A DNA stretch of 64,000 bases from Pseudomonas iranensis (GTDB taxonomy: Bacteria > Pseudomonadota > Gammaproteobacteria > Pseudomonadales > Pseudomonadaceae), in NCBI RefSeq assembly GCF_014268585.2, contig NZ_CP077092.1:2666001-2730000 (forward strand), in the 5' to 3' direction. Below the pieces are notes generated by a model. The model made no database searches and was not told the DNA's origin. It saw nothing but the letters and a program-made list of their open reading frames with translations. Of this stretch, positions 1 to 64,000 are shown in pieces. Each line of letters opens with the position of its first letter. Position 1 is the first letter of the stretch. Position numbers and translations under genes: made by a program.

Positions 1-455
1 CGATGGGCCAGTTCGCCGGGCAAGTATTCCCCGAACAGGCCGTACGCCAGGAACAGCCCGCAAATCACCGGCAGCGCAATGCCCATCACGCGTCGCGCGG
101 CTTCGAAAACCAGGGCGATCAACACGATGCCGATCATCAGGTCGGCCGAGGTGAGGTCACCGGAACGCTGGATCAGATCGGCCTCGAACACCCATTGATA
201 CAGCGCGGTAGCGATGGCGGCCAGGCTCAGCAGCCACGCCAGCGGTTGCCATGGACGGTCTGTGCCGCGTGCGGGGTAACTGAGAAACACCACCCACAGC
301 AGGAAGCCGACGTGCACCGCACGCAGCACCTGGCTGGAGAGGGGGGAAAAGGCTGCGGTGACGATCTGGAAAATCGAGAACAGCAACGCTACGTAAAACA
401 GGGTTTTCGGCCAGTCTCGCGGGTTCGCGGAAATACCGTGATGCTCGTCACTCAT
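1..455 (-). CDS. TRAP transporter fused permease, N-terminal part (cut by window edge)
   Basis: The reading frame starts at an ATG at 455 behind a good AGGAAGG ribosome-binding site and stays open to base 1, giving about 151 residues. It begins MSDEHHGISANPRDWPKTLF and contains several hydrophobic segments (VALLFSIFQIV, VGFLLWVVFL, LMIGIVLIALVFEAARRVMG). The last block is typical of the N-terminus of 4TM/12TM fused TRAP permeases, which partner TAXI-family binding proteins. The gene directly upstream on the same strand encodes exactly such a binding protein, so the two probably form one inner-membrane uptake system. The substrate is unknown; TAXI systems often take up organic acids or amino acids. 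The C-terminal DctM-like part lies outside the window. Confidence 0.85.
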   Translation of the reverse strand, partial: MSDEHHGISANPRDWPKTLFYVALLFSIFQIVTAAFSPLSSQVLRAVHVGFLLWVVFLSYPARGTDRPWQPLAWLLSLAAIATALYQWVFEADLIQRSGDLTSADLMIGIVLIALVFEAARRVMGIALPVICGLFLAYGLFGEYLPGELAH

Positions 456-526
456 TGGCTGCCTTCCTCATGACCACGCAAAGGAATTGACGCTGCAGTG
501 GCCGTCACGCCACTGCGCACAAGCGC

Positions 527-1477
527 TTATAAAGCGCCTTTTTCCTTGTAGTAGCGCTCGGCGCCGGGGTGCAGCGCGATCGGCAGGTTTTTCGCAGCCG
601 CTTCCAGCTTGATGTCCTTGGCCGCCGAATGGGAGTTACCCAAGCGCCCCAGGTTGTCGAACAGCAGGCGGGTCATGTCATAGACGACGTCATCCGGCAG
701 GTCGGCGCGGGTCACCAGAATATTGGTGATTGCCACGGTGGGCACGGCTTCGGCCTGTCCGTCGTAGGTGTTGGCCGGGATCATTGCGCTCTGATACGCC
801 GGATTGCCGATTTTTGTCACCACCTCGCTCGGGACGGCGACGTAGTTCAGCGGCATCACCGACGACAGGTCACGAATGGCGGCCATGCCCAGTCCCGACG
901 ACTGCAGGGTGGCATCCAGTTGCCGGTTCTTGATCAATTCCACCGATTCGGCAAACGGCAGATATTGCACCTTGCCCATGTCCTCGTAGGTCAGGCCGGC
1001 CGCCTTGAATATCGCCCGCGCATTCAATTCGGTGCCGGATTTAGGGGCGCCGACCGAGATGGTCTTGCCCTTGAGATCGGCGAGGGTTTTGATCCCCGAC
1101 TCTTTGCTGGCGACGATTTGAATGTAATTGGGATAGGCGCCGCCCAAGGCGCGCAATTTGGTCAGTGGCGCTTTGAAACCGGCGTCCTCCACGCCGTTTT
1201 TGGCGTCGGCCACTGAGTCGCCCAAAGCCAGGGCCAATTCGCCGCGACCGGCCTGTAGCAGGTTGAGGTTTTCTACCGACGCTTTGGTGGCCTGCACCGA
1301 TGTCTTCGAGCCGGCAATACCGTCGCTGTAGATTTGCGACAGACCGACCCCGATCGGGTAGTAAACCCCACTGGTTCCGCCGGTGAGGATATTGATGAAC
1401 ACGGGCGCGGCCTGCGCAGCACTGCTAAGGGTCAGCGTGGCGGCGGCCAGCAGGGCAAAGCGTGTTTTGACTCGCAT
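527..1477 (-). CDS. TAXI-family TRAP transporter solute-binding protein
   Basis: This 316-residue protein has a Sec signal peptide (MRVKTRFALLAAATLTLSSAAQA, cleaved after AQA). The TAXI signature follows at once, as INILTGGTSGVYYPIGVGLSQIY. Later blocks (GKTISVGAPKSGTELNARAIFKAAGL, PLNYVAVPSEVV) match the family fold. The length is normal for TAXI binding proteins. The ATG at 1477 is preceded by GGAGAA at good spacing. The protein should act in the periplasm and deliver solute to the fused permease encoded 71 bases downstream. It lies just downstream of a complete dctPQM set, so two unrelated TRAP binding proteins sit side by side. Confidence 0.93.
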   Translation of the reverse strand: MRVKTRFALLAAATLTLSSAAQAAPVFINILTGGTSGVYYPIGVGLSQIYSDGIAGSKTSVQATKASVENLNLLQAGRGELALALGDSVADAKNGVEDAGFKAPLTKLRALGGAYPNYIQIVASKESGIKTLADLKGKTISVGAPKSGTELNARAIFKAAGLTYEDMGKVQYLPFAESVELIKNRQLDATLQSSGLGMAAIRDLSSVMPLNYVAVPSEVVTKIGNPAYQSAMIPANTYDGQAEAVPTVAITNILVTRADLPDDVVYDMTRLLFDNLGRLGNSHSAAKDIKLEAAAKNLPIALHPGAERYYKEKGAL

Positions 1478-1560
1478 GGGGGCACTTCTCCGTCTTGTTA
1501 TGGTTTTAAGCAGAGTGATTGCACTCTAGCCGGTCCCGGCTGAACGTGATCGTCACGACG

Positions 1561-2844
1561 TCAGTTCATCCCCAGCCAGTTCGGCAGCACCAGTGAGATC
1601 CATGGCACGTAAGTAATCAGGATCAGGAACAACAGCAAAATCGACAACCAGGGCATCGCGGCTTTGACTGTGGCGGGCAAGGACATGCCGGTCACCGCCG
1701 AGGTCACGAACAGGTTCAGGCCCACCGGTGGCGTGATCAGGCCGATCTCAAGGTTGACCACCATGATGATGCCGAGGTGAATCGGATCGATGCCCAGTTT
1801 CATCGCGATAGGAAAAAGGATGGGCGCCAGGATCAGGATGATCGCTGACGGTTCCATGAACGCGCCGGCAATCAACAGCACAATGTTGACCACCAGCAGG
1901 AACGTCACCGGCGTCAGGCCGGCGTCGATCACCCAGGCAGTGATTTGTTGAGGTAACTGTTCGGTGGTCAGCACGTGGGCGAACAGCATGGCGTTGGCAA
2001 TGATGAACATCAGCATGATGCTCAGCTTGGCCGAGTCGAGCAGAACCTTAGGGGTCTCGCGAAAGGTCAGATCCTTGTAAACGAACAAAGCGATGAAGGC
2101 CGAATAGACGGCTGCCACTGCGGCAGCTTCGGTCGGGGTGAACATGCCCGAATAGATGCCGCCGAGGATGATCACCATCAGCAACAGGCCCCATATTGCC
2201 TTGCGTGCCGTACTCAGAAACTCGCGAAGCGTCGCACGCGGCAAGGCGGGCAGATTTTTCTTCACCGCGACGATGTAGATCGCCACCATCAATGCCGTGC
2301 CCAGCAGCAGGCCAGGCACCACGCCGGCCATGAACAGCTTGCCCACGGAGGTTTCTGTAGCGGCGGCGTAAACCACCATCACAATCGACGGCGGGATCAG
2401 GATGCCCAGCGTACCGGCGTTGCAGATGATCCCTGCGCCGAACGCCTGCGGGTAGCCGGAACGGACCATCCCGGCAATCGCAATCGAGCCCACCGCAGCG
2501 ACCGTGGCGGGACTTGAACCGGAGAGGGCGGCAAACAGCATGCAGGCCAGCACCGCCGCGATGGCCAGGCCGCCGCGAATATGCCCGACACAGGCGTTGG
2601 CGAAGTCGATCAGCCGGCGGGCGACGCCGCCGGTGGTCATGAAGGCCCCGGCCAGCAGGAAAAACGGAATGGCCAGCAGCGTGTAGTGTTCCGAGGTCTC
2701 GAACAGTTTGATCGCCAGCGAGCGCACCGAGTCGGGACTGAAGAAAATGATCGTCAGGGAGCCGGCCAGCCCCAGCGAGATGGCGATCGGCACGCCGATG
2801 AACATCAAGGCGAACAGGGCCACGAACAGGAAGGCGATGGTCAT
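1561..2844 (-). CDS. dctM: TRAP transporter large permease DctM
   Basis: This 427-residue, very hydrophobic protein has the family features MTIAFLFVALFALMFIGVPIAISLGLAG at the start, then GGVARRLIDFANACVGHIRGGLAIAAVLACMLFAALSGSSPATVAAVGSIAIAGM and NLEIGLITPPVGLNLFV. The size is normal for DctM, the 12-segment sodium- or proton-coupled channel subunit. Its ATG overlaps the stop codon of the small permease gene by four bases (ATGA), so the two are translationally coupled. It is the last gene of a dctP-dctQ-dctM operon. The likely substrate is a C4-dicarboxylate or related organic acid, but the substrate cannot be read from the permease. Confidence 0.93.
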   Translation of the reverse strand: MTIAFLFVALFALMFIGVPIAISLGLAGSLTIIFFSPDSVRSLAIKLFETSEHYTLLAIPFFLLAGAFMTTGGVARRLIDFANACVGHIRGGLAIAAVLACMLFAALSGSSPATVAAVGSIAIAGMVRSGYPQAFGAGIICNAGTLGILIPPSIVMVVYAAATETSVGKLFMAGVVPGLLLGTALMVAIYIVAVKKNLPALPRATLREFLSTARKAIWGLLLMVIILGGIYSGMFTPTEAAAVAAVYSAFIALFVYKDLTFRETPKVLLDSAKLSIMLMFIIANAMLFAHVLTTEQLPQQITAWVIDAGLTPVTFLLVVNIVLLIAGAFMEPSAIILILAPILFPIAMKLGIDPIHLGIIMVVNLEIGLITPPVGLNLFVTSAVTGMSLPATVKAAMPWLSILLLFLILITYVPWISLVLPNWLGMN

Positions 2845-3482
2845 GGCTTGTCATCCTCGTGTTCGGCAAGTTTCAGCGCGTCGGCCGCTTCATCGGCCAG
2901 GCCGAGGCCGGTCTGACGGTTAAGCAGGATGCGCAGGAGAATTTCAGCGAAGCGGATGAACACCAGCGCGAAGCCCAGCGGCACGATCAACCCGATATGC
3001 CACTGCATCACGCCGAAATGGCCGAGATCCTCGGCACCGATACCGGCGTTCATCAAGGTTTCGATCCATTCGAAGCTGGCGACGGCAAGCAGCCCCGCGT
3101 AGGCCAGACAGCACAGGCAGGCGAGGATGCCGATGTAACGCTGTACCGATCTGCGCGCCAGTTTGACCAGTGCGTCGACACCGATATGCCCGGCGGTGCG
3201 CACGCCATAGGCCAGGCCGAAAAAAATCAGCCAGCCAAACAGCGCTTTGGTCAGGGCGGTGCTCCAGGTCATGGCCTGCGCCATGCCCATGATCTGATCG
3301 CCAACGGCGAACAGCGGGACACTCGCTGCCGGCCAATGATCGGCGAGCCAGTAAAACAGACTGTAGAAGTTATTGAGGATCACGTAGACAAACGTGACGA
3401 GGGTCATGGCCGCCAGAAGGAAGACGATGAAGCCTTCCTCGAAGTGTTCCCAGATTCGCCGAAGCGCTTTCATGGATGGCAT
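2841..3482 (-). CDS. dctQ: TRAP transporter small permease DctQ
   Basis: The 213-residue protein has four hydrophobic segments (FIVFLLAAMTLVTFVYVILNNFYSLFYWL, ALFGWLIFFGLAYGVRTAGHIGVDALV, YIGILACLCCLAYAGLLAVASFEW, MQWHIGLIVPLGFALVFIRFAEIL). The RTAGHIGVD motif is typical of DctQ. The protein bridges DctP and DctM in the inner membrane. Start choice is uncertain: the ATG at 3482 has little room for a ribosome-binding site, while the ATG three codons later (3473) is better spaced from GTGAG. The stop overlaps the dctM start by four bases. Confidence 0.9.
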   Translation of the reverse strand: MPSMKALRRIWEHFEEGFIVFLLAAMTLVTFVYVILNNFYSLFYWLADHWPAASVPLFAVGDQIMGMAQAMTWSTALTKALFGWLIFFGLAYGVRTAGHIGVDALVKLARRSVQRYIGILACLCCLAYAGLLAVASFEWIETLMNAGIGAEDLGHFGVMQWHIGLIVPLGFALVFIRFAEILLRILLNRQTGLGLADEAADALKLAEHEDDKP

Positions 3483-3501
3483 CTCACGTCGAGTGAAGAC
3501 G

Positions 3502-3529
3502 GGCAGGCGCCGACGCAGCGGCGCCTGCC
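3502..3529 (-). other. Strong hairpin between dctP and dctQ
   Basis: A perfect 11-base-pair inverted repeat (GGCAGGCGCCG with CGGCGCCTGCC) and a 6-base loop fill most of the 53-base gap between the binding-protein gene and the small permease gene. No U-run follows on the minus strand, so it does not look like a full terminator. By analogy with other binding-protein/permease operons, it may protect the upstream mRNA or lower read-through, so that DctP is made in excess. That role is inference. Confidence 0.6.
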
Positions 3530-3535
3530 TTGCGA

Positions 3536-4603
<1,068 letters not shown>

Positions 4604-4804
4604 TCAAGTCTAGGCAGAAATATCTGATTTGCCGGGGAATTGACCAGAAAACCGCAAAACAGTGGCGAGTGAACTGAGTACGTGGTTCCGTCAGGGCCGT
4701 GAACGGTATGGGGATTACCCGGCAATGAGTGATGTTTGAATTTCAAGTGCCCGCTGCTGAAGGTGAACCGGGCAGATAGGCCTCGGGTTGGCGGCGCGGG
4801 ATTG

Positions 4805-5062
4805 TCATATCGCCAGGTCCTCGTCCCAACACACGGCCTTTGATTCGTGCCATTGCACGTCGGTGACGCCGAATCGCTCGGCCATCGGTTTCGAGAAGCG
4901 CTTCAATGGAGGCCGGCCTGGCTTGGGAATTGGCGTCAAGCCGGCATCACAACTCGCCCACTGCCAGGCTTCTGCGTTGTTCATCAATTTGGCGCGGATA
5001 ATGAAGGATTTGGGCACACCGTGAAGTCGGTACTTGATCATGTACAAATCTGTCTGGCTCAT
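4805..5062 (-). CDS. Small uncharacterised protein, DUF6555-like
   Basis: This 85-residue protein begins MSQTDLYMIKYRLHGVPKSFIIRAKLMNNAEAW and contains AERFGVTDVQW near the end. I recognise the pattern from small Pseudomonas proteins grouped as DUF6555, but this is from memory. The start has a strong AGGAGAG site. There is no signal peptide or membrane segment. The predicted fold is two beta-strands, a helix and a final strand. A second protein of the same plan is encoded at 37173-37409 (Y.IEYRFNGEPRTYLLEL and AERVGITHIRV), so the genome carries diverged paralogues. Function unknown. Confidence 0.75.
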   Translation of the reverse strand: MSQTDLYMIKYRLHGVPKSFIIRAKLMNNAEAWQWASCDAGLTPIPKPGRPPLKRFSKPMAERFGVTDVQWHESKAVCWDEDLAI

Positions 5063-5507
5063 GAGGCTCTCCTGTTACTCATGAAAGAGGGATGTTCCTC
5101 GCGCCAGGAAATTCACAGTTTTTTCTAACATCTCGACATGCGTCCGCACCGGTTGAAAAATTACTTATACAAGCATGCGCTTGCGGTATAACAACGCTCC
5201 TTATGTGATTGCGAAAGTTTGATCAGCGTAACTAAGCGAAACGGCAAAATATATCGACGCTTGTCCGGTGTGATGGCGTTTGAATGTCATTTGATATTGA
5301 CGAGGAACATCGCTGCGTTTAACTAGCGCGTAATCTGTAGATCGCTGCCGATACTGTAAAATTGGTACGTTGGTGCAGTTAACCAGTGGAATATTTTAGT
5401 TAGCAAGCTTCGCAAGCGAGGCGATAAACGAACAATTTCCTGTACAGATTCAGCGAAGCTCATGTAATGGTTAATGACCCGATTGTGCCTTGACAGGAAG
5501 AAGGGCC
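5063..5507. other. A/T-rich intergenic region, no clear gene
   Basis: About 445 bases are noticeably richer in A/T than the surroundings. The region separates the minus-strand DUF6555-like gene from the plus-strand small protein at 5508. A 46-codon minus-strand frame (5323-5463) is open but has no ribosome-binding site and no recognisable motif. The region probably holds the promoters of both flanking genes. I see no convincing sigma-70 pair, tRNA or repeat. Confidence 0.4.
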
Positions 5508-5726
5508 ATGGAAAACGACGAGCTGCGCCACACTTGTACAAAGTGCAATAAGCTGTACAAAACCTCGCCGCAAGCGGAGCGTTATAAGGCAAGTGCCGGA
5601 CATGCCGGGCTTTGTGAAAAATGTCTCAAAAACGAGCAGGAGCGGGTGATCAGTCAGCGCCTGGCCTTGTGTGCCGCGAAGATGTTGGAAATTGATCGTC
5701 AGTTCAAGCCATCAGCGAAACGCTGA
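5508..5726 (+). CDS. Small protein with two CxxC pairs
   Basis: This 72-residue protein starts at the ATG at 5508, behind AGGAAG with good spacing. An upstream TTG in frame is a poorer choice. The sequence has HTCTKCNKLYKT and later GLCEKCLKNEQERV, two CxxC knuckles about 30 residues apart that could bind one zinc ion. The rest is charged and helical. It has no signal peptide. The family is not one I can name. The next gene downstream on the same strand also encodes a small cysteine-pair protein. Function unknown. Confidence 0.65.
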   Translation: MENDELRHTCTKCNKLYKTSPQAERYKASAGHAGLCEKCLKNEQERVISQRLALCAAKMLEIDRQFKPSAKR

Positions 5727-5956
5727 TGTTCGCTTCAGCTTTCAAACGAGGCGGATGGTAAAAAGCCAGCGATTAGCGCTGCGCTTGTATAACAGCAGCG
5801 AATTGATTGGGCCGTTGGTCAGGTCCCCGTCAATAAGATTAATACCATCGTAAACAGCAGGATCTTATTAAGCAGGCAAGCTGTTAAACGAATGGCTGGG
5901 TTTACCTGCAATTCAATCGTCAAGTTCTCTCGATTGTTACGTAGTGGCACAAAGCT

Positions 5957-6136
5957 ATGAATCCTGTTTCTTCAAAAGTAATAAAGTGCACCCATCCCTA
6001 TATACGCAAGGGATATTATTTGGGGCTTGAAGCGGATGTGTACGTTTGCGTTACATGCGGGGTGAGTCGGCCATCGGCACAATGGCCGGATCTTGAGCGG
6101 CGGCGCAAGGCTGCACAGGAAGGAAGAGGCCCGTGA
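5957..6136 (+). CDS. Small cysteine-rich hypothetical protein
   Basis: A 59-codon frame begins MNPVSSKVIKCTHPYIRKGY and contains VYVCVTCGVSRPS, giving a Cx1H plus CxxC arrangement that resembles a zinc knuckle. A hairpin lies directly over its stop codon. The ribosome-binding site is weak, and codon use is less biased than in the surrounding genes, so the call rests on the conserved-looking cysteine pattern and the hairpin at its end. It may be a distant relative of the preceding small protein. Confidence 0.45.
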   Translation: MNPVSSKVIKCTHPYIRKGYYLGLEADVYVCVTCGVSRPSAQWPDLERRRKAAQEGRGP

Positions 6137-6147
6137 ATACGGGCCTC
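6126..6147 (+). terminator. Hairpin at the end of the small gene
   Basis: GAGGCCCG, a six-base loop, then CGGGCCTC form a perfect 8-base-pair stem overlapping the stop codon at 6134-6136. No U-run follows, so it is at best a weak intrinsic terminator. Confidence 0.4.
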
Positions 6148-6193
6148 AGTACTGTTCCGATAAAAGAGCACAAACGCTCTTAGCCTGCGAGCA

Positions 6194-6948
6194 TCAAACT
6201 TGCGATGCCTTGATCAACAGCGAACCGCGCCGGCGCATGAGGGCGTAATAAGCGCACGCAGGGCACAGCAAGCCAACGCCCACGCCAGGTCGACGCCTTG
6301 CAGGCTGGTGGCAACAGGCCCGACGTACATCGAGGTGTTCATGAACGGAATCTCCAGAGCAATGGTGCAAAGGAATACTGCGATTGCTGTCCAGTTCACC
6401 CGACCGTAGATACCTGCCGGATCGAAGATGTCGGTAATCCGGTAAACGCCTTTGCGCAGCGCGTAGTAGTCGACAAGATTGATCGCCGTCCAGGGGATCA
6501 GAAAGTAGCTCATGAAAAAGATGAAATTCAGGAAGAACTGCAGAAAGTCGCCCTGCGCCAGAGGGCTCAACGGGCTCAGGTCGCTCACCGCCTGAGCAGC
6601 CAACAGCGTGTTGCTGACGAAAAAGCCCAAGTAGATAAGCATGACGAACAGCAGCGGGACGATGGCGCCGAAAACCCCGAATTGTGCCCGGCTCTGGATC
6701 ATCTGCGGAATACCCAGTCTCGGCCCCTGCGCGGAGTGCGAAGCCATGAAGATTGCACCAATCAGCGAACCGATAAGGATCGATAGCGCACTCCAGAAAA
6801 GATTGAGTCCCAGGCTGATGGGCAACACTCCAGCCGCTACCGTGGTGATGTTGGCGTTGGCACCAAACCAGACGAAGAACAGGGAACGGGGCCGACCGTG
6901 ACGCTCGCTCTCTGGGATAAAGTCGATGCTGCGTTTTTCAACTTTCAT
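6194..6948 (-). pseudogene. NCS1-family cytosine/purine permease, internally deleted and frameshifted
   Basis: The ATG at 6948 follows AAGGAGAACAGAC, and the first 130 or so codons match the start of NCS1 permeases (FFVWFGANANITTVAAGVLPISLGLNLFWSAL, GPRLGIPQMIQSRAQFGVFGAIVPLL). The frame then jumps, near residue 133, straight to the C-terminal blocks (DFLQFFLNFIFFMSYFLIPWTAINLVDYYALRKGVYRITDIFDP). The central ~200 residues of the 440-490 expected are therefore missing. Near residue 226 the frame shifts. The correct tail, YYALMRRRGSLLIKASQV, is readable in another frame ending at 6194. With two lesions it should not make a working carrier. It follows a truncated hydrolase gene, so the pair is a decayed purine/pyrimidine-type uptake operon. 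Confidence 0.85.
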
Positions 6949-6961
6949 GTCTGTTCTCCTT

Positions 6962-7292
6962 TCAGCAGGCGTCGACGAGGCGGCGTTGAAAGCGCGCTAC
7001 GACTTGTGGGAATTCATCTGGCTGGAAGGCGAGGTGATCGGGTTCTGCGGTTCGAAGCGATGTTGCCGGCTCGTTGTTCCAGCGTCTCGACAACTGCTCG
7101 GTGGTGAAGAGCTCCAGCCCGTACAGCCAGTTGGAAAGGATGAACAGTGCCGAGTAATGCGCTCCCTCTGTAGTCGCACTACAGGCGTCAGCGACAAGGC
7201 TGATCTGGAAGTCGTGCTGATAGGCGTCGAACAGACTGCTCATGACACACACATCCGTCAGCACGCCGATGATATCTCCAGATTTGCCGCGA
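6962..7292 (-). pseudogene. Isochorismatase-family hydrolase, C-terminal remnant
   Basis: The open frame encodes DIIGVLTDVCVMSSLFDAYQHDF, then LVADACSATTEGAHYSALFILSNW. This is the second half of a cysteine hydrolase of the isochorismatase/nicotinamidase superfamily; VCVMSS holds the nucleophilic cysteine. The first ~90 residues, with the catalytic Asp and Lys, are absent because the frame runs directly into the end of xylH. There is no start codon or ribosome-binding site in place. Only 13 bases separate it from the damaged permease gene, so these were once neighbours in one operon and a deletion joined them to the xylose operon. Confidence 0.82.
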
Positions 7293-8429
7293 TCAACGCC
7301 GCGCCGTGCGCGTACTCACATCCACCCAGACCGCTAAGACCAGAATGCTGCCCTTGACGATCATCTGCCAGTAGCTATCCACGTCGAGCATGGACATGCC
7401 GTTATCCAGGCTGGTAATCACCAGTGCGCCGAGGAGGGCGCCGTAGACGGTGCCGGAGCCGCCGCGCATGGAGGTGCCGCCGATGAAGCAGGCGGCGATG
7501 GCGTCGAGCTCGCCCATGCTGCCGGCGGACGGTGAGCCGGCGGCGAGGCGTGCGGTGTTGACCACGCCGGCGAGGGCGCACATCACGCCCATGATGCCGA
7601 AAATCCACAGCTTGACCGCCTGCACATTGATGCCTGACAGGCGCGTGGCTTCCATGTTGCTGCCGACCGAATAGACCCGGCGGCCGAACACGGTCTGGCT
7701 GGTGACGTAGCTGAACACGCCGAGCAGAATCAGCAACAGCAGCACCGGCACGGGAATGCCGCCATAGCTATTGAGGGTCTGAACAAAACCCGCCAGCACC
7801 GCGCCGATCACCAGCACGCGCACAACATCACGCACCAGCGAATGCGCCGCCAGGCCATGCAAGGCGCGATTGCGTCGCTGCTTCCAGGTCAGAAAAATCG
7901 TCAGCACGAACAGCACAATCCCCAGACCGGTGCCGATCGCGTGGGGCAGATAACCCTGGCCGACGTAGACCAGCTCCGGCGATACCGGGGCGATGGTGGT
8001 GCCGCCGGTGATCCCCAGCAAAATGCCGCGAAACGCCAACATACCACCGAGGCCGACGATAAATGACGGTATGCGCAAGTACGCCGCCATGTAGCCGTTG
8101 GCGAGGCCGATCATCAGGCCGCACAGGGCGACCAGGCTCAGATTCGCCAGCAGCGGAATGTGATAGACCACGTCGAGTATCGCCGCGAGGCCGCCGAGCA
8201 GGCCGAGCAATGAGCCCACCGACAAATCGATCTCGCCGCTGATGATAACCAGCACCATGCCGCAGGCGAGGATGCCGGTGATCGACATCTGCCGCAGCAG
8301 GTTGGAAAGGTTGCGCGGAGTGAGGAAGCCGCCCTCGGTCTGCCAGCTGAAGAACAGCCAGATCAGCACCACGGCAAATACCAGCGCGAGCATCTTGTAG
8401 CGGGTGAACAGTTGTTTGACCTGATTCAT
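7293..8429 (-). CDS. xylH: Xylose ABC transporter permease XylH
   Basis: The 378-residue polytopic protein has the blocks VFAVVLIWLFFSWQTEGGFLTPRNLSNLLRQMSITGILACGMVLVIISGEIDLSVGSLLGLLGG and GGTSMRGGSGTVYGALLGALVI. Both are characteristic of the CUT2 sugar permease family (XylH/RbsC). Length is close to E. coli XylH. The start codon directly abuts the xylG stop. It is the last gene of xylAFGH. The stop lies at the junction with the hydrolase remnant, so the operon end may have been remodelled by the deletion, although the XylH C-terminus itself looks complete. Confidence 0.95.
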   Translation of the reverse strand: MNQVKQLFTRYKMLALVFAVVLIWLFFSWQTEGGFLTPRNLSNLLRQMSITGILACGMVLVIISGEIDLSVGSLLGLLGGLAAILDVVYHIPLLANLSLVALCGLMIGLANGYMAAYLRIPSFIVGLGGMLAFRGILLGITGGTTIAPVSPELVYVGQGYLPHAIGTGLGIVLFVLTIFLTWKQRRNRALHGLAAHSLVRDVVRVLVIGAVLAGFVQTLNSYGGIPVPVLLLLILLGVFSYVTSQTVFGRRVYSVGSNMEATRLSGINVQAVKLWIFGIMGVMCALAGVVNTARLAAGSPSAGSMGELDAIAACFIGGTSMRGGSGTVYGALLGALVITSLDNGMSMLDVDSYWQMIVKGSILVLAVWVDVSTRTARR

Positions 8430-9986
8430 TTACGCGGTTTTCCGATCATTATTGTTATGGCTGCCCGGCTGACTGAGGGCGGCGGCGAGTACCTGTTCCT
8501 GGGTCAGTTCATGGTTGACGAAGTCGCCGCGCAATTGGCCCTCGCCGATCACCAGCACGCGGTCGGACACGCCAAGCACTTCGGCCAGTTCCGACGAAAC
8601 CATGATGATCGACACGCCTTCGGCGGCCAGCGCGCCCATCAACTTGTAGATCTCATACTTGGCGCCGACGTCCACGCCTCGGGTCGGCTCGTCGAGAATC
8701 AGTACGCGCGGTTTGGCCAGCAGCATTTTCGCCAGAACGGCTTTCTGCTGGTTACCGCCCGACAGGCTGGTGATCGGCAGGGACGGACTTGCGGTCTTCA
8801 GATGCAGACGGGAGATTTCCCGGTCGATGCAGCCCAGCTCGGCTTCGGCATCGATGCGGGTCATTTTCGAATAGCTCTCGAGCACGGCGAGGGTGATGTT
8901 CTGACCGACACCGAGATCGGGAATGATGCCCTGACGCTTGCGATCTTCGGGCACCAGGCACAGGCCGGCGCGGATCGCTTTCAGCGGCGTGCGCGTGTCG
9001 ATCGGTCGGCCGTCTAGCCAGACTTCGCCTTCGTGACGGCCGGGGTAAGCGCCGAACAGTGCGGTGACCAGTTCGGTGCGGCCGGCCCCGACCAGCCCGG
9101 CAATGCCGAGGATCTCGCCGCGCTTGAGGCTGAAGGAAATGTCGTCGACCCGTTTGCGCTTGGGGTTGTCGACGTCGTAGCAAGTGATGTGACGCGCCTC
9201 GAAAATCACCTCGCCAATCTCATGCGGCTCGCTCGGATAAAGGTTGCTCATTTCGCGCCCGACCATCTGCGTGATGATCTGCGGAATGTCCATGTCGGCC
9301 ATGGCGGTGGTGGCGATGTGTTTGCCGTCGCGGATCACCGAAATGGTGTCGCACACGGCGGCGACTTCATCGAGTTTGTGCGAGATGTAGACGCAGGCGA
9401 CGCCCTTGGCCTTGAGGTCGCGGATGATGTCGAGCAGCACTTCGATTTCCGAACGGCTCAGGGCCGAGGAGGGCTCGTCGAGAATCAGCAGACGCGCCTG
9501 TTTGTTCAGGGCCTTGGCGATTTCCACCAGTTGCTGATAACCGCCGCCGTACTGCGAAACCGGCAGCGACACGTTCATGTCCGGCACTTTCAATTCACGC
9601 ATCAACGCTTCGGCGCGGTGGATCATCGCCGGGTAGTTCATGCGCCCGCCCGGCAGCGTCAGCTCATGGCCCATGAAGATGTTTTCCGCCACCGACAAGT
9701 CCGGCACCAGGGTCAGTTCCTGATGGATGATGACGATGCCGGCGGCTTCGGTTTCGCTGATCGACTGCGCCCGGAGCGGCTGCCCGTCCCAGAGGATTTC
9801 GCCGTCCCAGGTGCCATGGGGATAGACCGCCGAAAGGATCTTCATCAGCGTCGACTTGCCGGCGCCATTCTCGCCGCACAGGCCCACGCATTCACCGGGC
9901 CGGACCTTGATGTCGATGCCGTTGAGCGCTTTGACACCGCCGAAGGTTTTGACGATGCCGTTCATTTGCAGCAGATAGTCGGACAT
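8430..9986 (-). CDS. xylG: Xylose ABC transporter ATP-binding protein XylG
   Basis: This 518-residue protein is a duplicated ABC ATPase. The first half has Walker [10 protein letters not shown] (residues 38-46), signature [14 protein letters not shown] and Walker [12 protein letters not shown]. The second has the usual degenerate Walker A (GLVGAGRTE), signature [13 protein letters not shown] and Walker [13 protein letters not shown]. This layout is typical of CUT2 sugar importers, and the length fits E. coli XylG (513). It powers XylH with the binding protein XylF. A REP pair separates it from xylF upstream. Confidence 0.95.
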
Positions 9987-10030
9987 GGAAAAGGCTCGTA
10001 TACCAAGGACTCAAACACCACTGAACCTGT

Positions 10031-10117
10031 GTGGGAGCGAGCCTGCTCGCGAAGGGGCCTTTTCAGCCAGAGCTTTACTGACTGACACTCCGCTTTCGCG
10101 AGCAGGCTCGCTCCCAC
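10031..10117. repeat. REP pair (REPIN) between xylF and xylG
   Basis: Two copies of the 23-base Pseudomonas REP core lie in inverted orientation at 10031-10053 and 10095-10117, about 41 bases apart. The outer ends read GTGGGAGCGAGCCTGCTCGC and its complement. The pair can fold into one long hairpin inside the operon mRNA. REP hairpins between a binding-protein gene and its ATPase gene often stabilise the upstream message, which would favour XylF; that role is inference here. Confidence 0.9.
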
Positions 10118-10143
10118 AGGTCTGATCAAGATTTACGACCGGA

Positions 10144-11145
10144 TCACTGCCCGGCAATCTGCGCCTTGGTGTAGAAGCCGTCCTGTTCGAGCAAGTCGAT
10201 GTTGTCCTTGGTCAACGGCGTTGGCGTGAGCAGGATGGTGTCGACTTTCTTGCTGCCGTTGTCGTACTGCGAGGTGTAGGCCGGTTTTTCGTTGCGCGCC
10301 AGTTGCACCGAGAGCTTGGCTGCTTCGGAGGCGATGAGTTTCAGCGGTTTGTACACGGTCATGGTTTGCGTGCCGGCGATCACGCGTTTGACTGCTGCGA
10401 GGTCGGCGTCCTGACCGGAAATCGGCACCTTGCCGGCCAGCTGCTGCGCGGCCAGTGCCTGGATGGCACCGCCAGCGGTGGCGTCGTTGGAGGCGACGAT
10501 GCCGTCGATTTTGTTGTCGTTACGGGTCAGGGCGTTCTCAACGATGCTCAGCGCTTCGGTCGGGTTCCATTCCTTGACCCACTGCTGGCCGACGATCTTG
10601 ATATCACCCTTGTCGATGGCCGGTTGCAGCACCTTCATCTGGCCTTCACGGAGGATCTTGGCGTTGTTGTCGGTGGGCGCGCCACCCAGCAAGAAGTAAT
10701 TGCCCTTGGGCGCCGCTTTCAGCACGCCGCCGGCCTGCATCTCGCCGACCTTTTCGTTATCGAAGGAGATATAGGCGTCGACATCGGCGTTGAGAATCAG
10801 CCGGTCGTAAGACACCACTTTGATCCCGGCTTTCTTCGCTTCGGCCACCGCATTGGTCAGCACCGTGGCGTTGAACGGCACGATGACGATCACATCGACG
10901 CCACGAGAGATGAGGTTTTCGATCTGCGAAATCTGCTTCTGCTCGTTGGCGTCCGCCGATTGCACGAAGACTTTGGCGTCCATTTTTTCTGCCGCCGCGA
11001 CGAAGTAATCGCGATCGCGCGACCAGCGTTCCAGACGCAGATCGTCAATGGAGAAACCGATTTTCGGGTGGGTGGCGTCGGCCATTACCGGCAGGGCCAA
11101 CAACGCCAGGGCACTGGCCAACAGCGTACGTTTCAAGTTCTTCAT
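10144..11145 (-). CDS. xylF: Xylose-binding periplasmic protein XylF
   Basis: The chosen ATG at 11145 follows AAAGGA and gives 333 residues with signal peptide MKNLKRTLLASALALLALPVMA. Mature blocks KIGFSIDDLRLERWSRDRDYFVAAAEKM, SADANEQKQISQIENLISRGVDVIVIVPFN and DGIVASNDATAGGAIQAL are XylF/periplasmic binding protein family features. A longer frame upstream would add 36 residues with no signal-peptide logic, so it was rejected. It is the second gene of xylAFGH, with a large inverted repeat upstream and a REP pair downstream. Confidence 0.95.
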   Translation of the reverse strand: MKNLKRTLLASALALLALPVMADATHPKIGFSIDDLRLERWSRDRDYFVAAAEKMDAKVFVQSADANEQKQISQIENLISRGVDVIVIVPFNATVLTNAVAEAKKAGIKVVSYDRLILNADVDAYISFDNEKVGEMQAGGVLKAAPKGNYFLLGGAPTDNNAKILREGQMKVLQPAIDKGDIKIVGQQWVKEWNPTEALSIVENALTRNDNKIDGIVASNDATAGGAIQALAAQQLAGKVPISGQDADLAAVKRVIAGTQTMTVYKPLKLIASEAAKLSVQLARNEKPAYTSQYDNGSKKVDTILLTPTPLTKDNIDLLEQDGFYTKAQIAGQ

Positions 11146-11219
11146 GGTGGTGCGTCCTTTTATTTTTGTTGGAAAGACACGGCCTGACGATGAATCGGGC
11201 TGGTAGAACTGTAGAGAAT

Positions 11220-11279
11220 CTGCCGACGCAGCAGGCACAGAATTGTCGTGCAATTGTCACAGCGTCGTTGCGTCGGCAG
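11220..11279. other. Long inverted repeat between xylA and xylF
   Basis: CTGCCGACGCA (11220-11230) and TGCGTCGGCAG (11269-11279) are perfect 11-base arms around a 38-base loop that itself contains the small inverted repeat ACAATTG/CAATTGT-like motif. It lies wholly in the 147-base xylA-xylF gap. There is no U-run, so it is more likely an mRNA processing or stability element, or an operator, than a terminator. Confidence 0.55.
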
Positions 11280-11292
11280 CCTCCCTTGGCGA

Positions 11293-12609
11293 TCAGCGAT
11301 ACAGGTAACGGTTGACGATGTTTTCGAGCATTTCCTGGCGGCCGCTGACGGCTTGCGGGTTCAACTCGTTGCTGAACGCGTGCTCGGCCAGCGACTCGAG
11401 ATTGAAGTCGCCCGCCATCACCGCTTGCCCGAACGGCTGACGCCAGCCGGCGTAGCGTTGGTCCTTGAGCACTTGCAGTTGATCGTTCTCGACCATCGCG
11501 GCGGCGCGTTCCAGCGACAAGGCCAGAACGTCCATGGCGCCAACGTGGCCGTGGAACAGGTCGATCTCGTCGAGGCTCTGCCGGCGCACCTTGGAGTCGA
11601 AATTGAAACCGCCATTCTTGAAACCGCCGGCCTTGAGGATTTCATAGGTCGCCAAGGTCATTTCTTCGACGCTGTTGGGGAACTGGTCGGTGTCCCAGCC
11701 GTTTTGCGGATCGCCACGGTTGGCGTCGATGCTGCCGAAAATCCCCAGCGAGGCGGCAGTGGCAATTTCGTGATGAAAGCTATGGCCGGCCAGGGTCGCG
11801 TGGTTGGCCTCGATGTTGACCTTGATTTCCTTCTCCAGACCGTACTGCTGGAGGAAGCCGAACACCGTGGCGCTGTCGTAATCGTACTGGTGCTTGGTCG
11901 GCTCCTGCGGCTTGGGCTCGATCAGCAGGTCACCGGTGAAACCGATCTTGTGCTTGTGCTCGACCACCATGCGCATGAAACGCCCGAGTTGTTCGCGCTC
12001 GCGTTTCAAGTCGGTATTGAGCAGAGTTTCGTAACCTTCACGACCGCCCCACAGCACGTAGTTGGAACCCTTGAGCCGATGGGTGGCATTCATTGCGCTG
12101 AACACTTGCGCGGCGGCGCAGGCGAACACTTCCGGATCGGGATTGCTCGCGGCACCGGCGGCGAAACGCGGATTGCTGAAGCAGTTGGCGGTGCCCCAGA
12201 GCAACTTGATGCCGCTTTGTTCCTGATGCTGTTCGAGGCGATCGACCATTTGCGCGAAGTGTTCGCGGTACTCCTTCAGCGAGTTGCCTTCTGGGGCGAC
12301 GTCCGTGTCGTGAAAGCAGTAGTAATCGATGCCCAGTTTGCTGAAGAACTCGAATGCGGCTTGAGCTTTGCCGATGGCCAGTTCCATCGGTTCGCCACTG
12401 CGTTGCCATGGGCGTTTGAAGGTGCCGGCACCGAACACATCGGAGCCCGGCCAGACGAAGGTGTGCCAGTAGCAGGCGGCCATGCGCAGGTGTTCGCGCA
12501 TGGGTTTGCCGAGGATCAGCTTGTCGGCGTCGTAGTGACGGAATGCGAGGGGCGAATCACTGTTCGGGCCTTCGTAGCGAACCGGCTCGATATTGGGGAA
12601 ATACTGCAT
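11293..12609 (-). CDS. xylA: Xylose isomerase
   Basis: The 438-residue protein converts D-xylose to D-xylulose in the cytoplasm. It has the catalytic histidine block [13 protein letters not shown], the metal-binding block [18 protein letters not shown] and the signature [19 protein letters not shown]. coli XylA has 440 residues. The ATG at 12609 ([14 protein letters not shown]) fits the family start; the frame is open for a further 55 codons upstream, which are not family sequence. It is first in the operon and divergent from xylR. No xylulokinase gene (xylB) is present in the window, so phosphorylation of xylulose must be encoded elsewhere. Confidence 0.97.
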
Positions 12610-12682
12610 GGACCTTGTCCTTGTTGTTCTTGGCGGTGTCTCGATACTAGCAACGGCCCCGTGCCCGCTGATTATGAAAAGC

Positions 12683-12713
12683 CTCAACTGCGAGTGCGAT
12701 TTTGCGTATTGAG
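12683..12713. promoter_or_regulatory. Possible XylR-binding region upstream of xylA
   Basis: Between xylA and xylR lies a block flanked by CTCAA and TTGAG, with repeated TGCG-type elements inside (CTGCGAG, TGCGATTT, TGCGTA). It sits about 75-105 bases upstream of the xylA ATG, where an AraC-type activator would bind. This is pattern spotting only; no consensus was tested. Confidence 0.25.
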
Positions 12714-12792
12714 CTTCAGCGCGCGCAGGCCTAGTCTGTGTCCATCGTCGCCGCGACATGGCGGCCCGGAACAAAAATAATTTGAGGCCGCT

Positions 12793-12866
12793 TTCGCGAG
12801 CAGGCTTGCTCCCACATTTGATTCGTGTCGTTCACAAAACCGTGTGGGAGCGAGCCTGCTCGCGAA
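12793..12866. repeat. REP pair in the xylA-xylR intergenic region
   Basis: Two REP cores at 12793-12815 and 12844-12866 lie in inverted orientation. The order is opposite to the other pairs in this window: here the CCCAC ends face each other. The second copy ends 28 bases before the xylR start, an unusual place for REPs because it falls in a divergent promoter region. Confidence 0.85.
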
Positions 12867-12893
12867 TGGCTTGACGCAAAATCCGGATACTGA

Positions 12894-14069
12894 ATGAAGA
12901 GCCTACCGCCCGTGCACCGCATCGCCCTGTTGTTCAACGGCAGCAAGATCTACGACCGTGGCATCATCAGCGGCATTGGCAACTACCTGAGCAGCACCCG
13001 CGCTTCCTGGGACCTGTTTCTGGAAGAGGATTTTCTCTGCCGCCTGAAAGGCATCGAGCGCTGGCAGGGCGACGGGATCATTGCCGACTTCGACGATCCG
13101 CTGATTGGCGAGGCGCTGGCCGACATTCATTTGCCGGTGGTGGCGGTGGGCGGTTCCTACGAGGATGCTCGCGCTTATCCGAAAGCGATTCCCTATGTCG
13201 CCACCGATAACAACGCATTGATCACCCTGGCTTACTCGCATCTGGTCGAGGCGGGGTTGCAGCGCTTTGCCTGTTTCAGCCTGCCGGAAGCGCAGGCCAA
13301 TCGCTGGGCGCAGGAGCGGGAAAAGGCCTTTCGCAAACTGATGCAACGAGACGGCCTGCACGCCGAGATCTATCGCGGCATGGGCACCAGCGCGCCGCTG
13401 TGGGACAGCGCCGTCGAACAACTGATCGCCTGGCTGCACAGCCTGCCGAAACCGATCGGCATCATCGCCGTCAGCGACGCCCGCGCCCGGCAGTTGCTGC
13501 AAGCCTGCCTGACCGCCGGCATTGCCGTGCCCGAGCAGGTCGCGCTGATCGGCATCGATAACGACCCGCTGACCCGCAGCCTGACTCGCGTACCGCTGAG
13601 TTCAGTGATTCAGGGCACCGAAACCATGGGCCGCACCGCTGCGCAATTGCTGCACCAGATGCTCCACGGCATGCCGTCCACCGGCACGCAGATTCTGATT
13701 CCGCCGGACGCGGTCAACGTGCAGGTGTCGAGCCTGCACCAATCGCTGGGCAATCCCTACGTCATGCAAGCGCTGCTGTTCATCCGCCAATATGCCTGTC
13801 AGGGCATCAAGACCGCGCAAGTGGCGGCGTATGTCGGGGTGTCGCGCTCATCGCTGGAAGCGCATTTCCGCGCCGAGCGCGGTTGCAGCGTGCATGACGA
13901 GATTCTGCGTTTCAAACTGGCGGCGGCTACCAGCGGTTTGAAGAACACCGATGCGGCGATTGCCGACATTGCCCAGGCCTGCGGCTTCAAGTCTGCGCAA
14001 TATCTGCACACGGTGTTCCGTCGCGAGTTCGGCTGCACGCCCCGCGAATATCAGCAGGGCGGGGCGTAG
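12894..14069 (+). CDS. xylR: Xylose operon activator XylR, AraC family
   Basis: The 391-residue protein has an N-terminal sugar-binding, LacI-like sensor (HRIALLFNGSKIYDRGIISGIGNYL, then IGIIAVSDARARQLLQACLTAGIAVPEQVALIGIDND). A C-terminal AraC double helix-turn-helix follows (YACQGIKTAQVAAYVGVSRSSLEAHFRAERGCS and IADIAQACGFKSAQYLHTVFRREFGCTPREYQ). E. coli XylR has 392 residues and the same plan. It is divergent from xylA and should activate xylAFGH in response to xylose. No other sugar genes are in the neighbourhood. Confidence 0.94.
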   Translation: MKSLPPVHRIALLFNGSKIYDRGIISGIGNYLSSTRASWDLFLEEDFLCRLKGIERWQGDGIIADFDDPLIGEALADIHLPVVAVGGSYEDARAYPKAIPYVATDNNALITLAYSHLVEAGLQRFACFSLPEAQANRWAQEREKAFRKLMQRDGLHAEIYRGMGTSAPLWDSAVEQLIAWLHSLPKPIGIIAVSDARARQLLQACLTAGIAVPEQVALIGIDNDPLTRSLTRVPLSSVIQGTETMGRTAAQLLHQMLHGMPSTGTQILIPPDAVNVQVSSLHQSLGNPYVMQALLFIRQYACQGIKTAQVAAYVGVSRSSLEAHFRAERGCSVHDEILRFKLAAATSGLKNTDAAIADIAQACGFKSAQYLHTVFRREFGCTPREYQQGGA

Positions 14070-14081
14070 CGCTGCGAAGAC

Positions 14082-15248
14082 TTACGCCAGCGCAGCGGCA
14101 CTGGCTCTGGAGCGCCAGGCGAACGTCAGCACCATCAGCAGGCCCAGACCAGCCATCGCCGCGCCGGCCAGGGAAATCGCCGGATAACCCAGCCCGGCAT
14201 TGATCACCGCGCCACCCAGCGCCGCGCCGATCGCGTTGCCGAAATTGAACGCGCCGATGTTCACCGCCGAAGCGAGATTCGGCGCGTCTTTGGCCGCTTC
14301 CATCACGCGCATCTGCAGCGGCGGCACCAGAGCGAAGCTGGCGATACCCCAGATCAGAATGGCCACGGCGGCCGGCAGCGGCCAGCGCATCAGCACCGTG
14401 AACGCCAGCAACACCACAATCAATGCGCTCAGCGACACGATCAGGGTGCGGTCGATCGAACGGTCGGCAGCCTTGCCACCCCACATGTTGCCCAGCGTCA
14501 AACCGATTCCGAACAACACCAGCATGGCGGTGATGAACGCGGCGGACGCGTGGGTTTCGCTGCTGAGAATTGGCGCGATGTAAGTGAACACAGTGAACAT
14601 TGCGCTTGAGCCGACCACGGTCAGGGCCAGCGCGGCCAGTACCGGACCTCGGCCTAGCACACGAATTTCCGCCAGCGCCCCCGCGCCTTGCTCTGCTTTC
14701 AGATTGGGCAGGGCGAACCACAAGGCGATCATGGTCAGCACGCCGAGGCCGGTAATGCCCCAGAACGCCGTGCGCCAGCCAAACAGGTCACCAAACCAGG
14801 CTGCCAGCGGCACACCGCCGATGGTCGCCAACGTCAGGCCCATGAACATCGCCGCCACGGCGCCGGCACGTTTTTCCGGCGCGACCACGCTGGCGGCGAC
14901 CACGGAGCCCACCCCAAAGAACGCACCGTGATTGAGCGAGGTGATCACTCGGGCGACCATCAGGCTGGAGTAATCGGTGGCCAGCGCTGACATCAGGTTA
15001 CCCAAGGTGAAAATCGCCATCAGCCCGATCAGCAGATAGCGCCGCGGGATCTTGCCGGTGGTCAGGGTCATCAGCGGCGCGCCGAGCAGCACGCCCAAGG
15101 CGTAGGCACTGACCAACAACCCCGCAGCGGGAATGGAAACGCCGAGATCGGCGGCGATGCCGGGCAACATGCCCATCGGCGCGAACTCGGTGACGCCGAT
15201 GCCAAAGGCGCCGACAGCGAGTGCAACAAGTGGTGGATTGATACGCAT
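14082..15248 (-). CDS. MFS efflux transporter (AraJ/YdhP type)
   Basis: The 388-residue protein has 12 predicted membrane segments. The start is typical of DHA1-family drug or arabinose-type exporters (MRINPPLVALAVGAFGIGVTEFAPMGMLPGIAADLGVSIPAAGLLVSAYALGVLLGAPLM). The MFS loop is GKIPRRYLLIG. The ATG at 15248 is preceded by AGGAGA; an ATG five codons upstream is less well placed. It is divergent from a LysR gene, the usual arrangement for a regulated efflux pump. Substrate unknown. Confidence 0.88.
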   Translation of the reverse strand: MRINPPLVALAVGAFGIGVTEFAPMGMLPGIAADLGVSIPAAGLLVSAYALGVLLGAPLMTLTTGKIPRRYLLIGLMAIFTLGNLMSALATDYSSLMVARVITSLNHGAFFGVGSVVAASVVAPEKRAGAVAAMFMGLTLATIGGVPLAAWFGDLFGWRTAFWGITGLGVLTMIALWFALPNLKAEQGAGALAEIRVLGRGPVLAALALTVVGSSAMFTVFTYIAPILSSETHASAAFITAMLVLFGIGLTLGNMWGGKAADRSIDRTLIVSLSALIVVLLAFTVLMRWPLPAAVAILIWGIASFALVPPLQMRVMEAAKDAPNLASAVNIGAFNFGNAIGAALGGAVINAGLGYPAISLAGAAMAGLGLLMVLTFAWRSRASAAALA

Positions 15249-15343
15249 GGAAAGTCTCCTCATCTATGCCGCCAATGCTACGATCCATCGTTTTCCGGCG
15301 GTAGATGGCGATTTTGGCAATCACCTTTGCGTAAGAGGCACGA

Positions 15344-16237
15344 ATGGACTTCAACGGCAGGTCAGGGGAAATGAGTGTGTTCGTCACCGTGGCGCAGGAG
15401 GGCAGCCTCTCAGCGGCTGCGCGTGCGCTGGGGCTGACGCCTTCGGCGGTCAGTCGGATCATCGCCCGCGCCGAACAACGACTCGGCACTCGTCTGTTGC
15501 TGCGCACCACCCGCGCGCTGACGTTTACCGCCGAGGGCGAGGCCTTCCTGCGCGGTGCCCGGCGAATTCTTGCCGACATGGACGAAGTGGAAGGGGCCAT
15601 TACCGATCAAGGCGTACCCAAGGGCCGCTTGCGTGTCAGTGCCGCCCTTGGCCATGGACGGCTGACCATTGTGCCACTGGTCGCAGCCTTCACTGCCCGT
15701 TACCCGAACATCGTCGTTGACCTCAGCCTTGGCGACGAAGTAGTCGACATCCTTGCCGGTCAGGCGGACGTCGCCATCCGCTTCGGCCATCTGCCCGACA
15801 GCCCGTTGACCGCACGCCGGCTCGGCCACACCGGCCAGGTCGTGGTGGCATCGCCCGACTATCTGCAACGTCATGGCACGCCTCAGCAACCCGAAGACCT
15901 GCTCAAGCACAACTGCCTGCGCTTCAACTTCCGCCGCGCCGAAGCCAACTGGCCGTTTATCCGCGACGGCAAGGAGTTCTCGCTGAAAGTCAGCGGCAAC
16001 ATCGAATGCAGCAGCGGCGAAGCACTGGCCCAGTTCGCCAGGCTCGGCGCAGGCGTTGCGCGCATTGGCGAGTTCACCGTCAGGGAAGACTTGCAGCGCG
16101 GCACGCTGATCCCGCTGCTGCAAACGTTTAACCCGGGCGATGAGGAGCCGATTCATGCGGTGTTCGTCGGCGGCGCGGCGATGCCGGTGCGGGTGCGGTT
16201 GTTTGTGGATTTTTTGCTGGAGCAGCATCGGATGTAA
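15344..16237 (+). CDS. LysR-family transcriptional regulator
   Basis: The 297-residue protein has a winged helix at residues ~5-62 (MSVFVTVAQEGSLSAAARALGLTPSAVSRIIARAEQRLGTRLLLRTTRALTFTAEG). The substrate-binding domain of the CrgA-like subgroup follows (GRLRVSAALGHGRLTIVPLVAAF, DVAIRFGHLPDS). Divergent transcription from the MFS gene suggests it controls that exporter and itself from 15249-15343. Confidence 0.92.
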   Translation: MDFNGRSGEMSVFVTVAQEGSLSAAARALGLTPSAVSRIIARAEQRLGTRLLLRTTRALTFTAEGEAFLRGARRILADMDEVEGAITDQGVPKGRLRVSAALGHGRLTIVPLVAAFTARYPNIVVDLSLGDEVVDILAGQADVAIRFGHLPDSPLTARRLGHTGQVVVASPDYLQRHGTPQQPEDLLKHNCLRFNFRRAEANWPFIRDGKEFSLKVSGNIECSSGEALAQFARLGAGVARIGEFTVREDLQRGTLIPLLQTFNPGDEEPIHAVFVGGAAMPVRVRLFVDFLLEQHRM

Positions 16238-16285
16238 GCGTGCCGGTCGGATTCAGCGAGTCGTCCTTGACCCGCAGGCTGGCGG

Positions 16286-17062
16286 CTAGATTGTCGGGAT
16301 GGTCCCGCCGTCGATCACAAATTCACTTCCTGTGATCGACGCCGCTCGCGGCGACGCCACTAACCCGATCAGCTCAGCCACTTCTGCTGGCGTCGATGGG
16401 CGGCCGAGCGGGATACCGCCCAAGGCTTGCATGATGATGTCCTTGCCACCCTGATAGTCAGTGCCTGCCTCCTGCGCGAGTCGCTCGGCCAATGCCACCG
16501 AAGCTTCGGTTTCGACCCAGCCCGGGGAAACCCGAACCACACGGACCCCTTTGGGCGACACCTCTTTCGACAGGCTCTTGCTGTAGGTCGACAGCGCAGC
16601 CTTGGCCGCCGCGTACGCTGTGGTGGATTCCGGCAGTGGCAGTCGACTCTGGATGGAGGTGACATGGATCACCACGCCATCCCGGCGCTCGAGCATGCCT
16701 GGGAGCAGGGCGCGATCGAGGCGCACCGCTGGCAGCAAATTCAGATTGAGCTCGCGTTGCCACTGCTCCTCGTCCAGCGCTGCAAAACCACCACCGGGGG
16801 CCGACGAGCCACCCAGAACATGGATCACTATGTCGACGCCGCCCAGTTGCTGTTCGACCGCAGCGATGAGTAGGTCACAACCTTCCCGGGTCGAAAGATC
16901 AGCCGCAACCAGCAGTGCGCCCGGCATTTCGACATCCACTTGCCGAGCCGAAGTGATGACCTTTGCCTCCTCGGCCAGGAACCACTCGACCACTGCTTTG
17001 CCGATTCCCTTGGTGCCGCCAGTGACGAGGACCCGCTTGCCAGTCAATCCTGAATTCAGCAT
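16286..17062 (-). CDS. SDR-family oxidoreductase
   Basis: The 258-residue classical short-chain dehydrogenase has the cofactor motif TGGTKGIG (residues ~14-21). The active site comprises Ser in TSIQS and YAAAK, and the C-terminal block is [12 protein letters not shown]. The substrate is unknown. Its ATG overlaps the stop of a 36-codon frame with a strong ribosome-binding site (ATGCTGA), so translation is probably coupled to it. A LysR gene is divergent on the other side. Confidence 0.92.
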
Positions 17063-17166
17063 GGCGAAATCTCCAGCGCTCGGAATTGATGGGTCGCGTC
17101 GTAGATTTCTCTCTCGTCGATGACCGTGACATACGTCTGCACGACGGCGGGAAGTTGAAGGTTCAT
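17056..17166 (-). CDS. 36-codon frame coupled to the SDR gene; possible decayed SnoaL-like gene
   Basis: [13 protein letters not shown] followed by [20 protein letters not shown] starts at an ATG with CAGGAG at ideal spacing and ends overlapping the SDR start. Genes for SnoaL/NTF2-like proteins, whose N-terminus looks like MNLPxPIxxYF and whose last strand ends LEI, often precede SDR genes of this type. The frame could therefore be an in-frame fusion of the two ends of such a gene left by an internal deletion. It could also simply be a leader. The assignment is tentative. Confidence 0.4.
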
Positions 17167-17270
17167 TGGCTGACTCCTGATTGATTAACTGGAGTCATCT
17201 TGCTGGGCTGCAGATAGTTTGTTCAACTGGGACAAAACTTAATGACCTATCCCGTAAATCAGGACAATCC

Positions 17271-18170
17271 ATGGTTCAGGATCGCTTGGCCCTCAATGAA
17301 CTGGACGCCGTCATAGCCGTGGCGCGAAGGGGGTCGTTTCGCCAGGCCGCCATTGATCTCGACGTCTCCACCACCGCGCTGAGCAACACCATTGCGCAAC
17401 TGGAAGCGCGCCTCGAATCGCGCCTGTTCAACCGCACCACCCGCAGCGTCGCCATCACCGAAGCGGGGAGAGTGTTTCTCGAACAGGTGGGGCCAGCCTT
17501 GCAGGATTTGCGTGCGGCACTCGACGCAGTGCGCTCGCAGAACGCCGGGCCCTCGGGCACGTTGCGCATCAACGCCTTCGCCAGTGCTGCGCGTTCGGCG
17601 TTGCTGCCACTGGTGATCGAGTTTTTGCAGCAGCATCCGAAAGTCCATATTGACCTTGTAACCGAAGGCCGGCTGGTGGATATCGTGGCTGACGGCTTCG
17701 ATTTCGGCGTGCGCTCGGCAGGCCTGGTGCCCAACGACGTGATTGTGGTCCCCGTAGGGCCGCCGCAGCGGTACGCAGTGGTCGGTTCGCCAGCGTACTT
17801 TGAACAACAGGGCAAACCGCGCACGCCGTCCGATCTGCCCGGGCATCGATGCATCCGCGTGCGACTGCCGAACGGGGCGATTTTCCCTTGGTATTTCGAG
17901 CGCGACGGCGAAGTCATTCGTCTGGATGTAAGCGGGCCGCTGACCCTGGATGAATCGAGCGTGGTCAAGGTGGCGGTGCAGGCGGATATGGGGCTGGGCT
18001 TTTTCATGGAGCAGGACGTTCGTGACGAAATCCGCAGCGGCGAGTTCGTGCAGGTACTCGAGGACTGGACCCCGCCCCGAGACAGGTTGTGCCTGTACTA
18101 CCCGAACCGCCGCAATCCCTCTGCGGCCGCCAGGGCATTCATAGAGTTGGCGCGCGCCAGTCAGGCTTGA
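17271..18170 (+). CDS. LysR-family transcriptional regulator
   Basis: The 299-residue regulator starts at the ATG at 17271 ([60 protein letters not shown]) behind AGGA. An in-frame upstream extension of 30 codons has no family match. The effector domain has [27 protein letters not shown]. Divergent from the small frame/SDR pair, which it probably regulates. Confidence 0.92.
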
Positions 18171-18183
18171 CCCGGCACGGTAT

Positions 18184-19623
18184 TCAGGCGATCAAGCCCA
18201 GTGTCAGCCCCTTCAGGGTGGCGGCTGCACGGGTCGAGCATTGCAATTTGCGAAAGATGCTTTCCATGTGCGTGCGTACCGTGCTCGGACTGATAGCCAA
18301 CAGTTGCGCGACTTGTTTGTTGCTGGCGCCACGGCTGATTTCCAGAAGAATGCGGCACTCACGGGCTGTCAGCAGCGTAGGCTTGGGTTGCCGCAGGCGG
18401 CGCTCGCCACTGGCGGCAGCAATGACCGCTTCGCAGACATCGTTATCGAACAGGCCACGGCCGGCATCCTGTCTGAGTAGCGTGGCGGCTGCGGCTTCGT
18501 CGTGGGCTGTTCGCCATGGCCGGGCTTGCCTCAACGCTACCCAGGCGACCGAGGTGGCGAACAGCCGATGTCCGGCATTCAGTGCATCACCCGCCACGCC
18601 GCGAAAATAGCCGCTGCCATCGAGCCGTTCATACGCGTGGGTGGCTATCTCGGCGGGCGCGGCCAGTTCCATTACCGGCCTGAGCGCCTGTTGCGTCCAG
18701 TAAGGCACCAGGCGCACTCGCTCTGCCGCACCGTAGGGCAGCGGCCCTGGGCTATTCCATAGGTGATTGGAAACGGCTGCGCGGCCGAGACCGTAAATCA
18801 GCGCGGACTTGCCAATGTTTGCCAAAGTCGGTTCACCCAGCCCCCACAGGCGCGCAGCTTCCATGGCGACATGGGCGACCTGACGCGAATGCCCGGCCAG
18901 CCATGGCAGCTTCAAGTCAATGACGTCTCCGACCAAAGTCAGCGAGACACGACGCTGCTCAGGCACGGGTTCAACTTTAGTGGAAAGCGTTTCGAGTTCC
19001 GCCAGCCAGGCCTTGGCATTAGCCACCAGCAACGACACCAGCGACGCTGGATAGCGCCGATCCGACTGCTCGTTGATCCAGCGCAACGCCGCGTCCAGGC
19101 CGTGAGCGCGAGTGAGAATATCCAGGTCACCGGCCATGACCACCTGATAGGCGACCTCCGGGATGTGTTCATGGCTTACGCCCAACGGTCGGCCAGTGCC
19201 GTCGTAAGTTTCGAACACCCGACACAGGCCCGCTTCGACGGCGGTTCCGAGCTGGAGGGTTTTGGCGATTGCACCGGACACTTCACAGTGCACCACGGCC
19301 AGCGGGGTTGCCTGATGCACCGCGTTCATCTGTTCATTGCCGAGGGTCAGATCGAGCATTGCGCGGCGACCATCGACGTCGTCGCCCAGCAGGTCGGCAA
19401 AGCCTTCGGCGTTGGCCGTGCACCCAGACCAGCGCAGCAAGGCAATCTGCTCTGCAACCTGCAAATGCTCACCGGCGCCGTGGCATGCCTGCGCGAGCAT
19501 CCGCGCCAAAGCGGCAACGCGCCGGGAATGACCGAGCGGTTGCCCCATGCTGAGGTCACCGACCTGGGCGATGGTTGCCAGTGCGCCGTCCAGCGAGATG
19601 TCCAGTTGCAAGCCACTATCCAT
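18184..19623 (-). CDS. Double degenerate HD-GYP-like protein with LuxR-type DNA-binding domain
   Basis: About 479 residues from the ATG at 19623 (MDSGLQLDISLDG); a GTG at 19662 is an alternative and neither has a clear ribosome-binding site. Two tandem HD-GYP-like halves are visible. The first has GHSRRV (~31) and ETYDGTGRPLG (~138). The second has GHSRQV (~244), ALIYGLGRAAV (~274) and YERLDGSGYFRG (~331). In both, the metal-binding HD pair is replaced (RWSG in the first, YG in the second), so phosphodiesterase activity is unlikely. The C-terminus (415-475) is a LuxR helix-turn-helix (LLTARECRILLEISRGASNKQVAQLLAISPSTVRTHMESIFRKL). It is probably a ligand-sensing regulator of the divergent hydrolase/oxidoreductase operon. 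Confidence 0.85.
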   Translation of the reverse strand: MDSGLQLDISLDGALATIAQVGDLSMGQPLGHSRRVAALARMLAQACHGAGEHLQVAEQIALLRWSGCTANAEGFADLLGDDVDGRRAMLDLTLGNEQMNAVHQATPLAVVHCEVSGAIAKTLQLGTAVEAGLCRVFETYDGTGRPLGVSHEHIPEVAYQVVMAGDLDILTRAHGLDAALRWINEQSDRRYPASLVSLLVANAKAWLAELETLSTKVEPVPEQRRVSLTLVGDVIDLKLPWLAGHSRQVAHVAMEAARLWGLGEPTLANIGKSALIYGLGRAAVSNHLWNSPGPLPYGAAERVRLVPYWTQQALRPVMELAAPAEIATHAYERLDGSGYFRGVAGDALNAGHRLFATSVAWVALRQARPWRTAHDEAAAATLLRQDAGRGLFDNDVCEAVIAAASGERRLRQPKPTLLTARECRILLEISRGASNKQVAQLLAISPSTVRTHMESIFRKLQCSTRAAATLKGLTLGLIA

Positions 19624-19711
19624 GAAAAATGCCCCGGGGTCGGATAATTGACCGATGCCCACAACGCAGGCCAGTCAGCAGAATCTGAACTCCCGAACAG
19701 GAGCTCATCCA

Positions 19712-20485
19712 ATGAAAACAATCAAATCGAAATTCGCCACCGTCGCCTTTGCCCTGGCCAGTACCTTCTTGGCCGGCGCCAGCCACGCGCAGGATACAAC
19801 GCCTTCGGTGGTGATCGTACACGGCGCCTTCGCTGACGGTTCCGACTGGGCCAAAGTCGTGCCACTGCTGCAAGCCAAAGGCGTGGCCGTGACCGTTGTG
19901 CAAAACCCGCTCACCTCGCTGGCCGACGACGTTGCCGCCACGCGCCGCGCGCTGAACAACCAGCAGGGCAAGGTGGTGCTGGTCGGTCACTCCTGGGGTG
20001 GCACGGTGATCACCGAGGCTGGCAGCGACCAGAAAGTGAGCGCTCTGGTGTATGTCGCCGCCTTCGCGCCAGAGGCCGGGCAAACCAGTGGCGAACAGGG
20101 TAAAGGCGCGCCGACGCCGCCGGGCATCAGTCAGATCAAGGCTGACGGTAACGGCTTCCTCTATCTGACCCCCGAAGGCATGGCCAAGGACTTCGCTCAG
20201 GATCTGCCGGCCGCGCAAACTGCCGTCATGACTGCCACGCAAGGACCGATCAAGGCCTCGGCTTTCGAAGATAAAACCACCGTTTCGTCCTGGAAAACCA
20301 AGCCGTCCTGGTACCTGCTCGCTACCGAAGACCGGATGATTCATCCCGACGTCCAGCGTTCTGCCGCCAAGCGTATCGGTGCGAGCCTTGCAGAGGTGCA
20401 CGCCAGCCATGTCCCGCAGCAGTCGCAGCCGGCCGAGGTCGCCGCAGTGATTCTCAAGGCCGTGCACAGCGTTGCTGAACAGTGA
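19712..20485 (+). CDS. Exported alpha/beta hydrolase
   Basis: The 257-residue protein has a signal peptide (MKTIKSKFATVAFALASTFLAGASHAQ). An alpha/beta hydrolase core follows: VVIVHGAFADGSDWAKVVPLLQAKG (oxyanion region), GHSWGG (nucleophilic serine), acid near ATEDRMIHPD and histidine in HASHVPQQS. The ATG at 19712 follows AGGAG. It is close to esterase/chloroperoxidase-type hydrolases. It is divergent from the HD/LuxR gene and 26 bases upstream of a GMC oxidoreductase gene, so the two probably share a transcript. Substrate unknown. Confidence 0.9.
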   Translation: MKTIKSKFATVAFALASTFLAGASHAQDTTPSVVIVHGAFADGSDWAKVVPLLQAKGVAVTVVQNPLTSLADDVAATRRALNNQQGKVVLVGHSWGGTVITEAGSDQKVSALVYVAAFAPEAGQTSGEQGKGAPTPPGISQIKADGNGFLYLTPEGMAKDFAQDLPAAQTAVMTATQGPIKASAFEDKTTVSSWKTKPSWYLLATEDRMIHPDVQRSAAKRIGASLAEVHASHVPQQSQPAEVAAVILKAVHSVAEQ

Positions 20486-20511
20486 TCGCGCCATCGAAGG
20501 GGAGCGGGCGT

Positions 20512-22056
20512 ATGGACCCTCAAAGCGATCACGACTATGACTTCATTGTCTGTGGTGCCGGCACGTCGGGCTGCGTGGTCGCTGCGCGGCTTGCCGATGA
20601 GTCAGGCGCACGGGTTCTGCTGATTGAGGCCGGCGAAGACTATTCTGGCCCCGAGGTGACAGAACCAGCGCAATGGCCGCTGAACCTCGGCTCTGCGCGC
20701 GACTGGGCATTCGAGGGCCAAGCCGATCCACGCTTGAACGGTCGACGGCTCCCGTTGAGCATGGGCAAGGGGCTCGGCGGAGGTTCGAGCATCAACGTGA
20801 TGGTCTGGTCGCGCGGCCATCGCGCCGATTGGGAGCATTTTGCTGCCGAGTCTGGCGACCCGGCCTGGGGTTACGCATCGGTGCTCGATTACTACCGCAG
20901 GATCGAAAACTGGCAAGGCAGCCCGGACGCCACCCGGCGTGGTTCAGGTGGGCCGGTACATGTCGAACAGCCGGCCACGCCTCAACCCCTTGCGTTGGCA
21001 ACGCTGGAGGCGGGTGGCGATCTGGGCATCCCACGATTCGACAGTCCCAATGGCGAGATGATGGAAGGCGCAGGAGGGATCGCTGTCACCGACTTGCGCA
21101 TCAAACAGGGCAAGCGCGAGTCAGTTTACGACGCCTACATCCGGCCACGCTTGCACTGTCCGAACCTGACGGTGCTGACCGGGGCGTTGGTGACCGGCGT
21201 GTTGCTGGTCGGCACCCGGGCCGTCGGTGTCGAAGTGTTGATCGCCGGCGAGCGGCGCCGCTTTCATGCCGCATCTGAAGTCGTTCTGTCCATGGGCGCG
21301 GTGCAATCACCGAAAGTGCTCATGCAGTCGGGCATCGGTCCGGCGGATGAACTGCGAAAACACGGCATCGCACCGGTCGTTCATTTGCCCGGTGTCGGCG
21401 AGAATTTGCAGGATCACCTGGCTTTCGGCTGTACGTGGGAGTACCGACAACCCCAGGCGGTCGCTGGCAGCGGATGCGAAACCACCTTGTACTGGAAAAG
21501 CGACAGTCGCCTGGAAGCCCCGGATCTGTTGCAGTGTCAGCTGGCATTTGCGGTACCGTCTCCGCCAGAGGTCGCCATACAACCGCCGGAGCATGGTTGG
21601 ACGATGTTCGCCGGGCTGGCCAGACCGGCCAGTCGCGGATGCCTGCGACTGTCGGGTGCAGGGCCGCTGGATGCACCGATCATTGAGCCGAACTCCCTGA
21701 GCGAGCCCGAGGACATGGCCGCAGCCCATGCGTCGATCGAACTGTGCCGGGCGCTCGGCAACAGCCAGGCCTTCGATGGGCTGATCAAGCGCGAAGTCGT
21801 GCCCGGGCCGAGAGAACGCCGCGCTATGGAACAGTTCATCCGCAACTCGGCGATGACCTACTGGCACCTGTCGTGTACGGCAAAAATGGGCCGCGATGCG
21901 CTGTCGGTGGTTGACCACCAATTGCGCGTGTACGGGATCGACGGGCTGCGCGTTGCAGATGCCTCGATCATGCCGCGCATCACCGTTGGCAACACGATGG
22001 CGCCGTGTGTCGTTATTGGTGAGCGGGCGGCGGAGCTGGTGCTTGCGGGAGTATAA
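20512..22056 (+). CDS. GMC-family FAD oxidoreductase
   Basis: The 514-residue flavoprotein has the dinucleotide motif DFIVCGAGTSGCVVAARLADE (N-terminus) and GKGLGGGSSINVMVWSRGHRADW. The GMC C-terminal active-site block is YWHLSCTAKMG...LRVADASIMPRITVGNTMAPCVVIGERAAELV. The chosen start has GGGGAG upstream. Family members include choline, alcohol and other primary-alcohol dehydrogenases; the substrate is not identifiable. It follows the exported hydrolase gene, which could supply an alcohol from an ester. No signal peptide is present, so it is cytoplasmic. Confidence 0.92.
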   Translation: MDPQSDHDYDFIVCGAGTSGCVVAARLADESGARVLLIEAGEDYSGPEVTEPAQWPLNLGSARDWAFEGQADPRLNGRRLPLSMGKGLGGGSSINVMVWSRGHRADWEHFAAESGDPAWGYASVLDYYRRIENWQGSPDATRRGSGGPVHVEQPATPQPLALATLEAGGDLGIPRFDSPNGEMMEGAGGIAVTDLRIKQGKRESVYDAYIRPRLHCPNLTVLTGALVTGVLLVGTRAVGVEVLIAGERRRFHAASEVVLSMGAVQSPKVLMQSGIGPADELRKHGIAPVVHLPGVGENLQDHLAFGCTWEYRQPQAVAGSGCETTLYWKSDSRLEAPDLLQCQLAFAVPSPPEVAIQPPEHGWTMFAGLARPASRGCLRLSGAGPLDAPIIEPNSLSEPEDMAAAHASIELCRALGNSQAFDGLIKREVVPGPRERRAMEQFIRNSAMTYWHLSCTAKMGRDALSVVDHQLRVYGIDGLRVADASIMPRITVGNTMAPCVVIGERAAELVLAGV

Positions 22057-22091
22057 AGCGCCCACAACGCCCCGCTGCGCAAAATCTGCTT

Positions 22092-23033
22092 TCACTCGTT
22101 CGCAAGATTTTCCCTCGCCCACTGCTCAGCCGTCGTGACCTGAATCGCCCGCTGCTCATTGAACGTGCCCGCTTTCGGCCACGCCACACCTCGACCTTGG
22201 GCAAACACCGCGCGGTATTTTTTGATGTGGTGAGTGGGGTCTTTTTCCAGTTCCTGCATCAGGTGCGGCACTGTCCAGACGTTGCGCTTGAAGGGCCGTC
22301 CGAGCACGCGTTCGAGAAGGCCCGCGACCTGTTCATAGGTCAGCGTGTCGCCCGACAGATACACGATCTCGTTGCGAAAACGCGGTTCGAAGAAAACGAT
22401 TTGTGCGGTCAGCTTGCCGATGTCGTCCGGGGTCGTCAGCGTCACGCTGGTGTCCAGGCTGCCCAGGGCGTTAACGGTGTCGTTGTCGAAATCAACGACT
22501 TCAAACACCGGCTCGAAGAGGAAACTGGTAAACATGCCGGTCGAGATGATCACCCATTCGGTTTTGTCCTGCGCGCGCAGCAGTTCGCGCACGTCGAGCT
22601 GAGCATCGAACAGATCCTGCGGACTGCCCCGGCCGATCACTTCGAAGTCCACGCCAAACTGCCAGGGAAAGTAGCGTTTGATGCCCGACTTGAGCGCAGC
22701 GGTCGCCAGCTTCATCGGCGTCTCGCGACCAGCGACCATGCCGGCGCAGCCGATGACGGTATCGAAAGGTGCGAAGACTTCGGCCAGTTGGTCGATCGAA
22801 TCGTTGACCAGATCTGCCGCCACCATCTGCACGCCGAGACTGCGCAGTTCATCAATTTCGGCTTTCTTTGCCGGCACCTGACTGTCGATCGTCGAGTCCC
22901 TGAGCAGGACACTGATCGTGCTGCCGGGCGAGCGCTTTGCCACTCGCGCAAGGTTGCGCAAAACCGGCAGGCCGAGCTCGCCTGCACCCAGGACAAGAAT
23001 GGATTGCGGAGAAGGGTGGCTCGATTCGGTCAT
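22092..23033 (-). CDS. NmrA-like NAD(P)-binding reductase (isoflavone-reductase type)
   Basis: The 313-residue atypical SDR starts at the ATG at 23033 behind AGGAGA. It has the glycine-rich motif ILVLGAGELGLPVLRNLAR. The NmrA/isoflavone-reductase blocks are DTVIGCAGM, KRYFPWQFGVDFEVIGRGSPQDLFDAQLDVRELL and EWVIISTGMFTSFLFEP. It is divergent from an HxlR regulator, which most likely controls it. Likely role: reduction of an aromatic or reactive carbonyl compound; inference from the family. Confidence 0.88.
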   Translation of the reverse strand: MTESSHPSPQSILVLGAGELGLPVLRNLARVAKRSPGSTISVLLRDSTIDSQVPAKKAEIDELRSLGVQMVAADLVNDSIDQLAEVFAPFDTVIGCAGMVAGRETPMKLATAALKSGIKRYFPWQFGVDFEVIGRGSPQDLFDAQLDVRELLRAQDKTEWVIISTGMFTSFLFEPVFEVVDFDNDTVNALGSLDTSVTLTTPDDIGKLTAQIVFFEPRFRNEIVYLSGDTLTYEQVAGLLERVLGRPFKRNVWTVPHLMQELEKDPTHHIKKYRAVFAQGRGVAWPKAGTFNEQRAIQVTTAEQWARENLANE

Positions 23034-23108
23034 GATGTCTCCTGAGATCTGCATGTAAGATCGGCAAATGCTGGCACGATCGGGCAGCACTCAGAAGAAG
23101 GCACACGC

Positions 23109-23585
23109 GTGATACCAAGTGAAGAAATGACTGATCAGCAAGCGCTCAGTGAGGCAGAAGCGATCTGCCAGACGCTCAGACGAGACGATGATGGCGTGCG
23201 CCGCGAAGTGCTCGCGCACGCCGGCAGTCGCTGGTCTTTGGGCATCCTGCATGCCTTGGGGGTGTACGGCACGATGCGCCATGCCGAGCTCAAACGGCAG
23301 ATGACCGGCGTGACTCAGCGCATGTTGACCAAAACCCTGCGTGCGCTGGAACGCGACGGCCTGCTGACCCGGCGCGAGCTCGACCAGGTGCCGCCGCACG
23401 TCGAGTACGAGCTGACGCCATTGGGCATGGGCTTGCTGGTGCGGATGTCGCCGATCTGGACTTGGGTGGTGGAAAACGTCGAGGGTTTCCGCCAAGCGCG
23501 ACGCACGTTCGATAGCCAGATCGGCAAGAAACCCTCATGGCAAATTCCTGTTCCAGCGCGGGATGATTCTGAAGCGTCAGACTGA
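23109..23585 (+). CDS. HxlR-family transcriptional regulator
   Basis: The protein has about 158 residues with the HxlR winged helix: RWSLGILHALGVYGTMRHAELKRQMTGVTQRMLTKTLRALERDGLLTRRELDQVPPHVEYELTPLG. The start may be the GTG at 23109 (AAGAAGG upstream) or the ATG at 23127. Transcribed away from the NmrA-type reductase gene with a 75-base shared promoter region. HxlR regulators often sense electrophiles or aldehydes, but no obvious redox cysteine arrangement is evident beyond the cysteine near residue 19. Confidence 0.9.
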   Translation: MIPSEEMTDQQALSEAEAICQTLRRDDDGVRREVLAHAGSRWSLGILHALGVYGTMRHAELKRQMTGVTQRMLTKTLRALERDGLLTRRELDQVPPHVEYELTPLGMGLLVRMSPIWTWVVENVEGFRQARRTFDSQIGKKPSWQIPVPARDDSEASD

Positions 23586-23596
23586 GGTTTCGCGCT

Positions 23597-24010
23597 TCAG
23601 CTCAGCGGCACCGCGAACACGGCACTGGCGCGCGCAACCGTTCGCTCACCGACGTGCAGACTGACGCCAGCAAACGCCAGTTGGCGGCCCTTTCTGGAGT
23701 GTTCAAGACGCACTTCGAGCCACTCGTTGATTTGCACCGCACCGAGATAATCCAGGGTCATGCTCGCCGTGATCAACGGCTGCGGCGGATCGCTGGAGAA
23801 GGCCATGGCGTAGCCCATGCCGACATCGGCCAAAGTCGCCAATACACCACCATGCAAAGTGCCGCGACCATTGGCGTGGCGGGAGTCGGTCAGCAAGCCC
23901 AGCTCCAATTGCAGGCCGTGGCCTCTGGCGTAGATCGGGCCGAGCAGATCCAGCAACGGACTGCTGCGGGTGAATGGAGTGAAACCTTCGGGAATGGCCG
24001 TGGCGTTCAT
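23597..24010 (-). CDS. PaaI-type hotdog-fold thioesterase
   Basis: The 137-residue protein has the hotdog-fold blocks RHANGRGTLHGGVLATLADVGMGYAMAF, ITASMTLDYLGAVQINEWLEVRLE and GERTVARASAVFAVPL. GTLHGGVLATLAD is the active-site region of PaaI-like acyl-CoA thioesterases. The ATG at 24010 follows CAGGACGGG. Its substrate is unknown. It converges on the HxlR gene and lies downstream of an AraC gene on the same strand. Confidence 0.9.
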   Translation of the reverse strand: MNATAIPEGFTPFTRSSPLLDLLGPIYARGHGLQLELGLLTDSRHANGRGTLHGGVLATLADVGMGYAMAFSSDPPQPLITASMTLDYLGAVQINEWLEVRLEHSRKGRQLAFAGVSLHVGERTVARASAVFAVPLS

Positions 24011-24129
24011 GATCCCGTCCTGATGCAGGTGGCTGACCTGTGTGATTGAGCGGGGAGTCGCAGGAGGGGGCAAGCACTATGCGGATGGGGAATTTGCTGC
24101 GATAAGTGCGCGGAGCAGGGCACTGAATG

Positions 24130-25071
24130 TCAGTGCGACGACACAAACGGCGAAGCAGTCGTCGGTGCCGGCAGCGCATAGGCCTGTTTCATCCACGCAA
24201 CTTCCGCTAGCGGTGTGCGGCCGAAGAGGCGTTTAAAGTCGCGGCTGAATTGCGAGGCGCTTTCGTAGCCGACCAGAAATGCAGTTTTTGCCGCAGTCAG
24301 GTCGTTGCGCAGCATCAGCAATCGCGCCTGGTGCAGCCGCGTCGACTTCAGATACTGCATCGGCGAGGAATCGGTAACCTTGCGAAAGTGCAGGTGAAAA
24401 TTCGGCACGCTCATCTGCGCTTCCCCGGCCAGGGTTTCTACGTCGAGATGTTGGTGATAGCAACTGTGGATCTTGTGGATGGCGCGGGTCACTTTGCCGA
24501 ACTGGCCCTGTTGGGCGATGGCGGCACGCAGGGTGCCGCCTTGTTCGCCGGTGAGGATGCGGTAGTAGAGCTCGCGCAGCATCGCCGGCCCGAGGATTTG
24601 CGCGTCGGCATCGTTGCTCATCACTTCAAGAAAACGCAGGGTTGACCGGCGTAGCGGTTCGTCGAGTGGGGAGGCGTACATGCCCATCGGCTGCGCTGTG
24701 GGGAAATCCCACCGCTCATCGACCTGCTGAATCAGCTCGCCAGCCAAAGCGAAATCCAGACGCACGTACACCGCGAGCATTGGCTCGGCTTCGCTGGCGT
24801 CGGTTTCCATGGTGAAGGGTACCGGCACCGACACCACCAGATAGTGCTGAGCGTCGTAGACGTAGACTTCATCGCCGAGATAGCCGCGTTTACGCCCCTG
24901 ACAAAGGATCACGATGCCCGGTTCGTACAACACCGGCGTGCGGGTCAGCGGTCGGTTGGAGCGCAGGAAACGCACATCCTCCAGCGGGCTCAGGTTGTAA
25001 CCTTCCAGTGGTGCGAGCTGGCTCATTAGCTGGACCATGCGCGTTGTGATTGGGTCTTTCGGTTTCGGCAT
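24130..25071 (-). CDS. AraC-family regulator with AraC_N sensor domain
   Basis: The 313-residue protein has the N-terminal domain LEGYNLSPLEDVRFLRSNRPLTRTPVLYEPGIVILCQGRKRGYLGDEVYVYDAQHYLVVSVPVPFTMETDAS, typical of the AraC_N group. The C-terminal double helix-turn-helix has VETLAGEAQMSVPNFHLHFRKVTDSSPMQYLKSTRLHQAR and FLVGYESASQFSRDFKRLFGRTPLAE. In Pseudomonas such regulators often control a neighbouring SDR or aldo-keto gene. Here the SDR gene at 25303 lies upstream on the same strand, beyond an inverted-repeat element. Confidence 0.92.
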   Translation of the reverse strand: MPKPKDPITTRMVQLMSQLAPLEGYNLSPLEDVRFLRSNRPLTRTPVLYEPGIVILCQGRKRGYLGDEVYVYDAQHYLVVSVPVPFTMETDASEAEPMLAVYVRLDFALAGELIQQVDERWDFPTAQPMGMYASPLDEPLRRSTLRFLEVMSNDADAQILGPAMLRELYYRILTGEQGGTLRAAIAQQGQFGKVTRAIHKIHSCYHQHLDVETLAGEAQMSVPNFHLHFRKVTDSSPMQYLKSTRLHQARLLMLRNDLTAAKTAFLVGYESASQFSRDFKRLFGRTPLAEVAWMKQAYALPAPTTASPFVSSH

Positions 25072-25141
25072 GGGCTGCGGGTTTCCTTTTGAAAAGGCGG
25101 GTTTGAACCTGTCTGGCTGATTGGCGGGGTGTCAGACAGAG

Positions 25142-25289
25142 CCCTCACCCTAGCCCTCTCCCAGAGGGAGAGGGGACTGACCGCGCTGCTTTCTGGTACT
25201 ACGCCGACCTGTAATATCGTGCCGAACGCGGGGGTTGAATTCACCCGCGATCGGCTCCCTCTCCCTCCGGGAGAGGGCTGGGGTGAGGG
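25142..25289. repeat. 148-base inverted-repeat element (CCCTCACCC type)
   Basis: Two 33-base arms at 25142-25174 and 25257-25289 are inverted copies with 31 of 33 matches. Each starts CCCTCACC(C/T)(C/T)AGCCCTCTCCC and contains its own small hairpin. The 82-base middle has no coding content. I recognise the arm as a repeat often dispersed between Pseudomonas genes, which makes this a MITE-like or REP-derived unit rather than a terminator, though it could fold as one. Confidence 0.8.
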
Positions 25290-25302
25290 TGCTTTTGATC
25301 TT

Positions 25303-26127
25303 TCAGCCATCCGTCGAGCGGCTAAGCGCTGCCCATTGCTCAATACTCTCCGCCGTGCGCTGCAATTTGTCACGCACCAGCGCCAGCGCATCACTGCCCA
25401 ATAGCAGGTGAGCCGGCGGGTTTGGACTGTCGATGATCGTCAGCATGACCCGTGCAGCTTTCTGCGGATCGCCCAGCTGATGGCCACTTTTCTCCTCGCG
25501 GGCCTTGCGCACCGGATCGAAGCTTGCGTCGTAGTCACTGATGCTACGCGGCGTGCGTTGCATCGAGCGGCCTGCCCAATCGGTGCGAAATGACCCCGGC
25601 GCCACAGCGGTGACAAAAATATTGAAGGGCGCAAGCTCCTTGCTCAAGGTGTCGGAGATACCCTCAAGCGCAAACTTGCTGCCGCAGTAATACGCGATCC
25701 CGGGCATGGTGATATGGCCGCCCATCGAAGTGATATTGAGGATATGCCCCGCGCGGCGCTGGCGGAAATACGGGACAAACGCCTTGGTCACCGCCACTGC
25801 GCCAAACACGTTGACGTCGAACTGGCGACGCATTTCCTCCAGCGATGACTCTTCGAAAATCCCCTCATGGCCATAACCTGCGTTGTTGACCAGCACGTCC
25901 ACCGGGCCGTGACGATCCTCCACAGCCGCAACCACCCTATCGATGGCATCGAATTCGGTAACGTCCAGCAGCACCCCATGCGCGCGCTTGGGCGACAGCG
26001 CTTCGCAGGCTGCCAGCGCGGATTCACTGCGCACTGTGCCGATAATCCTGTGACCTTGAGCGAGCGCTTCCTTGGCCAGCGCCTGGCCGAAGCCGCTGCT
26101 GACACCGGTGATGAAAAGAGTCTTCAT
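25303..26127 (-). CDS. SDR-family oxidoreductase
   Basis: The 274-residue short-chain dehydrogenase has TGVSSGFG (residues ~7-14), VLVNNAGYGHEG, active-site Ser in ITSMGGH and YYCGSK, and AVAPGSFRTDWAGRS. The stop is only 14 bases from the inverted-repeat element. The sequence resembles uncharacterised SDRs paired with AraC_N regulators, as here. Substrate unknown. Confidence 0.92.
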   Translation of the reverse strand: MKTLFITGVSSGFGQALAKEALAQGHRIIGTVRSESALAACEALSPKRAHGVLLDVTEFDAIDRVVAAVEDRHGPVDVLVNNAGYGHEGIFEESSLEEMRRQFDVNVFGAVAVTKAFVPYFRQRRAGHILNITSMGGHITMPGIAYYCGSKFALEGISDTLSKELAPFNIFVTAVAPGSFRTDWAGRSMQRTPRSISDYDASFDPVRKAREEKSGHQLGDPQKAARVMLTIIDSPNPPAHLLLGSDALALVRDKLQRTAESIEQWAALSRSTDG

Positions 26128-26259
26128 GGATCTGTACTCCAGGAGGCAATTGGAGAGGCCATGCTAGGGTGGATAACGCTGGTGGACGATGCCGAATCGG
26201 ATCGAAGTATTGCCTGTTCCTATCAATAGAGTGTTCGATCAGGTCTTGCCTCAAAAAAC

Positions 26260-26297
26260 GGAAAAGTCCTGCAGGTCTCAAACCCGCAGGACTTTTC
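26260..26297 (-). terminator. Rho-independent terminator of the repeat-protein gene
   Basis: On the minus strand GGAAAAGTCCTGC pairs with GCAGGACTTTTCC around a short loop, and a run of six T follows directly (CCGTTTTTTG). It lies about 20 bases after the stop of the gene at 26317-26649. The stem is 13 base pairs with one bulge near the loop. Confidence 0.85.
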
Positions 26298-26316
26298 CTG
26301 TCTCAGCATCACGCGC

Positions 26317-26649
26317 TTATGCTGCGCGACGGCCCGGTGTACGGTCCGATCCATCAGCGGCGAGGGCCTCACCCAGTGGGGTGCGGTCTGAGCCGTCGGC
26401 AGCGATGGCCTGGCCTTGTGGGGTCTTGTCATAGCCGTCTTCAACCAGGCCTTGTTCCTCGAGGCGGTTGCGGCCGTTTTCAGCCAGAGCCTGACCCTGC
26501 GGCGTACGTTCCGAGCCATCGGCAGCAACAGTCTGCTGTGGTTCGCTGACCTGGGTGAAGAAACGATCTTCCTGATTGCTCGGTACGGCGAATGCGCTGG
26601 CGCTGAGAGCGAAGGTGGCGATAGCGATCAGTTGGCTTACAGTTTTCAT
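26317..26649 (-). CDS. Small exported protein with ADGS-RTP tandem repeats
   Basis: The 110-residue protein has signal peptide MKTVSQLIAIATFALSASAFA. A mature part of imperfect ~16-residue repeats follows: ADGSERTPQGQALAENG, VEDGYDKTPQGQAIAADG, ADGSDRTPLGEALAADG, ADGSDRTPG. The repeats are rich in Asp, Gly, Thr and Gln with no cysteine, so the protein is probably periplasmic and poorly ordered. The ATG at 26649 follows GGAG at good spacing. A strong terminator closes the gene, which looks monocistronic. I cannot name a function. Confidence 0.85.
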   Translation of the reverse strand: MKTVSQLIAIATFALSASAFAVPSNQEDRFFTQVSEPQQTVAADGSERTPQGQALAENGRNRLEEQGLVEDGYDKTPQGQAIAADGSDRTPLGEALAADGSDRTPGRRAA

Positions 26650-26860
26650 GGCGGTGACTCCGGTCAAATTTCGATTGAGGTCCGGGTCGTTCAGATCAGT
26701 CTCTGGTTAACCCGTTGCAGTGGTGTGTTCTGCATGGGTTCAGATTAGGGGGCAGGGCGGTATCGGCGTTAGGCGGATACTGTTGGCGATTTGCCTGATT
26801 CTGCTCGCTGAAGATGATTTACAGGCTAGCGACCTTATGGCTTCACGGCGCCGCGAGCAA

Positions 26861-27928
26861 TCAGGTTCCGCCAGAGAGATAGCTTTGCACTTGCCTGACT
26901 ACATCGCGAGCGGTGCGGGTTACGCCGATCAATGTGGCAGAAGCGAGGCCCGTCCAGTCGCCGTAACCCACCAGCCACAAATCGGGTATCGCAACGCTTC
27001 GGCTTTCGTCCACAATCACTTTGCCATCCCGGCCTACAACGCCCAGGTTGTTCAGGTGGTCGAGCGCCGGAGCAAATCCCGTGCACCAGATGACAGCGTC
27101 CACTTTTGTCTCGATTCCCGATGACCACACAACCCCTGTCGAAGTGAAACGCGTGAACGGCCGTACCGCGCTCAATACACCGCGTTCGCGAGCTTCCTTG
27201 ACCGGTGGCACCATGACGATGTCGCCCAGCCCTCCAACGGGCTGTTGAGGCTCCACGCCATCCTGCTGCGCCTTCAATCGAGCAGTAGCGCGTTCGAACA
27301 GGACGCGTCCATCCACCTCATCAGGTAGAAACGTTGGGGCCTGTTGCGTAACCCAGGTTGCCTGAGCCACTTTGGAGACCTCGGCGTAAATCTGGGCGCC
27401 CGAGTTGCCGCCACCGACGACAAGGACGGTTTTACCCGCAAACTCGTTCGGCCCGACGTAATGAGCGGAATGAAGCTGCCTGCCTGCAAACAATGCCTCG
27501 CCGGGATAGTCCGGTACGAATGGGCAGCTCCAGGTGCCAGTTGCACTGATAACCGCTTTGGCGTCCCAGTGGTTGTCCTTTGAGATAACACGCAAGCCGC
27601 CTTCGATCTTCTCGACACGGGTCACCCGCGTGGAGCGGATGATGGGGAAGTCATACCGGCGCTCGTACTGAGTCAGGTATTGGACAACGTCGTCCCGCCC
27701 GGGCGTCCCCTCGGACAGGGCCGGCATCGGCCAGCCTGCAATCGAACTCCATGCCGACGGCGAGAAGAGCCGCAGCGAATCCCAGCCATGCCGCCAGGCG
27801 CCTCCTGGTCCCGGCTCGGCATCCAGCAGCACGTAAGACAAGCCTGTGCGCTTCAAAAAATAAGCGACAGTCAGCGCGGATTGGCCACCACCAATGACCA
27901 CGACATCAAGTTTCGAATTCTGACTCAC
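26861..27928 (-). CDS. arsO: ArsO-type flavin monooxygenase
   Basis: This flavoprotein of about 355 residues starts [36 protein letters not shown] (FAD site) and has a second dinucleotide motif, [19 protein letters not shown] (NADPH). The block between, [28 protein letters not shown], is typical of ArsO-type monooxygenases in Pseudomonas arsenic clusters. The start is probably the GTG at 27928: GGAGG lies six bases upstream of it, and touches the in-frame ATG two codons earlier, too close to be used. Last gene of arsRBCHO. Its biochemical role in arsenic handling is not firmly established. Confidence 0.88.
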
Positions 27929-28003
27929 CAGCATCCTCCAGGCTCAACGGCCTCAACTTGTGAAAGATCGTGGTGCGGCTCGTACCGGTTCCGCACACAG
28001 GCA

Positions 28004-28717
28004 TCAAATCGAACGCTGGTTGACACGTCTGGACAGCTCTTCGGCGGATTCCTTACGCTCGGAATAACGGTCGACCAGGTAATCCTGACGATCTCGCAAG
28101 AGCAGCGTGAACTTCATCAGCTCTTCCATCACGTCCACCAGTCGGTCGTAGTACGAGGACGGTTTCATACGACCTGCCTCGTCGAACTCGGTAAATGCCT
28201 TGGCCACGGAAGACTGGTTCGGGATGGTGAACATCCGCATCCAGCGGCCAAGTACCCGCAACTGATTGACCACGTTGAAGGACTGCGAGCCGCCGCAGAC
28301 CTGCATCACAGCAAGGGTTTTGCCTTGCGTAGGTCGTACAGCGCCCAGTGCCAGCGGAACCCAGTCGATCTGCGCTTTGAACACGGCACTCATGGAGCCG
28401 TGACGCTCGGGAGAGCACCACACCTGACCCTCTGACCATTGCATCAGCTCGCGCAGTTCCACGACTTTGGGATGGGTGTCGGGTGCGTCATCAGGCAGCG
28501 GCAGACCCGCAGGGTCAAAAATCCTGGTTTCGGCGCCAAACTCCTTCAGCAGGCGTGCCGCTTCTTGCGTGACCAGACGACTGAATGAGCGCTCTCGCGT
28601 TGATCCGTATAGCAGCAGAATGCGAGGTTTATGCTGCGAAGGATTGCGAGGAGACAGCTGCTCCAGCGTAGGAATGTCGATCAGGTCGGCGTGTACGTTC
28701 GGCAATGTATCTTGCAT
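28004..28717 (-). CDS. arsH: ArsH, NADPH-dependent FMN reductase / organoarsenical oxidase
   Basis: The 237-residue flavodoxin-like protein has [48 protein letters not shown] (FMN phosphate loop GSTRERS) and [26 protein letters not shown]. Length and blocks are those of ArsH, which oxidises trivalent methyl- and aryl-arsenicals to the less toxic pentavalent forms. The ATG at 28717 follows CAGGAG. Fourth gene in the arsenic operon. Confidence 0.95.
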
Positions 28718-28764
28718 ATGAACTCCTGCGGCGGCGCGTGGAGGGGCGCCGCCTCGGTTGATCT

Positions 28765-29235
28765 TTAAAGCGAACCGATGCGGTTCAGTTCAGCTTTCAA
28801 CTGTTCAGCGCTGATGGTCTTCAGTGGCAGCGCAAGAAATGCGCTCACGCGCTCGTGGATTTTGGCCAGTGTGGTTTCAAATGCAGCGGTGATCTCGGCT
28901 TCCGACCCGCTAGCCTCAGATGGGTCGGCCAGCCCCCAATGCGCCTTCAGGGCTGGGCCGAAGAAGATCGGGCATGCTTCTCCAGCAGCGCGATCGCAGA
29001 CGGTAATGACGATGTCGGGAGGCGAGCCCTCAAAAGCATCCGAAGCCTTGCTGCTCAAGCCTGCCGTGGAGATGCCCGCCGCCTCCAGCGTTTGCAATGC
29101 CCGTAGATTCACCCGGCCACTGGGAAAGCTTCCCGAGCTGACGGCTTCTACACCCTCGGGCGCCAAGTGGTTGAAAAGCGCCTCGGACAGAATGCTGCGG
29201 CAGCTGTTGTGGGTGCACATGAACAGGATTTTCAT
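28765..29235 (-). CDS. arsC: Arsenate reductase ArsC, thioredoxin-coupled type
   Basis: The 156-residue protein has the low-molecular-weight phosphatase fold. The catalytic loop CTHNSCRS is at residues 7-14 (CX5R), and [11 protein letters not shown] carries two further cysteines for the disulfide relay used by thioredoxin-linked ArsC enzymes. It reduces arsenate to arsenite, which ArsB exports. It lies 16 bases downstream of arsB. Confidence 0.95.
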
Positions 29236-29251
29236 CAGACGATTCCTTGAT

Positions 29252-30535
29252 TCAGAAACTTAGGCGCAGTGCCAGGGCGGACAATGTGGCGACGAGAATG
29301 GGCAAGGTCAGCACGATCCCGGTCTTGAAGTAGTAACCCCAGCTGATCGTGATGTCTTTCCGGGCGAGCACGTGCAGCCACAACAGCGTGGCCAGGCTCC
29401 CGATCGGGGTGATCTTCGGGCCCAGGTCGCAGCCGATGATGTTGGCGTAAACCATCGCTTGCTGGACTACACCGTCGACTTCGGCGGCATGAATGGATAA
29501 GGCGCCTACCAGAACGGTGGGCATGTTGTTCATGATCGAAGACAGCAATGCTGTCAGCAGCCCTGTACCAAGGGACGCGCCCCAAACGCCATAACCGGCG
29601 AACACGTTCAGGATTTGCGCGATGTGGTCGGTCAGGCCGGCGTTCTTCAGGCCATAAACAACCAGGTACATACCCAAAGAAAAAATCACCACCTGCCATG
29701 GCGCCTCTTTGAGCACCTTGCTTGTGTTGATGGCATGACCACGAGCCGCGATGACATAGAGAATGCATGCACAGACCGCTGCAATGGCGCTGATTGGCAC
29801 CCCCAAAGGCTCAATGACAAAGAAGCCGATCAGCAGTAGTGCCAGCACCCACCAGCCGGCTACGAAAGTGGCACGGTCATGGATTGCGTCATCCGGATTG
29901 TCCAGTTGGTTGAGGTCATAGGTCTTTGGTAAATCTCTGCGGAAAAACCACAGCAGCATGGCTAATGTCGCCGCCACGCTGACGATGTTTACCGGCACCA
30001 TGATCGAAGCATATTCGTTGAAGCCGATATTGAAGTAGTCGGCAGAAACAATGTTGACCAGGTTGGAAACCACAAATGGCAAGCTCGCCGTATCTGCGAT
30101 AAATCCAGCGGCCATGACGAACGCCAACGTCGCGGCGGGAGAAAAACGCAGCGCCAGCAACATCGCGATTACGATGGGAGTGAGGATCAATGCCGCTCCG
30201 TCGTTGGCGAACAGTGCCGACACAGCCGCACCCAGCAGGACGATAAATGCGAACAGCTTGCGGGTGCTTCCGCCTCCCCACCGAGCCACGTGCAATGCAG
30301 CCCACTTGAAAAAGCCTGCCTCATCAAGCAACAGACTAATAATAATGACCGCGATGAATGTCCCAGTGGCATTCCAGACGATGCGCCAGACCTCGGGAAT
30401 GTCTGCAAGAGTAACGACGCCTGCCAGCAGCGCCACGATGGCGCCGAACGTCGCACTCCAGCCAACCCCGAGTCCCTTGGGCTGCCAGATGACAAGGACG
30501 ATGGTGGCGATAAAGATCAATACGGCAATCAGCAT
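29252..30535 (-). CDS. arsB: Arsenite efflux pump ArsB
   Basis: The 427-residue integral membrane protein starts [85 protein letters not shown]. It includes the ArsB block [22 protein letters not shown] and [23 protein letters not shown]. Length matches the ArsB antiporter family (about 429). It carries arsenite out of the cell in exchange for protons. It is 24 bases downstream of arsR. Confidence 0.96.
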
Positions 30536-30559
30536 TTCATTAATCCGGTTGGGCGTGAA

Positions 30560-30916
30560 TCAGTTGCACACGGCTTGGTTGATCGGACGGTCGCTCATGC
30601 CGCACAGGCGCTTGGCCTCGGTTTCCAGCCATTGCTGATTGGCGTCTACCACTTCCTTCAAAACTGCAGCCACCCACGCGGGCAAATCAGGATTGACCCG
30701 GTAGTACACCCATTGACCCTGGCGACGATCCAGCAGCAAACCGGCGGAGCGCAGCAGCGCCAGATGACGAGAAATCTTCGGCTGACTCAGGTCGAGCGCT
30801 GCCGTCAGCTCGCATACACAGAGTTCACCTTGGCTCACGACAAGCAGGGAAATTTTGGCTCGGGTGTCGTCGGCCAGGCACTTGAACAAGGTGGTGGGGG
30901 TCATGGGTTCTGTCAT
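30560..30916 (-). CDS. arsR: Arsenic-responsive repressor ArsR
   Basis: The 118-residue winged-helix repressor starts at the ATG at 30916 behind GGAGG; a longer open frame upstream has no family match. The arsenite-sensing site is in the recognition region, as GELCVCELTAAL (Cys-Val-Cys). The helix-turn-helix is LDLSQPKISRHLALLRSAGLLLDRRQGQWVYYRVNP. Release by arsenite should turn on arsRBCHO. Confidence 0.95.
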   Translation of the reverse strand: MTEPMTPTTLFKCLADDTRAKISLLVVSQGELCVCELTAALDLSQPKISRHLALLRSAGLLLDRRQGQWVYYRVNPDLPAWVAAVLKEVVDANQQWLETEAKRLCGMSDRPINQAVCN

Positions 30917-31034
30917 TCGTCCTCCAGATGCTTTTGTCTTGACCAAAACGAAGAGCCTGATGCGTTTGCGGATGTCGTGATGCGTAGGATGAAAGGCGGC
31001 GGGATGATTGCCGGGCAATGGATACGGATGACCG

Positions 31035-31063
31035 AATATACGCATATGCATATATCTGGTAAA
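31035..31063 (-). promoter_or_regulatory. Predicted arsRBCHO promoter and ArsR operator
   Basis: Read on the minus strand, TTTACC, a 17-base spacer and TATATT form a reasonable sigma-70 promoter. The spacer and -10 contain the A/T-rich palindrome-like stretch ATATATGCATATGCGTATAT, the sort of site ArsR-family repressors cover. It lies about 120 bases upstream of the arsR ATG, leaving a long leader. Confidence 0.55.
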
Positions 31064-31160
31064 GCGAATATAGCAGCGGTTGAACCGTCGAGACTGATAG
31101 CGGCGGACCGCACGGATATTGCCCGCGAATTTTCTGATTCCAGCTGATTGAAAATAGCCA

Positions 31161-31191
31161 TTGACTTAGAGCGCGCTCAAACCTTTACGGT
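31161..31191 (+). promoter_or_regulatory. MerR-type promoter with 19-base spacer
   Basis: TTGACT, a 19-base spacer and TACGGT precede the MerR gene; the over-long spacer is a hallmark of MerR-regulated promoters. The spacer holds the perfect palindrome GAGCGCGCTC (31169-31178). If the -10 is right, transcription starts at or next to the ATG at 31198, giving a leaderless or nearly leaderless mRNA. The site suggests autoregulation. Confidence 0.7.
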
Positions 31192-31197
31192 GATGAC

Positions 31198-31584
31198 ATG
31201 AATCCAGAACTGACAATTTCAAAATTGGCCAAGCGCCTTGATTTGAGCGCTCACACGATCCGCTATTACGAGCGCATCGGGCTGTTCGACCCGGTTGGGC
31301 GCGGTGGCAATGGCCACCGGGTATACGCCGAGAAGGATGTGCTGTGGGCCGAGTTTCTGCTCCGGCTGAAGGCGACCGGAATGCCGATCCAGCAAATGCT
31401 GCGGTATGCCGAATTGCGTCGATCAGGCGACTCGACCCTGGCAGAACGCCGCGAGCTTCTCGAGCAGCATCGCCGGGACGTGCAAGCGCAGATCAGCCAG
31501 TTGAGCCAGTCCCTGGAGGTTCTGGATAACAAGATTCAGATCTACCACCAACTCGAGCAAAAGGAGCATCACCATGATCCGTAA
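31198..31584 (+). CDS. MerR-family transcriptional regulator (AdhR-like)
   Basis: The 128-residue protein has the MerR helix-turn-helix LTISKLAKRLDLSAHTIRYYERIGLFDPVGRGGNGHRVYAEKDVLW. A C-terminal coiled-coil of the dimerisation type follows (RRELLEQHRRDVQAQISQLSQSLEVLDNKIQIYHQLEQKEHHH). It has no metal-binding cysteines, so it resembles the AdhR/YyaN branch that answers to aldehydes or electrophiles rather than metals. It overlaps the next gene by 11 bases, so the pair is one operon. Confidence 0.92.
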   Translation: MNPELTISKLAKRLDLSAHTIRYYERIGLFDPVGRGGNGHRVYAEKDVLWAEFLLRLKATGMPIQQMLRYAELRRSGDSTLAERRELLEQHRRDVQAQISQLSQSLEVLDNKIQIYHQLEQKEHHHDP

Positions 31585-32047
31585 ACTTCCCGGCTTCAAC
31601 CGCTTGCTGTCCGCCACACTGATTGGCGCAAGCGTGACCGGTGTCGCAGCGCCGGTGGAGATGACTGATCGTCGAGAGCGCGGAGAAGCCGCTCTGACGC
31701 AGATCACTGGCGGACCTGGTCAGGCAGTGGTTGATTCATTGAAGGATACTGCTCCAGAGCTTGCGGACTGGATTCTGAGTTTTGCCTACGGCGATGTCTT
31801 CGCCCGCCCCGGGCTCGATCACTGCACTCGTGAGTTGGCAACCGTTGCGGCACTGACTGCACTGGGCAATGCCCAGCCACAACTGAAAGTGCATATCGGC
31901 GGCGCCCTGAACGTCGGGTGCACGCCGGAGGCGGTGGTCGATGTGATCTTGCAAATGACCGTATACGCAGGGTTTCCCAGCGCCTTGAACGGTATAACGG
32001 CTGCGCGTGAAGTCTTTGCTGCTCGCGGGATCAGTGTCAAATCCTAG
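31574..32047 (+). CDS. Carboxymuconolactone decarboxylase-family protein
   Basis: The 157-residue protein has a hydrophobic, signal-like N-terminus (MIRKLPGFNRLLSATLIGASVTGVAAP). A CMD domain follows: RPGLDHCTRELATVAALTALGNAQPQLKVHIGGALNVGCTPEAVVDVILQMTVYAGFPSALNGITAAREVF. There is no CxxC pair, so it is not an AhpD-type peroxidase. The ATG follows AAAAGGAG and overlaps the MerR gene. MerR (AdhR) plus a CMD-family gene is also seen in Bacillus (adhR/yraC), which suggests an aldehyde-stress module; the link is inference. Confidence 0.9.
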   Translation: MIRKLPGFNRLLSATLIGASVTGVAAPVEMTDRRERGEAALTQITGGPGQAVVDSLKDTAPELADWILSFAYGDVFARPGLDHCTRELATVAALTALGNAQPQLKVHIGGALNVGCTPEAVVDVILQMTVYAGFPSALNGITAAREVFAARGISVKS

Positions 32048-32084
32048 GTGCGCACGCTGCAGAAACTGCGGGATAAAGCCAGAT

Positions 32085-32999
32085 TCAACCTTCTACCCAC
32101 CCCGCATACAACTGCACAAACCGCACCTGCAGCCATTCGATAAACACCTGCACCTGCGCCGGCAAATGCGTGCGGCTCGGGTACAGCAGCGATACCGGCC
32201 GAGGCGTCGGGCGCAGCGGTTGCAGAATCTCTACCAATGCTCCGTTAGCCAGATGCTCGGCGACCGCGATGCCCGGCGCCTGGATAATGCCGAAGCCCGA
32301 CACGCCACACTGCACGTAGGCGTTCGACTCCGTGACGGTAATGCCTTTGCGGCTGACGTAGGTTTTCTGTTTGCCCTCATCTGAAAACTGCCAGGGCAGA
32401 GTGCGGTTGTTCTGGCCCGAGAGAAAGTTCACGCCTTGATGGTTCGCCAGATCTCCAAGCGTTTCCGGCGTGCCGTAGTCGCGCAGGTATTCGGGCGCGG
32501 CGCAGGTGACCATGGTCGCCAAGGCGATAGGGCGGGCGATCAGGGTTGAGTCGGGCAGCTCGCCGATGCGCAGCGCACAGTCGATGCCTTCGCCGACCAG
32601 ATCAACCGCACGATCGGTGACGCCCAGCACCATGTCGATGCCGGGGTAGTTGTCGGTGAATTCGCGCAGGCTCTTGATGAATTCCAGTTGCGCGAACGCA
32701 GTGGGGATATCGATGCGCAGGCGGCCGGACAGCGTGGCTCCGGGGCGATCGAACATCGTGGTGGCGGCGGTGATCTCGGCGAGGATTTCCTGTACCCGCT
32801 GATAGAAAAGTTCACCCTCGGCGGTGAGTGCGACTTTCCTCGTAGTGCGCTGGAACAGGCGCACGCCCAGCGATGTTTCCAGTTCCTGAATATAGCGAGT
32901 GACCTGCGGCCGGCCGATGTCCAGCGACTCGGCGGCTTTGGTGAAACTGCCCAGCTCCGCCAGCCGGGCGAACAGGCGCATCGATTGCAGTAATTCCAT
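32085..32999 (-). CDS. LysR-family transcriptional regulator
   Basis: The 304-residue regulator starts MELLQSMRLFARLAELGSFTKAAESLDIGRPQVTRYIQELETSLGVRLFQRTTRKVALTAEG. A CrgA-type effector domain follows (GRLRIDIPTAFAQLEFIKSLREFTDNYPGIDMVLGVTDRAVDLVGEGIDCALRIGEL). The ATG at 32999 fits the family N-terminus. It is divergent from the MDR reductase gene at 33157 and probably controls it. Confidence 0.92.
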   Translation of the reverse strand: MELLQSMRLFARLAELGSFTKAAESLDIGRPQVTRYIQELETSLGVRLFQRTTRKVALTAEGELFYQRVQEILAEITAATTMFDRPGATLSGRLRIDIPTAFAQLEFIKSLREFTDNYPGIDMVLGVTDRAVDLVGEGIDCALRIGELPDSTLIARPIALATMVTCAAPEYLRDYGTPETLGDLANHQGVNFLSGQNNRTLPWQFSDEGKQKTYVSRKGITVTESNAYVQCGVSGFGIIQAPGIAVAEHLANGALVEILQPLRPTPRPVSLLYPSRTHLPAQVQVFIEWLQVRFVQLYAGWVEG

Positions 33000-33156
33000 G
33001 ACTTTTCCGCTGAGCTTCAGTATCTGGATTTGTTGCCTGAGAATAGAACAATCCTGTCTGTTTCCAAGCATTTATTGCGCTGGTGTAAAAGCCAATCATG
33101 GCCCCAAGGCAAACCTGCTGAGGGTTTGCGGCCAATAACGCATTTGGAGACTCACC

Positions 33157-34167
33157 ATGAAAGCGTGGTTACTGAAAGATTTCGGGCTCGACAATCTGCA
33201 ACTCGGCGAGACGCCAACGCCGCAGCCCAAGGCTGGCGAGCTGTTGGTCAAGGTCGGCGCGGTCTCGCTGAATTTCCGCGACAAGGCCATCGTTGACGGT
33301 ATCTACGAGCCGCACCTAGTGCCAAAACCGCTGATTCCGGTGAGCGATGCCGCCGGTACCGTAGTCGCAATCGGCGCCGGTGTTACTCGTTTCAACGTCG
33401 GCGACCGAGTCAATTCGCATCTGTACTCGCGCTGGCTTGACGGCGAGCCGGGGCCGAACGAACCGGATTATTGCTTTGGCTCGCCGCTGCCCGGTGGCCT
33501 CGCCGAGTACATGATCATTCACGAGGACAGCGCCGTCGGCGCGCCGGCCAACATGAGCGATGAAGAGGCGGCGACGCTGCCTATCGCCGCACTGACTGCG
33601 TGGTACGCGCTGGTGGATTTCGGCGCTATTCAACCGGGCCAGACCGTGTTGGTGCAGGGCACCGGCGGCGTATCGATTTTCGCCGTGCAGATCGCCACCG
33701 CGCTGGGCGCCAAAGTCATCGCAACCTCAAGCAGCGATGACAATCTGCACGCGGTAAAACGTCTGGGCGCGGTCGCCGGTATCAACTACCGCAGCACGCC
33801 GAACTGGGCGGACGAGGTGCTGAAACTCACCGAGGGCAAGGGTGTGGATCTGCTGCTCGATGTGGCGGGAGGCAATGGCATCAACCAGTCGGTAGCAGCG
33901 ACCAAGGCCTCGGGGCGGATAGCGCAGATCGGCTTTCTGACAGGGCAGACCGTCGAGCTGAACCTGATGCCGCTGATCTTCCGCCAGACCACCATTCGCG
34001 GCATCGCGGTGGCACCGCGTTCATCGTTCGACCGGATGAACGTGTTCCTCGCCGAGCACGACATTCGGCCGGTGATCGACCATGTGTATCCGTTCGAACA
34101 GGCGCGCGAGGCCTATGAGCATCTGGCGAAGGGGGCGTTTGGCAAGGTTGTGATCAAGGTAAGCTGA
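33157..34167 (+). CDS. MDR-superfamily NAD(P)-dependent dehydrogenase/quinone-reductase-like
   Basis: The 336-residue medium-chain dehydrogenase has the N-terminal GroES-like domain MKAWLLKDFGLDNLQLGETPTPQPKAGELLVKVGAVSLNFRDKAI. The Rossmann motif is VLVQGTGGVSIFAVQIATALGAKVIATSS. The catalytic zinc cysteine expected after SLN is replaced by Phe-Arg (NFRD). Despite its likeness to 'zinc-dependent alcohol dehydrogenases', it therefore probably works without zinc, as quinone oxidoreductases do. A bidirectional terminator follows. Confidence 0.92.
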   Translation: MKAWLLKDFGLDNLQLGETPTPQPKAGELLVKVGAVSLNFRDKAIVDGIYEPHLVPKPLIPVSDAAGTVVAIGAGVTRFNVGDRVNSHLYSRWLDGEPGPNEPDYCFGSPLPGGLAEYMIIHEDSAVGAPANMSDEEAATLPIAALTAWYALVDFGAIQPGQTVLVQGTGGVSIFAVQIATALGAKVIATSSSDDNLHAVKRLGAVAGINYRSTPNWADEVLKLTEGKGVDLLLDVAGGNGINQSVAATKASGRIAQIGFLTGQTVELNLMPLIFRQTTIRGIAVAPRSSFDRMNVFLAEHDIRPVIDHVYPFEQAREAYEHLAKGAFGKVVIKVS

Positions 34168-34172
34168 CAACG

Positions 34173-34201
34173 AAAAAGGCGCCGATCAAGGCGCCTTTTT
34201 T
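34173..34201. terminator. Bidirectional rho-independent terminator
   Basis: AAAAAGGCGCC, loop GATCAA, then GGCGCCTTTTT. The stem is G/C-rich, and A- and T-runs on the two sides let it act on both strands. It sits between the convergent MDR gene and the glutathione transferase gene. Confidence 0.92.
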
Positions 34202-34215
34202 GCTGGTCTGGTTTT

Positions 34216-34911
34216 TTACGGTTCGCCGCGCTCAACCATCGCGCGCCATTGCTGCACACTCGGACGTTGCTGCATGCGCGCGTGCCATTCGCGCAGTGCC
34301 GTGCAATCTTCCGGGACTTCCAGCTCAACCAGCGCCGAGAAGATCATCCCGCCCAACAGGGCGATATCGGCCATGGAAAAACTGGCGCCGGCCACAAACG
34401 GCTGATCACGCAGCAATTTGTCGAAATAGCGCATGCCGCGCACAGCCTTGTCCCGCATGCGCATGCCCCATTCGGCGTTCTGGTACAGCTCCACTTCCGG
34501 GCCAAGTCCCGGGGTTGCATGGTGGAAATACACGCTGACGGCATCGAGAAATTCAATCTCGGCACGCTTGGTCAGCATGTGGATCCGTCCTTGCTCAACC
34601 GGTGTGCGGCCGGTGAGCAGGGGGTTGCCGTCGAGAACGTCCAGGTATTGCGTGATGGCCGTGCATTCGGCGAGCAGCGTGCCGTCTTCCAGTTCCAGCA
34701 CTGGCAGCGTTCCGGAGTAGTTCAAGCGCAAGAATTCGGGGTTCTTGTGTTCGCCTTTCCACAGATTTACCGAGACGAATTCGGTGCGCTCCAACAGCGA
34801 TTTTTCCGCCAGGGCGATGCGCACGCGGGCCGGGTAGGGGCCGTTGTACCAATCGTAGATTTTCAATGCGGAAATGGATTGAGCGTGGTTTTGAGTCGAG
34901 TTAGCGGTCAT
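34216..34911 (-). CDS. Glutathione S-transferase family protein
   Basis: The 231-residue protein has the thioredoxin-like N-domain KIYDWYNGPYPARVRIALAEKSLLERTEFVSVNLWKGEHKNPEFLRLNYSGTLPVLELEDGTLLAECTAITQYL (cis-Pro in TLPVL, glutathione-binding ECTAI). The helical C-domain has FVAGASFSMADIALLGGMIF. It likely conjugates or reduces electrophiles with glutathione in the cytoplasm. A TetR gene is divergent, and two palindromic operators lie between, so expression is probably induced by the compound it handles. Confidence 0.93.
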   Translation of the reverse strand: MTANSTQNHAQSISALKIYDWYNGPYPARVRIALAEKSLLERTEFVSVNLWKGEHKNPEFLRLNYSGTLPVLELEDGTLLAECTAITQYLDVLDGNPLLTGRTPVEQGRIHMLTKRAEIEFLDAVSVYFHHATPGLGPEVELYQNAEWGMRMRDKAVRGMRYFDKLLRDQPFVAGASFSMADIALLGGMIFSALVELEVPEDCTALREWHARMQQRPSVQQWRAMVERGEP

Positions 34912-34922
34912 TTCAGGTTCCC

Positions 34923-34942
34923 TGCCTGTCAGTTGGTAGGCA
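34923..34942. promoter_or_regulatory. Second (imperfect) TetR operator
   Basis: TGCCTGTCAGTTGGTAGGCA matches the perfect palindrome at 34978-34997 at 15 of 20 positions, the differences all being transitions, and is itself an imperfect palindrome. It starts 12 bases upstream of the GST start codon, so a bound repressor would block GST transcription or early elongation. The centre-to-centre distance to the other site is 55 bases, about five helical turns. Confidence 0.6.
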
Positions 34943-34977
34943 AAGATTGCGGTCAGAATTTATTGCTGTCAATCCCC

Positions 34978-34997
34978 TACCTGCCAATTGGCAGGTA
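34978..34997. promoter_or_regulatory. TetR operator, perfect 20-base palindrome
   Basis: TACCTGCCAATTGGCAGGTA is a perfect 20-base inverted repeat in the 141-base region between the divergent GST and TetR genes. Its size, symmetry and place are typical of TetR-family operators. Confidence 0.85.
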
Positions 34998-35052
34998 AAT
35001 CTTTCGCGGGTACACTCCGCCCCATTGATCGATGGTCATCAAGGACACAGAC

Positions 35053-35628
35053 ATGAGCGTGAACGCACGCGAAGCGATTCTGGACGCCGCCAAAACAGCG
35101 GCGCAGACCCACGGCTACAACGGCATCAACTTCCGCAGCATCGGCGAAGTGGTGGGCATCAAGAACGCCAGCATCTACTATCACTTTCCCAGCAAGGCCG
35201 ACCTCGGCGCGGCAGTTGCCGAGCGTTACTGGCAAGACGCGGCCAAGGCGCTGGACAACATTCGTGAGGCCAATCCCGAGCCGCAGCAATCCCTGAAGTT
35301 GTACCCGTCGATCTTCCGCACTTCGCTGGAAAACGGTAATCGGCTGTGCCTGGTCAGTTTCATGGCCGCCGAATTTCAGGATTTGCCGGATGCGGTCAAG
35401 GACCAGGTGAAAAAGTTTGCAGAGGTCAATATCGAGTGGCTGACCCAAGTGTTGATCGCTGCTGGATCTGCCGACGAAGACAGCTGCAAGGCGCGAGCGC
35501 GGGCGATTTACGCTGCGGTGGCCGGCGCGCAGTTGATTGCGCGCAGCCGAGGGGATACTGCGTTGTTTGATGAGTTGATCGGCAGCTACGAAAGCGCCGG
35601 GCTGATTTCGGCGGATTTCGCTGAGTAG
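35053..35628 (+). CDS. TetR-family transcriptional repressor
   Basis: The 191-residue protein starts MSVNAREAILDAAKTAAQTHGYNGINFRSIGEVVGIKNASIYYHFPSKADLGAAVAERYW, the TetR DNA-binding domain. A C-terminal ligand domain follows with no zinc site. The ATG at 35053 follows AAGGA. It is divergent from the GST gene and probably represses both genes through the two palindromes. Its 3' end overlaps the convergent hydrolase gene by 43 bases. Confidence 0.93.
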   Translation: MSVNAREAILDAAKTAAQTHGYNGINFRSIGEVVGIKNASIYYHFPSKADLGAAVAERYWQDAAKALDNIREANPEPQQSLKLYPSIFRTSLENGNRLCLVSFMAAEFQDLPDAVKDQVKKFAEVNIEWLTQVLIAAGSADEDSCKARARAIYAAVAGAQLIARSRGDTALFDELIGSYESAGLISADFAE

Positions 35629-36569
35629 CTTCCCACTCGCGCCGAAATCCACTTGCGGCTGTAAGCCAGCACATGGTCAGCAGTGGCGGCGGGGAAGTGG
35701 ATGAAGCCATGCGGACATTCCGGCAGCACGTACATCTCCACCGGCGCCGCGTGTTGCCAGCGTTCAGCGATGAGCCGCGTGTCATCCAGCAGCGGATCGA
35801 GGTCGCCGGCAAACAGCAGCGCTGGCGGCAGCCCGCTGAAATCGCCATACAGCGGTGACAACGGTGGCTGGCGTCGTTGTTCGTCGCTGATGTCCGGCGT
35901 GAGCAGGCGCAACGCTTCGACCATGCCGGGGCCGTCGAGCACCAGAGTATCGGCGGGTGCGGTGCGCACGCTGGGTGTGCCGGTCAGGTCGTAGACGCCG
36001 TAATACAGCAGCGCGCCGCAGATCCGTTGCAGCAGTTCGGGCGAAGATTTGAGGGCGAGCAGGGTGGCCGCCGCCAGATGACCGCCGGCGGATTCACCAA
36101 CGACCACTGCGGGCAGCCCGGCAAATTCGCCATCGTTCAAGATGCCGCGAGTGGCACGCAGGCAGTCTTCCAGCAAGCCCTCGATCGGCGTCGAAACGGC
36201 CAGCCGATAATCAACCGACACCACCGCCACGTCGCAGGTGTTGACGATGGCGATGTTGAAGTTGTCGTTCATCTGCGCATTGCCGATCACCCAGCCGCCA
36301 CCATGGAAATCCAGCACCACGCCTTTGGCTTTGCCCTTGGGTCGGATGATGCGCACGGGCACCGTGTCGATGATCTTCCGTTCGGCGCTCAGCCCATGCT
36401 GGCGCAGCTTGCCGTCGCCGCCGAGCTGACCCGCCCGCAGCAACGCCTGAATCAGCCGTGGAGTGAGTCGATTACGGATCTTGAAGCGCGGCAGCCAGGC
36501 GAGTTTTTTGTTGAAGGCGCGAACCTGCGCCAGTTCGCGCTCGCCTTGTGGCCACGGAAAATCGCTCAC
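35586..36569 (-). CDS. Alpha/beta hydrolase, hormone-sensitive-lipase type esterase
   Basis: The 327-residue enzyme starts at the GTG at 36569, which overlaps the tspO stop by four bases (GTGA). It has the oxyanion motif LDFHGGGWVIGNAQ, nucleophile elbow VVVGESAGGHLAAA, the Asp in FAGDLDPLLDD and the His in ECPHGFIHF. Those four together define the HSL/family IV esterases. An upstream in-frame extension is only the other strand of tspO and was rejected. The C-terminal tail (GSYSAKSAEISPALS) runs 43 bases into the convergent TetR gene; the original stop may have been lost. Confidence 0.9.
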   Translation of the reverse strand: MSDFPWPQGERELAQVRAFNKKLAWLPRFKIRNRLTPRLIQALLRAGQLGGDGKLRQHGLSAERKIIDTVPVRIIRPKGKAKGVVLDFHGGGWVIGNAQMNDNFNIAIVNTCDVAVVSVDYRLAVSTPIEGLLEDCLRATRGILNDGEFAGLPAVVVGESAGGHLAAATLLALKSSPELLQRICGALLYYGVYDLTGTPSVRTAPADTLVLDGPGMVEALRLLTPDISDEQRRQPPLSPLYGDFSGLPPALLFAGDLDPLLDDTRLIAERWQHAAPVEMYVLPECPHGFIHFPAATADHVLAYSRKWISARVGSYSAKSAEISPALS

Positions 36570-37009
36570 AGACGATTCTTCATCAGGATCGAGCAGTTCA
36601 GCGCCGCCGCAACGCACAGCCACGCCAGGTACGGGAACAGAATCAGCCCGGTGACCACGTCCAGTTGCAGGGCGAGCACGACCATCACGGCGACCACCAC
36701 CCACAGCACCGCCAGAATCACCAGCGCCGCCAGCACCTGATGCGCGCCGAAGAACACCGGCGTCCACAGCGTGTTCAGGGCGATTTGCGCAGCCCACAAG
36801 GCCAGCACCGTTTGGCTGCCGGGGATCAGGCTCAAGCGATAACCGGCCCAGGCCAGCAGCAGGTAGATGATCGTCCACGCTACGGGAAAGGCCCAGTTGG
36901 GCGGGGTGAAAGAGGGTTTGGTCAGCGATTCGTACCACGGGCCGGGTTTGAACATCACACCAGTGGTTGCGGCCGCCGCGCAGGCGAGAAGGAAGATGAA
37001 AAAAGTCAT
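36566..37009 (-). CDS. TspO/MBR-family membrane protein
   Basis: The 147-residue protein has five hydrophobic helices and the family motif KPGPWYESLTKPSFTPPNWAFPVAWTIIYLLLAWAGYRL. The later block ALWAAQIALNTLWTPVFFGAHQ is also TspO-like. TspO proteins bind porphyrins and related tetrapyrroles and are tied to stress responses. It is coupled to the downstream esterase gene by a 4-base overlap, although no metabolic link is obvious. Confidence 0.94.
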   Translation of the reverse strand: MTFFIFLLACAAAATTGVMFKPGPWYESLTKPSFTPPNWAFPVAWTIIYLLLAWAGYRLSLIPGSQTVLALWAAQIALNTLWTPVFFGAHQVLAALVILAVLWVVVAVMVVLALQLDVVTGLILFPYLAWLCVAAALNCSILMKNRL

Positions 37010-37172
37010 TGCCAGTCCTTAGCTGTGATCAGCTGTTATGGAGAGTTAAGAAGAGGACGCTTCGCTGCGCAAAAAGTTTGTTTGCAAACGCAAAATGGCA
37101 GTCAGGTTGAACTAAAAGCTGACCGTCGCGTCAGGATAAACACTGCCTTTTCCCACCGACGCGGACGACATC

Positions 37173-37409
37173 ATGTACACCTATCACATCGAATACCGTT
37201 TCAACGGCGAGCCTCGTACTTATCTGCTCGAACTCAAGGAAGCGCAACTGGCCGAGCACGACGCGGCGATGCATCTGCTGGAACTGCATCTGGGCGATGC
37301 GGAAAACAGCCTGGTCATGCCCACGGCGGATTCGACGCCAGAACAGATTTTCGAGCAGGCCGAGCGGGTAGGGATTACACATATCCGGGTGGTCAGCCGG
37401 ACCAATTGA
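37173..37409 (+). CDS. Small uncharacterised protein, paralogue of the one at 4805-5062
   Basis: The 78-residue protein is MYTYHIEYRFNGEPRTYLLELKEAQLAEHDAAMHLLELHL then AERVGITHIRVVS. The same plan occurs in the DUF6555-like protein at 4805 (Y.IKYRLHGVPKSFIIR..., AERFGVTDVQW). It is acidic, soluble, with no signal peptide. The ribosome-binding site is weak. It is followed by a convergent CorA-like gene. Function unknown. Confidence 0.78.
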   Translation: MYTYHIEYRFNGEPRTYLLELKEAQLAEHDAAMHLLELHLGDAENSLVMPTADSTPEQIFEQAERVGITHIRVVSRTN

Positions 37410-37451
37410 CCTTCGAATGCGGCGCAGGCGTTAGCAGAATGTGCTCTGGAT

Positions 37452-38363
37452 TCAGGCCATGCGCCGCAATACCAGCACCATCCCCGCGCCCACGAGGCCC
37501 ATGCAGGCGATCAGCACGGGAAAGGACATCCACCACGGAACGCCGGACGTCATCATGCTGAACTCCGACATGCCACCGATGCCGGCGATCAGGTTCAAGG
37601 GAAGGAATACGACGTTGATCAGCGTCAGCTTGCGCAGCGCCCGGTTCATGCTGTTGTTGGCAAGGTTGCCGTGGGATTCGATGAGGTTGGCGAACACCTT
37701 GGCGTGAATTCTGGCCTGCTGGAAGCTTTGTTCGTTTTCCACGATCAGATCGTTCAGCGCAGCCAGCTGACCGTCGCTGAAGCCCTGACGCTGACCGTGG
37801 TTGCGCAGCAGCGTCAGCACCGCTCCGTTACTTTGAATCGCATTGACGTAGTACACGAGGCTTTCGCTCAGGTTGTACATCTGCGCCAATTGCTGATTGT
37901 CCATCGCCCGGGTGAATTGCTGTTGGATCTCCCGAGCGATCTGTTTGACCACGCGCAAATGCCCGAGATAGTGGTGAACGCTTTCAGCGAGCAACGCCAT
38001 CAGCACGTCCAGCGGCCCGGTCATTTGCGCATCGTGCTCCAACCCCGAAAGCAGCGAGTTGCTCGCGCAAATAACCACCAGGCGTTTTTCGCTCAGCACC
38101 ACTCCGAAGGACGAAACGTTGAATGCGCGCCCGTCGAAGCTTTCCGGGCGCTTCCAGATCATAAACAGGTGATCAGGCTTGACCTCGATGCGGGCCACTT
38201 CGTCAGGGTCCAGCGACGACTCTATCGCTTGTGCGCCAATGCCCAGGCGTCTGTGCAAATTCAGTTGCTCGGCTGCGTCCGGGGCGACACACAGCCAGAC
38301 AGTCGCCTGTTCTCCAGATGTCCTGTGCAGGGCGCCGCAATCAATGCCATAGCCTTCAATCAT
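37452..38363 (-). CDS. CorA/ZntB-like divalent-cation transporter with altered GMN motif
   Basis: The 303-residue protein has a large soluble N-domain and two C-terminal membrane helices (LTLINVVFLPLNLIAGIGGMSEFSM and FPVLIACMGLVGAGMVLVLRRMA). This is the CorA/ZntB plan. The signature Gly-Met-Asn at the pore mouth is Gly-Met-Ser here. The cytoplasmic stalk helix is NQQLAQMYNLSESLVYYVNAIQSNGAVLTLL. The gene starts three bases after the stop of the RimK-like ligase gene, so they form an operon. The ion it carries, if any, cannot be told from the sequence. Confidence 0.85.
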   Translation of the reverse strand: MIEGYGIDCGALHRTSGEQATVWLCVAPDAAEQLNLHRRLGIGAQAIESSLDPDEVARIEVKPDHLFMIWKRPESFDGRAFNVSSFGVVLSEKRLVVICASNSLLSGLEHDAQMTGPLDVLMALLAESVHHYLGHLRVVKQIAREIQQQFTRAMDNQQLAQMYNLSESLVYYVNAIQSNGAVLTLLRNHGQRQGFSDGQLAALNDLIVENEQSFQQARIHAKVFANLIESHGNLANNSMNRALRKLTLINVVFLPLNLIAGIGGMSEFSMMTSGVPWWMSFPVLIACMGLVGAGMVLVLRRMA

Positions 38364-38366
38364 TGC

Positions 38367-39947
38367 TCACCACGCTTGGCCACGGTGTTTGAGCTCGAGC
38401 CTTTGCGTGAACGCTTGCAGCACGCGCCGATAAAGTTCGTCGCCCAGCACCGCGTCTTCGATTCCCGCATCGAGGTTGGGGTTGTCGTTCACTTCGATGA
38501 CCAAAACCCGATCGCCCGCCTGTTTGAGGTCGACGCCGTAGAGGCCGTCGCCAATCAGCCGGGCAGTCTGTACGGCGAGCTGCACGACTGCGGGCGGGGC
38601 TTGCTCGATGGGCACCGCCTCGCACATCCCGTTGATCTCGCCGGGCAGCGCCTTGTGGTTGTAAATCTGCCAATGCCCCTTGGACATGAAGTATCGGCAG
38701 GCATACAGCGCTTCGCCATTGAGCACCCCGACGCGCCAATCGTATTCGGTGTAGCAATACTCCTGCGCCAGCAGCAGCACCGAGTGCTCGAATAACTCCT
38801 GCGCAGCAGTGGCCAGCGCTTGCGCATCGGCGACCTTGATCACACCGCGCGAAAAGCAGCCATCGGGGATTTTCAGCACCAGGGGGAAACCGAGGCGACG
38901 CCCTGCGTTTTCGAGCTCCTGCGGACGATCCTTGTAGAGGATTTCCGTTACCGGCATGCCCAGCCCGCGACGCTTGAGCAGGTCGGCCAGATAGACCTTG
39001 TTGGTGCAGCGCAGGATCGACGACGGATCGTCAATCACCACAAGGCCTTCGCTTTCGGCCTTCTTGGCGAATCGATAGGTGTGATCATCCACTCGCGTTG
39101 TTTCGCGAATGAACAGCGCGTCGAATTCAGCAAGACGCGCGTAGTCTTTTTTCTCGATCAACTCGACATCGATACCCAGCTGTTCGCCCGCGGCGATGAA
39201 ACGCTGCAATGCCTCGGGGTTAGAAGGCGGCAGGGCTTCGTCAGGATCATGGAGGATGGCCAGGTCGTAGCGGGCCACGCGTTTGGAAGCGGGCTGACGC
39301 CACGTTCTGCGATTGAACGCATCCAGTGCGTCAGCGAAGACATGCTGCTGTTCGTCGCGAAGCTTGTGCAGTGCACCGGCCTTGATGCCTGCGATCTGCC
39401 AGCTCTCACCACGGCGGAATTCCACCAGCAGGATAGGGCAGGGGAACGCCTCGAACAGTTGACGGCCGATCTCTTGCAGCGGCTCGATCGAGGCCTTGCC
39501 AAAGTACAACGACAGCGTGAAGGCCTCGGTTTCGCCGTACGGGTGGTTGGCCAGCGCCCGCTCCAGCGTGCGTTGCAGATCATTCAGCCCGACCCCGTAT
39601 AGCGCTTTGCGCGCCAGCTCGCTGACGGTGCGCACCGAGGGAAAAACCTTGTGCCCACGCGCCTCGGCGAGCAATGAGCAGTAATAGCCCTGACCGAGGT
39701 ATTTGTAATTGCGGCAGAGGTTGATGACCTGGGTGCGATGAGGAAAATCATCGCTGTGTTCAAGGTAATCCTGAGCCAGCATCAGGCTCTCGCTAGGCAA
39801 GTAATCAGCCCAGTCATCCTTGCGTTCGACCAGTATGAGCAATCGACTTCCCGAGGGTTTGAGACTGGGAGGTTCCTCGCTGAGGGAGATTGTCGAATGC
39901 TCGGTTTTGTCTAATACTTCGTTCACGTTGGCTTGCACCGCTGACAT
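38367..39947 (-). CDS. RimK-like ATP-grasp ligase with N-terminal RLAN domain
   Basis: The 526-residue protein has an N-terminal part (~36-190) that begins LLILVERKDDWADYLPSESLMLAQDYLEHSDDFPHRTQVINLCRNYKYLGQGYYCSLLAEARGHKVFPSVRTVSEL. This is the domain that precedes RimK-like ATP-grasp modules in some bacteria. The ATP-grasp part (~280-510) has VVIDDPSSILRCTNKVYLADLLKRRGLGMPVTEIL, the lysine/substrate block FPLVLKIPDGCFSRGVIKV and the metal-binding end VDLKQAGDRVLVIEVNDNPNLDAG. RimK proteins add amino acids, usually glutamate, to a peptide tail. The target here is unknown. Divergent to a GNAT/C39 protease gene. Confidence 0.88.
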   Translation of the reverse strand: MSAVQANVNEVLDKTEHSTISLSEEPPSLKPSGSRLLILVERKDDWADYLPSESLMLAQDYLEHSDDFPHRTQVINLCRNYKYLGQGYYCSLLAEARGHKVFPSVRTVSELARKALYGVGLNDLQRTLERALANHPYGETEAFTLSLYFGKASIEPLQEIGRQLFEAFPCPILLVEFRRGESWQIAGIKAGALHKLRDEQQHVFADALDAFNRRTWRQPASKRVARYDLAILHDPDEALPPSNPEALQRFIAAGEQLGIDVELIEKKDYARLAEFDALFIRETTRVDDHTYRFAKKAESEGLVVIDDPSSILRCTNKVYLADLLKRRGLGMPVTEILYKDRPQELENAGRRLGFPLVLKIPDGCFSRGVIKVADAQALATAAQELFEHSVLLLAQEYCYTEYDWRVGVLNGEALYACRYFMSKGHWQIYNHKALPGEINGMCEAVPIEQAPPAVVQLAVQTARLIGDGLYGVDLKQAGDRVLVIEVNDNPNLDAGIEDAVLGDELYRRVLQAFTQRLELKHRGQAW

Positions 39948-40041
39948 GAGTAATGAATCCCTGTTGAAGAAGACGCCGCTTCAATAAATCACGGGCCTTT
40001 CGGTCTGTCCCGGTTCGTTACTCAAACTTTACGGTGCGGTC

Positions 40042-41136
40042 ATGTCTTTTGATTTTCGCTTTGCATCCATGGACGATATCGACGATCTGGTCGAATTGGA
40101 GCGGGTGTGTTTTACCCTCGACCGGTTGAATCAGCGCAACTTCAGCTGGATGCTCAGTCGAGCGAATGCCGCGTTGATTGTTGTCACCTCGGGCGCAACT
40201 CTTTGCGGTTACGCGCTGGTGCTTTTTCACCGAGGCACCTCTCTTGGACGCCTGTATTCGATTGCCGTCAGCCCTGCGTGGCGCGGACATGAGCTTGGCC
40301 AGCGTCTGCTGGAACAGGCCCAGGCCTGCGCATTGGCGCGCAACTGCGCATGGCTGCGGTTGGAGGTGCGCGCTGACAACAGCGCTGCCATTCGCCTCTA
40401 CGAAGCCAACGGCTATCAGCGCTTTGCCAGTGTCGAGGACTACTACGAGGACCACTGCGAGGCGTTGCGCTACGAGAAACGCATCCTGCGCGAAACACCA
40501 GCGCCCGCGCGCCAAGTGCCTTACTACCAGCAAACCACCGAGTTCACCTGCGGCGCCGCGTGCTTGCTGATGGCCATGTCTGCCATCGATTCGAGCCGCG
40601 CCATGACCCGAGCGGAGGAAATCCAGCTATGGCGCGAGGCGACCACCATTTTCATGACGGCGGGGCACGGTGGCTGTAGTCCTCAGGGTCTGGCATTGGC
40701 GGCCTGGCGGCGCGGTTTCGATGTGCGCCTTGAGGTCAGTCACGCGGGCTCGCTTTTTCTTCACGGCGTACGCAGCACGGAGAAGAAGTCGATCATGAAA
40801 CTGGTCGAGGACGGCTTTGCCCAAGACCTGGCGGCCACGCAAGTCGAGCAGGTGCTGGGTGAGTATCTGCAGATCGGCGCTGCGTTGGCGGCCGGATACA
40901 AACCGCTGGTGCTGATCAGCAGCTACCGATTCACCCGCTTGAAAGCGCCGCATTGGGTCATCATCACGGGGTGTGACGAGGACTTCGTCTACTTGCACGA
41001 TCCTGATGTCGACCACAGCAAACTCAAGCGCGGGCTGGACTGCCAGCACTTGCCAGTCAGTCACCAGGAATTTCTGCGCATGACGGTGTTTGGCGTCCAG
41101 CGGGTTCGCGCTGCCGTGATGCTGCGCTCCCGTTGA
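40042..41136 (+). CDS. GNAT acetyltransferase fused to a C39-type cysteine peptidase
   Basis: The 364-residue two-domain protein has residues ~1-150 as a GNAT fold (FRFASMDDIDDLVELERVCF, LGRLYSIAVSPAWRGHELGQRLLEQAQA, LEVRADNSAAIRLYEANGYQR). Residues ~158-364 resemble C39 bacteriocin-processing peptidases: YYQQTTEFTCGAACLLMAMSAI supplies the oxyanion Gln and nucleophile Cys170, and PHWVIITGCDEDFVYLHDPD supplies His304 and the Asp. All catalytic residues are present. No ABC transporter is fused, unlike bacteriocin exporters. Its divergence from the RimK-like gene matches a recurrent bacterial pair proposed to modify or process a peptide. Confidence 0.88.
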   Translation: MSFDFRFASMDDIDDLVELERVCFTLDRLNQRNFSWMLSRANAALIVVTSGATLCGYALVLFHRGTSLGRLYSIAVSPAWRGHELGQRLLEQAQACALARNCAWLRLEVRADNSAAIRLYEANGYQRFASVEDYYEDHCEALRYEKRILRETPAPARQVPYYQQTTEFTCGAACLLMAMSAIDSSRAMTRAEEIQLWREATTIFMTAGHGGCSPQGLALAAWRRGFDVRLEVSHAGSLFLHGVRSTEKKSIMKLVEDGFAQDLAATQVEQVLGEYLQIGAALAAGYKPLVLISSYRFTRLKAPHWVIITGCDEDFVYLHDPDVDHSKLKRGLDCQHLPVSHQEFLRMTVFGVQRVRAAVMLRSR

Positions 41137-41146
41137 GGAACGGTGG

Positions 41147-42718
41147 CTAGGCGCCGAGCACTTCCTCGCCGATACAGTAGCGATCCCTGCCTTTCTGCTT
41201 CGCGGCATAAAGCAGTTTGTCAGCCGACTCGATAAGGGTGGCGGGGCTCACTTCTTGTTCGGCCGGTTTGCCAACCGCAATACCTGCGCTGGCGGTGACG
41301 TGACCCAGCGGATGGGCTTTGTGCTCCATCCGCAAGGATCGAATGGCCTCAAGAATTTCCTGCGCCACAAGCGCCGCCCCGCGAATATCGGTGTTGGGCA
41401 GCAGCACGGAAAACTCCTCGCCGCCATAGCGCACGGCCAGATCACCCGGCCGTTTTACTGCTTGCGCAATCGCCTGTCCGACAGCGCTCAGGCAATCGTC
41501 ACCCGCCGCGTGCCCGTAGCTGTCGTTGTAGAGCTTGAAGTGATCGACATCGATCATGATCAGTGAGATCGACGAACCCTGGCGTCTGGCCAGGCGAATT
41601 TCGTCAACCAAGGCAGTGTCCAGTCGCCGACGGTTGGCCAACCCGGTCAGGCTGTCGGTCAACGCCATGTCCTTCATGGCCTGATGTGCCCGGCGCAGAT
41701 CCTTTTCCATCACCATCCGTTGACGCAGTTGCCTCAAGACAATCAGTCCGAAGACCGTGAACGCGGTAATCACCGACATCAGCACGAAACCGGTTTTGAT
41801 CAGGTCCCAGCGCCACGGCGCAATGATCGATTCGCGGGAAAGGCCGGTTTCGACCACCAGCGGATAGGTGCTCAAAGCTCTGTAACCGTAAAGACGCTGG
41901 GTGCCGTCGACGACCGCTCGGACCTCGGCGACCCCTTGACTGGAAAAGGGCAGGTAGTTTTTGAACACCTCACTGTCGGCGAGGCTCTGACCGATTACCG
42001 AAGCGATGAAGGGACGCCGCACGAGAATGGTGCCGTTGCGCAGCGCCAGCACCAGTGCACCCTTGTCGTCGATCTTGAAATCGCCGTAATAGTCGACGAA
42101 ATAACTGACCTTGATCGTCCCCAGCAGCACGCCGGCGAAGGAGCCGTCCGGGTTATTCAAGCGGCGGGAAATCGGGATGATCAGGTCGTCGGTGGATTTG
42201 CTCTTGACGACATCACCGATACGCACGTTTCGATCGGTGTTGGCGCGGTGATACTGGAAGTAGTCGCGGTCAGCGTTGTTCGCCGGGTCCGGGATCATTT
42301 CCTTGTCGGTGACGATCCATTTGCCGTCCGGGCCGTAGATAAACAGTCCATGCAACTGCGGCATCAACTTGGCCTGCTGCACCAGCAAGTTGTGGATGCG
42401 CGGCACGTCGATGTTTTGCAGGCCATCACCTTCGACGCGCTCGCCCAGTGCGGCGGTCAACACATCGACCTGGCGGATGGCGTCTTCGGCATGTTGCGCG
42501 GTTGCCCGCGCGAGGTTGGTGACCGAATCACGCGCCGACGAGAAGGCTGCATGATAGTCACGCCAGGTTCGCCATCCCTCCACGCCGAGAAACGCCAGAA
42601 TGACCGTCAGCATGAAGATGACTGTCAGGCGGAAAGCGGCGATCTCGCTGGCAGCTTTGATGGGAGCGGTTTGTGCGGCGTCATGCCCCCGGCTTTTGGG
42701 CATCTTACGACCGAGCAT
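41147..42718 (-). CDS. Membrane-bound diguanylate cyclase with periplasmic Cache sensor
   Basis: The protein has about 523 residues from the ATG at 42718 (AAGGA eight bases upstream); earlier ATGs at 42748 and 42766 are alternatives. One membrane helix (~26-45) precedes a periplasmic PDC/Cache domain (HGLFIYGPDGKWIVTDKEMIPDPANNADRDYFQYHRANTDRNVRIGDVVKSKSTDDLIIPISRRL). A second helix follows (WDLIKTGFVLMSVITAFTVFGLIVL), then a GGDEF domain with active site GGEEF at 432-436. An inhibitory RxxD site (RPGD, 423-426) lies five residues before it. All residues for cyclic-di-GMP synthesis are present, with product feedback. The Cache domain probably senses a small ligand. Confidence 0.93.
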   Translation of the reverse strand: MLGRKMPKSRGHDAAQTAPIKAASEIAAFRLTVIFMLTVILAFLGVEGWRTWRDYHAAFSSARDSVTNLARATAQHAEDAIRQVDVLTAALGERVEGDGLQNIDVPRIHNLLVQQAKLMPQLHGLFIYGPDGKWIVTDKEMIPDPANNADRDYFQYHRANTDRNVRIGDVVKSKSTDDLIIPISRRLNNPDGSFAGVLLGTIKVSYFVDYYGDFKIDDKGALVLALRNGTILVRRPFIASVIGQSLADSEVFKNYLPFSSQGVAEVRAVVDGTQRLYGYRALSTYPLVVETGLSRESIIAPWRWDLIKTGFVLMSVITAFTVFGLIVLRQLRQRMVMEKDLRRAHQAMKDMALTDSLTGLANRRRLDTALVDEIRLARRQGSSISLIMIDVDHFKLYNDSYGHAAGDDCLSAVGQAIAQAVKRPGDLAVRYGGEEFSVLLPNTDIRGAALVAQEILEAIRSLRMEHKAHPLGHVTASAGIAVGKPAEQEVSPATLIESADKLLYAAKQKGRDRYCIGEEVLGA

Positions 42719-42878
42719 TTGAGGGTCCTTATGCTTGTCATCTCTCATCTCTTGAAAGATGACCATCCTTTTCCACCTGGAATTCAATTTACTGCCTTGG
42801 CCAGGCTGTCGCGATTGGATCGTTCCAAGCCGTGCCGGGTCAACATCTGTAATTGAAGCGCGCCTTGAGGTGAGACTT

Positions 42879-43310
42879 GTGAGCGAAATCATCACCGCCG
42901 GTGACTTGAACATCGACCTGCACAATGCCAACGAAACCGGCCTGTTCAAATGGCTGCTGGCGAGTTTTCTGATGGGCAAAAGGATTCAGGGCGCCATCGC
43001 CGCCAAGGCGTATCAAGTCATAGTAGAGCAGCATCACCAAGACACCCCGCAAAAGCTGGCGCAGTGTACGCACCGTCAACTGGTGTCGATGCTGGGGCAG
43101 GCGCGGTACGTGCGCTACGACGAAAGCACGGCGTCGCGATTACTCGCGCTGGCCAACAAGCTCAACAGCGAGTACGCCGGCAAGGTGAGCAACATCGTGG
43201 CGGCGAGCGCGGATCGTAAGGCGCTGGAGAAGCGCCTGTCCGAGTTCGAGGGGATAGGGCCGAAGACCGTTGAGATCTTCATGAGGGAAGCGGCTGCGGT
43301 GCTGTTTTGA
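42879..43310 (+). CDS. Small HhH-fold DNA-binding protein (endonuclease III-like)
   Basis: The 143-residue protein starts at GTG 42879, preceded by GAGGTGA. The sequence includes ASFLMGKRIQGAIAAKAYQVIVEQ and ends with a helix-hairpin-helix FEGIGPKTVEIFMREAAAVLF, as in the C-terminal half of endonuclease III-like DNA glycosylases. The 4Fe-4S cysteines of EndoIII are absent, as is an obvious catalytic Lys. Full glycosylases are over 200 residues, so this may be a minimal or non-catalytic version. Divergent from the diguanylate cyclase. Confidence 0.75.
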   Translation: MSEIITAGDLNIDLHNANETGLFKWLLASFLMGKRIQGAIAAKAYQVIVEQHHQDTPQKLAQCTHRQLVSMLGQARYVRYDESTASRLLALANKLNSEYAGKVSNIVAASADRKALEKRLSEFEGIGPKTVEIFMREAAAVLF

Positions 43311-43332
43311 ATGGCCGATAGCGAACCAAGGC

Positions 43333-43473
43333 TCACATCGTAAAGAAGGTTGCCGCCAGTTCGTTCATCAGGATCAGCGTTCCGCCGGCGAATATCGCAC
43401 AGCCCAGCAGAAACTGGAGTCCCGGGGCGACACCCAGGCTTGAGGGGAAACTCAGGTTTTTATCAATTCTCAT
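43333..43473 (-). CDS. 46-residue single-helix membrane protein
   Basis: MRIDKNLSFPSSLGVAPGL followed by one hydrophobic helix (FLLGCAIFAGGTLILMNELAATFF). The ATG at 43473 has AGGAGCG at ideal spacing. It lies 12 bases after the stop of the 100-residue gene upstream, so it is the third gene of the manganese catalase operon. No family recognised; a small membrane partner or stress peptide is possible. Confidence 0.65.
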   Translation of the reverse strand: MRIDKNLSFPSSLGVAPGLQFLLGCAIFAGGTLILMNELAATFFTM

Positions 43474-43485
43474 GTCGCGCTCCTG

Positions 43486-43788
43486 TTACCGATGAAAACT
43501 TTCAGCCACATCGATTGAACGGTTGCGCTGCGCCAATACGCGCTTGGCGGCCACAGGCATCGTGGGCAAGGCGTCGTCGACGGCTGGATGTCCGTCCGCT
43601 GGCGGAACGGCAGTCTCCTCAGCGAAATTATTCGGCAGCAGGGTGCCCAGGCCAAAAACATTCACCGCCATGCTGACTTTCAATCCTCGACAGGCCTGTT
43701 TGCAGTCCAGCTCAAAACCGGCGTACGCGTGCTCCATCAAACGTTGAAAATGTTCAGAGGTCAGTGCCGAGACTTTGCTGTTTTTCAT
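43486..43788 (-). CDS. Hypothetical protein in the manganese catalase operon
   Basis: The 100-residue soluble protein starts MKNSKVSALTSEHFQRLMEHAYAGFELDCKQACRGLKVSMAVNVFGLGTLLP at the ATG at 43788, behind AAGGTGA. It has two cysteines and no signal peptide or metal motif. It lies 52 bases downstream of the catalase gene and 12 upstream of a small membrane-protein gene. I do not recognise the family; the context suggests a role in oxidative or stationary-phase stress. Confidence 0.7.
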   Translation of the reverse strand: MKNSKVSALTSEHFQRLMEHAYAGFELDCKQACRGLKVSMAVNVFGLGTLLPNNFAEETAVPPADGHPAVDDALPTMPVAAKRVLAQRNRSIDVAESFHR

Positions 43789-43840
43789 GTTGATCACCTT
43801 GAGCAAGTGGCGACCCCGATCCGGGGCCGCCGGACGGGGT

Positions 43841-44722
43841 TCAGACATCTTTGCCTTGCACGTAACCGGAGCCCAGATCAGCACCGGTCACCGGCTCGCT
43901 GAGTGGGTCAGACGCCGTGCGGATCTTCATGGCTTCCAGGACCTCTGCGTCGTCAGCAGGGAGGCTGACGGTCGCCAGACCGTCACCGCCGTCAACTGCC
44001 GGCTCTGGAGTTTCCACGTACTCCCACGCACCGCCCTCGTTCCACGGACCACGAACGTTGGGCTCGCCAGACATATTGAAGTACTTGTTGGTGAACTCCG
44101 GCATCCCCGGCAGTTTCCCCTGCGGGAAATTCGGCTGGATCGAATGCAGGGCTTTTTCGAAGGACTGTTGATGGGCGATTTCCCGCGTCATCAAAAAGCC
44201 CAGCGCCTCTTTGACGCCCGGATCATCGGTGATGTTGATCAAGCGTTCGTAGAGAATTTTCGCTCGCGCTTCGGCGGCGATATTGGAGCGGAAGTCGGCG
44301 GTAGGCTCGGTGATCGAGTCAACGTAGGCCGCCGTCCACGGTACGCCAGCGGAATTGACCAGAGGCGCGCCTGCGCCATAAAGCAGGCTGGTAATGTGCG
44401 AGTCATTGCCAGCGCCATTCAGCGCGCGGTACAGCTCGCCTTCCTCTTGAACGCCCTCGGCGAGTTGGCCCTTGGCGCCTTTGTTGAGCATGACGATGAT
44501 CGAGCCGACCACCTCAAGGTGACTCAACTCTTCGGTGGCAATATCCAGCAGCAGGTCTTTGCGCCCCGGATCTTCCTCGGCCAGTGCCTGCGTAAAGTAA
44601 CGGGCCGCTGCCGCCAACTCGCCATTGGCGCCGCCGAATTGTTCCAGCAGCAGACTGGCCAGACCCGGGTTGGGCTCGGCCACGCGAACGGTGTACTGAA
44701 GTCGCTTGTTATGTATGAACAT
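43841..44722 (-). CDS. Manganese (non-haem) catalase
   Basis: The 293-residue ferritin-like protein starts MFIHNKRLQYTVRVAEPNPGLASLLLEQFGGANGELAAAARYFTQAL. The dimanganese ligands lie in the expected order: Glu in GGANGEL, EELSHLEVVGSIIVM, EARAKILYERLINIT and TREIAHQQSFEKALHSI. The C-terminus (ADLGSGYVQGKDV) is family-like. It breaks down hydrogen peroxide in the cytoplasm. The ATG follows GAGGAAA. First gene of a probable three-gene operon. Confidence 0.94.
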   Translation of the reverse strand: MFIHNKRLQYTVRVAEPNPGLASLLLEQFGGANGELAAAARYFTQALAEEDPGRKDLLLDIATEELSHLEVVGSIIVMLNKGAKGQLAEGVQEEGELYRALNGAGNDSHITSLLYGAGAPLVNSAGVPWTAAYVDSITEPTADFRSNIAAEARAKILYERLINITDDPGVKEALGFLMTREIAHQQSFEKALHSIQPNFPQGKLPGMPEFTNKYFNMSGEPNVRGPWNEGGAWEYVETPEPAVDGGDGLATVSLPADDAEVLEAMKIRTASDPLSEPVTGADLGSGYVQGKDV

Positions 44723-44899
44723 TCAAATTTTCCTCAGACCAGGCTATCGCGCCTTGCCCTTGTGGGCGTTGGCGCATGCATAGTTTGTGAGGAGGGCGCG
44801 CAGCAGAAATTTCGTTTTTTGCCAAGTGGCAGGACGGGCGGCAGAGCGGGGAAAGTTCCGCAAACAGGACGGTTGGCTTAGCCACGTTCCTCGACCAAT

Positions 44900-44986
44900 G
44901 TGGGAGCGAGCCTGCTCGCGAATGCGGTACGTCAGTCACCGATCTGGCGGCTGATCCAGCGCTTTCGCGAGCAGGCTCGCTCCCAC
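44900..44986. repeat. REP pair (REPIN)
   Basis: Inverted REP cores at 44900-44922 and 44964-44986, GTGGGAG ends outward, in the gap between the manganese catalase promoter region and the end of the methyltransferase gene. Both copies are perfect to the consensus seen at 10031. Confidence 0.9.
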
Positions 44987-45002
44987 CTTGGTTCGTTTGC
45001 AA

Positions 45003-46541
45003 TCAAGCGATTTTAAGCGCCCTCAGCACAGGCAGTGTCTGCTCGGCAAACACCTGCGCCTGTGCGGTCAGTGCGGCGATATTGGCTTCGGCAGTGAGCA
45101 GCGGCTGGCCATTGTCGACCAGCACTTCACCTTGTTCGCTGATCACCCCCCACGCCAGTTGCGCCCACTCGGCCGGCTGCTGTTTGCCTTGCTTGATGGA
45201 AATCAGGAACAACTGCTGGAAGCGGCTGACCGTCACGCCACCACCGGTGACTGGGCTGGCCAGAGTCTGGATGTTGGCGCCGTACAGCGAGCGTTTGCAC
45301 AGTTGCAGATTGAGCGCGGCGCAGCGACCGCTGACCTGCGACTCTGCGGCCTCGCTCTGGCACGGAGCGACCGCGCCCATACCGATCAGCACGGCCAGGG
45401 CTTGTTCGAGGTCGTCGTAAGCCATCGCAGTCTCGGAGAGCAATTGGCGCATGGATTTGGCCGCATAGTTCTGCGCCGCCAAGGCATCGAACACCGGGCC
45501 GTAGATTTCCGCTTGCAGGGTCGCTTCGCCGGCAGGACCGGTGACCGAACCCGCGACAGTTTCCCAGGGTTGCAGCAACGCGAAACGGCTGTGCAGCATC
45601 CTCGCCCGGCGTTCGGCAGCGGACAGGCGCGTCGCGCCACGCACGTACAGATCGCGGCGGAAGTGCTGGTTGACGAAGTAGTCCCGCGCTTGCTCGCGCA
45701 TGATCGGGTGTTCGATGGTTTCCAGAAAGTCCATGCCTTCGGCGCTCAGGTTGAGCGGGTCGACCGAGTCCAGCGGCACTGCCGTGGTGGCGTAGTCGAG
45801 TTTGGCCGGGGCCAGCGCGTCGACCATGTCGGCGAAGTACATGCAGTTCCAGTCGCGGTTGAAATATTCGTGGGCGACGTAGTGACGATCCTGGCCCTTG
45901 ATGCTTTGCAGCCGCGCGCCGAGACTCGGCGCCGCAGCGGCATACTTCGGATTGGCCGCGAGCAACGCTTCGGAAAACTCCAGTGCGGCGTCAATACGCT
46001 CATCGGAGCGCGCCGAGGCATTGGCGAAACGGTCATGCAGGCTGAACAGATTGCGCAGCGGCGCCGACGGCGACCAGCCGGGGAAGCAGTTGTAGCTGAC
46101 GTAGAGCATGCCGCCCGGTTTCAGATGACGGCGGGCGAATTCGACGATCAGTTTCTGATTGTCGCGGCTGACCCAGGTCCAGATACCGTGCAGGCTGATG
46201 CTGTCGAACTGCGGCAGGTCATTGCGCGCCAGCAGCTGTTCGAAACTGTCGTCATACAGACGCGCGCCATTGTTGGCGGCAGTCGCGAGGTCGATGGCAT
46301 GGGCCGCCATACCCGGGTGAAAGTCCGTACCGACAAACGAACCCGGGTTGGCGGTGGCGTGGATGTTGATCGACACGCCCTGACCGAAGCCCAGTTCGCA
46401 GTGCACGCCGTCGTTGCTTTCCAGCGTGGCGAACCCGCGCAACAACAGGCAGTAACGCAGGAACACCGGATTGATCTCCCGGCTATAGCTGTAGGTGTAG
46501 CCTTCGTCGGTGAAATAACCTTCGTTCCAGGCGTTGCTCAT
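45003..46541 (-). CDS. SAM-dependent methyltransferase with methyltransferase-regulatory domain
   Basis: The 512-residue protein has an N-terminal class I methyltransferase fold with motif I VHCELGFGQGVSINIHAT, ISLHGIWTWVSRDNQKLIVEFARRHLKPGGMLYVSYNCFPGW. A regulatory domain follows (HEYFNRDWNCMYFADMVDALAPAKLDYATTAVPLDSVDPLNLS). This architecture occurs in methyltransferases of unknown substrate. The start has AAGAGG upstream. REP pairs lie at both ends. Confidence 0.88.
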   Translation of the reverse strand: MSNAWNEGYFTDEGYTYSYSREINPVFLRYCLLLRGFATLESNDGVHCELGFGQGVSINIHATANPGSFVGTDFHPGMAAHAIDLATAANNGARLYDDSFEQLLARNDLPQFDSISLHGIWTWVSRDNQKLIVEFARRHLKPGGMLYVSYNCFPGWSPSAPLRNLFSLHDRFANASARSDERIDAALEFSEALLAANPKYAAAAPSLGARLQSIKGQDRHYVAHEYFNRDWNCMYFADMVDALAPAKLDYATTAVPLDSVDPLNLSAEGMDFLETIEHPIMREQARDYFVNQHFRRDLYVRGATRLSAAERRARMLHSRFALLQPWETVAGSVTGPAGEATLQAEIYGPVFDALAAQNYAAKSMRQLLSETAMAYDDLEQALAVLIGMGAVAPCQSEAAESQVSGRCAALNLQLCKRSLYGANIQTLASPVTGGGVTVSRFQQLFLISIKQGKQQPAEWAQLAWGVISEQGEVLVDNGQPLLTAEANIAALTAQAQVFAEQTLPVLRALKIA

Positions 46542-46879
46542 GGGTACAGCCTCTTGTTCTTGAAAGTGATGGCAGTCTTATAAGGGGTTGGCATTGCGCG
46601 CGACAAATTGAAAAAACGGATACTTCTCCAAACCCTGTGGGAACGAGCCTGCTCGCGAAAGCTTTTTTTCAGTTTGAATATAATCGGCTGACACGCCGCT
46701 TTCATGAGCAGGCTCGCTGCCACAGGGATCTTCAACACATTCAAGCAGGATTGATGGACCGATCACGCACCCCACGGCCCATTCGCGCAGGCATTTTGTT
46801 GTGCGCCAAAACTGTCATATTCCTTCCCACTCGCCTGCCCATAGTGACCAGCCCAACGCTGATTTCATGAGGCTGCACT
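46542..46879. other. Intergenic region with REP pair
   Basis: The 338 bases between divergent genes hold a diverged REP pair (46637-46723) and, after it, A/T-richer sequence up to the phosphatase-barrel gene that must contain the latter's promoter. No other gene or RNA is evident. Confidence 0.5.
46637..46723. repeat. Diverged REP pair
   Basis: Cores at 46637-46659 and 46701-46723. The first has one mismatch (GTGGGAACGAG), and the second has two mismatches to the perfect copies, so this pair is older than those at 10031 and 44900. Confidence 0.85.
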
Positions 46880-48799
46880 GTGTTCCAACGTCTTCTGTGT
46901 TCGCTGTCCGTTCTGAGCCTGTCCATCGCCGCTGCCCACGCGGCCGAGCCTGTCACCCTTGATACGCCGCGCTTGTCCGGCATCGACAACTTTCGCGACA
47001 TCGCCGGCATCACCACCGCGTACTCCACCGCCCACGACGGCGTGATGCGCAGCGGCGTGTTCTACCGCTCCAACGCATTGACGCCGTCGGCGACGGATCT
47101 GGCGACGCTCAATGGTCTAGGCATCAAAGCCATTTACGACTTGCGCACGCCCAGCGAAATTGCCGCCACGCCTGACACGATGATCACGGGCGCGGCCTAC
47201 CGCAATATCGATATCATCGGCAGCACCACCTCGGGTGCGGACATCACCAATATCTCGTTCCACAGTGCCGCCGAAGCGGTGGCGATGATGGAGGAAACCA
47301 ACCGCGCTTTCGTCAGCGATACCGGCATGCGCGGGCAGTTCGGCCAGTTGTTCAATGAGCTGGCCAGTGTCGACGCCGCGCAGCTGTTCCACTGTACCGC
47401 CGGCAAGGACCGCACCGGCTGGACCGCCGCCGTGTTGCAGAGCATCGCTGGCGTCGATGAGGCGACGATCATGGCCAATTATCTGGCGACCAACGACTAC
47501 ACCGCCGCCCGTGTCGCCGCGACCTTGAAAGCGCTGCCGCCGAGCATGGCCGCTGTCTACGAGCCGCTGCTCGGCGTGCAGGCCAGTTACTTGCAGGCCG
47601 GTCTCGACCAGGTCGCCGCCGAGTACGGCAGCATGGACAACTACCTCAAGCAGGGCCTCGGTCTGTCCCAGGAAACCATTTACGTACTGCGCGGCAAACT
47701 GGTCGAGTACAACAGCTTGCCGGGGCAGGCCGGGCTGGTCGGCAACGCCGCCGCTGGTGCCGAATTGCTGCGGCAGTTGCAGAACTCCGAGCTGTCCGGC
47801 ACCTACAGCGCCTATAACTACTACCTGCAATCGGCGATCGACGCCGGCACTCTGGGCGGTGTCGAATCTCAAGTCGGCGGTCAGGTCCACGCCGATGCGG
47901 CCAGTTATCTATTGCGGCAGAACGCGATGATCGAACAAGCCGCTGCGCCGTTCGCCAGCGGCAGCGATTTGAAGGTCGGCCAATACCGCCTCTGGAGCAC
48001 CGCGCTCGCCAGCTACGTCGGCACCGACGGCTCAGCCCACGCCGATAGCAGCAACGAGCACAGCCAGGGCTTGATGCTCGGCATCACCCAGCGCTTCAGC
48101 GAACAACTCAGCGCGCGCGGCAGCTTTGGCTACAGCAAGGGCAGCGTGGGCAACGCGGGTGGCGAGGCCGATACTGACTTCACCTTCCTCAACCTCGGTG
48201 CGCGTTACGGCCTAACCAGCCTTGAGCGCGGCATGTTTGTCGATGCCAACGCCAGCGCCGGATATGTCGACTACGACAGCAAACGCGAGCTTGGCGGTGG
48301 TCTCGGCACTGCCAAGGGCGACACTCACGGCAATCTCACTGGCGTGACCGTGGCGTTGGGTTATCGCCTGCCGCTGAGCAGCGTGATTGTCGAACCGAGC
48401 CTGGGCTTTCGCGTCAGTCATCTCGACTTGCAAGGTTTCAAAGAGAAGGGCAGTGAGTTGGCGCTCGACGTCGATGGCATCGAGCAGACCCGCCGCAGCG
48501 CGGTAGCCAATCTCGACGTGTCATTCGCCCCGGTGACGATGGGTGCGTGGCAGTTGGTCCCGGGCGTTCGCGTGGGCTATGAACGCGCGCTCGGCGATCA
48601 GCAAGTCGACAGCGAAGGCCACCTGCTGGGGCTGGATATCGAGCAGCGCGCGGCGTTCGACAATCGCGACCAGTTCAGCGGCGGCGTTAATCTGATGGCC
48701 AATCTCGGCGCCCTGAGTGTAGGCGCTGAGGTCGGCGCCAACGGTGGCGGTGACAGCCATGGTTTCAATGGCGGACTCAAGGCCAGTTACGCGTTTTGA
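46880..48799 (+). CDS. Tyrosine phosphatase fused to an autotransporter-type outer-membrane barrel
   Basis: The 639-residue protein starts at GTG 46880 (GAGGCTGCACT upstream), with signal peptide MFQRLLCSLSVLSLSIAAAHA. Residues ~28-290 are a bacterial tyrosine-phosphatase domain: GIDNFRDIAG, VFYRSNAL, IYDLRTPSE, the catalytic loop HCTAGKDRTGW with Cys172 and Arg178, and the following Asp-rich helix. Residues ~365-639 are an autotransporter beta-barrel (QYRLWSTALASYVG, alternating strands, ending GGLKASYAF with terminal Phe). No beta-helix passenger is present. The phosphatase would be displayed outside the cell or facing the periplasm. Confidence 0.9.
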   Translation: MFQRLLCSLSVLSLSIAAAHAAEPVTLDTPRLSGIDNFRDIAGITTAYSTAHDGVMRSGVFYRSNALTPSATDLATLNGLGIKAIYDLRTPSEIAATPDTMITGAAYRNIDIIGSTTSGADITNISFHSAAEAVAMMEETNRAFVSDTGMRGQFGQLFNELASVDAAQLFHCTAGKDRTGWTAAVLQSIAGVDEATIMANYLATNDYTAARVAATLKALPPSMAAVYEPLLGVQASYLQAGLDQVAAEYGSMDNYLKQGLGLSQETIYVLRGKLVEYNSLPGQAGLVGNAAAGAELLRQLQNSELSGTYSAYNYYLQSAIDAGTLGGVESQVGGQVHADAASYLLRQNAMIEQAAAPFASGSDLKVGQYRLWSTALASYVGTDGSAHADSSNEHSQGLMLGITQRFSEQLSARGSFGYSKGSVGNAGGEADTDFTFLNLGARYGLTSLERGMFVDANASAGYVDYDSKRELGGGLGTAKGDTHGNLTGVTVALGYRLPLSSVIVEPSLGFRVSHLDLQGFKEKGSELALDVDGIEQTRRSAVANLDVSFAPVTMGAWQLVPGVRVGYERALGDQQVDSEGHLLGLDIEQRAAFDNRDQFSGGVNLMANLGALSVGAEVGANGGGDSHGFNGGLKASYAF

Positions 48800-48806
48800 A
48801 CACAGC

Positions 48807-48829
48807 GAGCCCGGCAAATTGCCGGGCTC
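48807..48829. terminator. Terminator hairpin between convergent genes
   Basis: GAGCCCGGC, loop AAATT, GCCGGGCTC. A 9-base-pair G/C stem with A/T-rich top lies eight bases after the phosphatase-barrel stop and just before the stop of the convergent mechanosensitive channel gene. T-runs are short, so strength is moderate. Confidence 0.75.
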
Positions 48830-48835
48830 TTGCGC

Positions 48836-49963
48836 TCAAGCATGCTGCGCACGCGAAGGTTGCTGTGTGCGTGCCGGCTGCGCGCTGGGTTCGGGCAGCG
48901 AGGCGACATGCACGGTGCGCGCCGGGAAGGCGAACGTCGCGTCCAGGTCGGCCACCGCTTCCATGATTGCCAGATTGATGCGTTGCTGCACGTCCATGTA
49001 GACGTTGTAGCTGGCGTCCAGAACGATATATACCGTCTCGAATTCCAGCGCGCTTTCACCAAAACTGCGGAAATGGCAGCGGTCGAATCGGGCCTGTTTT
49101 TCGTTCTTGATGATGCTTTCAACGCGTTGAGTGATCTGGCGGATCTGTTCGCTGGTGCACTCGTAAGTCAGACGAAATTCGAACACCACTCGACGCTCCT
49201 GCAAGCGTTTGTAGTTCTGAATGGTGCTGCCGATCATGTCGGCGTTGGCCATGACAATCTGCTCACCGCCGAGACTGCGGATGCGCGTGGTCTTCAGGCC
49301 GACGTGCTCGACCGTACCTGCCAGCGTGCCGACGACGATGAAATCACCCACCTCAAACGGCTTGTCGACGGCAATCGACAGCGAGGCGAACACGTCGCCG
49401 AGAATGTTCTGCACCGCCAGCGCCACCGCGATACCGCCGACACCCAGGCTGGCGACGAATGCAGTGATGTTCACGCCCAGGTTCGACAGCATCGCCAGCA
49501 GAATCACCGCCCACAGCAACACCTTGACGCCCCACAGGCTCAGGGTCGCCAGGGCGCTCGCCTGAAAAGTGCCGGTCGCGTTATGCCGCGAGAAATACCG
49601 ATGCAACCCCAGCGCCAGCGCGCGGTTGGTCCACAGGCCGACCTGCAACGCCGCTACCACGAACCATAAACTGCTGACCCGCCCGAGCCAGCGCTCCGGC
49701 AAATCCAGCAAACCGATGCCGACCAGAATCGATGCCAACAGCAGCAACGTGGTGCTGGTCGCCGCCAGCACTTCGCTGGCCATGTAGGTCAGATGCCCAT
49801 TGCCGGCGCTGGCCCGGGCCTGCACCTTGCGGAACACGAAACGGATCGCCGTGGTGGTCAGCAGATAACTGAGCGTCGCGGCGAGAAATGCCAGCACCCA
49901 GTTCGCCAGTGAAATTCCTAAAATCGTGTGAGCCGTGAAAAAGCCGATGAAATCCTCGGTCAT
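48836..49963 (-). CDS. MscS-family mechanosensitive channel
   Basis: The 375-residue protein has four or more hydrophobic helices. The MscS pore helix is ITAFVASLGVGGIAVALAVQNILGDVFASLSIAVDKPFEVGDFIVVG, followed by a beta domain (GTVEHVGLKTTRIRSLGGEQIVMANADMIGSTIQNYKR). The C-terminal tail has an unusual low-complexity end (PEPSAQPARTQQPSRAQHA). The start has AAGGGGG upstream. It protects against osmotic down-shock in the inner membrane. Confidence 0.92.
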   Translation of the reverse strand: MTEDFIGFFTAHTILGISLANWVLAFLAATLSYLLTTTAIRFVFRKVQARASAGNGHLTYMASEVLAATSTTLLLLASILVGIGLLDLPERWLGRVSSLWFVVAALQVGLWTNRALALGLHRYFSRHNATGTFQASALATLSLWGVKVLLWAVILLAMLSNLGVNITAFVASLGVGGIAVALAVQNILGDVFASLSIAVDKPFEVGDFIVVGTLAGTVEHVGLKTTRIRSLGGEQIVMANADMIGSTIQNYKRLQERRVVFEFRLTYECTSEQIRQITQRVESIIKNEKQARFDRCHFRSFGESALEFETVYIVLDASYNVYMDVQQRINLAIMEAVADLDATFAFPARTVHVASLPEPSAQPARTQQPSRAQHA

Positions 49964-50056
49964 GGAAACCCCCTTTTCGCCAAGTGACCTGTCTGGGGTT
50001 AGTCGCCCTGAGATTCCTGCTGTTCAATCAAATGCAGGTTTCGCCGGACCGAATGG

Positions 50057-51040
50057 TCAACGCCTGGCCTTCAACTCCGCTGGGCTTACGCCGTAAGCGC
50101 TTTGAAAATACTGACAAAAGCGCCCGACATTACTGAAGCCAAAGCTCAACGCCACCTCCGTCACGGAGCCTGCATGCCCGCGCACCAACGCCTCATAGGC
50201 GCGCTGCAAACGCACCTGGCGCTGATACGCCACGATCGACATCCCGACAAAACGTCGAAAGCCCTCCTGCAAGGCGCGCTGGCTGACATGGCTCAACCGC
50301 GCCAGATCCACGCCACTGACCAACTGCTGCGGATGCGCCTGAATAAACTCCATCGCCACCTTCACATGTCGCGGCGCCACACACGGCGCCGGCCCCCGTA
50401 ATGCCTCGGTGAAGTTGTGCGGCCACGCCTCCAGCACCGCATCGATCAACATCTCGCGCAACCGTGACGGCATCAGCGTGCCGCTGTTGATCAAGGCATC
50501 GAACTCAGTGCCCGTGGCCAGATCGATCAACGCCTTGAGGCCCTGAAATGCCGGGGTATTCAGATCCACGCTTGGCTCAAACACGATCTTCTGCACGACC
50601 GGTTTCTCCAGCAGCGCCGACAACCGCTCGGTGAGCTGCTGACGATTGATCGAAATGCCGTGATGCGCGTGATCATCAACAAAGCGCATCGAACGGATAT
50701 CCGCCTTGTCGATCGCCAGACCGATGTGCGCCATGCCAATGGACTCGGTGGCGTGGTTGAAAACGATCTTGCCGGCTGTAGGGATGACGAAAGTGATTTC
50801 GTTCTGCGGATCGGGGAGGGTGACGCTGAAGTCGCCGTGATAATGCATACGCCGAAAACTCACCCCGTCGTGCCGCCCGTAGACACCCCCGATGATGATG
50901 TTGGAGGGCGGCGGCGGAGTATCGGCGTAGCGGTTGCCGAAGAGCCTGGAGAACAGGGCGCCGAAGTCGGAAGAGGTGAGGTTGTCGGAGCGCAGGATGA
51001 TCTTTTGGCGGGGTGGGGAGGTGGCGGTGATGGGCGGCAT
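50057..51040 (-). CDS. AraC-family transcriptional regulator
   Basis: This 327-residue regulator starts at about the ATG at 51040 (MPPITATSPPRQKIILRSDN); the frame is open further upstream, so the start is uncertain. An AraC-binding-like N-domain (GRHDGVSFRRMHYHGDFSVTLPDPQNEITFVIPTAGKIVFNHA) precedes the helix-turn-helix pair LVSGVDLARLSHVSQRALQEGFRRFVGMSIVAYQRQVRLQRAYEAL and VTEVALSFGFSNVGRFCQYFQSAYGVSPAELKAR. Similar proteins control aromatic-acid degradation (BenR/AntR type), but no such genes are near. Divergent to another AraC gene. Confidence 0.87.
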   Translation of the reverse strand: MPPITATSPPRQKIILRSDNLTSSDFGALFSRLFGNRYADTPPPPSNIIIGGVYGRHDGVSFRRMHYHGDFSVTLPDPQNEITFVIPTAGKIVFNHATESIGMAHIGLAIDKADIRSMRFVDDHAHHGISINRQQLTERLSALLEKPVVQKIVFEPSVDLNTPAFQGLKALIDLATGTEFDALINSGTLMPSRLREMLIDAVLEAWPHNFTEALRGPAPCVAPRHVKVAMEFIQAHPQQLVSGVDLARLSHVSQRALQEGFRRFVGMSIVAYQRQVRLQRAYEALVRGHAGSVTEVALSFGFSNVGRFCQYFQSAYGVSPAELKARR

Positions 51041-51225
51041 TTTGGAATGCGGGCTCTTGGGGCGACGGTCGAGATCGGTCGAGCGTAGGAGGCGGGTGTG
51101 ACGGTTCAGTGACAAGGCGGAACCATGGACTGCTTTCAGGCAAAAGCAGACAGCCAATACTCGCACTTGTATATTCCCGGCATACAGATCACCACGACCG
51201 AACAGACTCGGGAACGTACGCATTC

Positions 51226-52050
51226 ATGGATAGGAAAAAAGGCCAACCAGACAGCACTGACTGGGTCATCCGCAGTGTTCAACCAGGAGGAATCGAGCGT
51301 ATTGAAGCGTGGTTCGGCAGCCACGGCTACGATCCTCATCGACATGACACCTACTCCATCGGCCGCACGTTGGCGGGCGTCCAGAGCTTTCACTATGTAG
51401 GCTCGTTGCGCCACGGTATCCCCGGCAATACGCTCGTGCTTCATCCAGACGAACTTCACGATGGCATGGCCGGGACTGATGCAGGCTTTCGTTATCGGAT
51501 GGCTTACATTGATCCGGCAATGATTCAAAACATCCTGGGTGGCGAGCCCTTGCCTTTTATCACGGGGGGGCTTTCAAACGACCCACGGCTGTTACATGCC
51601 AGTGAAACATTTGTGCAAGCAGTGGATCATCCGCTGGAAGCATTGGAGCAACAGGACGCGCTGTATGACTTGGCAATGGCGTTGCGTGCCGTCGCGGGCA
51701 AGCCGCGCGGGCGCAAGCGCCTGGATTACCGCGCAGCCGAGCGTGCCAGAGCGTTCATCCTGGAACACTTGGATTCATGCATCACGCTGGAGATGCTCGA
51801 GTGTGCCAGCGGGCGCGAACGCTGGAGCCTGTCACGCGACTTCAGAACGCTTTACGGTACGAGTCCTTACCGATTTGTCACCCTGCGCCGCCTGGACCGG
51901 TTCCGCTCATTGGTGGTTGAAGGTTTTACCCTGGTCGATGCAGCGCTCGTCGCGGGGTTTCACGATCAAAGTCATATGACGCGACATTTCACCCGCTGTT
52001 ACGGCATCCCGCCCATGCGCTGGCTGGAACGATTGCGCGCCGCACGCTGA
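51226..52050 (+). CDS. AraC-family transcriptional regulator
   Basis: The 274-residue protein starts at the ATG at 51226 (MDRKKGQPDSTDWVIRSVQPGGIERIEAWFGSHGYDPHRHDTYSIGRTLAGVQSFHYVGSLRHGIPGNTLVLHPDELHDG). That is the cupin-type sensor of AraC_binding. The C-terminal helix-turn-helix has LDSCITLEMLECASGRERWSLSRDFRTLYGTSPYRFVTLRRLDRF and VDAALVAGFHDQSHMTRHFTRCYGIPP. The gene lies 71 bases upstream of a cupin gene, which it may control. Confidence 0.9.
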   Translation: MDRKKGQPDSTDWVIRSVQPGGIERIEAWFGSHGYDPHRHDTYSIGRTLAGVQSFHYVGSLRHGIPGNTLVLHPDELHDGMAGTDAGFRYRMAYIDPAMIQNILGGEPLPFITGGLSNDPRLLHASETFVQAVDHPLEALEQQDALYDLAMALRAVAGKPRGRKRLDYRAAERARAFILEHLDSCITLEMLECASGRERWSLSRDFRTLYGTSPYRFVTLRRLDRFRSLVVEGFTLVDAALVAGFHDQSHMTRHFTRCYGIPPMRWLERLRAAR

Positions 52051-52121
52051 GTTGCAGGATCGTACAAGAGACCCTATTCCTTGCTCTATAGGCTGGCGAC
52101 TTCAACCACAGAGGATTCGTC

Positions 52122-52508
52122 ATGGCAGAGCTCCGTCATCAATATTCATCAGTTCCTGTAAACCTGGCACATAAGGCTTCGCTGATCGAACAACAATGGA
52201 GTCCCAGGGTTGTGGCAGAGATGAATGACTACCAGTTCAAGGTTGTGCGAATCGAAGGCGAATTCATCTGGCACTCGCATCCTGAGACCGATGAAGCATT
52301 TCTTGTTTTGGAAGGCACCTTGCGCATTGATCTGCTGGAAGGCTGCGTCTATGTGAATCCAGGTGAACTCTATGTGGTACCCCGCGGCGTGGAACATCGC
52401 ACGGCTGCCCAAGGTGAAGCCAAGCTGATGATGATCGAGCCGCGAGGCATCTTGAACACGGGGCATGAAGATGGCGAAAGAACGGCTTTGAACGACGTCT
52501 GGATATAA
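52122..52508 (+). CDS. Cupin-domain protein
   Basis: The 128-residue single cupin has metal-binding motifs WHSHPETDEAFLVLEGTLRI (His-x-His, Glu) and YVVPRGVEHRTAAQG (His). It binds a divalent metal and could be an isomerase, dioxygenase or ligand sensor. It is downstream of an AraC gene. The ATG follows AGAGGA. No partner enzyme is present, so the substrate is open. Confidence 0.9.
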   Translation: MAELRHQYSSVPVNLAHKASLIEQQWSPRVVAEMNDYQFKVVRIEGEFIWHSHPETDEAFLVLEGTLRIDLLEGCVYVNPGELYVVPRGVEHRTAAQGEAKLMMIEPRGILNTGHEDGERTALNDVWI

Positions 52509-52819
52509 TCCAACGCACATCCTGTGCAATGTCTGCGCAGAGTTGCAATTGCTGACCTGACCAGCAGCTATGAGTTAAAAGCGGGTTCTGACTTCTCATG
52601 CAAAGATTGTTATGAGAAAGGACCATGGACTTGATTATCGATTTGATAGGTCATCGGATTGGCGTGTTCGTGTTGGACTTAATGAATGACGGCCGTTTCA
52701 AGGTAGAGAGTGGTTTAGCATGGGGTTGTCGTCGGCGGACTGATTCTGTTATCTCCATTCGCAGCATTCTGGGGTTAAATCTGCAAGTACGAATTAGCCC
52801 CGTTATGCAGCTCATCAAA
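52509..52819. other. Intergenic region, no supported gene
   Basis: About 311 bases between the cupin gene and the end of a short AraC gene. It is A/T-richer than average. A 100-codon plus-strand frame (52625-52927) starts behind a plausible site, but its second half only mirrors the AraC gene on the other strand, so I do not call it. No hairpin or RNA is clear. Confidence 0.4.
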
Positions 52820-53212
52820 TCACAGCGCAGGCGATTGACTGTTCTGTTTCCAAGCCCTGGGAGTCACACCTTCGGTTTGCACAAATGTTCGACTGAAGTG
52901 AGACTGATCAAAGAAACCACATTCTAGTGCGATCTCTGCAACCAACAATCTTGACGTCTGAAGCAGCTGCTTGCCCCGTAGAATCCTTTGCTCTCGCATC
53001 CATTCTTTGGGTGAGACGAGAGTGCTTTTTTTGAACTGACGAGTGAAATGGCTGCGCGACAGCGCACACGCCTGTGCGATAGCTGCCACGGAGATATGTG
53101 CGTCCAGGTTATCGAGCATCAGCTGCTTGGCGCGCTGGATCTGCCAGGGTTTCAATTGTCCGGTTTGTTTAGCCGGATCCTTTTGTGAGGACGCGCATGT
53201 TTCCTTGTTCAT
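52820..53212 (-). CDS. Short AraC-family regulator (DNA-binding domain only)
   Basis: The 130-residue protein is almost nothing but the AraC double helix-turn-helix: HISVAAIAQACALSRSHFTRQFKKSTLVSPKEWMREQRILRGKQLL and LVAEIALECGFFDQSHFSRTFVQTEGVTPRAWKQ. A sensor domain is missing, as in the SoxS/MarA type. It is divergent from a RidA-like gene; direct repeats in the gap could be its sites. Confidence 0.9.
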   Translation of the reverse strand: MNKETCASSQKDPAKQTGQLKPWQIQRAKQLMLDNLDAHISVAAIAQACALSRSHFTRQFKKSTLVSPKEWMREQRILRGKQLLQTSRLLVAEIALECGFFDQSHFSRTFVQTEGVTPRAWKQNSQSPAL

Positions 53213-53302
53213 CCTGATTCCTTTTTCCCATTAGCCGGTTGATCAGCTCAATCCAGCGGTCAGTCGATGGGAAAAATCTAACGGAAGGCGCGACGAGGTG
53301 GG

Positions 53303-53339
53303 GGCGCAATTTTGCGCTACTGGAGGCGCAAAAATGCAC
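53303..53339. promoter_or_regulatory. Direct repeats upstream of the RidA-like gene
   Basis: GGCGCAATTTTGCGC (53303-53317) and GGCGCAAAAATGCAC (53325-53339) share 11 of 15 bases and start exactly 22 bases apart. Two-turn direct repeats are typical AraC-family binding sites. The first copy is also an inverted repeat of GCGCAA. It lies about 90 bases upstream of the RidA-like start. Confidence 0.5.
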
Positions 53340-53426
53340 ATTTCCAGTCGCGTTCCCGATGCTAGCCTTTGCCTCCCGACAACTCGAATCGACATCATTC
53401 GATTCGTCATCTGCAAGGAGAAAGCA

Positions 53427-53888
53427 ATGGCTGCCTCACAACCGCACGGCAAAAACACCGCTTACTGGGGAGTCTCATGGGAGGAGGGCTACGGCTATCC
53501 CCAGGCCAGAAAAGTCGGAAACGAGATCTATATCTCGGGTCAGTTCAACCACGATGAGGAGGGTAATCTCGTTGCTCCCGCGCCCCTGAATAGCGAGGGT
53601 AAACCCAGCGATTTCTCGTCGATAGGAGAGCAAATGCGCGCCTCCTACGACAATATCGCCAAGCTGCTCGCGCTCTATGGAGTAACCCTTGATGATGTCG
53701 TCGAAGAAACGCTGTACGTATTGGATATGGACGCGGCATTCGCCGTCGTAGGTGATGTGCGCAAAGCCGCATATCGCACTGAGCGGCCACAGTGCGCGAG
53801 CAATATCATCGGTGTATCCAGGTTGGCTCAACGTTCACAGCTGATTGAAATTGTCTGCAAAGCTGTCATCGGATCTCGCGCCGACTAA
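53427..53888 (+). CDS. RidA-family (YjgF/YER057c/UK114) protein
   Basis: The 153-residue protein starts at the ATG at 53427 behind AAGGAG. Family blocks are VGNEIYISGQFNHDEEGN, MRASYDNIAKLLALYGVTLDDVVEETLYVLDMDAAFAVVGDVRKAAY and ERPQCASNIIGVSRL. In the last block the arginine that RidA uses to bind the enamine substrate appears to be missing (PQCAS in place of PARS). It may not be a standard imine deaminase. It is divergent from a short AraC gene and convergent with a LysR gene, the stop codons overlapping. Confidence 0.88.
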   Translation: MAASQPHGKNTAYWGVSWEEGYGYPQARKVGNEIYISGQFNHDEEGNLVAPAPLNSEGKPSDFSSIGEQMRASYDNIAKLLALYGVTLDDVVEETLYVLDMDAAFAVVGDVRKAAYRTERPQCASNIIGVSRLAQRSQLIEIVCKAVIGSRAD

Positions 53889-54892
53889 GAGACGCTCCCG
53901 GTTTCGCCCTGCGCAACCGGGAGATCCAATTGCCCTTCGATCAAAGGCTTTTGATGCGCTACGGCTGCTGCACAAAAAGTCATGAATGCTTTGACTCTCC
54001 ATGACTTTCGAATGTCCTGATGCGTAAGCAGCCAGAGCTCGTCCTGTAGTTCGCGCACAACTGGCCCTACGCGTGTTAACCCAGGCGTAATGTCTCCCAG
54101 CATGCACGGAAGAAAGCCGTAACCAAGTCCTGCCGCAATGGCGACGCTCGCGGCCGCGACGGAGTCCGTACGATAAGAAATACAGTCGGCGCCGATTCTG
54201 TCTTCGACGTAGCTTTTGGCCTTCAGTCCACATAATCCTGCGGAATACGACACCCATCGCTGGCCTTCTGCGAAGGGGGTAATAGTCGCGTGTTTTATGC
54301 TGCCATAAGGCGCCCATGCGATCGAAGCGAGCTTGCGCCCGACGAGACTTTCGGCAGGTTTTTTGGTCGCTCTTACCGCTACGTCAGATTCATCGCGGGC
54401 GAGACTTAACGTCTCGTTGCCGACCAGCACCTCGATGGCAATTCCTTCATTAAGCGCCTTGAAGTCGGCGATGATCGGCGTGAGGAAATACAAAAGCAGG
54501 GAGTCGCTGGTAGTGATCCGAAGCTTTCCCTGTGGCCCTTGACCTGCCCGAGAAACCCGACGTGTAACGCTGACGATATCAAGCTCGACGCGTTCGGCGA
54601 GCGCCTTTAACTCGATGCCTTCTGGCGTGAGCATGTACCCAGAGCGACGGTGGTCAAATAGGGCGACCCCAAGTGTCTTTTCCACTTGAGCCACGCGACG
54701 CGATACGGTGGATACATTGATCCCCAACCGTTTCGCTGTCGTGGCTCTATTACCGCATTCGCTTAGCGTTTTGATGATTCGCAAGTCGTCCCAAGAAAGC
54801 TGACTTACAGCATCGCTTAAATTCTGGGTGACGCCGGTTGGTACGGGCGGAGTGGTTGAAGCTTTTTTTGATGACGGTTTCACGCCAAGCAT
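53885..54892 (-). CDS. LysR-family transcriptional regulator with extended N-terminus
   Basis: The protein has about 335 residues from the ATG at 54892. A 35-residue Ser/Thr/Pro/Lys-rich lead (MLGVKPSSKKASTTPPVPTGVTQ) precedes the LysR winged helix (LSWDDLRIIKTLSECGNRATTAKRLGINVSTVSRRVAQVEKTLGVALFDHRRSGYMLTPEG). The effector domain includes GKLRITTSDSLLLYFLTPIIADF. It is tail-to-tail with the RidA-like gene. Start placement is uncertain; a longer frame exists. The target is unknown. Confidence 0.87.
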   Translation of the reverse strand: MLGVKPSSKKASTTPPVPTGVTQNLSDAVSQLSWDDLRIIKTLSECGNRATTAKRLGINVSTVSRRVAQVEKTLGVALFDHRRSGYMLTPEGIELKALAERVELDIVSVTRRVSRAGQGPQGKLRITTSDSLLLYFLTPIIADFKALNEGIAIEVLVGNETLSLARDESDVAVRATKKPAESLVGRKLASIAWAPYGSIKHATITPFAEGQRWVSYSAGLCGLKAKSYVEDRIGADCISYRTDSVAAASVAIAAGLGYGFLPCMLGDITPGLTRVGPVVRELQDELWLLTHQDIRKSWRVKAFMTFCAAAVAHQKPLIEGQLDLPVAQGETGSVS

Positions 54893-55179
54893 CCCAAACT
54901 TAGATTGCTCATCATACGAAATGGCTGGAGGTGAACCAAGAAATCGCGTGCACAAGCAGACTTTGCCCAAGCATTCTGATTGAACAAGGTGTCAGTCGGT
55001 GGGGTGGCGAAGGTTGGATTTTTGCTATTGGCCGATTTCGGCCCAAAGCGGTCATCCTTTGTGCAAGAGGTGTTTGGGATCTGGGCCAGGAAAAATCGAT
55101 GTTATGAAAGCGGGCATAACGGACGCGCCTATGAAGATGGATGCCATTGGCCGAAGACGTACTCTCGCCAAAATTGGTT

Positions 55180-55791
55180 TCACTCATAAGCAAACTGATC
55201 AATCAACCCCAGACGAGGAACACGTGTGTGGGGCCGCAACAAAGCGCCAGGAGCAATCACAGCGTTTGCGCCAATCTTGCAGCCGTCACCCACCAGCGCT
55301 CCGAACTTGCTGACGCCTGTGTCGATCACCTGATCTTCATGGCGGATCCTGATATCAGCCCCGTCCAGTTCGTTACGGTAATTGGCGATGATCGCGCCGG
55401 CTTCAATATTTACCGCTTCGCCAATCAATGAGTCGCCGACGAAGTTGAAGTGGGCAAGTTTGCTGCCATCGAGCATGAAGGTACTTTTCAGCTCGCAGCT
55501 GGGGCCAACAATGCAGTTTTTGCCCAGGTAAACGCCTCCACGGAGGTAAGCGCCCGCTGCTACGAAACAGCCCGCGCCGATGATGATTGCGCCTTTGAGA
55601 ACGGCGCCTTGCTCAACGATGGCGGTTTCATGAATCGCACAATAGTCGTGGCGCCGGTATCCCGGGCCGAGCGTTTCAAGCAATTCCAGAATCCGGCTCT
55701 CGCAATCCTGAACCACCGCCCAAGGGGCAGCGGAGTCCACGCCCAGTAATGGCCATTGAGCGATGTAATCTTCGATTTTTGGCGATTTCAT
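55180..55791 (-). CDS. Left-handed beta-helix (hexapeptide-repeat) acyltransferase-like protein
   Basis: The 203-residue protein is built mainly of hexapeptide repeats: IHETAIVEQGAVLKGAIIIGAGCFVAAGAYLRGGVYLGKNCIVGPSCELKS and FVGDSLIGEAVNIEAGAIIANYRNE, IGANAVIAPGALLRPHTRVPRLGLIDQ. It resembles the C-terminal acetyltransferase half of GlmU-type enzymes. No nucleotidyltransferase domain is present. The ATG at 55791 is the likely start (GGAAG). Substrate unknown. Confidence 0.85.
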   Translation of the reverse strand: MKSPKIEDYIAQWPLLGVDSAAPWAVVQDCESRILELLETLGPGYRRHDYCAIHETAIVEQGAVLKGAIIIGAGCFVAAGAYLRGGVYLGKNCIVGPSCELKSTFMLDGSKLAHFNFVGDSLIGEAVNIEAGAIIANYRNELDGADIRIRHEDQVIDTGVSKFGALVGDGCKIGANAVIAPGALLRPHTRVPRLGLIDQFAYE

Positions 55792-55895
55792 AAGAGTCTT
55801 CCGAATAAGTGGGGCGTGGGTGGACTGTCGACGACTTGAACGACTCGCTACGCCTGCCAGTCGTACCTGTACAAGCATTTTCAAGGTACGGCGCA

Positions 55896-56195
55896 ATGGA
55901 TAAGACAATCACTGTGGATCAATTGGCAACCACTGATCTTGGATCAATCAACGAGATATGGCTCGGCGGGACCCATACCCAGTTATGCCTATGGCGTGCT
56001 GAACAGGTCTTCACCCACGAAATGCTTAGCGAGGGGACGCATGATCAGAATGTCCAGCGCCTGTGCTTGCAATTGGTGGATCCTGAGGATCGTGACGCAG
56101 TGGCCCGTGTTGAGGCGGTAGCGCGCGAACGACTCGAAGAAATGGGCAAGCAGGGCGAGTTTTACCCGGCCGAGGCGGCGGACACTCGTCAATAG
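55896..56195 (+). CDS. Small hypothetical protein
   Basis: The 99-residue acidic protein starts MDKTITVDQLATTDLGSINEIWLGGTHTQLCLWRAEQVFTHEMLSEG at the ATG at 55896; AAGG lies nine bases upstream. The second half is a charged helix (DRDAVARVEAVARERLEEMGKQGEF). It has no signal peptide or known motif. It is divergent from the beta-helix protein and convergent with the bestrophin gene. I do not recognise the family. Confidence 0.65.
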   Translation: MDKTITVDQLATTDLGSINEIWLGGTHTQLCLWRAEQVFTHEMLSEGTHDQNVQRLCLQLVDPEDRDAVARVEAVARERLEEMGKQGEFYPAEAADTRQ

Positions 56196-56238
56196 TTACT
56201 GCGCATCTGAGGAAAGGCGCTGCTGCTAAAGCAGCGCC

Positions 56239-57141
56239 TCAAGCGGGCTCCTCAACCCTGCGCACATCCCCCAACGAATCACGCTGCATCGATTGCAAAT
56301 TCTTTTCGATGGTTTCGCACAGCGCTTCCATTTGAATCTGGTGTTCGCTGTGGCGAAACGGGCTTTGCAGATCGGTGCCGATGCGTTCGATGGCCAGCAG
56401 CATGAAGCCGACCACGGTCGACGCCAGCGGCGTGAACCAGCCGAGGGATTCCACCAGACCTATCGGGACGATCAGGCAGAACAGCGAAATGAACAGCCGT
56501 GGGAAATACACATAAGGGTAGGGCAGCGGGGTGTTGGCGATCCGCTCCATCCCGCCCTGACTGTTGGACAGGTCCACCAGGGTCGACTCGAGCCGCGCCA
56601 GGCGAATACTGTCCAGATGCCCGGCCTTGTATTCGCGAGCGAGCAGAGTCGCCGAGCCGGTGAGGATATCGTTGGCAAAGTTATTGGTTGTGCCACTGCG
56701 GGCGAATTCTTCGGCGGGAATAAACGCCCGCACTTCGTCGGGACATGGCTGGCCCTGTAGGTGCGCGGCGAGGCAATTCACGTAAGCGACGTGGCGGCGC
56801 AACAGCGTCGATTTGACCGGATTCACCTCGCCACCAGCGTCGTCCAGCAGCGTCAGCACCTGCCGGGCGAAGCTGCGGGAATTGTTTATCATCGATCCCC
56901 ACAGTGTCCGCGCTTCCCACCAGCGGTTGTAAGCGCTGCTGTTGCGAAAACTGATCAACACGATCAACGCTGAACCGAGCAAGGTCAGCGGCATCAACGG
57001 CAGGTTGAGTTTTGTGTTGAGAAACAGCATGAAGTCGACGGTGACGGCGATGTCCCAGAGCAGCAACCAGAACAAAGACCAGCCCACGTAACCGAGGGTC
57101 TTGATGATCAGACGGTATTTTTTGACGATGGCAGCTTTCAA
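56239..57141 (-). CDS. Bestrophin-family anion channel (YneE type)
   Basis: The 300-residue protein starts MKAAIVKKYRLIIKTLGYVGWSLFWLLLWDIAVTVDFMLF and contains ISFRNSSAYNRWWEARTLWGSMINNSRSFARQ, the hallmark of bacterial bestrophins. The later block TPLASTVVGFMLLAIERIGTDLQSPFRHSEHQIQMEALCETIEKNL completes the family. It forms a pentameric membrane channel, for chloride or sodium depending on the member. Apparently single-gene. Confidence 0.93.
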   Translation of the reverse strand: MKAAIVKKYRLIIKTLGYVGWSLFWLLLWDIAVTVDFMLFLNTKLNLPLMPLTLLGSALIVLISFRNSSAYNRWWEARTLWGSMINNSRSFARQVLTLLDDAGGEVNPVKSTLLRRHVAYVNCLAAHLQGQPCPDEVRAFIPAEEFARSGTTNNFANDILTGSATLLAREYKAGHLDSIRLARLESTLVDLSNSQGGMERIANTPLPYPYVYFPRLFISLFCLIVPIGLVESLGWFTPLASTVVGFMLLAIERIGTDLQSPFRHSEHQIQMEALCETIEKNLQSMQRDSLGDVRRVEEPA

Positions 57142-57229
57142 ACGGAAACCTCGTGGCGAGCAGTTTGCTTAAACGCTTAAGCTCGGACGATGCCTGGCAC
57201 CGGCAGTTCCCTGGTGGGGCGGACACCCG

Positions 57230-57772
57230 TCAGTCAGTCTGTAAAGTCTGGCCCTGTGCATGGCGAATGCTTTCGAGAAAAATCCTCGTCTCTCGATTCG
57301 ACCGCAGATGAACCACCCGGCAAGCCGATGGCACCGTTGACACGAATTGGCGCATTTTGGCTCGCGAGGTTTTTCTCGTCCGCCACATGAACTTTAGAAA
57401 CTCCGGCAGGTTCGCCAGCTGTTCGGGGCAGTTTTCCGGCAAGTCAGGCCGAGACTGACCGTGGTTGAGCAGCGTTCTACGCAGGACGCGCAAGAATCGA
57501 AGCGGTGGCGAACGATCGATCCAGATCAGCAGATCTGCACGGGCGACGCGATTTTCCCAAGTGGTTGAATGGCCACCTTCGAATATCCAGCGATCACGCG
57601 CCTCGACCTCCAGGCAGAGTCGGGTCTTCTCATCCGGGCTTCGCTCGATCCAGCCTGGCTGCCAATGGATCGTGTCGATATGCACCACCGGCAACCCCGT
57701 GCGCTCACCCAGCCTGCGCGCCAACGTACTTTTGCCAGACCCAGGCTGACCAACAATCATCACCCGTTGCAT
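57230..57772 (-). CDS. P-loop nucleotide kinase-like protein
   Basis: The 180-residue protein has a Walker A loop at the very start (MQRVMIVGQPGSGKSTLARRLGERTGLPVVHIDTIHWQPGWIER). Other family features of 'topology modulation'/adenylate-kinase-like proteins are RWIFEGGHSTTWENRVARADLLIWIDRSPPLRFLRVLRRTLL. Cytoplasmic; phosphate acceptor unknown. Apparently not in an operon. Confidence 0.9.
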   Translation of the reverse strand: MQRVMIVGQPGSGKSTLARRLGERTGLPVVHIDTIHWQPGWIERSPDEKTRLCLEVEARDRWIFEGGHSTTWENRVARADLLIWIDRSPPLRFLRVLRRTLLNHGQSRPDLPENCPEQLANLPEFLKFMWRTRKTSRAKMRQFVSTVPSACRVVHLRSNRETRIFLESIRHAQGQTLQTD

Positions 57773-57856
57773 CGAAGCTCCTTCTCGCTCTGCAAGCTGA
57801 TTTTTTGGGCGGGCGATTCTACGGCAATGCCTGTCTCAGTCAATGACCGTTGAACG

Positions 57857-59167
57857 CTACGCTGGGTTTTGCCGCACTCGCGCCACCCTGGCTCGGCGGT
57901 CCGCCCGCTCGCCGAGCCGCCATCCCAGCAGACCCCACAGCAATGCACACAACGCGCCGACCAACGCCGCCATGCCTGCACCTTGGCTGAGGGCGTCCAG
58001 CGCGCTTTTCGCCCAGGCACTGATGGCGTCGCCGGCGCGGTAGACCACGGTGTCGATGAAGTTCTTCGCCTTGTACTTGCTTTCGGCATCGAGCGGGGCG
58101 AACAGCATCTCTCGGCCTGGGCGCACGAAGGCGTACTCACCGATGCGGCGCACGATCATCAGCGCGGCGATCAGGCCAAAGCCGGGGGCGAAGATCAGCC
58201 CGATAAACCCCGCGCACATGACCAGCGGCACCATGGCCAACAGCACGCCGACGCCGAGCCTTTGGGCGAGGCGTCCAGTGATGAACAGCTGACAGAGCAG
58301 GGCGCCCGCCTGCACGACAAAGTCGATGATGCCGAACACGCGCACCTGCGCCTCGCGGTCCGGGAAGTGTTCGGCGACGACGCGTGCCTGCTCGAAGTAA
58401 AGGAAGGTGGAGATTGTCGCCAGCAGCACCACAAAGCCGCAAATGCCGAGCAGATAGGGTGATTTCAGAACGGCCGTCATACCGCTGAACGGATTGCCCG
58501 GCAACGGCCTGCGAGGGCTTTCGCTCGGCGCGGCATCGGGGCGTCCTGCGCCACCCCGTTCACGCCAGCGCATCAGCTGGCGCTTGAACCACATCGCAGC
58601 GGCCAGCAGAACAGCGGCCAGCAGCATCAGGCCGGACTCACCCAGCGGACCGATCAGCAAGGCGCTCAGCGCAGGGCCACTCAGGCCGCCGACGCTGGCG
58701 CCCGCCGCGATGAACGCGAACAGACGTTTGGCCTGGGCACTGTCGAATACATCGGCCATCAGGCTCCAGGCGACCGATACGACAAACAGGTTATAGACCG
58801 ATATCCACACGTAAAACACGCGCGCCAGCCAAGGGCTTTCCTCACCCAGAAACAAGATGGCGAACAACAGCAGGTTGGTGCAGAAGAATCCGTATACCCA
58901 GTCCACGAAATGCAGGCGCGGTACGTGTGCGCTGAGCCAGGCGAACAGTGGAACGGCCGCCAGCATGACCAGGAAGGTCGCGGTGAACAGCCACTGCAAG
59001 TTCTCGACGCCGGCAGTGATGCCCATCGATTCGCGGATCGGACGGAGCATGAAATAGCCGGCGAACAGGCAAACGAACAGCAGAAAGCCATTGAGCGCAG
59101 GGCGCAGCTCGTGAGCCTCGGCATTGATGATGGCGCCGGCGCGGTGGGCAAGAAGAGACGTATCCAT
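57857..59167 (-). CDS. MFS-type transporter of the nucleotide-exchange (NTP/NDP) superfamily
   Basis: The 436-residue protein has ~12 membrane helices. The N-terminus has NGFLLFVCLFAGYFMLRPIRESMGITAGVENLQWLFTATFLVMLAAVPLFAWL; RPIRESMGI and, later, RPGREMLFAPLDAESKYKAKNFIDTVVYRAGDAISAW are characteristic of this group. The second block is shared with ATP/ADP translocase-like proteins of free-living bacteria. The start ATG is behind AGGAG. The substrate in free-living bacteria is unknown. It is followed by the P-loop gene on the same strand. Confidence 0.85.
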   Translation of the reverse strand: MDTSLLAHRAGAIINAEAHELRPALNGFLLFVCLFAGYFMLRPIRESMGITAGVENLQWLFTATFLVMLAAVPLFAWLSAHVPRLHFVDWVYGFFCTNLLLFAILFLGEESPWLARVFYVWISVYNLFVVSVAWSLMADVFDSAQAKRLFAFIAAGASVGGLSGPALSALLIGPLGESGLMLLAAVLLAAAMWFKRQLMRWRERGGAGRPDAAPSESPRRPLPGNPFSGMTAVLKSPYLLGICGFVVLLATISTFLYFEQARVVAEHFPDREAQVRVFGIIDFVVQAGALLCQLFITGRLAQRLGVGVLLAMVPLVMCAGFIGLIFAPGFGLIAALMIVRRIGEYAFVRPGREMLFAPLDAESKYKAKNFIDTVVYRAGDAISAWAKSALDALSQGAGMAALVGALCALLWGLLGWRLGERADRRARVARVRQNPA

Positions 59168-59224
59168 GTTGCGCTCCTGTGGGAGTGGCGAGGCAACGGC
59201 ACGGGGCCTGCCCGTGCCGGGCGG

Positions 59225-60271
59225 TCAGCGGTAGGTGACGCCGGTCAGTCGCTCGGAGAGTTGCCACAGTGTGGCCGAATTCGAGCGATCGGCAGCGGCC
59301 GGCGGCATCTTGGCGAAGCCCAGCGGCCCGCGCTTCTCGTTATCACCGGTGGGGCCGTAGTAGGCGCCACCGACCGCCTCCAGCGCCGTCGCCGCATACA
59401 GCGTGGGCAGCGCGCCCTGCGCTGCGGAATGATACAGGTCCCGCTCTACCGCCCATTGTTTGCCGAATTCACTGTCCAGGCCAGGCCCCCGGGCGATGAG
59501 CTCGGTCACGGCAACGCCGGGATGCGCGGCGATGCTGCGTATCCCCCAACCGGCGGCATCGCTGCGCTGCTGCAGCTCGATACTCCACTTCAGAACCGCC
59601 AGTTTCGATTGGCTGTAGCTGGCGAAAGGGTCGTAACTGCGCTCAGCCTGCAGGTCATCGAAGTTCAGGCTTGCGCGCCCGGCGGCAATGCTCGACAGGC
59701 TGACCACCCGAGCATCGTCGCTTTTGCGTAGCAGCGGCATCAGCAGGCCGGTCAAGGCGAAATGCCCCAGATAATTGGTCGCCAGCTGCATCTCGTAGCC
59801 ATCGGCCGAAACGCCTCGAACAGGCGGCGACATGATCGCGGCATTGTTGATCAGCACGTCGAGCCTCGGCAGGCGCCCTTGCAGACGGTTGGCGAGGTCG
59901 CGCACCGATTGCAGATTGGCAAGGTCCAGCGTTTCGAATTGCACGCGCGCCTCGGGCACGGCTTGCTTGATCTTCGTGATCGCTTCGCGGCCGCGCTCGG
60001 CGTTGCGTGCGGCGATGATCACCTCGGCACCGGCGCGCGTCAGGGCCAGCGCGTCTTCATAGCCCATGCCGCTGGTCCCTCCGGTCACCAGCACAATGCG
60101 GCCTTTCTGGCTGGGCATGTCGTGGGTTGACCAGTCCGGCTTCGGCTCCGTTTGGGGCGCAGCCTGCGCAGCCAGTGTGCCGGCCATCGCGGAAATGGCG
60201 AACAGCATTCGGGCGGCCTTGAGGAGGCGTTGGGTCGCGGTATTGCTCGGCGTAGCGGGTGAATGGCTCAT
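59225..60271 (-). CDS. Signal-peptide-bearing SDR-family oxidoreductase
   Basis: The 348-residue protein starts at the ATG at 60271 (MSHSPATPSNTATQRLLKAARMLFAISAMAGTLAAQA), with a clear secretion signal ending in AQA. A classical SDR follows: RIVLVTGGTSGMGYEDALALTRAGAEVIIAARN, LINNAAIMSPP, Ser in LSSIAAG and YSQSK, and AAHPGVAVTELIARG. Closest to retinol-dehydrogenase-like SDRs. A NADP-dependent enzyme in the periplasm is odd, since no cofactor is supplied there. A LysR gene is divergent. Confidence 0.88.
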   Translation of the reverse strand: MSHSPATPSNTATQRLLKAARMLFAISAMAGTLAAQAAPQTEPKPDWSTHDMPSQKGRIVLVTGGTSGMGYEDALALTRAGAEVIIAARNAERGREAITKIKQAVPEARVQFETLDLANLQSVRDLANRLQGRLPRLDVLINNAAIMSPPVRGVSADGYEMQLATNYLGHFALTGLLMPLLRKSDDARVVSLSSIAAGRASLNFDDLQAERSYDPFASYSQSKLAVLKWSIELQQRSDAAGWGIRSIAAHPGVAVTELIARGPGLDSEFGKQWAVERDLYHSAAQGALPTLYAATALEAVGGAYYGPTGDNEKRGPLGFAKMPPAAADRSNSATLWQLSERLTGVTYR

Positions 60272-60417
60272 CGGAGAAATCTCATTCGCGTGACAGGTTC
60301 CCGGCTGGCGAGGGCGAGTGAGCAGTATCGGTGTACGAATGCGCGAGGATAAGTCGGGCATTGGTGGATGGCCCGTACGGCATGGCGTACAGTCAGGCGC
60401 CTGCGGAGGAAGCATTC

Positions 60418-61335
60418 ATGCGTAAACCAAACCTTACCGATGTGTCGATATTTGCTGCGGTGGTCGAGGCGGGGGGATTTCGTGCTGCCGCGCAAAAGCG
60501 CGGGCTGTCCGCCTCGTCGTTGAGCGACTGCCTGCGTCGGCTGGAAAGCGATCTGGGAGTGCGCCTGCTCAATCGAACCACGCGCAGCGTCACGCCGACG
60601 GCCGCCGGCGAACGATTGCTCGAGCGCCTGCGCCCGGCCTTGCAGGAAATCGACGCCGCTTTCAACGATCTGGACGACGACGCTCAGCGCCCGGTCGGCA
60701 CGCTGAAGCTCAATGTGCCAGTGCCGGTGGCACGCTTTCTGTTACCCGACCTGCTGGCGCGTTTTCTGCGCCTTTATCCAGGGGTCAGTGTCGAAGTCGT
60801 CATGGACAACGCCTTTGTCGACGTCAACGCTGGCGGGTATGACGCCGGCGTGCGCTATGAAGAGAGCCTGGCCAAAGACATGATCGCCGTGCCCATCGGC
60901 CCGCGTCGCCAACGCTTCGTTGCAGCCGCCGCCCCGGGCTATCTGGCTGAACGCGGTACGCCCATTCACCCCGAAGAACTGCCGGGCCATGACCTGCTTG
61001 GCCATCGCTTCGAGAGTGGCAAAGTCGGCGTATTCGAGTTCCATCGAGACGGCCGTATCGTGCGTATCCCGCCTCAGGGGCAACTGCTGACGTCGTCGCA
61101 CGATCTGAAAATTCGCTCGGCCATCAACGGACTGGGCATCGTCTATACCTTCGAGGATTTTCTGCGCGAGCCACTCTCCGATGGTCGACTGGTGCCGATT
61201 CTCGAGGACTGGTGGCAGGCCTTCGACGGCCCGTTTCTGTATTACCACGGCCGCCGCCACATGCCTTCGCCGCTGAGGGCGTTTGTGGGTTTTTTGCGGG
61301 GGGAAGGGCGGATTGCGGAGAGCTCAGATGTCTAA
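60418..61335 (+). CDS. LysR-family transcriptional regulator
   Basis: The 305-residue regulator starts at the ATG at 60418 behind GGAGGAA (MRKPNLTDVSIFAAVVEAGGFRAAAQKRGLSASSLSDCLRRLESDLGVRLLNRTTRSVTPTAAG). The effector domain has VDVNAGGYDAGVRYEESLAKDMIAVPIGPRRQRFV. It is divergent from the SDR gene, which it probably regulates through 60272-60417. Confidence 0.93.
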   Translation: MRKPNLTDVSIFAAVVEAGGFRAAAQKRGLSASSLSDCLRRLESDLGVRLLNRTTRSVTPTAAGERLLERLRPALQEIDAAFNDLDDDAQRPVGTLKLNVPVPVARFLLPDLLARFLRLYPGVSVEVVMDNAFVDVNAGGYDAGVRYEESLAKDMIAVPIGPRRQRFVAAAAPGYLAERGTPIHPEELPGHDLLGHRFESGKVGVFEFHRDGRIVRIPPQGQLLTSSHDLKIRSAINGLGIVYTFEDFLREPLSDGRLVPILEDWWQAFDGPFLYYHGRRHMPSPLRAFVGFLRGEGRIAESSDV

Positions 61336-61379
61336 CGCTGTTTCGTGAGGCGAATGCATGGCTTGGCAGCAGAGCGCCC

Positions 61380-61412
61380 ATGGCGACTGGCAGCAATCGG
61401 CCATAAGCAGAC
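61380..61412. repeat. Short dispersed repeat, copy A
   Basis: The 33-base sequence starts ATGGCGACTGGCAGCAATCG and matches copy B (62621-62653) at 27 of 33 positions in the same direction. The two copies flank the DUF4238 gene. Similar short motifs are scattered between Pseudomonas genes, so this may be intergenic debris. Confidence 0.45.
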
Positions 61413-61540
61413 GGTGGACACAGTGACGACAAATGGGTAGCGTCATCGACACTGCTTTCGAATCTAGAAGGCCACAGGGCGTCTGGGCCACGTCTCATTC
61501 TCTGCGCCACCTCTAAGCACACCACGAGAGCACAGCTGAG

Positions 61541-62512
61541 ATGACGATCGCAAAAGTTCAGCACTACGTGCCGCAATTTCTCATGCGGAACTTCGGTAAC
61601 GGAAAGAAAGATCAGGTCTGGGTCTATGACAAGTCCTCGAATCGAAGCTTTCCTTCAAACACAAAGAATCTTGCCAGTGAAAATCGGTTCTACGACTTTG
61701 AGTATCAAGGCCAGCCGCTATCTATCGAGCCGTGGCTCTCTGAATTAGAAGGGCATGCCAAATTAGTGATCAGCACGATCCTCGATGCTGACTCGCTCTC
61801 GAGCCTTGTGGATGAGCAAAAGCACATCTTGGCCTCGTTCCTTGCGGTACAACTCACCAGAACCAAGACCTTTCGCGAGGAGTGGAACGCGTTCCCCAGA
61901 ATGGTGAGGGAACACTTCGAGCAGAATGGCGATCAAATTGCGCCTGGGTCACAGGCCGAAGAGCTTCTTCGCGATATTTCGGAGAGCGATTCGAAGGAAC
62001 AGACCGCAAGGATTGTCTTCAGCGCCCCCTCAATTTACGCAGAACACTTTCTAGGCAAGGACTGGGTTCTCGCTGCGACATCAAGACAACATCCATTCCT
62101 TCTAAGCGACAATCCGTTAACGCGTCAGAACATGATTGATCGGGCTCTCCGAGGGAACCTTGGACTGACGACTCCAGGTATTGAAATCTACCTTCCACTT
62201 TCGCCTACTCGTGCTCTGGCAATGTGGTGCCCTACTCTGACCGATCTTGTTCACCGTGGCGCACGGTCATTGGTCGCCACGCGAAGAGCGGAAGATGGAG
62301 CTGATCCCGAGGGAATCGTTGCCATGAGCGATTCCCTTTCGAGTGGCAGGCCAGTGCAGTACTCAGTTGCTAATGTTGAGAATTTCAACTCCCTGCAGGT
62401 TGCATGGAGCGAGCGCTATATCTTTTCCACGTCCAACGACTTCAACCTAGCGCAAACAATGCTCGCGGAATATCCGAATCTTAGACAAGGCCCACGTTCA
62501 ACAGTGGCTTAA
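61541..62512 (+). CDS. DUF4238 domain protein
   Basis: The 323-residue protein starts MTIAKVQHYVPQFLMRNFGNGKKDQVWVYDKSSNRSFPSNTKNLASENRFYDFEYQG; HYVPQFLMRNF is the defining start of DUF4238. Another conserved block is HPFLLSDNPLTRQNM, then ALAMWCP. No signal peptide or membrane helix. Codon use is less G/C-biased than in the genes to its left, a sign of acquired DNA. DUF4238 proteins are often found in variable genomic regions; the molecular role is not known. It has no operon partner. Confidence 0.85.
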   Translation: MTIAKVQHYVPQFLMRNFGNGKKDQVWVYDKSSNRSFPSNTKNLASENRFYDFEYQGQPLSIEPWLSELEGHAKLVISTILDADSLSSLVDEQKHILASFLAVQLTRTKTFREEWNAFPRMVREHFEQNGDQIAPGSQAEELLRDISESDSKEQTARIVFSAPSIYAEHFLGKDWVLAATSRQHPFLLSDNPLTRQNMIDRALRGNLGLTTPGIEIYLPLSPTRALAMWCPTLTDLVHRGARSLVATRRAEDGADPEGIVAMSDSLSSGRPVQYSVANVENFNSLQVAWSERYIFSTSNDFNLAQTMLAEYPNLRQGPRSTVA

Positions 62513-62912
62513 CATGCTGACGCCTCACCTTTTTATCCAAAACGCACCCAATGCGCTAGGCATTATGGACGCCTGTTTTGTCAGACGTTATGAATGTCCT
62601 CTACGGGTGGGTTTCAGCCGATGGTGACAGGCAGAAATCGGCCAGAAGCGGCCACTCACAAAAAGCTGCTTAGGACACACTGAAATTCCTAGCCGTTAGC
62701 ACCCACGTGCCGATGGCTACCGGTCAAAGCAGAGATGATGCAAACACAGCATCTTGATTGTTTTTAACGCTTCCTCAGCACAACTAAACCGAGCCCTGAA
62801 TTGGACCGGAGAAACCTAATGGGCGATCTCAATCAGTGTTGTAGTCTGTGCAACACCCGTCTCTCTCCTATCTAGATTTATATTCCGACGTCCACGTGTA
62901 ATAGGTCTCAAT
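62513..62912. other. Intergenic region of the accessory segment
   Basis: About 400 bases with lower G/C. It contains copy B of the short dispersed repeat (62621-62653) near its left end. I see no gene, tRNA or strong hairpin. It separates the DUF4238 gene from the convergent ATPase gene. Confidence 0.45.
62621..62653. repeat. Short dispersed repeat, copy B
   Basis: The 33-base sequence starts ATGGTGACAGGCAGAAATCG and is a direct copy of the repeat at 61380-61412 (27 of 33 identical). The pair encloses the DUF4238 gene. Confidence 0.45.
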
Positions 62913-64000
62913 TTAAAAATGGTACTTGTCGAATCGCCGCTTGAATGCCTCCGCTGAGCCTTCCATGATATTCAATACCGCATTTGCGGTATCAGATTGG
63001 TCAAGCCCACCTACGGCTAGTAGCTCTCCACGGCCCTTTTTAACGTCCAATGCAAAGACCAAATCGGTGTCGGCGTTGACAGGCAGATTGGCGTTATGGG
63101 TAGCCAAAATCAGTTGCCGACGATTCTTGATCTTACGCAGCAAAGGCACTAGTTCATGGTAGATAAAATTGGAGTCAAGTTCATCTTCTGGTTGGTCGAT
63201 GACGATAGGGCCATCACCTTGCGCCAGTAGCAGCTTCAGTACCGCGGTATTTCGTTGCCCCTCTGACAGCGCATGGCTTTGGATGCTTCCGACAAGGGTG
63301 CCATCGGCACGGTACAGTTCAAGATCAACTTGATCCTCAATACGAACTAACCGTGCGGCGCGCCATTTATCCTTCTGGTCGACTAGATGCTTACGAACAT
63401 CGCCCGTGAGTCCCTCCAGCTGTTGGGGCACAGGAATTTGTTCCATTAAGACAGCTTTTATATGCAGCCAAGGCGAGTAACCGGGTGGCCGATTAGCGGT
63501 CATGTAGCTGTGAAAATCTTCAAACAGCACCTCGCCAATCTGTGTCCATGCCCTACCGATACGGGCGCGTCCGTCCGGAGCGAGACCTTCCCAAACACGA
63601 TTAAAGTGAGCTTTATCACCCATGGCCTGCACGAGAATATTGATCGAGCGGTTGGCTTTCTCGGATATCTCCAAAGCGGTTTGACTACGAACGGACAATT
63701 GCATTGCCCACAATACGTGCAGTTCTTCTACTAGAGCAGAGAGCTTTTGCACCAAAGGCTCCAGGCCTTCGATCTGTTTGCGCAACTGCTCCAAATTCCC
63801 CTGCTTGATCTGCCGCGTCTTGTCGATTTCCTGAAGCCGTGCGACATCCTGAGGCTGCAATCCCCTGTCCTGGCAGGCCTGCATGAAGCCGTCTTTAATG
63901 GCCGTCAGTTCAGCCGATACTTCCTCCCAGCCCTGCATTTGCGGTTCTAGTTTAGAGGTTTCACGTCGCATGGAATCCGCAAGCGCGGCCAGTTGTTCTG
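62913..64000 (-). CDS. SMC/ABC-like ATPase (TrlF-like), C-terminal part cut by window edge
   Basis: The frame is open from the right edge to the stop at 62913, about 362 residues, with no clear start inside. It has a coiled-coil-rich stretch (EIDKTRQIKQGNLEQLRKQIEGLEPLVQKLSALVEEL), then the ABC signature QSHALSEGQRNTAVLKLLLA. Walker B is DGPIVIDQPEDELDSNFIYHELVPLL, and the H-loop is QLILATHNANLPVNADTDLVFAL. This is the C-terminal ATPase lobe of a large SMC-like protein; it recalls TrlF-family proteins, in which a PHP phosphoesterase domain precedes the ATPase. The Walker A and any nuclease domain lie outside the window. Confidence 0.82.
   Translation of the reverse strand, partial: EQLAALADSMRRETSKLEPQMQGWEEVSAELTAIKDGFMQACQDRGLQPQDVARLQEIDKTRQIKQGNLEQLRKQIEGLEPLVQKLSALVEELHVLWAMQLSVRSQTALEISEKANRSINILVQAMGDKAHFNRVWEGLAPDGRARIGRAWTQIGEVLFEDFHSYMTANRPPGYSPWLHIKAVLMEQIPVPQQLEGLTGDVRKHLVDQKDKWRAARLVRIEDQVDLELYRADGTLVGSIQSHALSEGQRNTAVLKLLLAQGDGPIVIDQPEDELDSNFIYHELVPLLRKIKNRRQLILATHNANLPVNADTDLVFALDVKKGRGELLAVGGLDQSDTANAVLNIMEGSAEAFKRRFDKYHF

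What the first reader, a model, noticed from the sequence alone, without database searches (positions are those of the whole stretch)
37452..41136. RimK-like ligase, GNAT-C39 protease and CorA-like channel: a candidate peptide-tagging system
A RimK-like ATP-grasp ligase with the extra N-terminal domain lies head-to-head with a protein that joins a GNAT domain to a C39-type peptidase. Cys170, Gln164, His304 and the Asp are all intact. A CorA-like channel gene follows the ligase three bases after its stop. Comparative genomics has proposed that such ATP-grasp/GNAT/peptidase neighbourhoods make and trim a peptide modification, but no substrate is known to me. C39 domains normally cut double-glycine leaders next to ABC exporters, and none is present here, so the substrate may be a protein tail. 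The channel could supply the metal the ligase needs.
Basis: partly seen in the sequence, partly recalled or inferred. Interest (0 to 1): 0.7.

Follow-up and report, generated by a model that had tools for sequence, protein, structure and literature searches.

The report
RimK-like ligase, acetyltransferase-protease, altered CorA module
A widespread but uncharacterised bacterial gene module, built from look-alikes of two enzymes that decorate ribosomal proteins, probably builds, caps and trims a small glutamate-type peptide or protein tag; in Pseudomonas it has its own altered CorA membrane protein and a conserved promoter element that resembles an envelope-stress control site.

Summary
The window (Pseudomonas, P. 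siliginis-like) holds a CorA-like gene three bases after an RLAN-RimK ATP-grasp ligase, divergent from a GNAT-DUF3335 (C39-like) gene; the catalytic residues are conserved. The reading needs changing. The constant partner of the ligase is the RimI-like GNAT (82 of 87 RLAN loci), not the peptidase (62 of 87); three loci of one genus fuse GNAT to the ligase. RLAN is in 72 of 398 genomes; all 15 of those without DUF3335 have a homologous GNAT near the ligase. The CorA gene tracks the ligase within the genus (14 of 15 RLAN+ genomes, 0 of 21 RLAN-) but has GMS where CorA channels have GMN (20 of 20), so a Mg2+ supply role is doubtful. New: a GTAAA-N6-GTAA repeat lies before the ligase (exact in 15 of 25, within one mismatch in 23 of 25 Pseudomonadaceae loci). 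It resembles the predicted CpxR box of PA1345, which is an RLAN ligase too; CpxR binding is unproven. I favour a module that makes and trims an N-acetyl-capped, glutamyl-type peptide; a protein-terminus tag is a close rival. No linked substrate gene was found, and bS6/bS18 ends do not track RLAN.

The parts
37452..38363 (-). CorA-superfamily membrane protein, signature GMS instead of GMN; found with RLAN in Pseudomonas
   Evidence: Pfam CorA 106.7 bits; TIGR00383 81 bits, cut-off 200.75; GGMSEFS in 20 of 20, and two C-terminal hydrophobic segments in the 8 relatives printed, L023-L030; 14 of 15 RLAN+ and 0 of 21 RLAN- genomes of the genus sample at E<1e-15
38367..39947 (-). RLAN-RimK ATP-grasp ligase, 526 aa
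39327..39776 (-). RLAN domain (residues 58-207) with the conserved NLC....Y....GYYCSLLAEAR stretch, no PDB relative by sequence
   Evidence: alignments; no PDB hit to E 5
38469..39002 (-). RimK-type ATP-grasp domain (residues 316-493) with EVNDNPN motif
   Evidence: E485, N487, D488, N489, P490 invariant in 85 rows
40018..40032 (-). GTAAAGTTTGAGTAA, CpxR-box-like direct repeat in the divergent intergenic region, 70 bp before the ligase start and in its orientation
   Evidence: only match in 64 kb, 0.02 expected; exact in 15 of 25, within 1 mismatch in 23 of 25 Pseudomonadaceae RLAN loci; 0 of 323 (exact) and 4 of 323 (1 mismatch) control upstream regions for the same-strand N6 form; 6 of 323 for the looser N4-8 form on either strand
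40042..40491 (+). RimI-like GNAT domain (residues 1-150)
40516..41124 (+). DUF3335 C39-like cysteine peptidase domain (residues 159-361) with Q164, C170, H304, D320
   Evidence: 284 bits; conservation

Best explanation
The locus is a duplicated and repurposed RimI/RimK-type pair that makes a small peptide. The RLAN-RimK ligase uses ATP to add an amino acid, most likely glutamate, to the carboxyl end of a growing glutamyl-type peptide; the RimI-like GNAT caps the amino end with an acetyl group; the fused DUF3335 papain-like peptidase (and in other lineages a DUF2817 protein, an M14-type peptidase by recall) trims or breaks down the product. I commit to a free, N-acetyl-capped peptide rather than a protein tail. 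In Pseudomonas the ligase operon carries a dedicated CorA-fold membrane protein, probably a sensor, anchor or transporter for the system rather than a Mg2+ channel, and an OmpR/CpxR-type repeat in front of the ligase suggests induction by envelope stress. Shown here: the genes, domains, conserved catalytic residues, co-occurrence, the GNAT as the usual partner, the altered CorA motif and the conserved element. Inferred: glutamate, free product, order of steps, Cpx control, role of CorA.
For: GNAT within 2.5 kb of 82 of 87 RLAN loci, in all 15 RLAN genomes without DUF3335, and fused as GNAT-RLAN-RimK in L096, L102 and L146. The ligase model folds as RimK/LysX, the GNAT as RimI/Ard1. The genome has its own rimI (145.9 bits) and rimK (467.6 bits), so this pair is extra. 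Free-peptide side: no conserved small ORF in 3-kb flanks; in Legionella adelaidensis RLAN is in an apparent operon with GCS2 (glutamate-cysteine ligase type) and FGase; on a P. aeruginosa plasmid RLAN has no GNAT nearby and lies in a stretch with glutamate/aspartate transport genes, ggt and asparaginase; PMC12239564 (passages) states that RimK makes poly-alpha-L-glutamate peptides. Peptidases: C39-like residues conserved, DUF2817 in 9 loci. Regulation.
Against: The closest structural relatives of the GNAT acetylate protein N-termini and those of the ligase act on protein C-termini (bS6, LysW), which favours a protein substrate. The substrate amino acid is not tested. For PA1345 the paper has a motif only: DAP-seq 'n', and the gene is named once in the main text, in that motif table (PMC12802237). 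L065 and L066 have no box. DUF3335 also occurs without RLAN: G064 of the 398, the control Methanosarcina acetivorans, and loci L095, L099 and L104. In the window species and L023 the GNAT loop has E84 where 48 of 61 have G, so acetyl-CoA binding may be weakened there.
Confidence: 0.4

Rival explanations
1. Protein tagging: the ligase adds residues to the C-terminus of one or a few proteins encoded elsewhere, the GNAT acetylates an N-terminus exposed by the peptidase, and the peptidases remove the tag, like the RimK/RimB cycle on bS6.
For: GNAT is RimI/Ard1-like and the ligase RimK/LysX-like in sequence and fold; RimB is a protease that removes glutamates from RpsF and stimulates RimK (PMC11957791, abstract).
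Against: No substrate gene is linked; bS6 and bS18 ends do not differ with RLAN in the loci read; the one GCS2/FGase partner set seen consists of families that act on small molecules (activity recalled).
Confidence: 0.33
2. N-acetyl dipeptide osmolyte: the pair works like N-acetylglutaminylglutamine synthetase or the animal NAAG pathway (both recalled) and makes one dipeptide stored under stress.
For: The GNAT-RLAN-RimK fusion has the domain order that I recall for that synthetase.
Against: TIGR03103 is not among the 21 families matched by the fused protein at E 1e-3 or the 25 of 28 listed for the ligase, and the GNAT-peptidase scores 19.9 against a cut-off of 569.
Confidence: 0.15
3. Auxiliary ribosome modification: the pair modifies the bS6-bS18 neighbours in addition to RimK and RimI.
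For: Both enzymes are paralogues of the bS18 and bS6 modifiers.
Against: bS6 ends in DNADE in all 18 same-genus loci read, 4 RLAN+ and 14 RLAN- (4 of the 15 RLAN+ genomes of the genus sample); 56 of 72 RLAN genomes also have a RimK match at E<1e-50, so no general replacement.
Confidence: 0.06
4. On the promoter alone: the conserved GTAAA-N6-GTAA element is the site of another OmpR-family regulator or a core promoter feature, and the system is not part of the envelope stress response.
For: PA1345 has no DAP-seq peak for CpxR; OmpR-family sites are similar direct repeats (recalled).
Against: It fits the GTAAA-N4-8-GTAA form used for CpxR in PMC12802237, with the N6 spacing of PA1345 and PA3205 cpxP; 0 of 323 exact in control regions.
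Confidence: 0.45

Closest known systems
RimABK system of Pseudomonas (RimK ligase with RimB retropepsin on bS6 and poly-Glu)
   Same: RimK-fold ligase paired with a protease (PMC11957791 abstract; PMC12239564 passages)
   Different: Extra RLAN domain; protease is papain-like and fused to a RimI-like GNAT; canonical rimK is present elsewhere in the genome; RimK equivalog cut-off not met, 40.1 of 331
RLAN-RimK / GNAT-peptidase neighbourhoods of Iyer et al. 2009 (Mol Biosyst 5:1636; cited in papers seen, text not held; content recalled)
   Different: I could not read it, so whether GNAT-alone loci, CorA, DUF155 or GCS2/FGase partners were reported there is unknown
R2K ATP-grasp plus GNAT operons (PMC4431377, passages)
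   Same: Authors propose peptide ligation with acyl capping by a linked GNAT
   Different: Different ATP-grasp clade; the word peptidase does not occur in the main text
DUF3335 family (PMC10318531, one passage)
   Same: Papain-like, often fused to GNAT
   Different: No substrate or ligase partner gene given in that passage
CorA Mg2+ channels (PDB 4cy4, 4ev6)
   Same: Same superfamily, E 7e-13 and 9e-13
   Different: GMN signature is GMS in all 20 members seen

Membership tests
RLAN family (PF14401) | RLAN domain over cut-off followed by RimK-type ATP-grasp | tested here: met
   172 bits (cut-off 25) and RimK 40.1 (cut-off 21)
RimK bS6 glutamate ligase (NF007764) | equivalog score | tested here: not met
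   40.1 bits against 331; true rimK elsewhere, 467.6 bits
RimI bS18 acetyltransferase (TIGR01575) | equivalog score | tested here: not met
   76.2 bits against 86.4; true rimI elsewhere, 145.9 bits
RimI/Ard1-type N-terminal acetyltransferase fold | fold match | tested here: met
RimI/Ard1-type N-terminal acetyltransferase fold | catalytic Glu and Tyr (positions recalled) and N-terminal acetylation activity | tested here: inconclusive
   E108 in 58/61 and Y134 in 59/61 align with the LEVR and YY stretches of RimI 5isv; activity not testable
DUF3335 (PF11814) | score and catalytic Q, C, H, D | tested here: met
   284 bits; 61/61, 61/61, 61/61, D 54 and E 7 of 61
Peptidase C39 proper (PF03412) | score over cut-off | tested here: not met
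   19 bits, cut-off 22. The structure list was filled by the GNAT domain, so the fold of this domain is untested
Peptidase C39 proper (PF03412) | ABC exporter and double-glycine leader substrate | not tested
   no search for exporters was made
CorA Mg2+ channel (TIGR00383) | equivalog score | tested here: not met
   81 bits against 200.75
CorA Mg2+ channel (TIGR00383) | GMN signature | tested here: not met
   GMS in 20 of 20
N-acetylglutaminylglutamine synthetase (TIGR03103) | equivalog score | tested here: not met
   GNAT-peptidase 19.9 of 569; not matched by the fused GNAT-RLAN-RimK protein at E 1e-3
Cpx regulon | CpxR-type box in the promoter | tested here: met
Cpx regulon | CpxR binding and CpxR-dependent expression | not testable with these tools
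   for PA1345 published DAP-seq 'n'; the full expression table is a supplement, not looked up
RiPP gene cluster | linked precursor peptide gene | tested here: not met
   flanks of five near-group loci against 11 far-group Pseudomonas loci: 7 segments with any hit, best 3 of 11 loci and that an ABC-ATPase-like stretch; unlinked precursors not excluded

The most novel reading that the evidence does not exclude
An envelope-stress-induced pathway that makes a previously undescribed free N-acetyl-(poly)glutamyl peptide in the cytoplasm, with a CorA-fold protein that has lost the Mg2+ signature acting as its membrane sensor or transporter; RLAN ligases are its hallmark across Pseudomonadota, with GNAT, GNAT-peptidase or GCS2/FGase as interchangeable partners.
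Probability: 0.2. Interest if true: 0.75.

Novelty: new variant of a known kind. Interest (0 to 1): 0.5.

Why it matters
RLAN occurs in 72 of 398 genomes of the phylum sampled, and PA1345 of P. aeruginosa is one of these ligases, yet no functional study of it appears among the titles listed by my paper searches. The results turn a vague 'tagging' idea into a testable set: a defined enzyme pair, a defined promoter element with a candidate regulator, and a dedicated membrane protein.

Tried and rejected
Rejected or weakened: (1) C39 as core: the GNAT is the more constant partner. (2) bS6/bS18 as special substrates: ends do not track RLAN in the 30 rpsF loci fetched (6 RLAN+, 24 RLAN-; 55 of 57 genomes had a match but only 30 loci were returned; the bS18 start was read in 27). 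(3) RLAN replacing RimK: 56 of 72 RLAN genomes have a RimK match at E<1e-50; the 16 without are a hand count from the list. (4) Linked precursor peptide: none found. (5) CorA and DUF155 as one family: hhalign probability 0.3%. (6) Phage spread: no phage record matched at E 1e-10; 11 plasmid records did at E 1e-20. (7) Fold of RLAN: no PDB relative by sequence to E 5; the structure lists were filled by the ATP-grasp part, so its fold is untested. The same holds for DUF3335. (8) Rfam (gathering scores) and tRNA scans of the window: nothing.

Caveats on counts: the 87 RLAN loci include several from one genome (for example G113: L062 and L065); L080 was dropped as a duplicate of L041; L023-L043 were found through the GNAT-C39 protein, so they are biased to have it; the figures without that bias are those. 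The profiles were built from these same loci, so matches of the founding members are by construction. Neighbour genes were called by simple scripts. The 57-genome overlap in 398 and the genus tally for CorA were made by comparing printed lists. bS6 was found by its start motif only. In some searches control regions start at called gene starts, the RLAN ones at the HMM start; the 25 loci tested do not include L135 (exact match, counted apart), L141 or L142 (not tested). Pfam was run on two of the nine DUF2817 and two of the seven DUF155 proteins; the others were found by my own profiles. Paper search listed 20 of 40 titles.
Full report
What is there. The window lies in a Pseudomonas genome (window at G000:C1:2666001-2730000; nearest named locus L023, P. 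siliginis, 97% for the GNAT-peptidase). Three ORFs are as described. Pfam names them CorA, RLAN-RimK, and GNAT-DUF3335. DUF3335 is the C39-like papain family; PF03412 itself is under its cut-off.

Linkage. In 57 relatives DUF3335 is in 21 and RLAN in 23 genomes, all 21 being among the 23. In 398 genomes of the phylum DUF3335 is in 58 and RLAN in 72, with 57 shared (Fisher 1e-53). I read 88 loci with the RLAN ligase and dropped one duplicate. Of 87, 62 have the peptidase within 2.5 kb, on the other strand in 38 and the same strand in 24, and 82 have the GNAT. The five without a close GNAT are L071 and L138, where GNAT-C39 lies on another contig (L070, L139), L140 (ligase at a contig end), L135 (P. 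aeruginosa plasmid) and L136 (Legionella plasmid). All 15 RLAN genomes of the 398 that lack DUF3335 have a stand-alone GNAT within 1.5 kb of the ligase (L045-L059); the stand-alone GNAT of L063 matches the window's GNAT at 1e-49. Three loci of one genus (L096, L102, L146) fuse GNAT in front of RLAN-RimK and still have a separate GNAT-C39 gene. In G062 the ligase with a GNAT (L064) is separate from GNAT-C39 with DUF2817 and DUF155 (L086). So the writer pair is GNAT plus ligase, and the peptidase is a frequent, separable addition. DUF3335 also exists without RLAN: G064 of the 398, the control Methanosarcina acetivorans, and L095, L099 and L104.

CorA. Within the genus sample (36 genomes) the CorA subfamily is found at E<1e-15 in 14 of 15 RLAN genomes and 0 of 21 others (Fisher 4e-9). 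G006 has the pair but no CorA match, and in G011 the gene is split over two frames. It stays with the ligase in G017 (L063), which has GNAT but no DUF3335, so it goes with the ligase, not with the peptidase. In the 83 loci its profile hits only Pseudomonas. The GMN selectivity signature of CorA channels (PMC9511408, passages) is GMS in all 20 sequences, while the two best PDB matches carry GMN. Outside Pseudomonas a different protein with one hydrophobic C-terminal segment, DUF155 (RMND1 family), is found in 7 loci and DUF2817 in 9; DUF155 and CorA are not detectably related.

Promoter. The region between the ligase and GNAT-C39 is conserved in 17 Pseudomonas loci with the divergent order. Its best conserved part is a direct repeat, GTAAA-N6-GTAA, pointing at the ligase. 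It is the only such match in the 64-kb window (0.02 expected). It is exact in 15 and within one mismatch in 23 of 25 Pseudomonadaceae RLAN loci, with GNAT-C39 or GNAT alone as partner and also in the tandem order (L031, L038); L065 and L066 lack it. Of 323 control upstream regions none is exact and 4 have one mismatch; of 52 loci from other taxa none is within one mismatch. With the looser N4-8 form on either strand the figures are 15 of 25, 1 of 52 and 6 of 323. PMC12802237 (passages and section 7, part 1) lists PA1345, 'hypothetical ATP-binding protein', with the predicted CpxR site GTAAAGCTTGCGTAA at -69. That exact site lies 69 bp before the RLAN ligase of L135, a P. aeruginosa plasmid, so I take PA1345 to be this ligase; the PAO1 record itself was not examined. 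The paper found the site by motif only, without a DAP-seq peak, and names PA1345 once in the main text. CpxR control is therefore a hypothesis. Relatedness of the promoters inflates the count; the persistence across rearrangements is the stronger point.

Substrate. No small ORF is conserved between two groups of Pseudomonas loci within 3 kb (five loci against 11). bS6 ends alike in 18 same-genus loci, 4 with and 14 without RLAN, and bS18 starts do not track RLAN either. In L. adelaidensis the ligase forms an apparent operon with GCS2 and N-formylglutamate amidohydrolase, and on the P. aeruginosa plasmid it lies in a stretch with glutamate/aspartate transport, ggt and asparaginase genes. These point to free glutamate chemistry. 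The kinship of both enzymes with protein-terminus modifiers points the other way. I give the free peptide 0.4 and the protein tag 0.33.

Prior work. Held papers mention DUF3335 once (fused to GNAT, PMC10318531, one passage) and RLAN with ATP-grasp not at all; none of the titles listed by the combination searches (one search listed 20 of 40) is a study of this module. Iyer et al. 2009 is cited by papers seen but not held; that it covers RLAN is recalled. An acyl cap by a linked GNAT was proposed for another ATP-grasp clade (PMC4431377, passages). I rate this a new variant of a known, uncharacterised kind.

Noticed in passing
window 40291-40293 (GNAT residue E84): The loop that by recall binds acetyl-CoA has Glu where 48 of 61 relatives have Gly; 2 of 61 rows have Glu, the window and (by its near-identical sequence) L023. 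The GNAT may be weakened in this species.
   Followed up: partly
L136:41-3232: Legionella adelaidensis plasmid: RLAN ligase in a tight gene row with a GCS2 ligase and an N-formylglutamate amidohydrolase, no GNAT.
   Followed up: partly
L078, L082, L086, L087, L089, L091, L139: DUF155 (RMND1 family) sits with RLAN or GNAT-C39 genes.
   Followed up: partly
L043, L086-L091, L093, L137: DUF2817 gene, by recall an M14-type peptidase family, next to RLAN or GNAT-C39.
   Followed up: partly
L096, L102, L146: GNAT-RLAN-RimK single polypeptides of one genus, with a separate GNAT-C39 gene beside them.
   Followed up: yes
L095, L099, L104: DUF3335 genes without an RLAN neighbour and with weak or no adjoining GNAT.
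   Followed up: no
window 41147-42979 (-): dCache-GGDEF diguanylate cyclase gene whose end lies 10 bases from the end of the GNAT-peptidase gene; its cluster holds only the window, L023 and L032.
   Followed up: no
window 37173-37409 (+): 78-aa ORF with a sub-threshold DUF6555 match (21 of 30.5 bits) beside the CorA gene; among the loci it matched only in L023.
   Followed up: partly
L029:8339-9825; L142:9447-10366: RLAN ligase and CorA gene, respectively, split over two frames: sequence error or broken gene.
   Followed up: no
L135: A P. aeruginosa plasmid (pZYPA1927) carries the PA1345-type ligase in a stretch with glutamate transport genes and ggt.
   Followed up: no
PMC12153261, table 1 (one passage): A 'RimK family alpha-L-glutamate ligase' (EAR30706) ranks third among proteins raised in Pseudoalteromonas tunicata biofilm; whether it has RLAN was not checked.
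   Followed up: no
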